From the IMG/VR virus record IMGVR_UViG_3300025769_000645, positions 1-27,924 of that record: a stretch of DNA of 27,924 nucleotides. The stretch is one strand, 5' to 3'. This document shows, in pieces, positions 1 to 27,924 of this stretch. The position numbers were made by a program, and so were the translations under genes. The DNA comes from a virus. Below the pieces are notes generated by a model that worked only from the letters and a program-made list of their open reading frames with translations, had not been told where the DNA came from and did no database searches. The first letter of the stretch is position 1. Every line of letters begins with the position of its first letter.

Positions 1-1
1 C

Positions 2-145
2 ATGTTAGTCTCAGTGGTCACTGATTACTATAGATGTACTTTTTGTGGTGAAGACACAAAACAATATGTGAATGGTTCAATTAAATACTTAAAACTAACG
101 AAAGAAGATTATGAATGGCTAGAAAAGCAAAAGGATTCGGAGTAG
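2..145 (+). CDS. Small hypothetical protein with CxxC pair
   Basis: Open frame of 47 codons from an ATG at the window edge to TAG. The protein has one CTFC pair near residues 13-16 and an acidic, charged C-terminus. The true start could lie upstream of the window, so the gene may be 5' partial. It overlaps the next small gene by 31 bases in another frame, as is usual in this packed region. One CxxC pair is not enough to claim a zinc site unless a second pair lies upstream. No family recognised. Confidence 0.45.
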   Translation: MLVSVVTDYYRCTFCGEDTKQYVNGSIKYLKLTKEDYEWLEKQKDSE

Positions 146-252
146 ACAATTACCACCAAAGAAAAAAAGTAAAACGTAGAGGTCGAGTTTCTAAAAGTCC
201 CAATAAAAGATTTACAAAAAAGAGAAGAGTCGGACAAGGTAAACCATCATGA
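115..252 (+). CDS. Very basic 45-aa protein
   Basis: A 45-aa frame beginning MARKAKGFG, with about 40% Lys plus Arg spread through the protein and no hydrophobic segment. It starts inside the previous gene and its TGA overlaps the ATG of the next gene (ATGA), which suggests translational coupling. Such charge usually means nucleic-acid or ribosome contact, but no domain is recognisable. It is too short for most gene callers. The coupling and lack of stop codons support it. Confidence 0.5.
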   Translation: MARKAKGFGVDNYHQRKKVKRRGRVSKSPNKRFTKKRRVGQGKPS

Positions 253-509
253 AAACTAGACTCGGGCGACAAACTCGAGGATCTATGTTTATGCGTTGGT
301 TCTTTTTTGCATCCGCAGTTATTGGGTGCCTTATTCTCACCACATTTACAGATAGAATATTTCAAGTTTTGGGTTGGGGTATTTCAACAGTCAGTTGTCT
401 GGGTTGGGTCATCATTGCCATACAAGACCGCGACACCCCTCGTATGTTGATGGAACTCATGTACGCCGGTATGGGTGCCTGGGGTTTTATTAATTGGTTG
501 ACAAATTAA
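249..509 (+). CDS. Small integral membrane protein
   Basis: An 86-aa protein with a basic N-terminus (KTRLGRQTRG) and two or three hydrophobic stretches: about residues 15-32, 38-57, and a weaker C-terminal one ending GAWGFINWLTN. The positive N-terminus suggests N-in topology in the inner membrane. The start is coupled to the basic 45-aa gene through ATGA. Size and topology would fit a holin or superinfection-exclusion protein, but its place among early small genes, far from the late operon, makes lysis unlikely. Family unknown. The TTGACA of the next promoter lies in its last codons. Confidence 0.7.
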   Translation: MKTRLGRQTRGSMFMRWFFFASAVIGCLILTTFTDRIFQVLGWGISTVSCLGWVIIAIQDRDTPRMLMELMYAGMGAWGFINWLTN

Positions 510-527
510 TATAATATCCTATATATT
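498..527 (+). promoter_or_regulatory. Sigma70-like promoter with ATCCTA element
   Basis: A perfect TTGACA (498-503) stands 18 bases before TATATT (522-527), overlapping the end of the membrane-protein gene and about 25 bases before the ribbon-helix-helix gene. The stretch TCCTATATATTCTCC (517-531) overlaps the -10 and closely resembles the TCCTATATTATCC element of the promoters at 6450-8992. It probably drives the gene at 552 and those after it. Confidence 0.6.
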
Positions 528-551
528 CTCCATACTTAATAAGGAGAAATA

Positions 552-716
552 ATGACAGACTTTACAAGATATAAAAATGTAACCGTTGATAAGAAAACTT
601 ATGAGACGATTACAAAGATGCAGACCAAGTTAACTCCTGATACGAAACTATCACGTAGTCAGGTTGTAACTTCATTAGTGAATGAGAAAGCGAGAAAACT
701 TAATGGCAAACTATAA
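552..716 (+). CDS. Ribbon-helix-helix-type DNA-binding protein (candidate regulator)
   Basis: A 54-aa protein with a good Shine-Dalgarno (AAGGAG, 541-546). Its order of parts fits the Arc/MetJ/CopG fold: a short strand (YKNVTVDKKTYE, about residues 7-18), a first helix ending near TKMQTKL, then a turn and second helix beginning LSRSQVVTSLVNEK (about residues 33-46). Such proteins bind operators as dimers through the N-terminal strand. Its own promoter carries an ATCCTA element like those in the accessory promoters further right, so autorepression and control of that segment are reasonable guesses. The fold is inferred from pattern only. It overlaps the next gene by 14 bases. Confidence 0.65.
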   Translation: MTDFTRYKNVTVDKKTYETITKMQTKLTPDTKLSRSQVVTSLVNEKARKLNGKL

Positions 717-987
717 TAATAAAACTTGGGAGATTAGAGACAGACGAACTCCTGAACAAAAATTATGGATTGCAGTTTTAAAAGCTGCCGTTGAAGATGC
801 TCTTGACGAAAGAGAGTTAGATTTCAAGGGTTATATAAGACCTGCTGTGGTTCGTAATATGCAAAAGGATTATTTTTTAGTTCCTAATCGTAGTCTCTAT
901 GCTGTGTGTCGACATGCAGGGTATGAACCCGAGTATGTAATTAAAAAAATGAAAAAGAAATTATGTGGGACGACCCTAGAAAGATGA
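703..987 (+). CDS. Phage hypothetical protein (W..AVL..A..DA type)
   Basis: A 94-aa protein. I choose the ATG at 703 (MANYNNKTWEIRD) over one 21 bases upstream because the extra residues look like read-through of the ribosome-binding region. It contains LWIAVLKAAVEDALDE (about residues 22-37) and, near the C-terminus, VCRHAGYEPEYVIKKMKKK. This pairing of an amphipathic helix with a short 'cR.AGyeP..v' helix recalls small unnamed proteins in other alphaproteobacterial phages and prophages. The last part could be a small helical DNA-binding unit. No function is established. It overlaps genes on both sides. Confidence 0.65.
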   Translation: MANYNNKTWEIRDRRTPEQKLWIAVLKAAVEDALDERELDFKGYIRPAVVRNMQKDYFLVPNRSLYAVCRHAGYEPEYVIKKMKKKLCGTTLER

Positions 988-1130
988 TTTGTCCAGATTG
1001 TAACGGTAACGGTTATCTTGGGTCAAGTTTAAAACCAGAAGAACAAAAGGATTGTGATTCATGCAACAACCAAGGCGAGGTGTACATCACCAAGAAAAAC
1101 TTGGACAAGCTAGAAAATCCTGGTCAATAG
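963..1130 (+). CDS. Small zinc-finger protein, DnaJ-type CxxCxGxG
   Basis: A 55-aa protein starting inside the end of the preceding gene. It carries CPDCNGNGY (from about residue 10) and CDSCNNQGEV (from about residue 31). Two CxxC pairs about 20 residues apart with glycines behind them match one zinc-binding repeat of the DnaJ central domain. Single copies of this unit are common in small phage proteins with no known role. A zinc site is likely; a chaperone function cannot be inferred because the J-domain is absent. Confidence 0.65.
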   Translation: MWDDPRKMICPDCNGNGYLGSSLKPEEQKDCDSCNNQGEVYITKKNLDKLENPGQ

Positions 1131-1210
1131 AAGGATTTTATCTTGACGGTAAAAATGTGTGGGAACTTTTAAAAGATTCCCATGGTAAAACGAAAAGGAG
1201 AAAAATATGA
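1061..1210 (+). CDS. Small hypothetical protein, overlapping frame
   Basis: A 49-aa frame beginning MQQPRRGVHHQEKLGQARK, starting inside the zinc-finger gene in another frame and ending in TGA that shares the ATG of the lipoprotein gene. The middle (WSIEGFYLDGKNVWELLKD) has ordinary protein composition while the ends are basic. The ATGA coupling with the next gene is the main support. No family recognised. It could be chance, because 70 bases overlap another gene. Confidence 0.4.
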   Translation: MQQPRRGVHHQEKLGQARKSWSIEGFYLDGKNVWELLKDSHGKTKRRKI

Positions 1211-1425
1211 AACAATACGCAACACTCACTGCAGTTGCTCTTGGCATTATTATTTTAATTATGTTAACGGGCTGTACAACCAAACCTAAACAAGACGTAG
1301 AAACTTACAAAGTCTTATGGGGGAAACGGTGCACTGAAAACGGTCATCAATTTAGCTACCTGTGGTTCCATACTGTGTATGGATCTGAGCAAGTAAAAAA
1401 AGAATGGTGTAACAATGCCAAATAA
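1207..1425 (+). CDS. Small lipoprotein
   Basis: A 72-aa protein with a classic lipoprotein signal: short N-region MKQY, hydrophobic core to residue 20, and lipobox LTGC with the lipidated Cys at 23. The mature part (about 50 aa) has two more Cys (in KRCTENG and KEWCNN) that could form a disulfide. The Shine-Dalgarno AAGGAG lies just upstream. Phage lipoproteins can act in superinfection exclusion or as o-spanins. A lysis role is doubtful here because no i-spanin is adjacent and the gene sits in the early region. It overlaps the next gene by 11 bases. Confidence 0.75.
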   Translation: MKQYATLTAVALGIIILIMLTGCTTKPKQDVETYKVLWGKRCTENGHQFSYLWFHTVYGSEQVKKEWCNNAK

Positions 1426-1585
1426 AAAAGGCGATACTGAGATTACCATTCCAACGTTTGAGAGTATGCAGTTTATTCATTCAGACGATGAGTCTCAAAT
1501 TATTATCAAATCGGCAACGGGTACCATTACCATTAAATGTTTTTCGCATCATGAAAAATGTATGTCTGAGGGACAGCCAGGGTAA
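1415..1585 (+). CDS. Small hypothetical protein
   Basis: A 56-aa frame beginning MPNKKGDTEITIPTFES. It has alternating hydrophobic residues (QIIIKSATGTITIKC) suggesting a small beta-sheet, and a C-terminal HHEKC. It starts in the end of the lipoprotein gene, and its TAA overlaps the ATG of the following membrane peptide. No recognised family. Tight packing and low-complexity-free composition support it as a gene. Confidence 0.5.
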   Translation: MPNKKGDTEITIPTFESMQFIHSDDESQIIIKSATGTITIKCFSHHEKCMSEGQPG

Positions 1586-1674
1586 TGGATATTCAAGACA
1601 TGACACATCTGTATATTATTATATGCGGAGGCATTATGTTATTTTTACTGCTTTATTTCAATGACACGAAATAA
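1585..1674 (+). CDS. 29-aa single-span membrane peptide
   Basis: A tiny frame, MDIQDMTHLY followed by a hydrophobic run of about 17 residues (IIICGGIMLFLLLYF) and a polar end NDTK. It would be a single transmembrane helix. Its start overlaps the preceding stop (TAATG) and its end overlaps the next gene. Short membrane peptides of this kind are common in phages and seldom characterised. Confidence 0.45.
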   Translation: MDIQDMTHLYIIICGGIMLFLLLYFNDTK

Positions 1675-1789
1675 GTTTGCTAAGGATTTACGCACGCCTA
1701 AGTATCGACATAAAGTTGTTGAAGATAAAAAGAAAAAAGAAGATAAAAAACGATTTAAGTTATTTGAATTGTTAGAAAGATTGAGATGA
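1661..1789 (+). CDS. Small, highly charged basic protein
   Basis: A 42-aa frame with a run rich in Lys, Glu and Asp in the middle (VVEDKKKKEDKKRFK) and a leucine-containing amphipathic C-terminus (LFELLERLR). It probably forms one long charged helix. Its TGA shares the ATG of the following nuclease gene (ATGA), suggesting coupled translation. No function can be assigned. Confidence 0.45.
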   Translation: MTRNKFAKDLRTPKYRHKVVEDKKKKEDKKRFKLFELLERLR

Positions 1790-2058
1790 GTCGTAAAACC
1801 AAACTTGGTGCAGTGAGTGAACTAAAAGCTGCCGCAGAATTTATGAAACAAGGGTTTCATGTATCAAGAAGTCTGGACCCACAGTGTCCTTTTGATCTGG
1901 TAATTACAAACGATGAAGGTGGGTCGTGTTTAATTGATGTAAAGACGAAATCTTTTAGAAAAAGTCAAAGTTATGGTACTAAACCTGGAGATAAAATTAA
2001 CCGATCGCTTACGAATAAGCAGAAAAAAATGGGAATAGAAATCTATGAAGTGGAATAA
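1786..2058 (+). CDS. PD-(D/E)XK nuclease, Holliday-junction-resolvase-like
   Basis: A 90-aa protein with the motifs of a minimal PD-(D/E)XK nuclease: Glu12 in GAVSELKAAAEF, Asp37 in CPFDLVI, then Asp51-x-Lys53 in CLIDVKTKS. The helix before Glu12 and the 'GF.V.R' strand after it match archaeal-type resolvases and the related 'PD(D/E)XK endonuclease' family of phages and introns. It would cut or resolve DNA junctions with Mg2+. It is short but keeps the catalytic core. Coupled upstream through ATGA and overlapping the next gene. Junction specificity is not shown by the sequence. Confidence 0.75.
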   Translation: MSRKTKLGAVSELKAAAEFMKQGFHVSRSLDPQCPFDLVITNDEGGSCLIDVKTKSFRKSQSYGTKPGDKINRSLTNKQKKMGIEIYEVE

Positions 2059-2275
2059 TAGTTACGAACGGTTTATGAAATTAGATTCGCAAAAAAGAAA
2101 AAATTTAAATTTTCAACATTGCTGTGAGGATATGGATAGATGGGACATTGCTTGTAGAAACGGTAATGGAAATCCTAGCAATAAAGATTTACAGTGGCAT
2201 TATAAATATTCTAAAAAACATGGGGGTTCTTTTTGGAGATGGTTAAACGAGGTTGGTTTGCGTGAAGTGGAATAA
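2045..2275 (+). CDS. Hypothetical protein
   Basis: A 76-aa protein beginning MKWNNSYERFMKLDSQ, rich in Trp, Asn and Lys (Trp in DRWDIA, LQWHYK, SFWRWLNEV). The C-terminal KHGGSFWRWLNEVGL looks like a short helix of a DNA-binding or scaffold type, but I recognise no family. Its first codons (MKWN) match those of the exonuclease gene at 2344, and both follow a GAAGTGGAATAA-like string, hinting at a small local duplication of the gene start. It overlaps the preceding stop by 14 bases. Confidence 0.6.
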   Translation: MKWNNSYERFMKLDSQKRKNLNFQHCCEDMDRWDIACRNGNGNPSNKDLQWHYKYSKKHGGSFWRWLNEVGLREVE

Positions 2276-2278
2276 ATT

Positions 2279-2347
2279 ATGAAAGTAACTGTTGCTGATT
2301 TAGTTGTTTTGTTTTTAATTGGATTAACGGTATTTAGTTTAATATGA
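2279..2347 (+). CDS. 22-aa membrane peptide
   Basis: A tiny frame, MKVTVADLVVLFLIGLTVFSLI, almost entirely one hydrophobic helix. It fills the only gap between its neighbours, and its TGA shares the ATG of the exonuclease gene (ATGA). It may be a real peptide or simply a translated leader that couples expression of the nuclease. No Shine-Dalgarno is convincing. Confidence 0.35.
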   Translation: MKVTVADLVVLFLIGLTVFSLI

Positions 2348-3072
2348 AGTGGAATAAATTATACGATTATCCGAAGTCTGTGCGTGAGCTGATCGAGAAT
2401 AAAAGGCACTATGCTATTGGAACCGAGAAGCTCCCTTCTGTCACCACGATTCTGTCTGCCACAGCAAGCAGCGAGAAGCGGGAGTCTTTGGCAAGATGGA
2501 GGCAAAAGGTTGGCGAAAAAGAGGCAGAACGTGTCAAAAATGTGGCAGCGAGTAGGGGTACAGCGATGCACTCGTATTTGGAGTATCATATCGAGGGTCA
2601 AGGGTTGCTAGATCTCACAGAGATAGGCCAGGAGGCCGAAAGAATGGCAAAAACGATCATTGATAAGGGTTTATCGGATTTGGAAGAAATTTGGGGTCTA
2701 GAGGCGACTTTACACTACCCTGGCAGATATGCAGGGGCCACAGACTTATGTGGTGTTTATTTAGGACGGGAAAGTATAGTTGATTTCAAACAATCGAACA
2801 AGCCGAAAAAAGAAGAATGGATCGAAGATTACTACTACCAGTTGGTGGCTTATGCTACAGCGCACAATGAAGTTTACAAAACTAACATTGATCAGGGGGT
2901 CATACTGATGTGTACACCTGATTGTTTCTTTCAAAGATTTATTTTAAACGGGAAACGCTTCAGAGAATACCAACAACTATGGCTAGAAAGGGTGAATCAA
3001 TACTATGCATTGGTTGAAAAAAGCAGACAAGATAGCGAACAAATTCAACTTAGCGACATCAACTACGGATAG
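2344..3072 (+). CDS. Phage PD-(D/E)XK exonuclease, RecB/Cas4-like
   Basis: A 242-aa protein. Motifs in order: RGTAMHSYLEYH (residues 71-82, the conserved N-terminal 'G..H' helix), Glu120, Asp134 in YAGATDLCG, Asp147-x-Lys149 in IVDFKQSN, and the QxxxY helix YYYQLVAY (163-170). This is the order of RecB-family/PDDEXK_1 nucleases, which include phage exonucleases used in recombination and replication. It most likely degrades DNA ends in the cytoplasm, perhaps recycling host DNA or making single strands for annealing; no annealing protein is visible in the window. The length is usual for the family. It overlaps the following gene by 68 bases. Confidence 0.85.
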   Translation: MKWNKLYDYPKSVRELIENKRHYAIGTEKLPSVTTILSATASSEKRESLARWRQKVGEKEAERVKNVAASRGTAMHSYLEYHIEGQGLLDLTEIGQEAERMAKTIIDKGLSDLEEIWGLEATLHYPGRYAGATDLCGVYLGRESIVDFKQSNKPKKEEWIEDYYYQLVAYATAHNEVYKTNIDQGVILMCTPDCFFQRFILNGKRFREYQQLWLERVNQYYALVEKSRQDSEQIQLSDINYG

Positions 3073-3292
3073 AGAAAAGTTAAAATCTGAGTGGTATGCT
3101 GAGGTAAAGAAGGCGGCAGAAATTATCCAGACGCGCGCTGAAATGGTCAAGAATGTCGCAGCTAGAGGCAAGAAGCGGGCAGCGGGGTGCAAAAAAGGTG
3201 CTTATTCTACTTTTTTGGGGTCAAATAAGTCATTGAATTTATTAGATTCTTTAAAAAAAAGTAGAGAAAGTAGAGGAGAGGTAGAGGGTTAA
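3005..3292 (+). CDS. Basic hypothetical protein
   Basis: A 95-aa frame starting inside the exonuclease gene (68-base overlap) and continuing well past its stop. Residues 1-60 are charged and helix-forming (REKLKSEWYAEVKKAAEIIQTRAEMVKN); residues 54-66 are very basic (ARGKKRAAGCKKG); the end is Ser, Lys and Glu rich. No family recognised. A later start within it is possible, but no better ribosome-binding site is seen. The 3' end lies in the purine-rich arm of the inverted repeat described next. Confidence 0.5.
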   Translation: MHWLKKADKIANKFNLATSTTDREKLKSEWYAEVKKAAEIIQTRAEMVKNVAARGKKRAAGCKKGAYSTFLGSNKSLNLLDSLKKSRESRGEVEG

Positions 3293-3347
3293 GTTATTGA
3301 TATATAAGGCTTATTTCCCATTTCTACTTTTTCTACCTCTTTTAAAA
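3261..3347 (+). terminator. Possible attenuator/terminator with alternative stems
   Basis: A purine-rich strip (3261-3287) is complementary to a pyrimidine-rich strip (3323-3340) that leads into a T-rich run (from 3341). Two pairings compete: 3261-3274 with 3323-3336 (14 pairs, one G-U), and 3277-3285 with 3332-3340 (9 perfect pairs ending at the T run). The rest of 3293-3405 is AT-rich with no gene. Termination is plausible but the loops are long. Confidence 0.35.
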
Positions 3348-3405
3348 TTTTTTTCGCGTAAGTATAAATATATTTTAGAGAATAGACCGTATATAAGTTT
3401 TTTAA

Positions 3406-3690
3406 ATGACTAATAAAAAATCAAAATATCAATCAATAGTTGTTAATAAAAAACGTTATTATTTCTACAAGATAACTTGGTTAGACATTTACGGAGACAG
3501 TGGACATGCAGATTATGGCGAAATGATGCAGATGCAGCCAGCAAAGATGGTTACTCATGCTTACCTGTTTTTGAAGGATAAAAAGAGGTTGATAACTTTT
3601 GCAAGCTATGACACATCGCAAGAGTCATTCTCGGATCGAAATGTATTCCCGATAGGATGTATATTAAAAATGGAAAAACAAAACCTATAG
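3406..3690 (+). CDS. Phage hypothetical protein (D.GHA.YGEM type)
   Basis: A 94-aa protein beginning with basic residues, then YYFYKITWLDIYGDSGHADYGEM (about residues 18-40), a strand with AYLFLKDKKRLITFASYD, and DRNVFPIGCILKMEK near the end. This layout, in which 'W.D..sDsGha' is followed by 'P....t.aylf' and a C-terminal 'iP.gci..m', is seen in small unnamed proteins of many marine phages and looks like a small beta-rich domain. Function unknown. It follows the 113-base AT-rich gap and is the first gene of a short plus-strand block. Confidence 0.65.
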   Translation: MTNKKSKYQSIVVNKKRYYFYKITWLDIYGDSGHADYGEMMQMQPAKMVTHAYLFLKDKKRLITFASYDTSQESFSDRNVFPIGCILKMEKQNL

Positions 3691-3699
3691 GAGGGACAT

Positions 3700-3837
3700 A
3701 TGAAAAAAGAATGTGCAGTATGCAAAAAAGAATTCGAAGCAGCAAATCAGTTTCAATCTATTTGTAGCGACGAATGTAAACAAGAAGCATTATCAAGACT
3801 TGATAGAGAGACTGATGAATGCTTATCATGCCAATAA
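3700..3837 (+). CDS. Small treble-clef-like zinc-finger protein
   Basis: A 45-aa protein with CAVCKKEF (Cys5, Cys8), ICSDECKQEA (Cys22, Cys26) and a C-terminal CLSC pair. CxxC followed about 13 residues later by CSxxC is the usual zinc knuckle plus helix of small treble-clef fingers. A strong Shine-Dalgarno (AGGAGGG, 3689-3695) precedes the ATG. Likely role: nucleic-acid or protein binding; no specific function known. It ends 10 bases before the acidic-protein gene. Confidence 0.65.
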   Translation: MKKECAVCKKEFEAANQFQSICSDECKQEALSRLDRETDECLSCQ

Positions 3838-3847
3838 GGGAGGGCAC

Positions 3848-4063
3848 ATGGCAACAATCAAAAAAGCGGTCGAGGACGCAATCCTCGAATTACTTGACGA
3901 AGGTAAGATCATTATCAAAGGACCAGACGGCGATGAGATGGAAGATCTGACTGTTGAGTTTAAACTTACTGAAGATGATGATTATGTTGTCTCAGATGAA
4001 GAATCAGAAGAGGATGAAGACGACGAAGAAGATGACGATGAGGACGAAGACGAAGACAAATAA
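3848..4063 (+). CDS. Small protein with poly-Asp/Glu tail
   Basis: A 71-aa protein. I start it at the ATG at 3848 (MATIKKAVEDAI), which has a strong AGGGAGGG box at 3838-3845; the longer frame upstream is the out-of-frame reading of the zinc-finger gene. Residues 1-41 form a small domain (AILELLDEGKIIIKGPDGDEMEDLTVEFKL); residues 42-71 are nearly all Asp and Glu with one final Lys. Acidic tails can mimic DNA or bind basic proteins. Its last 82 bases overlap, on the other strand, the 3' end of the small terminase gene. Function unknown. Confidence 0.65.
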   Translation: MATIKKAVEDAILELLDEGKIIIKGPDGDEMEDLTVEFKLTEDDDYVVSDEESEEDEDDEEDDDEDEDEDK

Positions 4064-4551
4064 TGTTTGTCTTTAACTTTTTCTTTAAGTTCTTCAACTT
4101 CAACCCCATCAAGGATTGGTGAGTATTCGTCGATAATCTGCTTCATTCGAGTCTCTAACTCGTCTGCAGATAAATCGTCGAGCTTACCAGTCCTAATAAT
4201 TTTTTGTTCTATATACAATCCTGCTGCCTTGCCTCTTGCAACCTCTGCATTGACCGCAGCACTCCAGGCTTTGTTCTTTAACGCTTCTTGTCTAATCTTA
4301 CCTAATTCTGTGATATGTGAACCATAGTTAATTTCGTATTTCTTTTGATATTCTTCTCTGATCTCTCCAATAAATTTTACAACCAAAGGATATTTACGTG
4401 GGTTTGTTAATTCAGAGGCAGTGACTCTTGCTCTGTCTTTAGAATAACCTGCATCAATGGCACACTCTGTTTTTGTTTTACGACCCTCATTGCTCACAAG
4501 CTCTTGAGCAAATTTTATTTGTTGTTCTGTCAATCTTTTTGGTAAACCCAT
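3982..4551 (-). CDS. terS: Terminase small subunit with poly-Ser tail
   Basis: A 189-aa protein. Residues 7-60 (LTEQQIKFAQELVSNEGRKT, then AIDAGYSKDRARVTASELTNP) match the N-terminal helix-turn-helix of Terminase_2-type small subunits, which recognise the packaging site and recruit the large subunit. A central helical region (70-165), probably for oligomerisation, follows. Residues 166-182 are seventeen serines in a row, ending DSSSETT. The Ser tail is encoded opposite the Asp/Glu tail of the convergent gene, so it may be a by-product of overlap. It sits on the strand opposite to, and about 5 kb from, the large subunit, which is unusual since the two are normally adjacent. Confidence 0.8.
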   Translation of the reverse strand: MGLPKRLTEQQIKFAQELVSNEGRKTKTECAIDAGYSKDRARVTASELTNPRKYPLVVKFIGEIREEYQKKYEINYGSHITELGKIRQEALKNKAWSAAVNAEVARGKAAGLYIEQKIIRTGKLDDLSADELETRMKQIIDEYSPILDGVEVEELKEKVKDKHYLSSSSSSSSSSSSSSSSSDSSSETT

Positions 4552-4552
4552 A

Positions 4553-4759
4553 TTAATTTAATTTTTCTATTCTTAGTATTTTGTTGTCTTTGCTAAGTTC
4601 AGCTTTAACTTTAGAACACATGTACATTACACTATTACCGATGTTTCTAGATATGACTCTCTTCTTTTTCAAACACTCAGAAACACCTGAAGTGTATGTC
4701 ATCTCTTTGAGTTCTTGTGGATTTCCTACGAACATTAACAATGCCATAATCTCTATCAT
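4553..4759 (-). CDS. Small phage hypothetical protein
   Basis: A 68-aa protein. The ATG at 4759 overlaps the TGA of the upstream gene (ATGA), so I keep this start. A short hydrophobic start (IEIMALLMFVG) leads to a polar body with a Cys pair spaced far apart (ECLKKKRVI, YMCSKVKA). The 'CLkkKR.i.RN.g....m.C..vka' pattern recurs in small genes near terminase in marine phages as far as I recall, with no known role. Its stop lies one base before the small terminase start, so the three minus-strand genes form one operon. Confidence 0.6.
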   Translation of the reverse strand: MIEIMALLMFVGNPQELKEMTYTSGVSECLKKKRVISRNIGNSVMYMCSKVKAELSKDNKILRIEKLN

Positions 4760-5103
4760 TTGCCGTTTTTCCTAATTAGTTTTTCAACATCTTGTTGTAG
4801 TTTTTCTATCTTCTTTGTTGCTTCTGTTAGTAATACTTTGGTGTGTATATTTTCATCAAGCTGTGTTTGATGTTTTTCAATTGCTTTGGCATTCATTTCT
4901 ATAAGCATTAACATCTCTAAATTTTTAGGTGTTTGTTCTGCTTTTTTCAAAAGATCTGCTTCCATCAATTGTTTTGATGTCTCCAGGTTATTTATACGTT
5001 CAACAATTCCAAAGTATGCCCACACTCCTACTGCCACAGCAGCGACAATGCTAATTAGGTTTCTAACTGGCATAGAAATATGTGTTGACTCTGAAATTTT
5101 CAT
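4756..5103 (-). CDS. Membrane-anchored coiled-coil protein
   Basis: A 115-aa protein with one transmembrane segment (about residues 16-33, LISIVAAVAVGVWAYFGI) followed by a long helical, coiled-coil-like region (VERINNLETSKQLMEADLLKKAEQ and on to the end). The N-in, C-out shape resembles i-spanins and some phage tail or host-envelope proteins. It is first in the minus-strand operon with the small terminase, so a late or lysis role is possible but no o-spanin partner lies next to it. Assignment to lysis is therefore only a suggestion. Confidence 0.65.
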   Translation of the reverse strand: MKISESTHISMPVRNLISIVAAVAVGVWAYFGIVERINNLETSKQLMEADLLKKAEQTPKNLEMLMLIEMNAKAIEKHQTQLDENIHTKVLLTEATKKIEKLQQDVEKLIRKNGK

Positions 5104-5106
5104 AAC

Positions 5107-5135
5107 TTGATATATAACGTAACTTGGTGTAAAAT
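5107..5135 (+). promoter_or_regulatory. Divergent promoter region
   Basis: On the plus strand TTGATA (5107-5112) lies 17 bases before TAAAAT (5130-5135). The predicted start site is almost at the ATG at 5145, so the transcript would be nearly leaderless. On the minus strand a TTGATT (5139-5134) and a TATATA-like box within 5111-5117 lie just upstream of the gene starting at 5103. This 41-base gap is the only place for promoters of both operons. Confidence 0.45.
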
Positions 5136-5144
5136 CAATAAGTT

Positions 5145-5384
5145 ATGATGGCAAAATTATTTAGACAGGTCTTAGATAAACTTATGTCTTCACCTGTCGC
5201 ACAGAATGCAAGAGTTCAAGTGGCATTACCTGACGGAAAATTTTACGACATCAAAGGTATTCAGTTGATGGAAAACAAACTTCTAGGAGTAAGAGAGACT
5301 CATAGAATTGTTTTAGTGATTGATCCTGAGAAGTGGAGAATGGGTAATGTTGTTAAAAAATTAGGTGAGTTCAAAATACAGTAG
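5145..5384 (+). CDS. Small phage hypothetical protein
   Basis: A 79-aa protein with tandem ATGs at 5145 and 5148; either may be used, and no Shine-Dalgarno is visible, which fits a leaderless message from the promoter above. A helix (LFRQVLDKLMSSPVAQ) is followed by a beta-rich part (ARVQVALPDGKFYDIKGIQLMEN, then RIVLVIDPEKW). It may be a small beta-sheet protein. I recognise no named family. It is followed after 5 bases by the VRR-NUC-like nuclease, so the two are co-transcribed. Confidence 0.6.
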   Translation: MMAKLFRQVLDKLMSSPVAQNARVQVALPDGKFYDIKGIQLMENKLLGVRETHRIVLVIDPEKWRMGNVVKKLGEFKIQ

Positions 5385-5389
5385 TTACT

Positions 5390-5758
5390 GTGAAACCTGA
5401 AACAAAATTCTGGCAAGAAGTTCGTAAAAAATTGTCCAAAATAAGGTGGACAAGGATTGAAAACATTAGTGTTCCTGGTGTTCCAGACCTATTGGGATAC
5501 AACAAGAATCATGTCTTTTTTACAGTTGAGCTAAAAGTAACTCATCGTCAACAAATTCGTTTCTCACCACACCAAATTGCCTTTCATATGACCCACCCAC
5601 TAAACAGTTTTATCTTAGTAAAGCACCTTGCTTCTAGCGACGTGAAACTTTACGAGGGACAACAAATTGAAGAGCTTGCCGCTTGCGGCTTGACGCTTGA
5701 CGCTTGCTGCTTGGGGCTTGAGGCTTGCGGCTCGTTCTTTGAGCAGCTTGGCGCTTGA
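5390..5758 (+). CDS. VRR-NUC-like PD-(D/E)XK nuclease with repeat-derived tail
   Basis: A 122-aa protein with GTG start. Motifs: a first helix (ETKFWQEVRKKL), GVPDLLGY (Asp33), VELKV (Glu47, Lys49), and SPHQIAFH (59-66). These are the PD...ExK core and the following helix of VRR-NUC-type nucleases, which in phages are linked to junction cutting and replication. The domain is complete by about residue 90. From residue 95 the sequence (LAACGLTLDACCLGLEACG) is simply the GCTTGNN heptanucleotide repeat in translation, so the natural C-terminus seems to have been overwritten. Nuclease call good; exact substrate unknown. Confidence 0.75.
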   Translation: MKPETKFWQEVRKKLSKIRWTRIENISVPGVPDLLGYNKNHVFFTVELKVTHRQQIRFSPHQIAFHMTHPLNSFILVKHLASSDVKLYEGQQIEELAACGLTLDACCLGLEACGSFFEQLGA

Positions 5759-5801
5759 AGCTTGTAGCTTGCGGCTTGTCGCTTGTTGCTTGAGGCTTGG
5801 C
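5674..5801 (+). repeat. Heptanucleotide repeat block 1 (GCTTGNN x 8 + 8)
   Basis: Eight units of seven bases (5674-5729), a 16-base interruption, then eight more (5746-5801). Each unit has GCTTG fixed and two free bases (CC, CG, AC, CT, GG, AG and others). Seven is not a multiple of three, so the reading frame cycles every three units. The block starts inside the VRR-NUC-like gene and ends next to the strong hairpin at 5802-5847. Confidence 0.9.
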
Positions 5802-5847
5802 GCTCCAGGTCCCGGCAACTCTGTTTAACCGGGCCCAGTCCTGGAGC
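5802..5847. terminator. Strong hairpin between convergent genes
   Basis: GCTCCAGG (5802-5809) pairs perfectly with CCTGGAGC (5840-5847), and inside it CCCGG (5811-5815) pairs with CCGGG (5829-5833). It lies between the stops of the plus-strand nuclease and the minus-strand GP88-like gene. No T run follows on either strand, so it may be a transcript end-stabiliser or a factor-dependent terminator. Confidence 0.5.
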
Positions 5848-5851
5848 ATGT

Positions 5852-6448
5852 TTAGTGAGCTGCGTAGGCAACATTTTTAACTGATTTGTCCCAACAAGCT
5901 CGGCAGTCTTTACACGCGTTATCCTGGGAGGGTGCCGGGCATGTAGCTGCAGCGCCTTTAGTTACAACGGTTGAAGTATTCGGCCAGCTTGCCGGCGCGT
6001 CCTGGTCTACCATTGTAGCAGAAAATCTAATTACAAGATTATCCGGAGCCAGGTCTAAATATTTTTTAACCCACGCTTCACGCGTTGGCATCCAGTGAGC
6101 GGTGTCCGGTGTTAACCTACAAACAGCAAAAATTTTAGATAAGTGTTCCACGTCCTGGACGTCTCCGGAATCATGCCATCTAAAAAACTTGTTACGCTTA
6201 GCGCCTATTTGTGCAGCCATGGCCTCTACCCATTTAGGATGTTTAATTGATTCTAGCCGCTTGTATTGAGCTGCTTGAACCACTTTAAAAACATAACAAC
6301 CTTTTAGAGCATAACACCCATGGCAGGTGCTGCCTTTAATTTTAACAAGTTTAGATCCGGTTTTGCATTCCTTAGCCGGCAGGCCGTAGGCGTGCCCTGG
6401 CATTTTTGAAGGCTTGGAAAGTGAGCCCGTTATCGCTTTATAATTCAT
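5852..6448 (-). CDS. GP88-like family phage protein
   Basis: A 198-aa protein. Seen in order: SKPSKMPGHAYGLPAKEC (11-28), CHGCYALKGCY (Cys42, Cys45, Cys51), FFRWHDSGDVQ (88-98), HWMPTRE (118-124), NLVIRFSATM (137-146), and a C-terminal cluster CPAPS (Cys170) and CKDCRACW (Cys179, 182, 185), ending near VAYAAH. This matches the 'gene product 88' family of phages and environmental viruses, as I know it. The Cys clusters suggest bound metal or an iron-sulfur site; the biochemical role is not known. It looks less AT-rich than its neighbours. The ATG follows an AGGAT box closely; the start is set by the conserved N-terminus. Confidence 0.8.
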   Translation of the reverse strand: MNYKAITGSLSKPSKMPGHAYGLPAKECKTGSKLVKIKGSTCHGCYALKGCYVFKVVQAAQYKRLESIKHPKWVEAMAAQIGAKRNKFFRWHDSGDVQDVEHLSKIFAVCRLTPDTAHWMPTREAWVKKYLDLAPDNLVIRFSATMVDQDAPASWPNTSTVVTKGAAATCPAPSQDNACKDCRACWDKSVKNVAYAAH

Positions 6449-6453
6449 ATCCT

Positions 6454-6482
6454 ATATTATCCTTTATTAATAAGTTTGTCAA
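6454..6482 (-). promoter_or_regulatory. Minus-strand promoter-like element before the GP88-like gene
   Basis: Read on the minus strand: TTGACA (6482-6477), 17 bases, TAATAT (6459-6454). The predicted start site nearly coincides with the ATG at 6448. The plus strand reads TCCTATATTATCC at 6450-6462, identical to the 13-mer at 8977-8989. It overlaps the end of the neighbouring minus-strand gene. Confidence 0.5.
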
Positions 6483-6639
6483 CCGGCTTGTGGCTTGCAG
6501 CTTGAGGCTTGATGCTTGTAGCTTGCGGCTTGATGCTTTTAAAAAATTCCTCACAGCTCTTTACATAGCTGGCCGGCAGCGTCGCGTGGTCCTCCAGGAA
6601 CCAGGCTGTTAAATCATTTTTCTTAATTCGTCTTGTCAT
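6457..6639 (-). CDS. Small hypothetical protein with repeat-derived C-terminus
   Basis: A 60-aa protein starting at the second of two tandem ATGs; this leaves the usual 7 bases after AAAGG. Residues 1-35 (MTRRIKKNDLTAWFLEDHATLP, then SYVKSCEEFFK) look like ordinary protein. From about residue 36 the sequence is the translated heptanucleotide repeat (KPQATSIKPQAASHKP), where 7-base units give a 7-residue period. The repeat-free part has no recognised family. Transcribed from the TTGACA promoter at 6710-6738 with a hairpin leader. Confidence 0.55.
   Translation of the reverse strand: MTRRIKKNDLTAWFLEDHATLPASYVKSCEEFFKSIKPQATSIKPQAASHKPVDKLINKG
6486..6534 (+). repeat. Heptanucleotide repeat block 2 (GCTTGNN x 7)
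   Basis: Seven consecutive units, GCTTG plus two free bases (TG, CA, AG, AT, TA, CG, AT), in the same orientation as block 1. The block encodes the C-terminal half of the small minus-strand gene. It begins a few bases past the TTGACA of the GP88-like gene's promoter. Confidence 0.9.
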
Positions 6640-6659
6640 CATATATCCTTTCTGTTTAT

Positions 6660-6692
6660 GCTGGTTTTGAGTTTAACGACGTCGAGACCAGC
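6660..6692 (-). promoter_or_regulatory. Hairpin in 5' leader of the 6639 gene
   Basis: GCTGGT (6660-6665) pairs with ACCAGC (6687-6692), with a 21-base loop holding the palindrome CGACGTCG (6677-6684). It lies between the predicted transcript start near 6703 and the AAAGGATATAT ribosome-binding site, the same layout as the hairpin before the gene at 6935. Confidence 0.4.
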
Positions 6693-6709
6693 AACTGGAC
6701 GCAGTTATA

Positions 6710-6738
6710 CATATATAGGATCATCCTACATATGTCAA
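6710..6738 (-). promoter_or_regulatory. Minus-strand promoter with TAGGAT palindrome
   Basis: On the minus strand TTGACA (6738-6733), 17 bases, TATATG (6715-6710). The spacer holds a palindrome, TAGGAT and ATCCTA separated by one base (6716-6728), which could be an operator between the promoter boxes. It would drive the small gene at 6639 and perhaps the GP88-like gene. Confidence 0.55.
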
Positions 6739-6752
6739 ATTCTTTTTTCTAG

Positions 6753-6935
6753 TTACTCACAGCTTGCTGCTTGAGGCTTGTCGCTTGAAGCTTCATCCTT
6801 TCCATCTATATTATTAAAAAATTCTTCTATTTCATTATTAAGAAAAGCGTTGGCAGCCTTCTCCGGTTCCAGATCATTTTTCTTACACCATTGTTTAAAT
6901 CTCTTTTGAAGATCTTTTCTAATTTTAATTTTCAT
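6753..6935 (-). CDS. Small basic protein with repeat-derived tail
   Basis: A 60-aa protein started at the ATG at 6935 (MKIKIRKDLQKRFKQWC), placed directly behind GAAAGGATATT; the longer frame upstream runs through hairpin sequence and is unlikely to be translated. Residues 1-45 could form a strand plus two helices (LQKRFKQWCKKNDLEPEKAANAFLNNEIEEFF), reminiscent of small ribbon-helix-helix or helical DNA-binding proteins, but not clearly so. The last residues (SSDKPQAASCE) come from the heptanucleotide repeat. It is preceded by a long structured leader and a minus-strand promoter near 7223-7251. Confidence 0.55.
   Translation of the reverse strand: MKIKIRKDLQKRFKQWCKKNDLEPEKAANAFLNNEIEEFFNNIDGKDEASSDKPQAASCE
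6762..6789 (+). repeat. Heptanucleotide repeat block 3 (GCTTGNN x 4)
   Basis: Four units with free bases CT, AG, TC, AA, then a decayed unit (GCTTCAT). Same strand orientation as blocks 1 and 2. It encodes the last residues of the minus-strand gene ending at 6753. Confidence 0.85.
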
Positions 6936-6941
6936 AATATC

Positions 6942-7222
6942 CTTTCTATGTGCCCTGCTAAAGTGATCACTTGCGCAATAGTCCAGCAGGGACTTTTTTG
7001 GATCCAGGGACGTGTGTCTATTTCCCATGGACCTGGATCCAGAGAACCAAAGTAAAACCTACCAGCTAGCAGTCGGTCGGTTTAACTAGTTACTAGCGAA
7101 CTATCACCGCTTTGGTTCACTGCATCCAAGTGGGGGTGAAGTCATTAGCCCTCAGTGATCAAGAGAAGACCGTCCACCCCCTTAAGGATATATTCACTCA
7201 TGAAAAGAAATGAATACACTCC
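6942..7222 (-). ncRNA. Structured 5' leader or small RNA candidate
   Basis: About 280 bases without a convincing gene, between a minus-strand promoter and the gene at 6935. Inverted repeats in order: CCCTGCT 6953-6959 with AGCAGGG 6985-6991 (loop contains the 12-base palindrome AAGTGATCACTT); a 10-pair stem 6999-7008 with 7032-7041; GAACCAAAG 7044-7052 with CTTTGGTTC 7110-7118, enclosing AAACC 7055-7059 with GGTTT 7079-7083; and GGGGGTG 7132-7138 with CACCCCC 7175-7181. Such dense perfect pairing suggests a folded RNA that may control the small gene or act alone. No known RNA class recognised; the transcribed strand is inferred from the promoter. Confidence 0.45.
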
Positions 7223-7251
7223 TATATAATCCTATTGACATTGATTGTCAA
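7223..7251 (-). promoter_or_regulatory. Minus-strand half of overlapping divergent promoters
   Basis: On the minus strand TTGACA (7251-7246), 17 bases, TATATA (7228-7223). The spacer contains TAGGAT. The -35 is one arm of the palindrome TTGACATTGATTGTCAA (7235-7251), whose other arm is the -35 of the plus-strand promoter. Confidence 0.55.
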
Positions 7252-7263
7252 GGGGTATATAAA
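7235..7263 (+). promoter_or_regulatory. Plus-strand half of overlapping divergent promoters
   Basis: TTGACA (7235-7240), 17 bases, TATAAA (7258-7263), about 23 bases before the ATG at 7287. The leader holds AACGAAAGGATATAAA, the ribosome-binding sequence shared by most genes of this segment. TCCTATATAATCC lies just upstream at 7220-7232. Confidence 0.7.
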
Positions 7264-7286
7264 TTTTTTTAACGAAAGGATATAAA

Positions 7287-8246
7287 ATGCAAACACAAAC
7301 AAAAGACTTTAGACTAAATGCTAATAAGCGTAAGTCTTTAGTATCGCATTACGAAGATCATCTTCGTAATAAAAAAAGCAAAGTTAGAATTGCTTATGAC
7401 AAAGCAAGGGAAAACTTTGTAGAACTGCAACCTAAAATCTGGGAACTGATAACCCAAGTTGTTAGGAAACAGCAACCTCAACAAGATGTAGACACTATTA
7501 ATTCTATGAGAGCAAAGTATGGAGATAATGGCGGTCACATACATGATGATAGTTGTTTTTACTTTACAAATCCTACTGATGAAAAGGATAGCGAGGGTAA
7601 TACAAGAACTAACAACAACGAAATACATCTTGATATGAAACTAGATGCCAATGTTAATAATGGTTATAATAATAACTTTGCTTATGCTTACTATTATGAT
7701 GATTTAAAATTACATGGCTTAGACCCAGACTTTGAGTACAAGTGGGGAGATAAAAGAAATCCAACCTACTACAATGCTGAAAGTGAGGTCAGAGAGTTTA
7801 TAGGTTTTAGTCGTGCTAAAAATGATGATGCTAAAAATAAACCTATCAATGACCCATTTTGGAAACATACTATTCCTGTTATTGGGACAAGTTATTGTCA
7901 TAGTAGACAGTTTCAAGTTGATGACATTACACACTCAACCCTAAATCAATTTAGGATAGCACAACAAGAGTTAGTAAGAACTCATGAAGCTATGTTTAAT
8001 TACATCAATGATAAGGTGACTAAGATTGAGCAAGGTTTAAAATCTTATACTAAGTACAGTCAAGCTAAAGAATTGTTTGATAAACTTGGCATACCTTTAA
8101 ATGAAAGTATGCTAGACGATCAGTCTACAATGGCTCTAAGTGTATTTAGTCCAGAAAATTTGGCGGATATGCTTACAGACCAAGATGACGAGTTTGAAAG
8201 TCGAGAAGCTAAGATTGCTCACTTTAAAGCATTACAGTTAAATTAA
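7287..8246 (+). CDS. 319-aa hypothetical phage protein
   Basis: The largest gene of the accessory segment, with strong promoter and ribosome-binding site. It is polar and rich in Asn, Asp, Lys and Tyr. The N-terminal third is helical and basic (RKSLVSHYEDHLRNKKSKVRI). The middle has acidic and Asn-rich stretches (HIHDDSCFYF, then NNGYNNNFAYAYYYDD). The C-terminal third is again helical (QFRIAQQELVRTHEAMFNYIND through to KALQLN). No signal peptide or membrane segment. I recognise no domain or catalytic motif. Its own promoter and dedicated terminator downstream of the segment point to a discrete, possibly early, expression unit. Confidence 0.75.
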   Translation: MQTQTKDFRLNANKRKSLVSHYEDHLRNKKSKVRIAYDKARENFVELQPKIWELITQVVRKQQPQQDVDTINSMRAKYGDNGGHIHDDSCFYFTNPTDEKDSEGNTRTNNNEIHLDMKLDANVNNGYNNNFAYAYYYDDLKLHGLDPDFEYKWGDKRNPTYYNAESEVREFIGFSRAKNDDAKNKPINDPFWKHTIPVIGTSYCHSRQFQVDDITHSTLNQFRIAQQELVRTHEAMFNYINDKVTKIEQGLKSYTKYSQAKELFDKLGIPLNESMLDDQSTMALSVFSPENLADMLTDQDDEFESREAKIAHFKALQLN

Positions 8247-8249
8247 GAC

Positions 8250-8281
8250 TTGACGGGGTATCCTATTTAATATAGGATACC
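8250..8281 (+). promoter_or_regulatory. Promoter with 10-bp palindromic operator
   Basis: TTGACG (8250-8255), 17 bases, TAGGAT (8273-8278). The arms GGTATCCTAT (8257-8266) and ATAGGATACC (8272-8281) are perfectly complementary around a 5-base centre and cover the spacer and -10. A bound dimer here would block polymerase. It precedes the gene at 8301; the hairpin could also end the upstream transcript, although no T run follows. Confidence 0.6.
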
Positions 8282-8300
8282 TCTAACGAAAGGATATAAT

Positions 8301-8495
8301 ATGAAAGCAACATTTAACATTGGGTACTTCAGCAAAAAGGATAATGGTTTTATTATCCGTAAAGGCAAGGAAGATGATAAGACAAAAAAGTGGACAGCTA
8401 AAAATGGAACGGAATGTTTTACATACTATGATCTAGATAAAATGGGTTATAGAACTGCAACAGGAAACTATAGAATATGGGGGAAGATAGCATGA
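8301..8495 (+). CDS. Small hypothetical protein
   Basis: A 64-aa protein, MKATFNIGYFSKKDNGFIIRKG, with aromatic and basic residues and an apparent small beta-sheet (GFIIRKGK, then CFTYYDLDKMGYRTATGNYRIWGKI). The ribosome-binding leader is AACGAAAGGATATAAT. It overlaps the next start by ATGA. No family recognised. Confidence 0.6.
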   Translation: MKATFNIGYFSKKDNGFIIRKGKEDDKTKKWTAKNGTECFTYYDLDKMGYRTATGNYRIWGKIA

Positions 8496-8635
8496 GTTGG
8501 GAACTAATCGTATTTACATTATGCATATTATCCATATGCATAATTGGGATAGTAGGTTGTATCAATACTTTGGAAGAAATTGATGAGCGAAATAAAAGAG
8601 CAAGGTTTGAATTTAACGAAAGGAATAGAAAATGA
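8492..8635 (+). CDS. Small single-span membrane protein
   Basis: A 47-aa protein: MSWELIVFTLCILSICIIGIVGCINTL is a hydrophobic helix (about residues 5-23), followed by a charged cytoplasmic tail (EEIDERNKRARFEFNERNRK). Both ends overlap neighbours by ATGA, giving three translationally coupled genes (8301, 8492, 8632). The AACGAAAGG ribosome-binding site for the next gene lies within its last codons. No family recognised. Confidence 0.55.
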   Translation: MSWELIVFTLCILSICIIGIVGCINTLEEIDERNKRARFEFNERNRK

Positions 8636-8958
8636 GTCAGTTTAATTGGTGTCATGGACCAGAGTGCCACACGTATCACACCTTAGGTAGAATTAGAGGT
8701 GTGAAAGGCAATAAGGTTTTAAGGACCAGAAAAATAAGTCAAAGTTCACATTATAATTTAAATGATTGGTCAAGTCGTTGGTGGGCTTATTTCTGCGATG
8801 AGAGATGTAGAACTGATTATATACATAAACACTTAACCGCTATCCTAAGACTAGAGCCAAGGACCGAGCCACTCGAAACGAGCATCGAGGTGCAACAGAC
8901 AAAAAAACTAGACTGGCAAGGCAATCCATACATAGATAAAAAAATAGTAGAAGCATAG
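8632..8958 (+). CDS. Zinc-ribbon-like hypothetical protein
   Basis: A 108-aa protein with CHGPECHTYH near the N-terminus (Cys7, Cys12) and YFCDERCRTDYIHKH (about residues 54-68). The pairs C-x4-C and C-x3-C separated by about 40 residues, with a helix after the second pair, suggest a zinc ribbon or treble-clef finger. The middle is basic and the end acidic. Function unknown. It is the last gene of the coupled triplet. Confidence 0.6.
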   Translation: MSQFNWCHGPECHTYHTLGRIRGVKGNKVLRTRKISQSSHYNLNDWSSRWWAYFCDERCRTDYIHKHLTAILRLEPRTEPLETSIEVQQTKKLDWQGNPYIDKKIVEA

Positions 8959-8992
8959 TTGACAAGGGGATAGTATTCCTATATTATCCCCT
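8959..8992 (+). promoter_or_regulatory. Near-consensus promoter with inverted repeat
   Basis: TTGACA (8959-8964), 17 bases, TATTAT (8982-8987). AGGGGATA (8965-8972) is complementary to TATCCCCT (8985-8992), spanning spacer and -10. The 13-mer TCCTATATTATCC (8977-8989) is identical to the one at 6450-6462. It precedes the gene at 9011 by about 20 bases. Confidence 0.65.
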
Positions 8993-9010
8993 ACAACGAA
9001 AGGATATATT

Positions 9011-9187
9011 ATGCCAATAAGAACTAACCCATACTCAGGAGAATCAGCTGAGTTAACAGACGAGCAAGCAGCGTTACACGACGAGATAAAAAACGCTGAA
9101 CTTAATGAAGATTACGACACAGTACAAAAAGGACTAAGCAAGTTTGCCAAGCTTAATCCATCTGCCTACATGACATTATTAGATTAA
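9011..9187 (+). CDS. Small acidic hypothetical protein
   Basis: A 58-aa protein, MPIRTNPYSGESAELTDEQAAL, with two likely helices (TDEQAALHDEIKNAEL and YDTVQKGLSKFAKL). Strong promoter, AACGAAAGGATATATT leader and a following terminator make it a single-gene transcription unit, which suggests real and possibly high expression. No homologous family recognised. Confidence 0.65.
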   Translation: MPIRTNPYSGESAELTDEQAALHDEIKNAELNEDYDTVQKGLSKFAKLNPSAYMTLLD

Positions 9188-9199
9188 TAGAGGTACCAG

Positions 9200-9231
9200 C
9201 AACGAGCCAAAAATAGGCTCGTTGTTTTTTT
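9200..9231 (+). terminator. Intrinsic terminator
   Basis: CAACGAGCC (9200-9208) pairs perfectly with GGCTCGTTG (9216-9224) around a 7-base A-rich loop, followed by seven T. It closes the accessory segment before the late operon. Confidence 0.9.
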
Positions 9232-9250
9232 CTTAACACACATAAATACA

Positions 9251-9358
9251 AAGGGGTCCCAAGGCTAGCCCCTTTATGCCTTGTTTTATAGATAGACATG
9301 GGTTAAAATCATTCTAGGTTACAAAATTAAACCTAAAAAATTTTGCAGAAAAAATTTT
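9251..9358 (+). promoter_or_regulatory. Upstream region of the late operon
   Basis: The 131 bases between terminator and TerL hold a hairpin (AAGGGG 9251-9256 with CCCCTT 9269-9274), a promoter-like TTGTTT (9281-9286) 17 bases before TAAAAT (9304-9309), a second hairpin (TAGGTT 9315-9320 with AACCTA 9330-9335), and a direct repeat AAAAAATTTT (9335-9344 and 9349-9358) with A-tracts that would bend DNA. It probably starts late transcription. Confidence 0.4.
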
Positions 9359-9362
9359 CGAA

Positions 9363-10835
9363 ATGAAAGTCGATTTAGATAAAATAAAAAACTTACCTCC
9401 TGACGTTAAAAAAGATTTCATGAAAATGTATCTTAGATACACGGATAAGAAAAAGGAGTCTCAAATCCAAAATGATTTTATGAGTTTTGTAAAACATGTG
9501 TGGCCAGAATTTATTGAAGGGACCCACCATAAAATGATTGCGGATAAATTTAATAAAATTTCAAAAGGTGAATTAAAGCGTGTCATCATTAACATGCCAC
9601 CAAGACACACCAAGTCTGAGTTTAGTTCTTACCTGCTGCCCGCTTGGATGATTGGTCGTAACCCAAAATTAAAAATTATTCAATCCACTCACAACACCGA
9701 ACTTGCAGTTCGGTTTGGTCGTAAAGCTAAAACATTAATGGATACTCCTGAGTACACTTCAGTATTTCAAACAAGACTCAGGCAGGACTCACAAGCTGCG
9801 GGTAAATGGGAAACGCAACAAGGCGGCGAGTATTACGCAGCGGGCGTCGGGAGTGCAATTACAGGAAGAGGTGCAGACCTTTTAATTATTGATGACCCAC
9901 ACTCGGAGCAAGATGCTTTGAATGCTGATGCATTGGAACGAGCTTATGAATGGTACACCTCAGGTCCACGTCAACGTCTACAACCTGGTGGAACCATAGT
10001 CTTGGTTATGACAAGATGGAGTACAAAAGATTTAACAAGTAAACTTGTCAAAGCATCGTCAGAACCTAAAGCAGATAAATGGGACATCATTGAGTTCCCT
10101 GCGATCATGCCATCGGGTGAACCGGTGTGGCCAGAGTTTTGGAAGAAAGATGAACTGCTTGGAGTCAAAGCATCGTTGTCTCTTGGTAAATGGAATGCAC
10201 AGTGGATGCAAAACCCAACATCAGAAGAAGGATCTTTAATTAAACGAGAGTGGTGGCAGAACTGGGAATCTGAAACATTACCACCGCTTACTCATGTTAT
10301 TCAATCTTACGATACTGCGTTTATGAAAAAACAAACGGCAGATTATTCTGCAATAACAACATGGGGTGTATTTTATGATGACCGTTTTAACGGACCACAA
10401 TTGATGTTACTCGATGCATTAAAAGACAGATACGAGTTCCCTGAACTTCGCCGCGTGGCTAAAGAACAATATGATTATTGGACGCCTGAAACGGTGATTA
10501 TAGAATCTAAAGCATCTGGCCTCCCGCTGACCTATGAATTACGCCAGATGGGGATACCGGTGGTAAACTTTACACCGAGCAAAGGAAATGATAAACATAC
10601 ACGTGTTAACTCAGTTGCACCTCTATTTGAAAGTGGATGCATATGGGCGCCCACCGAAAAACAATTTGCTCAAGAGGTGATTGAGGAGTGCGCAGCGTTT
10701 CCATACGGGGATCATGACGACCTGGTGGACTCGACAACTCAAGCGGTCATGCGATTTAGACAAGGAGGCTTTCTTGAACACCCTGAAGACTATGTGGAAG
10801 AAACTGTTGAACAAACCCCTAAAACGTACTATTAA
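9363..10835 (+). CDS. terL: Terminase large subunit
   Basis: A 490-aa protein, complete for the family. ATPase domain: Walker A-like MPPRHTKS (78-85), adenine/arginine region around GRGADLL, Walker B LLIIDDPH (173-180), coupling motif TRWS (217-220). C-terminal RNase H-type nuclease: SYDTAF with Asp317, VIIESKASG with Glu381, and GDHDDLVDS (449-457) supplying further acidic residues. It pumps DNA into the procapsid through the portal and cuts the concatemer. There is no Shine-Dalgarno of note. It is the first gene of the late operon; its small subunit lies at 3982-4551 on the other strand. Confidence 0.95.
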   Translation: MKVDLDKIKNLPPDVKKDFMKMYLRYTDKKKESQIQNDFMSFVKHVWPEFIEGTHHKMIADKFNKISKGELKRVIINMPPRHTKSEFSSYLLPAWMIGRNPKLKIIQSTHNTELAVRFGRKAKTLMDTPEYTSVFQTRLRQDSQAAGKWETQQGGEYYAAGVGSAITGRGADLLIIDDPHSEQDALNADALERAYEWYTSGPRQRLQPGGTIVLVMTRWSTKDLTSKLVKASSEPKADKWDIIEFPAIMPSGEPVWPEFWKKDELLGVKASLSLGKWNAQWMQNPTSEEGSLIKREWWQNWESETLPPLTHVIQSYDTAFMKKQTADYSAITTWGVFYDDRFNGPQLMLLDALKDRYEFPELRRVAKEQYDYWTPETVIIESKASGLPLTYELRQMGIPVVNFTPSKGNDKHTRVNSVAPLFESGCIWAPTEKQFAQEVIEECAAFPYGDHDDLVDSTTQAVMRFRQGGFLEHPEDYVEETVEQTPKTYY

Positions 10836-10876
10836 TGTGCTCACAGTCTTACCGACTGTAAACGGGAAACTTATAT

Positions 10877-12550
10877 ATGGGCACAATAGAAAAAATAGTA
10901 CAAGCACTGATCAAGATCTTCGTCAGAAGCAACAAACGTTTTCCGCAAGGAACAGAGCTTAAAGAAATTCAAAGTCAAGCAAGACAAGTTTTAGACGGAG
11001 CGTTAACTCGTAATTTAGATGAAGCCAAAGGTAAAAATTTAGACGACATTGATGTGATGGAAAAAACCACTGAGAAAAGTGGAGACCAGCTTATTGATGA
11101 TTATTTATCAAATGAAGAAATTAAAGGACGAATGACTTCAGAGCCACCAAGCTTTACTGTGGTTGATCAAAGAAAATTACCAAGAGCAGAAATTGAAGCT
11201 TTACCTTTAAAGGATAAAGAAAAAGCAGAAGCAGCCGTTAAGAAAAAATTAGAAGCACAAAACATACAAGCAAGACAATCTAAACAAGGGGGTGAGTCTG
11301 GAGGCGGGCCACAACGAGGCAGACCAGAACTTGTTGATAAAAATTTTGGAGATACGATTTACATCGATAGACGTGATATGCAGATATTAATGGGTGATGC
11401 ACAAGATAAATTTACCCAGGCTGACCGTGCAATTGCAAGAGGTGATTATGATGAAGCAAGAGGTATTTTAAGATATGAGATTGAAGACAATTTTAAATTA
11501 CCCCAAGCCACTCGAGACGCCGCGTATGATGCTAGAGTGTTTCTACGTCGAGGCGAGGGGCTCGCAAAGGATATGGGTTATGATACCGAAGAGGAAATAT
11601 TAGAAGCGATAAAGGAAAAAATTGACGAGGGTCTTCAAACAACTTTTCCGGATAACTATCCAACATTTACAAATCCAGAAGATGCATCCAAAATGAAAAA
11701 CATCGAGTATGTTGATTTTTTAGATGAGGCAGGCGAAGACTTTGGAACACCTAATTCTATTGTTTCTACACCAGAAGATATTGATTATGAATTTGCAACA
11801 GGTGGCCGTGTAGGTTTTTCAATAGGGGGAGCAGGTGGAATTATGAGATTGATTAACAAACTTATAAAAAGTAAGAAGATGGGTTCCGAAAGAGCAGCAG
11901 ATCTTATTGATCTAATGGACCAAGCAAAAAAAGCTGGCATTCCAATCAAGACGATGAAGGATTTAGAAAACTTTGAAAAACAGATTAAAAAAACTAGCGG
12001 CAAACTTTATGAGTCTAGAAAAAAATATCCAGGCGTCGAAGGAGAAAAATCAGGACTACCTCTTGAAGAAAATTTACGTGAATTAACAGAAGATGAAATT
12101 GGTGAACTAGATTTTGAGGTTGGAGGTTTAGAAGCGTATGTTGATTTTGATGGCACGGTAGGTTCGGCAAACAGAATAAGAAAAGAAAACAAAGAATATA
12201 TGGATTACATGTACGATCAATACAAAACAGGAAAACTTGATCCTAAACCAGGTGAAGTAAGTAGATCAAGAATGACCTATCTACAAGATCGACAAAAAGA
12301 AGCTGAAATGACAGATGATTTTAAATTGTTTTCTCCTAATGATAGAGATGAATTAGAGTTTTTAGAAGCAGAGTTTGACTACAGAAATTTAAGAGAAAAA
12401 CTAGACTCACCTAGAAAAATGACTGATGATGATTTAAAAAAATTAAAAAAATTTGATGATAGTGGTTTTGAAGATTTTTCAAAAGAGATGAAGCGCATTA
12501 ATAGAAAGAAAAACGCTGAAGGCGGCCTAAACTATTTGTTAGGATTCTAA
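10877..12550 (+). CDS. Large 'GGRV' phage protein (probable virion component)
   Basis: A 557-aa protein between terminase and portal. The N-terminal half is charged and helical with a Gly-rich linker (GGESGGGPQRGRPE, about residues 139-152). Residues 309-314 are GGRVGF, leading into a Gly-rich, then amphipathic stretch (SIGGAGGIMRLINKLIKSKK). The last residues, AEGGLNYLLGF, repeat the Gly-Gly theme. Proteins with 'GGRVgf/nY' motifs and this position are frequent in uncultured marine phages; they may be internal or ejected virion proteins, though this is not established. Stop lies one base before the next start. Confidence 0.7.
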   Translation: MGTIEKIVQALIKIFVRSNKRFPQGTELKEIQSQARQVLDGALTRNLDEAKGKNLDDIDVMEKTTEKSGDQLIDDYLSNEEIKGRMTSEPPSFTVVDQRKLPRAEIEALPLKDKEKAEAAVKKKLEAQNIQARQSKQGGESGGGPQRGRPELVDKNFGDTIYIDRRDMQILMGDAQDKFTQADRAIARGDYDEARGILRYEIEDNFKLPQATRDAAYDARVFLRRGEGLAKDMGYDTEEEILEAIKEKIDEGLQTTFPDNYPTFTNPEDASKMKNIEYVDFLDEAGEDFGTPNSIVSTPEDIDYEFATGGRVGFSIGGAGGIMRLINKLIKSKKMGSERAADLIDLMDQAKKAGIPIKTMKDLENFEKQIKKTSGKLYESRKKYPGVEGEKSGLPLEENLRELTEDEIGELDFEVGGLEAYVDFDGTVGSANRIRKENKEYMDYMYDQYKTGKLDPKPGEVSRSRMTYLQDRQKEAEMTDDFKLFSPNDRDELEFLEAEFDYRNLREKLDSPRKMTDDDLKKLKKFDDSGFEDFSKEMKRINRKKNAEGGLNYLLGF

Positions 12551-12551
12551 T

Positions 12552-15455
12552 ATGGAAGTTAGTAAATTTAGAAAGGCGATGAGACCTAAGAAATATCTCA
12601 CGCGTGACTTTGTTGTGTACCAAGATCCTAAGAGGCTAGAGGCGCGCAGCGAGATGCAAGCAGGTGGCGTCGTGGAGCGAGAGGGTTTTGAGGATGGTAC
12701 AAAAATACAAAAAGAATTTTTAATTAATTTTATAAAAGAGAACCAAGGTGTATCTAATAAAGTCAAAGCAGATAAATTAAATAAACTCGGATACATTAAT
12801 TTAAAAGGTGGTCCTATTACAGAATCTATGATTGAGATGTTTGTAACTAGAAATCCAGATCTTAAAGGAAAAGGTAAAGTTACATTTGCATCTATCGAAG
12901 ATTTAAAACAAGAAGCAACTCCAAAACAACTCACTGATTTTGAATCAGGATTAATTGATGAAAACACTTTTAGAAAAAGAGTGACAATAGGAAGAGGAGA
13001 TAAGAAAAAAACTCCAGAATACAAAAGAGAAGCAGCTAAACGTAGATACAAAAGAGTCATGGCAGATCCTGAACGAAAAGCAAAAATGAAAGAAACACAA
13101 GCTCGCTCTGCTGAAAAAAGATATTTAGAAAAAGGAATGTTTCCACCTGCAAAAAATGCAAAAGATGCATTTTGGAGAGATTTGTTAAGATCCGCAGATG
13201 CTTCAGCAAATACTGAAGGTAGAGTGACTTGGATTACAGAAAGACCTAAAAAATTTCCAAGATCTGTTTTTGAAAACTTAGAGTTAATGGATAATAAAAT
13301 TGGAAAAAAAATTACTTATCAAAATTTAACAACTCATCCTGAATATAAAAATGCAATTAAAGCTTATGAAGCAAAAGATATAATTAAACAAACAAAATTA
13401 CCTGAGAACATACGAAAACGATTAACCTTTCAGAGAGGTGAAGGAGGAATGAAAGATACTATCGCAATTCAACACAACGAAGGACTTGCAAAAAACCCTT
13501 TTAATACCAGTTTATCTATACAACAGGAAAACAGAGCAGAGGCTTCTCTTAGAGTTAAACTTGCCAGAGACTTTGATAATGCAACAACCTTATCAGAAAA
13601 AAAACAAGCCGTTAAAAATTTTACAACAGGCCTAGCAGAACAAGCTCCGAATATTGCATCACAGCCAGGTAAAAAAACATATGGTCAATCAAAAAATTTA
13701 AAAGGTATTGTAAGTGCAGCACTCTCAGACCTTAATTCAAAAGATCTTACAGATATTATTTCAACGCTTGCTCCTGGATGTAAACTTAAATATGCAGACG
13801 GTGGCAGAGTTAATTATAGTACAGGGTCAGATTGTTATAATCGTGGTTTAGAAATGTTAAAACAAGCAAGTCAAGGAGATAAAACCACAGCACAAAAAGT
13901 TGGACAAAGTTTAAAACAGTTTACAAAGGCAACAGGAAAATTAGCAAGGTTTGTAGAACTTCCTTTAGAGATTGCATTAGAGGGTTTATTAATCGGATGG
14001 GATACAACTTTTAATGCTAAACCTTTAGCTGAATCAATTAAAGATAATGGTATTGTTACAAGAGCAATTTTCTCTGACTTTCAAACTTCAGGAGAACAAG
14101 ATCGTGCAGCAAATATTGCTAAACAAAATCCTCAAGCTGCAAAATATGTTGAGGCTAAAGAAGCACTTGATAAATACAACAAATTAAAAAATACAATTAA
14201 TACATTTAAAGATGACCTAGCATCTGCTGATAATTATCAAAACGCTGTGGTAAAGTTTGAAGAGTATGAAAATGAAATCGAAGACAAGATTCCACAATAC
14301 AAGGCGATGTTAACTCCTGGAAGTCCAGAGTACGAAGCATTTAAAGAAGCTCGTATTGGATTAGCAAGAGATCGTGTTGAAAAAACATATGGAGCAGCTC
14401 AAGATATGGAAGAACTGATGCAACCTTTTGAAGGTGCAACAGATGTTGCAGATATACAAAAAGCTAAAGCTGAAGAACTTCAAGGAGACATAGAAAATGT
14501 AAGTTCAACTTATAATTTTGGTCCAACTTTTGAAGAATTTAAAAAAGAGACTCTTCCAAGACTTTATGAGTTATCAAATAAAAAACAAACTTCAGCAACT
14601 GATGCAATGTTAGAGCCACTTTTAAAATCACAATATAATAAAAATTTAAAATTATTTTCTCGTCCTGAATTTTCAGGAGGAGGATTAACGCGAAGAGGTT
14701 TTTTAAAAGTGATAGGTGCACTTACTGCGTTAGCTGCAGTAGCTAAAACAGGCGTTATGAAACTCACTTCACCTGTAGCAAAAAAAGTTTTAAAAGATGC
14801 ACCTACAGGTACACCAGATTGGTTTGCACCCCTTGTAGAAAAAATTATGAAAGAAGGTGTTGACGAGTCAGGCAAACTAGGAACAATTGAAAGAGAGACT
14901 GTTACGGTTTTAAGAAATCCTAAACTTGATGAAGCGGGAAATCCTATGTATGTGGAAAGTTTACAAAAAGATGGAACGGTAGAAAAATTATTTGCTAAAT
15001 ATGATGCTTACATCTTAAGTGAGAATTCAGACACTGGAAAAATTACAGTATCCATAAATTCTGCGGACATAGGTGCAAACGGAGATTTTGTAGATTTTAC
15101 CATAACTCCACAAAGAGTCACAGGAATAACTGACGATGGAAAACCTATTATAGAAGGGGGAGAATTTACAATTGCAGAGAGTAGAGCTACTGGAAGAATG
15201 ACTGGACCAGATGAAGTTGATATTGAATTAGACGAGTACATAACCAATGATTTAGATGATGTAGCTAGTAATTGGCATTCAGTGGAAGAATTTGCAACTG
15301 GTAAAACAAATAAAAAAGCACAAATTGAAAAACAAAAAAGAAAAAAACAGATTGAAAATGATCCTGCTGGAGACATAGAAGACCGTGGAGGAACAATGGA
15401 TAATTATGCAGAGTATTTTGACGAAGATGAGATGAAATATGGTTTCAATGATTAA
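12552..15455 (+). CDS. Giant 'GGRV' protein with internal RR-x-FLK hydrophobic motif
   Basis: A 967-aa protein. The N-terminus is basic with a helix-turn-helix-like stretch (NKVKADKLNKLGYINLKGGPIT, about residues 70-91) and a Lys/Arg-rich helix (near 157-190). At 303-329 an HNH-like string has His308, Asn318 and Asn327. Residues 416-425 are DGGRVNYSTG. At 713-731 lies TRRGFLKVIGALTALAAVA, which looks like a twin-arginine signal but is internal. After it comes a segment with TGTPDWFAPLVEKIMKEG and a beta-rich, acidic C-terminal part. Likely an internal or ejected virion protein that meets DNA and membrane; function inferred only. No obvious tail-fibre or lysozyme motif. Confidence 0.7.
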   Translation: MEVSKFRKAMRPKKYLTRDFVVYQDPKRLEARSEMQAGGVVEREGFEDGTKIQKEFLINFIKENQGVSNKVKADKLNKLGYINLKGGPITESMIEMFVTRNPDLKGKGKVTFASIEDLKQEATPKQLTDFESGLIDENTFRKRVTIGRGDKKKTPEYKREAAKRRYKRVMADPERKAKMKETQARSAEKRYLEKGMFPPAKNAKDAFWRDLLRSADASANTEGRVTWITERPKKFPRSVFENLELMDNKIGKKITYQNLTTHPEYKNAIKAYEAKDIIKQTKLPENIRKRLTFQRGEGGMKDTIAIQHNEGLAKNPFNTSLSIQQENRAEASLRVKLARDFDNATTLSEKKQAVKNFTTGLAEQAPNIASQPGKKTYGQSKNLKGIVSAALSDLNSKDLTDIISTLAPGCKLKYADGGRVNYSTGSDCYNRGLEMLKQASQGDKTTAQKVGQSLKQFTKATGKLARFVELPLEIALEGLLIGWDTTFNAKPLAESIKDNGIVTRAIFSDFQTSGEQDRAANIAKQNPQAAKYVEAKEALDKYNKLKNTINTFKDDLASADNYQNAVVKFEEYENEIEDKIPQYKAMLTPGSPEYEAFKEARIGLARDRVEKTYGAAQDMEELMQPFEGATDVADIQKAKAEELQGDIENVSSTYNFGPTFEEFKKETLPRLYELSNKKQTSATDAMLEPLLKSQYNKNLKLFSRPEFSGGGLTRRGFLKVIGALTALAAVAKTGVMKLTSPVAKKVLKDAPTGTPDWFAPLVEKIMKEGVDESGKLGTIERETVTVLRNPKLDEAGNPMYVESLQKDGTVEKLFAKYDAYILSENSDTGKITVSINSADIGANGDFVDFTITPQRVTGITDDGKPIIEGGEFTIAESRATGRMTGPDEVDIELDEYITNDLDDVASNWHSVEEFATGKTNKKAQIEKQKRKKQIENDPAGDIEDRGGTMDNYAEYFDEDEMKYGFND

Positions 15456-15597
15456 ACGATTAACCACAACGATACCTCCTAAATCAGGACCACAACCGCA
15501 GGGGGTTGAATATAACTATAATACTGTTAAAACAGTAAAACTGGAGAGAAAATATGGCCGTAGACAAAACGTTACCAAACATAAGCGAACAACCTGA
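15448..15597 (+). CDS. Small basic protein overlapping portal start
   Basis: A 49-aa frame, MIKRLTTTIPPKSGPQPQG, starting 8 bases before the end of the giant gene and running 44 bases into the portal gene in another frame. The gap between these genes is otherwise 98 empty bases, so some coding there is expected. The 'RLTTTIPPk.GP.pQG' start resembles small genes seen beside portals in marine phages, from memory. The C-terminus is very basic. It may be a chance frame past the portal start. Confidence 0.45.
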   Translation: MIKRLTTTIPPKSGPQPQGVEYNYNTVKTVKLERKYGRRQNVTKHKRTT

Positions 15598-18025
15598 AGA
15601 AACAACAGAAGATTTAGCTGTTGAGATGGAAGAGCAACTGCGTGAACAAGCAGACACGGAAGTAACTGAACTTGAAGATGGTGGCGTAGAAATTAACTTT
15701 GATCCGAATGCAGTCGCACAAGGACAAGAAACAGATTTTAATGCGAACCTCGCAGATTTTGTTGAAGAACAACAACTTGAAATGTTAGGCTCACGTTTAT
15801 TTGAAAATTATATAGATTACAAAAATTCTAGAAAAGACTGGGAAAGAACTTACACAGAAGGACTCGACTTGTTAGGGTTTAAGTACAACAATCGTACTGA
15901 ACCATTTTCAGGTGCGTCAGGTGCAACCCACCCTGTTTTAGCAGAAGCAGCGACACAGTTCCAAGCTTTGGCGTACAAAGAATTACTTCCTGCGAATGGA
16001 CCGGTTCGAACGCAAGTGGTAGGATTACAAACTCCAGAAAAAACACAACAGGCTAATCGTGTAAAAGATTTCATGAATTATCAAATCATGGATCAGATGA
16101 TGGAGTATGAACCTGACTTTGATCAGATGTTATTCTATTTACCTCTTGCAGGTTCTGCATTTAAAAAAGTTTATTACGATGACATGATGCAAAGAGCGGT
16201 ATCAAAATTTGTTCCAGCAGAAGAACTTATTGTACCGTATACTGCAACCAGTTTAGATGATGCCGAAGCAATTATTCACAAAGTAAAAATTTCTGAAAAC
16301 GAATTAAGAAAACAACAAGTGGCTGGTTTTTACAGAGACATTGATATTAAACCTGGTCAAAATAATTTAACAGATTTAGAGAAAAAAGAACTTGAATTAG
16401 AAGGCACTTCAAAATCAGGAAGAGACGAAGATGTTTTCACATTACTTGAGTGTCATGTTAATTTAGATTTAGAAGGTTTTGAAGACGTTGACACAAACGG
16501 TGAACCAACAGGGATTAAAATTCCATACATTGTAACCATGGATGAAGGATCAAGAAAAGTTTTATCCGTTCGAAGAAACTATGAAGCAGGAGATCCATTA
16601 AAGAAAAAAATTTCTTACTTTGTACATTTTAAATTTTTACCCGGCCTTGGCTTTTATGGTTTTGGTTTAATTCACATGATCGGTGGATTATCGAGAACAG
16701 CCACATCTGCCTTACGACAACTCTTAGATGCTGGAACATTATCAAACTTACCAGCAGGTTTTAAACAAAGAGGTATTCGAATTCGAGATGACGCACAATC
16801 TATTCAACCAGGAGAGTTTAGAGACGTAGACGCTCCAGGTGGAAATATTAGAGATGCGTTTATGACTCTACCATTTAAAGAGCCATCTCAAACTCTTTTA
16901 AATTTATTGGGTGTCGTTGTACAAGCAGGTCAGCGTTTTGCATCTATAGCTGACATGCAAGTAGGAGACGGGAATCAAGGCGCTGCAGTGGGAACGACAG
17001 TCGCGCTTTTAGAAAGAGGAAGCAGAACCATGTCTGCAATTCATAAAAGAATTTATGCAGCGCTCAAAAAAGAATTTAAATTAATGTCCAGAGTTTTTAA
17101 ACTTTATCTACCCCAGGAATACCCCTATGATGTTGTCGGAGGACAACGTCTCATCAAACAGTCTGACTTTGATGACAGAGTAGATATATTGCCAGTTGCA
17201 GATCCAAATATATTCTCTCAGACACAGCGTATCTCCCTTGCGCAGACGGAATTGCAATTGGCAATGTCCAATCCACAAATACATAATTTATATCAAGCGT
17301 ACCGAAACATGTATGAAGCAATCGGTGTAAAAGACGTTGATCAAATTTTAGTTCGACCACAACCCCCACAACCAATGGACCCTGCATTAGAGCATATTAA
17401 TGCTCTTGCAGGGAGACCATTCCAAGCTTTTCCAGGACAAGATCATAGAGCACATATTCAAGCGCACTTGTCTTTCATGGCAACGAACATGGCAAGGAAT
17501 AATCCACCGGTGATGGCGGCGTTAGAAAAAAATATTTTTGAACACATTAGTTTAATGGCCCAAGAACAAGTTGAACTTGAGTTTGCACAAGAGTTAAGAA
17601 CAGTTGCAGCGATGCAGCAGAATCCACAAACACAAATGCAGGCAAGAATGATGTCACAAAAAATTGAATCAAGAAAAGCACAACTCATTGCTGAGTCTAT
17701 GGAAGAGTTTTTAAGTGAAGAGAAAAAAATTACCTCACAGTTTGACAATGATCCTATTGCAAAATTAAGATCTAGAGAATTAGACCTTAGAGCAATGGAA
17801 AATGAGAGAAAAGAACGTGAAGGAAATGAAAGAATGGATCTTGATAAGATGAGAGCAATGATGAATCAAGAAAACCAAGACGAAAAACGAAAACAAAACG
17901 AAGAATTAGCAAAATTAAGAGCTAATACATCAATTGAAAAGACTATTTTATCTAAAACATTGCCAAAAGCAGGTGATATGATGGGTAATATTGCTGTTAT
18001 TAGAGGTGATAATGACTCAAACTAA
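15554..18025 (+). CDS. Portal protein
   Basis: An 823-aa protein with Shine-Dalgarno GGAGAG. After an acidic N-terminal tail (about 70 aa) comes YKNSRKDWERTYTEGLDLLGFKY, then GASGATHPVLAEAATQFQALAYKELLPANGPVRT (about residues 118-151), a core typical of podovirus and P22/SU10-type portals. The centre holds a long helix-rich region around residues 370-480 (GGLSRTATSALRQLLDAGTL, then TTVALLERGSRTMSAIHKR). The C-terminus (about 690-823) is a long charged helix with many Met, Glu, Lys and Arg, probably the barrel. It forms the dodecameric DNA gate at one capsid vertex and docks TerL and the adaptors. Confidence 0.92.
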   Translation: MAVDKTLPNISEQPEETTEDLAVEMEEQLREQADTEVTELEDGGVEINFDPNAVAQGQETDFNANLADFVEEQQLEMLGSRLFENYIDYKNSRKDWERTYTEGLDLLGFKYNNRTEPFSGASGATHPVLAEAATQFQALAYKELLPANGPVRTQVVGLQTPEKTQQANRVKDFMNYQIMDQMMEYEPDFDQMLFYLPLAGSAFKKVYYDDMMQRAVSKFVPAEELIVPYTATSLDDAEAIIHKVKISENELRKQQVAGFYRDIDIKPGQNNLTDLEKKELELEGTSKSGRDEDVFTLLECHVNLDLEGFEDVDTNGEPTGIKIPYIVTMDEGSRKVLSVRRNYEAGDPLKKKISYFVHFKFLPGLGFYGFGLIHMIGGLSRTATSALRQLLDAGTLSNLPAGFKQRGIRIRDDAQSIQPGEFRDVDAPGGNIRDAFMTLPFKEPSQTLLNLLGVVVQAGQRFASIADMQVGDGNQGAAVGTTVALLERGSRTMSAIHKRIYAALKKEFKLMSRVFKLYLPQEYPYDVVGGQRLIKQSDFDDRVDILPVADPNIFSQTQRISLAQTELQLAMSNPQIHNLYQAYRNMYEAIGVKDVDQILVRPQPPQPMDPALEHINALAGRPFQAFPGQDHRAHIQAHLSFMATNMARNNPPVMAALEKNIFEHISLMAQEQVELEFAQELRTVAAMQQNPQTQMQARMMSQKIESRKAQLIAESMEEFLSEEKKITSQFDNDPIAKLRSRELDLRAMENERKEREGNERMDLDKMRAMMNQENQDEKRKQNEELAKLRANTSIEKTILSKTLPKAGDMMGNIAVIRGDNDSN

Positions 18026-18191
18026 AAAACAAGATCGAAAAATTGCAAAAGTGATGAAAGAGTTTAAAAAAAAGAAGCTTTCTATTGGAAAATCTGATAA
18101 AAAAGTTAAAAATAGAAAACAAGCGATCGCTATTGCTTTGCGAGAAGCAGGCGTGAAACAAAAAAGGAGCAAAAATGGAAAAACTAAATAA
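18012..18191 (+). CDS. DUF6496-like small basic protein
   Basis: A 59-aa protein; the ATG at 18012 has AGAGG upstream and is preferred to a TTG or ATG seven codons earlier. KIAKVMKEFKKKKLSIGKSDKKVKNRKQAIAIALREAG spans the protein and matches the 'KvM.EfK.gkL..g....v.nrkQAiAIAl.EAG' pattern of DUF6496, found in many phages and bacteria. Very basic ends suggest nucleic-acid binding; function unknown. It overlaps the portal stop by 14 bases and the next gene by 17. Confidence 0.75.
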   Translation: MTQTKKQDRKIAKVMKEFKKKKLSIGKSDKKVKNRKQAIAIALREAGVKQKRSKNGKTK

Positions 18192-18357
18192 AATTAAAGA
18201 AGCAAAAGTTGGTGAACAAGAAATCCACATGGATCCACGTTCCAAAACAACTTACAACGCTGCTTATAATCAGATTGGTACTGGTGGACCTGAGTTAGAA
18301 GTTCAAGGACAAGGCGCAGTGCTTCCAGAAAAAAGAAGAAAATCAAAAGCATTTTAA
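18175..18357 (+). CDS. Small hypothetical protein
   Basis: A 60-aa protein, MEKLNKIKEAKVGEQEIHMDPR, with a Shine-Dalgarno AAGGAG inside the previous gene. Probably unstructured: many Gly, Pro and charged residues (GTGGPELEVQGQGAVLPEKRRK) and a basic end. Such short proteins between portal and capsid may be minor head components. No recognised family. Confidence 0.65.
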   Translation: MEKLNKIKEAKVGEQEIHMDPRSKTTYNAAYNQIGTGGPELEVQGQGAVLPEKRRKSKAF

Positions 18358-18359
18358 TT

Positions 18360-18743
18360 ATGTGGTTATCGGCAATAAAATTAGCGGTTTCTGCTGGTAG
18401 TAAAATTTATGCCAACAAGCAAAGAACAAAAATGGCAATGTCGGATGCACAGCTTATGCACGCACAAAAAATGGCCCAAGGCCAGGAAGCTTACCAGGGA
18501 AAACTTTTAGAGGCTAGACAATCGGACTGGAAAGATGAGGCAGTTTTGATAATTCTCTCAGCGCCCATCGCAATTTTGGCCTGGGCAGTCGTATCTGATG
18601 ACCCAACCGCAATGGATAAAGTAAAATTATTTTTCAAGATGTTCTCAGAGCTCCCGTCATGGTTCACAAATTTATGGATCCTTGTAGTGGCGAGCATTTA
18701 TGGTATAAAGGGAACACAAATATTTAGAGGAGGGAAAAAATAA
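18360..18743 (+). CDS. Holin-like membrane protein
   Basis: A 127-aa protein. An N-terminal helix (LSAIKLAVSAGSKIYANK) and an amphipathic stretch (MAMSDAQLMHAQKMAQGQEAYQGKLLEARQSDWKDE) precede two transmembrane segments, about residues 60-79 (VLIILSAPIAILAWAVV) and 102-118 (LWILVVASIYGI), with a charged loop and a basic end. The layout recalls three-segment phage holins of the gene-transfer-agent type, which let endolysin reach the wall. No endolysin is visible in the window, so lysis is a suggestion. The stop overlaps the next start. Confidence 0.65.
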   Translation: MWLSAIKLAVSAGSKIYANKQRTKMAMSDAQLMHAQKMAQGQEAYQGKLLEARQSDWKDEAVLIILSAPIAILAWAVVSDDPTAMDKVKLFFKMFSELPSWFTNLWILVVASIYGIKGTQIFRGGKK

Positions 18744-19021
18744 TGGCAAACCCAAGATACAATCAACAAGTAACAAATAGACGTGGTGCTATGGGTGGAG
18801 GCATGATGAAAAGAAAAATGCTGAACTCAGGAACAAAACCTGATTTTTTAGATATAGATAAAGATAAAAATTTTAAAGAATCTATGAAATCTGCAGCTAA
18901 AAGCATGAAAAAAAATCCAATGATGAAAGCTAACAAAAAAGAAAAAGCAGCGATAAAAAAAGGCGTTGGTAAATTAAACGAAGGTCTTAAAAAATTTTTA
19001 GCAAAAAAAGGTAACAAGTAA
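18743..19021 (+). CDS. Lys/Met-rich basic protein
   Basis: A 92-aa protein with ribosome-binding site AGAGGAGGG. The N-terminal MANPRYNQQVTNRRGAMGGGMMKRK is Gly/Met-rich; residues 45-92 are Lys-rich helices (KSAAKSMKKNPMMKANKKEKAAIKKG). Overall very basic, with no Cys. It may coat or condense DNA, or be a capsid-associated peptide, but this is only composition-based. Coupled to both neighbours by one-base overlaps. Confidence 0.65.
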   Translation: MANPRYNQQVTNRRGAMGGGMMKRKMLNSGTKPDFLDIDKDKNFKESMKSAAKSMKKNPMMKANKKEKAAIKKGVGKLNEGLKKFLAKKGNK

Positions 19022-19134
19022 TGTTGAAAAAAATTAAAAATAAAATTTGCGAAATTGTTTGCAAGCTATTTGGTATTACACCATGTGTTTGTGATCACGA
19101 TTGTGATTGCAAAGATAAAGCGAGTAAACAATAA
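19021..19134 (+). CDS. Tiny Cys-rich protein
   Basis: A 37-aa protein, basic at the start (MLKKIKNKICEIVCKLFG), then PCVCDHDCDCKDK. Six Cys and a His could bind one zinc or metal ion, much like a metallothionein or knuckle. Starts and stops are shared with the neighbouring genes (A of TAA / ATG), so it is clearly part of the operon. Confidence 0.6.
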   Translation: MLKKIKNKICEIVCKLFGITPCVCDHDCDCKDKASKQ

Positions 19135-19478
19135 TGACTAAACTTTGTCCTAGAGGTAAAGCCGCAGCGAAGAGAAAATTTTCTGTGTACCCCTCAGCAT
19201 ATGCGAACGCCTACGCCAGCAAAATTTGTGCAGGTAAAATTAAAGATCCATCTGGTGTAAAGAGAAAAGATTTTAAAGGACGTAAAAAAGCGGCAGCCGG
19301 TGGATTAATGGAAGCCACTAAAAGATTAAAAAGAAAAGGATTTAGCGAAGGTACTCCTAATCCTAAGAAAAAATTTAAAGACAATCCAGAGGATAGATTT
19401 GGAAAACATAGAGGCAGTATTGCAAAAGGTTGCGGTGCCGTAATGTCAAATAGAAAAAAAGTAACAAAGTTTGTCTAA
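19134..19478 (+). CDS. Phage basic protein (CPRGKAAAKRKF...YPSAYANAYA family)
   Basis: A 114-aa protein. The N-terminus LCPRGKAAAKRKFSVYPSAYANAYASKICAGKI (about residues 4-36) is a conserved start of small basic proteins that recur in marine phages. Then comes a Lys/Arg-rich tail (DFKGRKKAAAGGLMEATKRLKRKGF) ending GCGAVMSNRKKVTKFV. Cys5 and Cys32 could pair. Function unknown. Basic composition points to DNA or RNA. It overlaps the Cys-rich gene by one base. Confidence 0.75.
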   Translation: MTKLCPRGKAAAKRKFSVYPSAYANAYASKICAGKIKDPSGVKRKDFKGRKKAAAGGLMEATKRLKRKGFSEGTPNPKKKFKDNPEDRFGKHRGSIAKGCGAVMSNRKKVTKFV

Positions 19479-19482
19479 AGCC

Positions 19483-19869
19483 ATGGCTAAAAACGGTCTT
19501 GATAAATGGTTCAAACAAAAATGGGTCGATATTGGCTCAAAGAAAAAAGACGGATCTTTTTCTAAATGTGGAAGATCAAAACAAAAAGCAGACGCAAAAC
19601 GTAAGTATCCAAAATGTGTCCCACTTGCAAAAGCAAGAAGCATGTCAGAAGGACAAAGACGTTCAGCGGTAAAAAGAAAGAGAGCGGTAGCTCAAGGCGT
19701 TGGTGGTAAACCAACAAATGTAAAAACAATTGTGAAAAGAACAAAAAAAGCAAACGGTGGACCAGGAGGAACAACAACTCCATACTTTGGTAGATCAATC
19801 AAAGGGAGTTATGGTGGTGTAGAGTTATCAAATCCATCTTACAGAAAATATTATAAAGGATTAATTTAA
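19483..19869 (+). CDS. DUF5872-like basic protein
   Basis: A 128-aa protein from the ATG at 19483 (MAKNGLDKWFKQKWVDIG); a TTG four codons upstream is an alternative. The segment LDKWFKQKWVDIGSKKKDGSFSKCGRSK matches the conserved core of DUF5872, followed by AKRKYPKCVPLAKARSMSEGQRRSAVKRKR and a Gly-rich end. This family is common in phages and bacteria, with no known role. Cys residues in KCGR and PKCVP may bind a metal. It continues the run of basic proteins. Confidence 0.7.
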   Translation: MAKNGLDKWFKQKWVDIGSKKKDGSFSKCGRSKQKADAKRKYPKCVPLAKARSMSEGQRRSAVKRKRAVAQGVGGKPTNVKTIVKRTKKANGGPGGTTTPYFGRSIKGSYGGVELSNPSYRKYYKGLI

Positions 19870-19991
19870 TGGTAAAAGGTTTAAAGAAAGTTGTTAAAGG
19901 TTTGCAAAAAGCATCCAAGACACATGCAAGACAAGCTAAGATAGTTAAAAAACATATTAAAAGAATGGGTAAGAATGGCAAGAAGAGATAA
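19869..19991 (+). CDS. Small Lys-rich protein
   Basis: A 40-aa protein, MVKGLKKVVKGLQKASKTHARQ, then AKIVKKHIKRMGKNGKKR, about one third Lys with regularly spaced hydrophobic residues. It likely forms an amphipathic cationic helix. It shares its first base with the previous TAA and overlaps the next gene by 17 bases. Similar cationic helices can bind nucleic acids or membranes; neither is shown here. Confidence 0.55.
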   Translation: MVKGLKKVVKGLQKASKTHARQAKIVKKHIKRMGKNGKKR

Positions 19992-20256
19992 AATGCCAGC
20001 AAGAAACAAGAAGAACTTCAGGCCTACAAAGGCCGGAGCAGGAATGACACGAGCCGGTGTTGCTTCCTATAGAAGAAAAAATCCCGGTTCAAAACTACAA
20101 ACAGCGGTCACAGGCAAGGTCAAACCTGGATCAAAAGCTGCAGCTAGACGTAAATCATATTGCGCTAGATCGGCCGGACAAATGAAAAAATTCCCCAAAG
20201 CAGCAAAAGATCCTAATTCTAGACTACGCCAGGCTAGAAAAAGGTGGAAATGCTAA
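19975..20256 (+). CDS. DUF6321-like basic protein
   Basis: A 93-aa protein (ATG at 19975; another in-frame ATG at 19993). AGAGMTRAGVASYRRKNPGSKLQTAVTGKVKPGSKAAARRKSYCARSAGQMKKFP is a strong match, from memory, to a phage family annotated as DUF6321 ('GmT.aGV..YrR.NPGSKL.TAVt...kPGSka..Rrks.CaR'), and ends in the usual RLRQARKRWKC. The function is unknown; the protein is very basic. It overlaps genes on both sides. Confidence 0.75.
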   Translation: MARRDKMPARNKKNFRPTKAGAGMTRAGVASYRRKNPGSKLQTAVTGKVKPGSKAAARRKSYCARSAGQMKKFPKAAKDPNSRLRQARKRWKC

Positions 20257-20504
20257 TACTTGAAGATTTAGTAAAAAAACTTAGAAAAGAATTGAGAGAC
20301 AACTACCAGGCGGTAGGTGACTCAATGATTGCAGGAAATGCAAAAGATTACGAACAATACAAATATTTGTTAGGTCAAGCACATGCTTACCAATCTATGG
20401 ATCAAGCACTAACAGATATACTTAATCAAAACGATAAAAAGGAGAAACAAGATGAGCAAAAAGCTGATAATGTCATCGAATTCGGAAGAAGTTCCGAAGA
20501 CTAG
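20250..20504 (+). CDS. Small helical hypothetical protein
   Basis: An 84-aa protein from the ATG at 20250, with AAGGTGG two bases upstream; a GTG six bases earlier is less likely. Residues 1-65 are helical (LEDLVKKLRKELRDNYQAVGDSM, then YEQYKYLLGQAHAYQSMDQALTDILNQ), the end is acidic. This arrangement resembles small genes before GroES in other marine phages, but I cannot name the family. It overlaps the GroES gene by 53 bases. Confidence 0.65.
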   Translation: MLILEDLVKKLRKELRDNYQAVGDSMIAGNAKDYEQYKYLLGQAHAYQSMDQALTDILNQNDKKEKQDEQKADNVIEFGRSSED

Positions 20505-20913
20505 ACTTGCACTTGAAGAAAAATTTAAGAAGCAAGATAAAGCAGAAGCAGACGCGTATGAGCGTTTAAAAACAAAAGAAGAAACTAAACTTCCTAAACC
20601 TACGGGTTGGAGAATGATTGTTCTGCCATTTAAAATGCCAGAAAAATCTAAAGGAGGTTTATATTTTGGACAAGAGACTTTAGAAAAACAACAAGTGGCA
20701 TCCACGTGTGGACTCGTTCTTGCACTAGGACCACATTGTTATGACAAAGAAAAGTTTCCTGAAGGACCATGGTGTAAAAAAGGCGACTGGGTTATTTTTG
20801 CACGTTATGCAGGTTCTAGGATACAAATCGATGGAGGCGAGGTAAGAATATTAAACGATGATGAAGTTCTCGCATCTATTGAAAACCCAGAAGACATACT
20901 TCATCAATATTAA
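20452..20913 (+). CDS. groES: GroES-like co-chaperonin
   Basis: A 153-aa protein with Shine-Dalgarno AAGGAG. After a charged 50-residue extension, residues 52-144 match the GroES fold: TGWRMIVLPF (strand 1), SKGGLYFGQETLEK in the position of the mobile loop that contacts GroEL (bacterial GroES has a GGI/GGL triplet there), GLVLALGPHCY, KKGDWVIFARYAGSRI and a final EVRILNDDEVLAS. Phage co-chaperonins (T4 gp31, RB49 CocO) replace host GroES to fold the capsid protein. Its place before the scaffold and capsid genes fits. The extended N-terminus is unusual. Confidence 0.85.
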   Translation: MSKKLIMSSNSEEVPKTRLALEEKFKKQDKAEADAYERLKTKEETKLPKPTGWRMIVLPFKMPEKSKGGLYFGQETLEKQQVASTCGLVLALGPHCYDKEKFPEGPWCKKGDWVIFARYAGSRIQIDGGEVRILNDDEVLASIENPEDILHQY

Positions 20914-20927
20914 CATAGGAGGAAACT

Positions 20928-21875
20928 ATGCAAGTAGAAGAAAACAAGACGGTTGACATTGATACTTCCGGCTCAGATACTGAGGTCGAATTAAAAGAAG
21001 ATCAAACAACTGATATTGCTCCAGTTGAAGAAACTGAAGCGCCTGTAGTCGCTGAGACTCAAGAAGCCAGCAGCGAGCAGCAAGAGGCTACGAAGAAAGA
21101 AGAAAAGAAAGAAGAATTAGAAGATTATAGTAGAGACGTTCAAAGAAGAATAGCAAAGCTGACTAAAAAAATGCGTGAAGCTGAAAGACAAAGAGACGAA
21201 GCTTTAACATTTGCAAAAATCCAAAAAGACAAAGCAGAGGATTTAAATCAGAAATATTCATCTTTGGAAACAACATCTGTAAAAGATAGGCAAGAGAAAA
21301 TTAGTTCATTACTTGATGCACAAAAGTCAAAACTAGCACAAGCTAGAGAAGCAGGTGACACCAATGCTGAAGTAGAAATCTCGAAGCAAATCGCACAGTT
21401 AGGATATGAAGAAGCGAGAATCCAGGAGCTTACAAAAGCTGCAGAAATGCAACCTAAAAAAGCTGAGGAAACCGTGGAAACACCTATTTCAAAATCAATG
21501 CCAGAAGTTCAAGTTGACCCTAAAGCAGAGTCTTGGGCAGCAAAAAACACATGGTTTGGTAAAGATAAGGCAATGACTTATACTGCTTTTGATTTACATA
21601 AAACATTGGTTGATGAAGAAGGATATGATCCTAAATCAGATGAATACTATACTGAGGTGGATAAAAGAATAAGACTTGAATTCCCTCATAAATTTGATAA
21701 ACCAGAGTCAACGGAATCGACCAAACCTGTGCAGACAGTAGCGTCAGCGACGCGAAGCACAAAATCAGGTCGCAAAACTGTGAGACTCACGCCGTCTCAA
21801 GTTGCAATCGCTAAAAAATTAGGTGTGCCACTTGAAGAATATGCGAAACAATTAAAACTCACGAAGGAGGCATAA
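20928..21875 (+). CDS. Capsid scaffolding protein
   Basis: A 315-aa protein with strong AGGAGG. The N-terminus is acidic and disordered (residues 1-65); residues 66-160 form long charged helices (coiled coil, from SRDVQRRIAKLTKKMREAER); the C-terminal LTPSQVAIAKKLGVPLEEYAKQLKL (about 287-311) is the short helix pair typical of phage scaffolds, which contacts the capsid protein. It would assemble inside the procapsid and leave before or during packaging. Its position directly before the capsid genes agrees. There is no protease nearby, so it may exit intact. Confidence 0.8.
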   Translation: MQVEENKTVDIDTSGSDTEVELKEDQTTDIAPVEETEAPVVAETQEASSEQQEATKKEEKKEELEDYSRDVQRRIAKLTKKMREAERQRDEALTFAKIQKDKAEDLNQKYSSLETTSVKDRQEKISSLLDAQKSKLAQAREAGDTNAEVEISKQIAQLGYEEARIQELTKAAEMQPKKAEETVETPISKSMPEVQVDPKAESWAAKNTWFGKDKAMTYTAFDLHKTLVDEEGYDPKSDEYYTEVDKRIRLEFPHKFDKPESTESTKPVQTVASATRSTKSGRKTVRLTPSQVAIAKKLGVPLEEYAKQLKLTKEA

Positions 21876-21879
21876 GCAT

Positions 21880-22341
21880 ATGGAAAACGATAACAAAAAA
21901 ACCTCTCGTGCGAGCCAAACTAGGGAAAAACAATCCAAACCCAAAGTATGGACTCCACCGTCTGCTTTAGACGCACCCCCAGCGCCAAATGGATTTAGGC
22001 ATAGATGGGTAAGAGCTGAAAGTCTTGGATTTCAAGACACAAAAAATGTGTCAGGAAGAATAAGACAAGGATACGAATTAGTTAGATCTGATGAATATCC
22101 CGATAGTGATTATCCCATTGTCGAAGATGGAAAATACGCAGGAGTGATCGGAGTAGGTGGCCTTGTGCTGACAAGGGTACCGGAGGAGGTCGCAAAACAA
22201 AGACAAGCTTATTATGCGAAACAATCGCAAGAGCAAGTCGAAGCTTTAGACAACGACCTTATGAAGGAACAGCATTCAAGTATGCCAATCAATATTGATA
22301 GGCAGACTCGTGTAACTTTCGGTGGATCAAAGAAAAATTAA
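21880..22341 (+). CDS. Head-module protein (PNGFRHRWVRAES type)
   Basis: A 153-aa protein with AAGGAGG about 12 bases upstream. A disordered N-terminus leads to PPAPNGFRHRWVRAESLGFQDTKNVSGRIRQGYELVRSDEYPD (about residues 34-75), VEDGKYAGVIGVGGLVLTRVPEEV (about 81-104), and a C-terminal LDNDLMKEQHSSMPINIDRQTRVTFGG. This order is found in phage proteins coded between scaffold and capsid, sometimes labelled minor head protein. Likely assists head assembly; no enzyme motif. Confidence 0.75.
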   Translation: MENDNKKTSRASQTREKQSKPKVWTPPSALDAPPAPNGFRHRWVRAESLGFQDTKNVSGRIRQGYELVRSDEYPDSDYPIVEDGKYAGVIGVGGLVLTRVPEEVAKQRQAYYAKQSQEQVEALDNDLMKEQHSSMPINIDRQTRVTFGGSKKN

Positions 22342-22386
22342 TTTTTTAGCGATTCCCTGGATAAACTTTAATAAGGAGAAAACTAT

Positions 22387-22962
22387 ATGGCAAACAAAGA
22401 CGCACCTTTTGGTATGAAACCAATTGGAAAAGTCGGTCAAAATAGAGATAACCAAGGTTTATCCGAGTATGATATTGCAGCTTCTGCAACAGCGATCTAT
22501 TTCCAAGATCCAGTGAAAATGGTAAACTCTGGAACAATTGGAGTAGCCGCAGCAGGTGACTCTTTACTCGGTGTACTAACAGGTATCTTTTTTACCGACG
22601 CATCAACAAGCAAGCCAACTTTTGCTAATCACTTAGACGCATCTAATGCGGCTACTGATATCAAAGGTTTCATTACGGATGATCCGTATGAAAGGTTTGA
22701 AATACAATCAAATAATAGTGGAGCTTCTGCAACAACTGATATCTTCAATGTGGCTGATATCGTGTATGCTGCAGGTTCATCACCAGATTACGTATCTCAA
22801 GTAGAGTTAAATGACTCAACTTTAGCTGCGGGATCTTCTGCAACATTGCAGATTCTTGGTCTTTCAAAAGATCCAGATAACAGTGATGTAGGTTCTGCGA
22901 ATGTCAACTGGATCGTTAGAATTAACGAGCATCTGTTAGACATGAACGTAAACGGCGTATAA
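22387..22962 (+). CDS. Probable head decoration protein
   Basis: A 191-aa protein with AAGGAG. MANKDAPFGMKPIGKVGQN is followed by a Ser/Thr/Ala/Gly-rich body with many short beta-strands (VKMVNSGTIGVAAAGDSLLGVLTGIFF), no Cys and no membrane segment. Proteins with this start are encoded just before the capsid gene in many marine phages and are often found in virions. A decoration or capsid-stabilising role is likely, not proven. The 15-base gap to the capsid gene has AGGAGG. Confidence 0.7.
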   Translation: MANKDAPFGMKPIGKVGQNRDNQGLSEYDIAASATAIYFQDPVKMVNSGTIGVAAAGDSLLGVLTGIFFTDASTSKPTFANHLDASNAATDIKGFITDDPYERFEIQSNNSGASATTDIFNVADIVYAAGSSPDYVSQVELNDSTLAAGSSATLQILGLSKDPDNSDVGSANVNWIVRINEHLLDMNVNGV

Positions 22963-22977
22963 TAGGAGGATACAACT

Positions 22978-23889
22978 ATGGCCATTTCTAGAGGACAACT
23001 AGTCAAAGAACTAGAGCCAGGTTTGAATGCCCTATTCGGCCTGGAGTATAAACAGTATGAAAATCAACATGCTGAAATATACACAACTGAAACTTCAGAC
23101 AGAGCGTTTGAAGAAGAAGTTATGTTATCAGGATTTGCATCAGCGCAAGTCAAAGCTGAGGGATCTGGTGTTTCTTTTGACAATGCTCAAGAGACTTTCA
23201 CTGCAAGATACACTCACGAGACAATCGCTCTTGCATTCTCGATAACTGAAGAAGCTATTGAAGATAACTTGTATGACAGACTCGCGTCTAGATATACAAA
23301 AGCGTTAGCACGTTCAATGGCACAAACAAAACAAGTTAAAGCGGCTAATCCATTAAACAATGGATTACCAACTGCGGACAATTTTGATGCAGGTGATGGT
23401 GTTTCTTTATTTAACACAGCTCACCCAACAATTGCTGGTTCGTTTAAAAACACTTTAACTACTCAAGCTGACTTAAACGAAACTTCATTAGAGCAATCAA
23501 TGATTGACATTGCTGCGCTTACTGATGAAAGAGGTTTAAAGATTGCTGCTAGAGGCGTGAAAATGATCGTTCCAAGTGAAAACCAATTCACTGCGGAGAG
23601 ATTAATGAAGTCTCAAGGTAGAACAGCTACAGCTGATAATGATATCAATGCAATCGTATCTATGGGTATGATTCCGCAAGGATACAGAGTGAACAATTTC
23701 TTAACTGATACTGACTCATTCTACATTATCACTGACGTGCCAAATGGTATGAAGATGTTTGACAGAGCACCTATTAAGACTGCTATGGAAGGCGACTTTG
23801 ATACTGGTAACGTAAGATACAAAGCTAGAGAAAGATACTCTTTTGGAGTTTCTGACCCTAGAGGTATCTTCGGTGTTGAAGGTGCATAA
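22978..23889 (+). CDS. Major capsid protein, Mu gpT/HK97-like
   Basis: A 303-aa protein with strong AGGAGG. MAISRGQLVKELEPGLNALFGLEYKQYENQHAEIY leads into the pattern of Mu F/T-like major head subunits: E-loop region around SFDNAQETFTARYTHETIALAFSITEEAIEDNLYDRL, P-domain helices (RYTKALARSMAQTK), HPTIAGSFKNTL, LKIAARGVKMIVPSENQFTAERLM, and a C-terminal RYSFGVSDPRGIFGVEGA. No N-terminal delta domain or protease site is seen, in line with a separate scaffold. It forms the icosahedral shell. The terminator-like hairpin behind it could favour high capsid yield. Confidence 0.88.
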   Translation: MAISRGQLVKELEPGLNALFGLEYKQYENQHAEIYTTETSDRAFEEEVMLSGFASAQVKAEGSGVSFDNAQETFTARYTHETIALAFSITEEAIEDNLYDRLASRYTKALARSMAQTKQVKAANPLNNGLPTADNFDAGDGVSLFNTAHPTIAGSFKNTLTTQADLNETSLEQSMIDIAALTDERGLKIAARGVKMIVPSENQFTAERLMKSQGRTATADNDINAIVSMGMIPQGYRVNNFLTDTDSFYIITDVPNGMKMFDRAPIKTAMEGDFDTGNVRYKARERYSFGVSDPRGIFGVEGA

Positions 23890-23902
23890 TCTTTAACGAT
23901 TT

Positions 23903-23929
23903 TTGGGGCCAGACACAATCTGGCCCCAA
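23903..23929 (+). terminator. Hairpin after the capsid gene
   Basis: TTGGGGCCAGA (23903-23913) and TCTGGCCCCAA (23919-23929) pair perfectly around a 5-base loop. The plus-strand tail is TTAAAAATT, a poor T run, so it may only attenuate or protect the capsid mRNA end. Confidence 0.75.
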
Positions 23930-23949
23930 TTAAAAATTAGAAAGGAAAA

Positions 23950-24207
23950 ATGACTTCAAAGTACAAAATCAAAATATTTACCAAAAAATTACAAACAGAA
24001 TTTATTTTAGAAACTTCAAGCTCTATGCTTGTTATGTCTCAAGTCCATAAAGAAATAATTGACTTTCTAGGAAAAAACACTATAAAATGGGAGCCGAACA
24101 AGCTTAATTACAATGGTAAAAGCGAGTTCTATATAACCTATGAGGAGGTTAATGATGGCTCAAGACAACATGGTGTTGTTCGCGAGGAAGATCCACTTCG
24201 AGTCTAG
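23950..24207 (+). CDS. Small hypothetical protein
   Basis: An 85-aa protein with GAAAGG upstream. It has alternating strands and helices (YKIKIFTKKLQTEFILE, SSSMLVMSQVHKEIIDFL) and a C-terminal FYITYEEV, as in a small alpha/beta domain. No family recognised. It overlaps the next gene by 53 bases and lies between capsid and the next promoter. Confidence 0.6.
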   Translation: MTSKYKIKIFTKKLQTEFILETSSSMLVMSQVHKEIIDFLGKNTIKWEPNKLNYNGKSEFYITYEEVNDGSRQHGVVREEDPLRV

Positions 24208-24364
24208 ATGGAACGAATTGTATCTTAAAAACGGCGGAATGGTAACACCAGAAATGTCAGCTCTAGGAGATCAAATCAAAAAAGTAATTAGACAGATTTT
24301 GAAAAACCAAGAGCAACCAAAGAGGAATCCACAGGATCTAGAGTACCACAACTACGCTAGTTAA
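24155..24364 (+). CDS. Small hypothetical protein
   Basis: A 69-aa protein. I use the ATG at 24155 (MAQDNMVLFARK), six bases after GAGGAGG; in-frame ATGs at 24140 and 24152 lie too near or before that site. The middle (HFESRWNELYLKNGGMVTPEMSALGDQIKKVIRQIL) is helical, the end polar. No recognised family. It overlaps the preceding gene in another frame. Confidence 0.6.
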   Translation: MAQDNMVLFARKIHFESRWNELYLKNGGMVTPEMSALGDQIKKVIRQILKNQEQPKRNPQDLEYHNYAS

Positions 24365-24397
24365 CTAGGGGTCTATCTTTTTAAAAAGTGGAAACAC

Positions 24398-24426
24398 TTG
24401 CTAAGGGGACCTTTCTGCTATATAAA
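24398..24426 (+). promoter_or_regulatory. Promoter for the second late block, with GAAA hairpin at -35
   Basis: TTGCTA (24398-24403), 17 bases, TATAAA (24421-24426). A small hairpin, AAGTG (24386-24390) and CACTT (24395-24399) closed by a GAAA loop, overlaps the -35. The 148-base gap 24365-24512 holds no gene. It gives a leader of about 80 bases ahead of 24513. Confidence 0.55.
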
Positions 24427-24451
24427 AATCTTACTATACATTATTAAATTG

Positions 24452-24488
24452 ACATGGACGCGTATAGTCGACGGCCTAGAGACCATGT
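24452..24488 (+). promoter_or_regulatory. Inverted repeat in the leader before 24513
   Basis: ACATGG (24452-24457) pairs with CCATGT (24483-24488), extended by a G-U and a T-A pair, around a 25-base loop. It lies between the promoter and the AGGAGG site (24499-24504), so it may stabilise the mRNA or modulate translation. Confidence 0.4.
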
Positions 24489-24512
24489 TAATTAAACTAG
24501 GAGGATAATAAT

Positions 24513-25031
24513 ATGGCACAAACTACATTTTCAGGACCAGTAAAATCTTTAAGAGGATTCGTTACTGCAGGACCTGACGCGGTTGTAAACATCACAGCGG
24601 AAACTACTTTAACTTTTGCTGCTCACGCAGGTAAAGTGATTAAAGTAAATGATGCAGATGGTGCAATCACACTTCCAACAATCAAAGCAGATAGCAAAGG
24701 CGGATCAGCTGGATCTGACGATCCTAACGCAAACAATCAATTAGGTGCGGTTTACAAATTTTTTGTAGGCACAGATTGTACTGATTGCGATATTAAAACT
24801 GATGGAACTGACAAATTTGTCGGTCACGCAACTGTTGTTAACGTTGCAGATGGAACTAATAATACATTTGCACCAGCATCATCAAACGATGTTATCAGCA
24901 TGAATGGCGGAACTACAGGTGGAGACAAAGGTAGCACGGTTACAATCACTGCACTTGAAGATAACGTATATTTAGTAGAAGCTGTGTTGATCGGTACAGG
25001 TACTGAAGCAACACCTTTTGCAGATAGTTAA
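24513..25031 (+). CDS. Probable virion surface or decoration protein
   Basis: A 172-aa protein with strong AGGAGG and its own promoter, leader and terminator, which suggests high expression. It is rich in Thr, Ala, Gly, Asp and Val with no Lys/Arg clusters. The N-terminus MAQTTFSGPVKSLRGFVTAGPDAVVNI and beta-strand-like body (TVTITALEDNVYLVEAVLIG) suggest an all-beta structural protein. A CTDC pair lies near residue 90. Similar proteins are found in phage heads, but I cannot assign it firmly. Confidence 0.65.
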   Translation: MAQTTFSGPVKSLRGFVTAGPDAVVNITAETTLTFAAHAGKVIKVNDADGAITLPTIKADSKGGSAGSDDPNANNQLGAVYKFFVGTDCTDCDIKTDGTDKFVGHATVVNVADGTNNTFAPASSNDVISMNGGTTGGDKGSTVTITALEDNVYLVEAVLIGTGTEATPFADS

Positions 25032-25037
25032 TAATTT

Positions 25038-25062
25038 AAGGTGCTCCTTCGGGAGCACCTTT
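25038..25062 (+). terminator. UUCG-loop terminator
   Basis: GGTGCTCC (25040-25047) pairs perfectly with GGAGCACC (25052-25059) around TTCG, a very stable cUUCGg tetraloop, flanked by AA/TTT. The T run is only three long, so read-through to the next genes is expected. Confidence 0.8.
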
Positions 25063-25076
25063 AAAAGGAGATATAA

Positions 25077-25361
25077 ATGAGTTATAAGGGCGATATAAAA
25101 TCGGTAAGAGTTACAGCAACCGGTGCAGTATTTGCAGGTAGAACTAGACTAAGAGGAATTATTTTAGCATCAGACGGTGGAGGTGCTGGAACGATTATAC
25201 TTCAAGACAATACAGATAGCACAACTTTGTTTCAAGCTGACGTTCCTACAGGAGATGTTTTTTCAGTGAACTTTCCTGAAGATGGAATTTTATTTAAAGG
25301 CGGAATGAAAGTTTCTACAATTACAAATATAGATGCAGCTACTTTATTGATTGATAAGTAG
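25077..25361 (+). CDS. Small virion-type beta protein
   Basis: A 94-aa protein with AAGGAG upstream. The sequence alternates strands and turns (IKSVRVTATGAVFAGRTRLRGIILASD, GTIILQDNTDSTTLFQADVP, FPEDGILFKGGMKVSTI), a small beta-sandwich pattern. It resembles short structural proteins found between capsid and adaptor genes in marine podoviruses. No catalytic residues. Likely a minor head or tail component. Confidence 0.65.
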   Translation: MSYKGDIKSVRVTATGAVFAGRTRLRGIILASDGGGAGTIILQDNTDSTTLFQADVPTGDVFSVNFPEDGILFKGGMKVSTITNIDAATLLIDK

Positions 25362-25369
25362 GAGTTTAA

Positions 25370-26098
25370 ATGGCTAATACTACTTCTGGCACACACGTAT
25401 TTGATAAAAATTTTTCTATTGATGAAATTATAGAAGAAGGTTACGAAAGAATTGGAATGGCAGGAGTATCTGGCTACCAGTTAAAAAGTGCCAGACGATC
25501 TTTAAATATCATGTTTCAGGAGTGGGCTAATCGTGGTCTACATTACTGGGAAGTTGCAAATAATTCAATTACGTTAGTTAACAATCAAGCAGTGTACACG
25601 ATGTTTAGATCCACAGGTGATGGCACCTCTGATGCCACTGCTGTTTATGGTGTAGATGATGTTTTAGAAGCTTCTTTTAGAAATTCATCTAATGTAGATA
25701 CACCGCTTACAAAAATAAATAGATCCGCTTACCAAGCTTTATCTAACAAAACGGATACAGGTCAACCCACTCAATATTTTGTTCAAAGGTTTATTGATAA
25801 AGTTACTATAACTCTATATTTAACTCCTGGAACTAGCGAAGCAGGTAAATTTATAAATTATTATTATGTTAAAAGAATACAAGATGTGGGTGATTATACT
25901 AACGCTACTGATGTGCCTTACCGATTTGTTCCTTGTATGTCTTCTGGTTTGGCTTATTATTTGTCTATTAAATATGCCCCACAAAGAACTCAAGAATTAA
26001 AATTATTATACGAAGATGAATTACAACGTGCTTTAGAAGAAGATGGTTCTTCTTCAAGTTCATTTATAACCCCTAAAACTTATTATCCAAATGTCTAA
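25370..26098 (+). CDS. Head-to-tail adaptor, P22 gp4/T7 gp11-like
   Basis: A 242-aa protein with AGGAG. DEIIEEGYERIGMAGVSGYQLKSARRSLNIMFQEWANRGLHYWEVAN (about residues 18-64) is the helical start common to P22 gp4-type adaptors. A central beta part follows (FVQRFIDKVTITLYLTPGT) and a final helix (LAYYLSIKYAPQRTQELKLLYEDELQRALEED), all typical of the ring that sits under the portal and closes the filled head. Its stop overlaps the next start. The exact subfamily is uncertain. Confidence 0.78.
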   Translation: MANTTSGTHVFDKNFSIDEIIEEGYERIGMAGVSGYQLKSARRSLNIMFQEWANRGLHYWEVANNSITLVNNQAVYTMFRSTGDGTSDATAVYGVDDVLEASFRNSSNVDTPLTKINRSAYQALSNKTDTGQPTQYFVQRFIDKVTITLYLTPGTSEAGKFINYYYVKRIQDVGDYTNATDVPYRFVPCMSSGLAYYLSIKYAPQRTQELKLLYEDELQRALEEDGSSSSSFITPKTYYPNV

Positions 26099-26588
26099 TA
26101 CTGCTTCAGGAAAATACGCAAAATTCATATCTGATAGATCAGGTCAAGAATTTCCATATACAGAAATGGTTAGAGAATGGAATGGATCTTTTGTTCATAC
26201 ATCAGAGTTTGAAGCTAAACATCCACAACTACAGCCAAAATCACATACTGCTGATCCACAAGGTTTAAGAACTGTAAGACCTGCACGAACAGAACCAGCA
26301 ACACAAAATTTATTACCTGGTAACCCGTTTAATATCACATCAGGATCAACAACGATTACAGTCACAGAACCTTCACACGGAAGGTCATCATCTGATACTG
26401 TAGTGTTTAGAAATGTAGATGGTAGCCCTGGAGGCGTAGTTTTTACAGCATTTGAAAGTGCTTCTGGATTTAGTATAACAGTTACAGGAACAAACAATTA
26501 TACATTTACGTTAGGATCAACCCCTACCGTGACTGAACAAGGAGGCGGAATGACGGTTACAGCAGGACCCGTTACGTTAACACCATAA
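26091..26588 (+). CDS. Minor virion protein with adhesin-like beta domain
   Basis: A 165-aa protein. The N-terminal 65 residues (GKYAKFISDRSGQEFPYTEMVREWNGSFVHTSEFEAKHPQLQPK) are a conserved start seen in phage proteins next to adaptors. Residues 75-165 are Ser/Thr/Gly/Val-rich beta strands (NITSGSTTITVTEPSHGR, YTFTLGSTPTVTEQGGG). It may join the connector or carry a small surface domain. It overlaps adaptors on both sides. Confidence 0.65.
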   Translation: MSNTASGKYAKFISDRSGQEFPYTEMVREWNGSFVHTSEFEAKHPQLQPKSHTADPQGLRTVRPARTEPATQNLLPGNPFNITSGSTTITVTEPSHGRSSSDTVVFRNVDGSPGGVVFTAFESASGFSITVTGTNNYTFTLGSTPTVTEQGGGMTVTAGPVTLTP

Positions 26589-27301
26589 TGGCAGGATTAA
26601 GTTATAGCGGATTAATTACACAAATTAGAAACTACACTGAAGTAGATTCAAATGTTTTAACTACGGATACTTTGGAAAGCATTATTTTAAATGCTCAGTA
26701 TCGAATTATGCGTGATGTTCCAATCGATGCAGATCGAAAACAACAAGAAGGTGATTTAGTTGTTGGACAAGAAACTATCAATGCTCCTGGAGGAGCTTTG
26801 TTTATTAGAGCTATTCAAGTCTATGATTCTACTAGCGCTACCACCGGTGCTAATACTTATCTAGAGAAAAAAGACATCACATATTTACAAGAATATATTC
26901 CTTCAACTGAGTCTAGTAAAAGAGGAAAGCCTAAATATTATGCTATGTTTGGTGGTGGTACCGGAGATGGTGATACTAATTCTGGAAGAATGATGTTTGC
27001 TCCAGTTCCAGATGCAACTTATAAATTTAGAGTGCATTATAATAAAATGCCAGCTACTTTAGCCTCAGATAATACCACTAATTATATTAGCTTAAATTTC
27101 CCAAATGGACTTTTATATTGCTGTTTAGCAGAAACTTATGCTTATTTAAAAGGCCCACAAGATATGTTGCAATTGTATGAAAACAAGTATAAACAAGAAG
27201 TAGAAAAGTTTGCTGTGGAGCAAATTGGAAGACGCAGAAGAGACGATTACACAGACGGAACTATGCGAATTCCTTTACAATCAAAACAGCCAAACAGTTA
27301 G
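26588..27301 (+). CDS. SU10-type adaptor / head completion protein
   Basis: A 237-aa protein. MAGLSYSGLITQIRNYTEVDSNVLTTDTLESIILNAQYRIMRDVPIDA is the typical helical start of the SU10-like adaptor family (also in T7-like tail tube A). Then GALFIRAIQVYDSTS, YLEKKDITYLQEYIP, a Gly-rich loop, FAPVPDATYKFRVHYNKMP, and a C-terminal helix (YCCLAETYAYLKGPQDMLQLYENKYKQEVEKFAVEQIGRRRRDDY). It would bind under the portal ring. This second adaptor-like protein suggests a two-layer connector. Confidence 0.78.
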   Translation: MAGLSYSGLITQIRNYTEVDSNVLTTDTLESIILNAQYRIMRDVPIDADRKQQEGDLVVGQETINAPGGALFIRAIQVYDSTSATTGANTYLEKKDITYLQEYIPSTESSKRGKPKYYAMFGGGTGDGDTNSGRMMFAPVPDATYKFRVHYNKMPATLASDNTTNYISLNFPNGLLYCCLAETYAYLKGPQDMLQLYENKYKQEVEKFAVEQIGRRRRDDYTDGTMRIPLQSKQPNS

Positions 27302-27308
27302 GAGTTTT

Positions 27309-27746
27309 ATGGCAATTACATCGGCAATATGCACAAGTTTTAAACAAGAGATTTTAGTAGGGACACATAACTTTACTGCTTCATCTGGAAATACTTTTAA
27401 GATCGCTTTATATACAAGTGATGCATCTTTAGGTGCAGCGACAACTGCTTTCTCATCTTCAAACGAAATTTCAAATACATCTGGTTCTGCATACAGTTCA
27501 GGTGGTGCGACTTTAACAAGTGTTACACCAACCACATCTGGAACAACTGCATTCTGTGATTTTGCAGATGTGAGTTTTACTTCCGCATCTTTCACAGCTA
27601 ACGGTGCATTAATCTATAACTCTTCGCAGTCTAACAAAGCTGTTGCTGTTATCGCTTTCGGTGGTGATAAAACAGTATCAAGCGGAACTTTTACAATTCA
27701 ATTTCCAACAGCAGACGCATCTAACGCGATCATTAGAATCGCATAG
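27309..27746 (+). CDS. Virion protein (KIALYTS...TNGALIYN type)
   Basis: A 145-aa protein; the ATG at 27309 has TAGGAG upstream, and the longer frame upstream is shadow of the adaptor gene. Pattern: FKIALYTSDASLGAATTAFSSSNEIS, GGATLTSVTPTTSGTTAFCDFADVSFTSASFTANGALIYNSSQSNKAVAVIAFGGDK, and TFTIQFPTADASNAIIRIA. This is a recognisable, common family of marine phages, an all-beta structural protein that probably sits in the tail or head surface. No enzyme motif. Confidence 0.75.
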   Translation: MAITSAICTSFKQEILVGTHNFTASSGNTFKIALYTSDASLGAATTAFSSSNEISNTSGSAYSSGGATLTSVTPTTSGTTAFCDFADVSFTSASFTANGALIYNSSQSNKAVAVIAFGGDKTVSSGTFTIQFPTADASNAIIRIA

Positions 27747-27756
27747 AGGATAACCC

Positions 27757-27924
27757 ATGTCGGGATGGGGACGATTTACCTGGGGCCAAGCTTTCTGGAA
27801 CGAGAGTGATTTACTTACTACTGGTTATGGAGCAAAATCTTGGAACGATGGTGAATGGGGAAATCTTGCAAATGAAACTGTAACCTTAACTGGTTTACAA
27901 GCTACGACAAGTATTGGTAGCGTT
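27757..27924 (+). CDS. Trp-rich tail-type protein, 3' partial
   Basis: An open frame of 56 codons cut by the window end. It begins MSGWGRFTWGQAFWNESD, with further SWNDGEWGNLANE, then VTLTGLQATTSIGSV. The 'GWGR..WGq..Wn..' start with repeated Trp-Gly and the LTGLQATTSIGSV unit resemble tail or fibre proteins with repeated beta units seen in marine phages. Only the start is available. Confidence 0.6.
   Translation, partial: MSGWGRFTWGQAFWNESDLLTTGYGAKSWNDGEWGNLANETVTLTGLQATTSIGSV

Follow-up and report, generated by a model that had tools for sequence, protein, structure and literature searches.

Hairpins at phage gene boundaries

The closest described systems are those of T4. For gene e, soc and I-TevI, a late promoter lies inside the stem region, such that the hairpin forms only in RNA arriving from upstream and the overlapping promoter yields a hairpin-free message; the T4-type hairpin sequesters the ribosome-binding site, whereas the pelagiphage element described here leaves it free (PMC3014915, PMC2988022). 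A further likeness is seg43(25) of Aeromonas phage 25, a very stable hairpin directly 5' of a free ribosome-binding site in a phage intercistronic gap. As described there, seg43(25) is an isolated example that lacks the deep series of covarying sites of the pelagiphage element, and the text at hand does not describe a host-type promoter with its −10 box in the 3' arm (PMC2988022). By our comparison the T4 hairpin/late-promoter arrangement is the nearest known kind, with the differences that the pelagiphage promoter is of host type and that the hairpin is tied to the end of the preceding gene.

REP/BIME-like and other intercistronic hairpins that stabilise 3' ends are stem-loops that follow a stop codon in an operon-like array. 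The pelagiphage element differs from these in having no conserved repeat sequence, in being fused to a promoter and in occupying a short phage gap. The RNase III sites of T7 are hairpins between phage genes, linked to promoters that keep messages separate; they are longer and lie within the new transcript, whereas the pelagiphage hairpin is expected to stop short of the start point.

Promoters and palindromes in the window

The window analysed here is a 27,924-nucleotide (27.9-kb) stretch of viral DNA (IMG/VR record IMGVR_UViG_3300025769_000645). The form TTGAC[AG]-N17-(TANNNT or TATANN) has exactly six matches in it, and all six lie within a 2.5-kb segment. With dinucleotide shuffling, the window gave a mean of 0.9 matches, none of 200 shuffles reaching six, and the segment a mean of 0.06. 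The six TTGACA/G promoters with 17-base spacers proposed in the first-pass annotation were thus all recovered at their positions, and the cluster exceeds the chance level in shuffled sequence that the annotation had asked about. These promoters and a seventh with a longer spacer are as follows.

6454..6482, minus strand: promoter, TTGACA-17-TAATAT, with a AGGATAATATAGGA direct repeat, without hairpin, overlapping the end of the upstream ORF
6710..6738, minus strand: promoter, TTGACA-17-TATATG
7223..7251, minus strand: head-of-unit divergent promoter, TTGACA-17-TATATA, without hairpin
7235..7263, plus strand: promoter heading the unit of the 319-aa gene, arranged back to back with that at 7251(−), without hairpin (fold z +1.3)
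8250..8278, plus strand: promoter of the 64-aa gene (gp36-like), TTGACG-17-TAGGAT, from the sequence and the spacing in relatives
8959..8987, plus strand: promoter of the 58-aa gene (gp39-like), TTGACA-17-TATTAT
498..527, plus strand: seventh TTGACA promoter, TTGACA-18-TATATT, 18-bp spacer, ahead of a small RHH-like ORF (552-716)

The genes and other features around them are listed next.

5852..6448, minus strand: 198-aa GP88 family gene (PF17338, E 1.6e-27), in the position of HTVC027P gp33
6457..6642, minus strand: 61-aa ORF
6753..6935, minus strand: 60-aa RHH/Arc-like ORF behind a structured leader (phrog_582 Arc-like repressor, E 0.04 only)
7287..8246, plus strand: 319-aa gene, homologue of HTVC027P gp35
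8301..8495, plus strand: 64-aa gene, homologous to HTVC027P gp36, its product predicted to be a small WYL-like barrel
8477..8635, plus strand: 52-aa ORF
8632..8958, plus strand: 108-aa gene, homologue of HTVC027P gp37
9011..9187, plus strand: 58-aa gene, homologue of HTVC027P gp39
9198..9226, plus strand: ordinary intrinsic terminator with a U-tract, closing the unit

A structure search with the 319-aa protein gave no match. Pelagibacter phage HTVC027P shares the layout, as do many IMG/VR relatives. Across the whole HTVC027P genome, intergenic promoters of the TTGACA/G-17 form bearing TAGGA elements are grouped in the corresponding region. The minus-strand genes behind two of the promoters are gp33 and gp34, which form a separate expression cluster in infected cells according to gene-level RNA-seq (PMC12753301). 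The promoter at 7223..7251(−) has the consensus TTGACAAT....TTGTCAAG.ATTATAT in 82 distinct relatives.

The 13-mer TCCTATATTATCC, to which the annotation had drawn attention, occurs exactly at 6450 and 8977 and with one change at 7220. Its abundance is weakly above chance (3 versus 0.73 expected, with 4 of 100 shuffles reaching 3), and its orientation relative to transcription is opposite at 6482(−) and 8959(+), indicating that it is not a single oriented motif. A single operator motif based on this 13-mer was rejected because of its near-chance level and its inconsistent orientation between sites.

The previously noted palindromes (6716-6728 and 8257-8281) were confirmed. As RNA, the window palindromes form 12-bp stems at 8255-8283, 6709-6735 (minus sense) and 8965-8992, the last being a third palindrome that had been overlooked. 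They are found at three of the six promoters, and the other three have none.

8255..8283, plus strand: intercistronic RNA hairpin with loop UUAAU and a 12-bp stem that includes one G.U (−18.3 kcal/mol, z −5.7)
8965..8992, plus strand: intercistronic RNA hairpin whose 12-bp stem includes one G.U (−17.0 kcal/mol, z −4.6)
6709..6735, minus strand: RNA hairpin after the stop of the RHH-like ORF, its 12-bp stem including one G.U (−14.0 kcal/mol, z −4.4)

The 3' arm of hairpin 8255..8283 contains the −10 box, and the hairpin ends immediately upstream of where transcription is expected to start. Its antisense fold is weaker than the sense fold, as is that of hairpin 6709..6735 (−9.1 versus −14.0 kcal/mol). 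A perfect 27-bp palindrome in L012 is of the same type as hairpin 8965..8992. Rfam at the gathering threshold had no match in the window. Reading the palindrome as a bidirectional promoter was rejected by inspection, the opposite strand having no −35 box at 8250.

Pairing and position of the hairpin in relatives

Among approximately 140 distinct relatives the sequence, length and centre of the arms vary and arm complementarity is kept. TTGAC adjoins the stem in all 140 hairpin-bearing relatives, with TANNNT at exactly 17 nt in 120 and at 16–18 nt in 136; the hairpin sites therefore have the sigma70-type form (TTGACA plus TANNNT, 16–18 bp). In a scan that was blind to palindromes, 38 of 127 distinct TTGACA-16..18-TANNNT-AACAGAAAGG sites had an inverted-repeat score of at least 9, compared to about 0.3 in shuffles. 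A hairpin was found upstream of gp36-like genes in 140 of 159 cases (0.5% in shuffles), with most sites representing one orthologous junction (gp35/gp36), so that these counts are not independent events; some non-orthologous junctions, in small numbers, also carry the feature. A motif search of bacterial genomes returned 24 matches in 257 billion bases against a chance estimate of about 22, none of them titled SAR11.

When the right arm was held fixed, the left dinucleotide was its exact complement in 36 of 42 cases and formed a U.G wobble in the remaining six. In an ungapped class of sites, double-changed cells numbered 35 versus 11 in shuffles and the covariation score was 0.193 versus 0.078, a value reached by none of 500 shuffles, with some arm letters constrained for another reason since the −10 box lies within the 3' arm. 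Independent contrasts on the gp35 tree, although few in number, were compensatory in direction (7.3:0 and 7.0:0, p ~0.016 each). Deep non-Watson-Crick pairs upstream of gp36-like genes comprised 36 G.U and no A.C on the sense strand. From the compensatory changes and the sense-strand G.U pairs we conclude that this is a conserved RNA hairpin under selection for pairing, as judged from sequence comparison; G.U without A.C on that strand is characteristic of a hairpin formed in RNA that comes in from upstream. C.A mismatches were mostly at loop-closing positions (CTATAAG), outside the stem pairs. A depth filter left 3 A.C-type against 18 G.U-type pairs; one of the three A.C-type cases (L447) looks unrelated to the family, and the gp36 set has none.

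The position of the hairpin follows the upstream gene. It is present after the gp35 stop codon in 144 of 144 flanks (score at least 8) regardless of which gene comes next, the fixed placement expected of a 3'-end stabiliser or processing site. Head-of-unit (divergent) promoters have no hairpin, nor do gp36-like genes that head divergent units. A few gp36-like genes that lack it (L389, L135, L180, L171 and others) have another small gene inserted, and several of these relatives have the hairpin at the gp35 boundary instead. In L115 and HTVC023P no promoter is fused to the hairpin, and in three phages a hairpin of differing sequence occupies the corresponding position after the capsid gene.

The 5' end of the hairpin adjoins the −35 box, and its 3' arm contains the −10 box. 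It should end at about the start point, so that RNA made from the promoter itself would be hairpin-free. Stem energies range from −13 to −22 kcal/mol, and the stem ends 1–10 nt before the Shine-Dalgarno (SD) sequence in nearly all sites. The inverted repeats are long and perfect, with loops of 0–9 nt. Their GGG..CCC span is 14–30 bp, nearly every value from 18 to 30 being represented, and the arms differ between sites within one genome yet match each other.

Possible functions of the hairpin

The explanation that we favour, with somewhat better than even confidence, is that the plus-strand palindromes and 6709-6735 are intercistronic RNA hairpins superimposed on a host-type (TTGACA-17-TANNNT) promoter, likely serving as an upstream-message boundary. 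In a read-through transcript the hairpin would form just past the stop codon of the upstream gene, where it would protect or create the 3' end of that message, either as a barrier to 3' exonucleases or as an endonuclease processing site. Transcription from the embedded promoter, presumably by host RNA polymerase, would start just past the hairpin and give an RNA whose short leader leaves the ribosome-binding site free. Two adjacent, independently expressed genes would thereby be kept separate. On balance we also lean towards regarding these approximately 30 bp as a two-way pelagiphage element, in which a complete host-type promoter core is combined with an RNA boundary hairpin whose sequence drifts freely and that is present in read-through RNA only; as the arms are tied to the −10 box, promoter and hairpin functions would co-evolve. 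A protein may bind the RNA hairpin or the DNA palindrome.

A translational gate of the T4 gene e/I-TevI type is a rather unlikely alternative. Here the earlier, read-through RNA would fold a hairpin beside the ribosome-binding site and be poorly translated, and the RNA from the embedded promoter would be hairpin-free and translated. The overlap of promoter and hairpin, by which the promoter's own RNA should lack the 5' arm, agrees with this model by position only; the stem also ends inside a 30S footprint in nearly all sites, and the T4 precedent includes the non-sequestering hairpin of seg43(25) (PMC2988022). However, the SD sequence overlaps the stem in only 1 of 140 sites, the reverse of what sequestration within the stem requires, and the hairpin is retained at the 3' flank of gp35 where gp36 has moved elsewhere.

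We consider it unlikely that the hairpin is an attenuator or insulator that pauses or terminates polymerase from upstream and so shields the next promoter. Its restriction to places where transcription arrives from upstream and its stem stability would suit such a role, but a T-rich tail follows the stem in 1 of 46 sites, the tail being A-rich, and the same phage has an ordinary terminator at 9198-9226. Without a U-tract after the stem, an intrinsic terminator was rejected.

The first-pass annotation interpreted the segment as a dedicated regulon with its own operator. Part of this interpretation holds, in that the segment has strong host-type promoters of its own, conserved in relatives, and includes the gp33/gp34 expression cluster; a shared operator for one regulator is not supported. 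Binding of the palindromes by a phage repressor such as an RHH or WYL-like protein would be in keeping with their overlap with −10 boxes, the RHH-like ORFs at 552 and 6753, the WYL-like product of the downstream gene and the separate timing of the minus-strand genes. It is nevertheless very unlikely, as there is no single half-site consensus with fixed spacing in all members: half of the window promoters lack the palindrome, divergent heads that retain the −10 box also lack it, the span is variable, the arms of one genome differ but match each other, and G.U is present but no A.C. Varying arms, co-varying pairing and absence at head-of-unit promoters fit a read-through RNA hairpin and not a DNA operator, and the promoter palindromes probably reflect RNA structure rather than sites for a repressor. 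Least probable is a DNA cruciform acting as a supercoiling switch or a single-strand hairpin promoter of the N4 type, which the long perfect repeats at promoters might suggest, since a cruciform requires both strands and the wobble bias is on the sense strand only, and since N4-type recognition, rejected on the same bias, combines a template-strand hairpin with a phage virion RNA polymerase and HTVC027P has no RNA polymerase gene of its own (PMC12753301).

The asymmetry between G.U and A.C pairs offers a general means to distinguish an RNA hairpin from a DNA operator. If our favoured explanation is true, it corrects a tempting misreading in which promoter palindromes are taken as operators, and gives a clear way to test which boundary role the RNA hairpin plays. 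HTVC023P-type pelagiphages are widespread marine viruses of SAR11-type bacteria that time their genes with host polymerase only, and the element would then provide a searchable marker for transcription-unit borders in uncultured phages.

Promoters and gene layout of the segment

The window, a linear virus record from IMG/VR, is related to Pelagibacter phage HTVC027P, with 71% identity in the terL region, aligned parts only. The genes for the two terminase subunits, small and large, flank the segment of about 2.5 kb, which carries two gene sets:

Minus strand: 198-aa GP88 family gene, 61-aa ORF, 60-aa RHH-like ORF
Plus strand: genes of 319, 64, 52, 108 and 58 aa (319, 64, 108 and 58 aa resembling HTVC027P gp35, gp36, gp37 and gp39)

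All six promoters and both TAGGAT/ATCCTA palindromes were found where the first-pass annotation had placed them. The pattern TTGAC[AG]-N17-(TANNNT/TATANN) occurred exactly six times in the whole window, every time in the segment; shuffles gave 0.9 for the window and 0.06 for the segment. The sites are conserved in relatives, and their reading as promoters was borne out. The proposed 13-mer had three near matches, a weak signal by itself as 0.73 were expected by chance. Promoters 7251(−), 7235(+) and 6482(−) are host-type and have no hairpin; the back-to-back −35 boxes of the divergent pair 7251(−)/7235(+) overlap, an arrangement kept in 82 distinct relatives. The remaining three overlap hairpins with 12-bp stems:

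8255–8283, plus strand: hairpin
8965–8992, plus strand: hairpin
6709–6735, minus strand: hairpin

A 281-nt leader (6936–7216, minus strand) running from promoter 7251(−) to the RHH-like ORF folded at −102.6 kcal/mol (z −5.3). HTVC027P and 023Pt_psg01 have inverted repeats at the same place, and an Rfam search of the window gave no match; the leader is possibly a new structured RNA. HTVC027P lacks an RNA polymerase; in its transcriptome the early genes have no known function, and gp33 and gp34 form a separate expression cluster at 6–9 h (PMC12753301).

Several other features were observed. An RHH-like small ORF (552–716, plus strand), for which a family search gave no match, is preceded by its own TTGACA promoter (498), as is HTVC027P gp21 by a similar one; this ORF is a candidate regulator of the early unit. 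The terminase small subunit (3982–4551, minus strand) ends in a long C-terminal poly-serine run (SSSSSSSS). GCTTGAGGCTTG-type repeats at 5615–5850, 6495–6545 and 6760–6800 translate as KPQASS in ORF ends, and HTVC027P has similar repeats at the same places. The structure predicted for the 64-aa protein (8301–8495, plus strand; pLDDT 89) is a small WYL-like barrel on its own, with PafBC, BrxR and CapW as the best fold matches (E 0.03); its target might be RNA polymerase or a nucleic acid.

Conservation and pairing of the palindromes

HTVC027P has the same promoter set (L001: 7458(−), 7781(−), a divergent pair at ~8240, 9287(+) and 9837(+)), with TAGGAT as the −10 in three. The sites are nearly identical letter for letter in close IMG/VR relatives. 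Distant relatives retain TTGACA, the 17-bp spacing and TANNNT, and the palindrome sequence differs in each, e.g. GGGGATAGTATATCCTATACTATCCCC (L012), ATGTATGGGATAATATATTATCCCATACAT (L019) and GTTAGGGAGTTTCCTATAAACTCCCTAAC (L081). In a second palindrome family, ACAATGGC-N-GCCATTGT behind CGACAATATTG, the outside is constant and the inside variable yet symmetric:

L076 921–945
L084 145–169 and 731–755
L087 2895–2919

Public-database scans, whose counts are lower bounds, were carried out with TTGACA-N16..18-TANNNT-N-AACAGAAAGG, which does not require a palindrome, and yielded at least 127 distinct sites. Among the matches listed, inverted-repeat scores were bimodal and reached ≥9 in 38, versus ~0.3 in shuffles. 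With only the right arm fixed (TAGGAT-NN-TCCCAT) and sites with a left GGGR..ATY kept (at least 42 distinct), NN took four values; among the matches listed the left dinucleotide was its complement in 36/42 and a U.G wobble in 6/42. Across all gp36-like ORFs in the loci of relatives, 140 of 159 distinct upstream regions contained a hairpin, versus 0.5% of shuffles. A TTGAC box lay directly 5′ of all 140 stems, with TANNNT at exactly 17 nt in 120.

The two strands of a DNA operator or cruciform are equivalent, whereas a sense-strand RNA tolerates G.U alone. Non-Watson–Crick pairs deep in the gp36-set stems comprised 19 G.U, 17 U.G and 1 U.U; no A.C or C.A pair was found there. The three window hairpins folded at −18.3, −17.0 and −14.0 kcal/mol in the sense direction (z −4.4 to −5.7), with antisense folds 4–5 kcal/mol weaker; means over 140 sites were −17.9 (sense) and −16.3 (antisense). 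Covariation in an ungapped 46-row alignment was 0.193 versus 0.078 in shuffles, a value reached by 0 of 500, and 35 cells were altered on both sides versus 11, these counts being sequences rather than independent events. Shifting the partner by one column abolished pairing. The gp35 tree required at least 31 (left dinucleotide) and 24 (right) changes; in supported independent contrasts the right side followed in 7.3/10 and 7.0/8, and the opposite direction never occurred. We conclude that the palindromes are very likely sense-strand RNA hairpins overlapping promoters. Their assignment as the shared operator of a dedicated regulon did not hold: the arms vary, their non-Watson–Crick pairs are G.U rather than A.C, and the GGG..CCC span across 131 stems, 14 to 30 bp, would not suit a rigid dimer.

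Position and probable role of the hairpin

Counted from the initial T of TTGACA, stems usually start at 5–9 nt; the stop codon of the upstream gene is mostly found 6 nt 5′ of that box. Because the 3′ arm contains the −10 and the stem ends mostly 2–11 nt behind it, the promoter's own RNA should start at the stem base. Most hairpin sites occupy the gp35/gp36 junction, with other junctions a minority. The hairpin was present in all 144 distinct gp35-like 3′ flanks (score ≥9 in 141, 8 in 3), regardless of whether the next gene is gp36, gp37 or a different one. In four loci with gp36 head to head with gp35 (L396, L428, L496 and L138), gp36 mostly keeps a TAGGAT-like −10 and has no hairpin, and the gp35 3′ flank retains one. 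The hairpin is likewise absent from two loci, L165 and L164, where no gene of the same direction was seen immediately ahead of gp36. In L115 it stands behind gp35 without a preceding TTGACA, and in HTVC023P hairpin and TTGACT promoter occur in succession. Another hairpin lies directly 3′ of the capsid gene (23903–23929, plus strand; −20.9 kcal/mol), and at the same place with other sequence in HTVC027P (L095 4963–4989) and 023Pt_psg01 (L097 2227–2255). Together these cases tie the hairpin to the upstream gene's end and to tandem junctions. Separately, a UUCG-loop hairpin was seen directly 5′ of a ribosome-binding site (25035–25064, plus strand).

A literature search found no paper on these promoter-overlapping hairpins. 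In T4 hairpin systems, promoter and hairpin overlap in a similar way (PMC3014915, PMC2988022). Sequestration of the ribosome-binding site as in T4 was not supported, as the SD overlaps the stem in 1 of 140 sites. A U-tract behind the stem was absent as a rule (T-rich tail in 1/46). An SD outside the stem and the missing U-tract favour a 3′ boundary role, in which the hairpin would delimit the upstream message as a stabiliser or processing site. The element is real and conserved, and was mis-assigned at first; judged from sequence, it probably has a 3′ boundary function.
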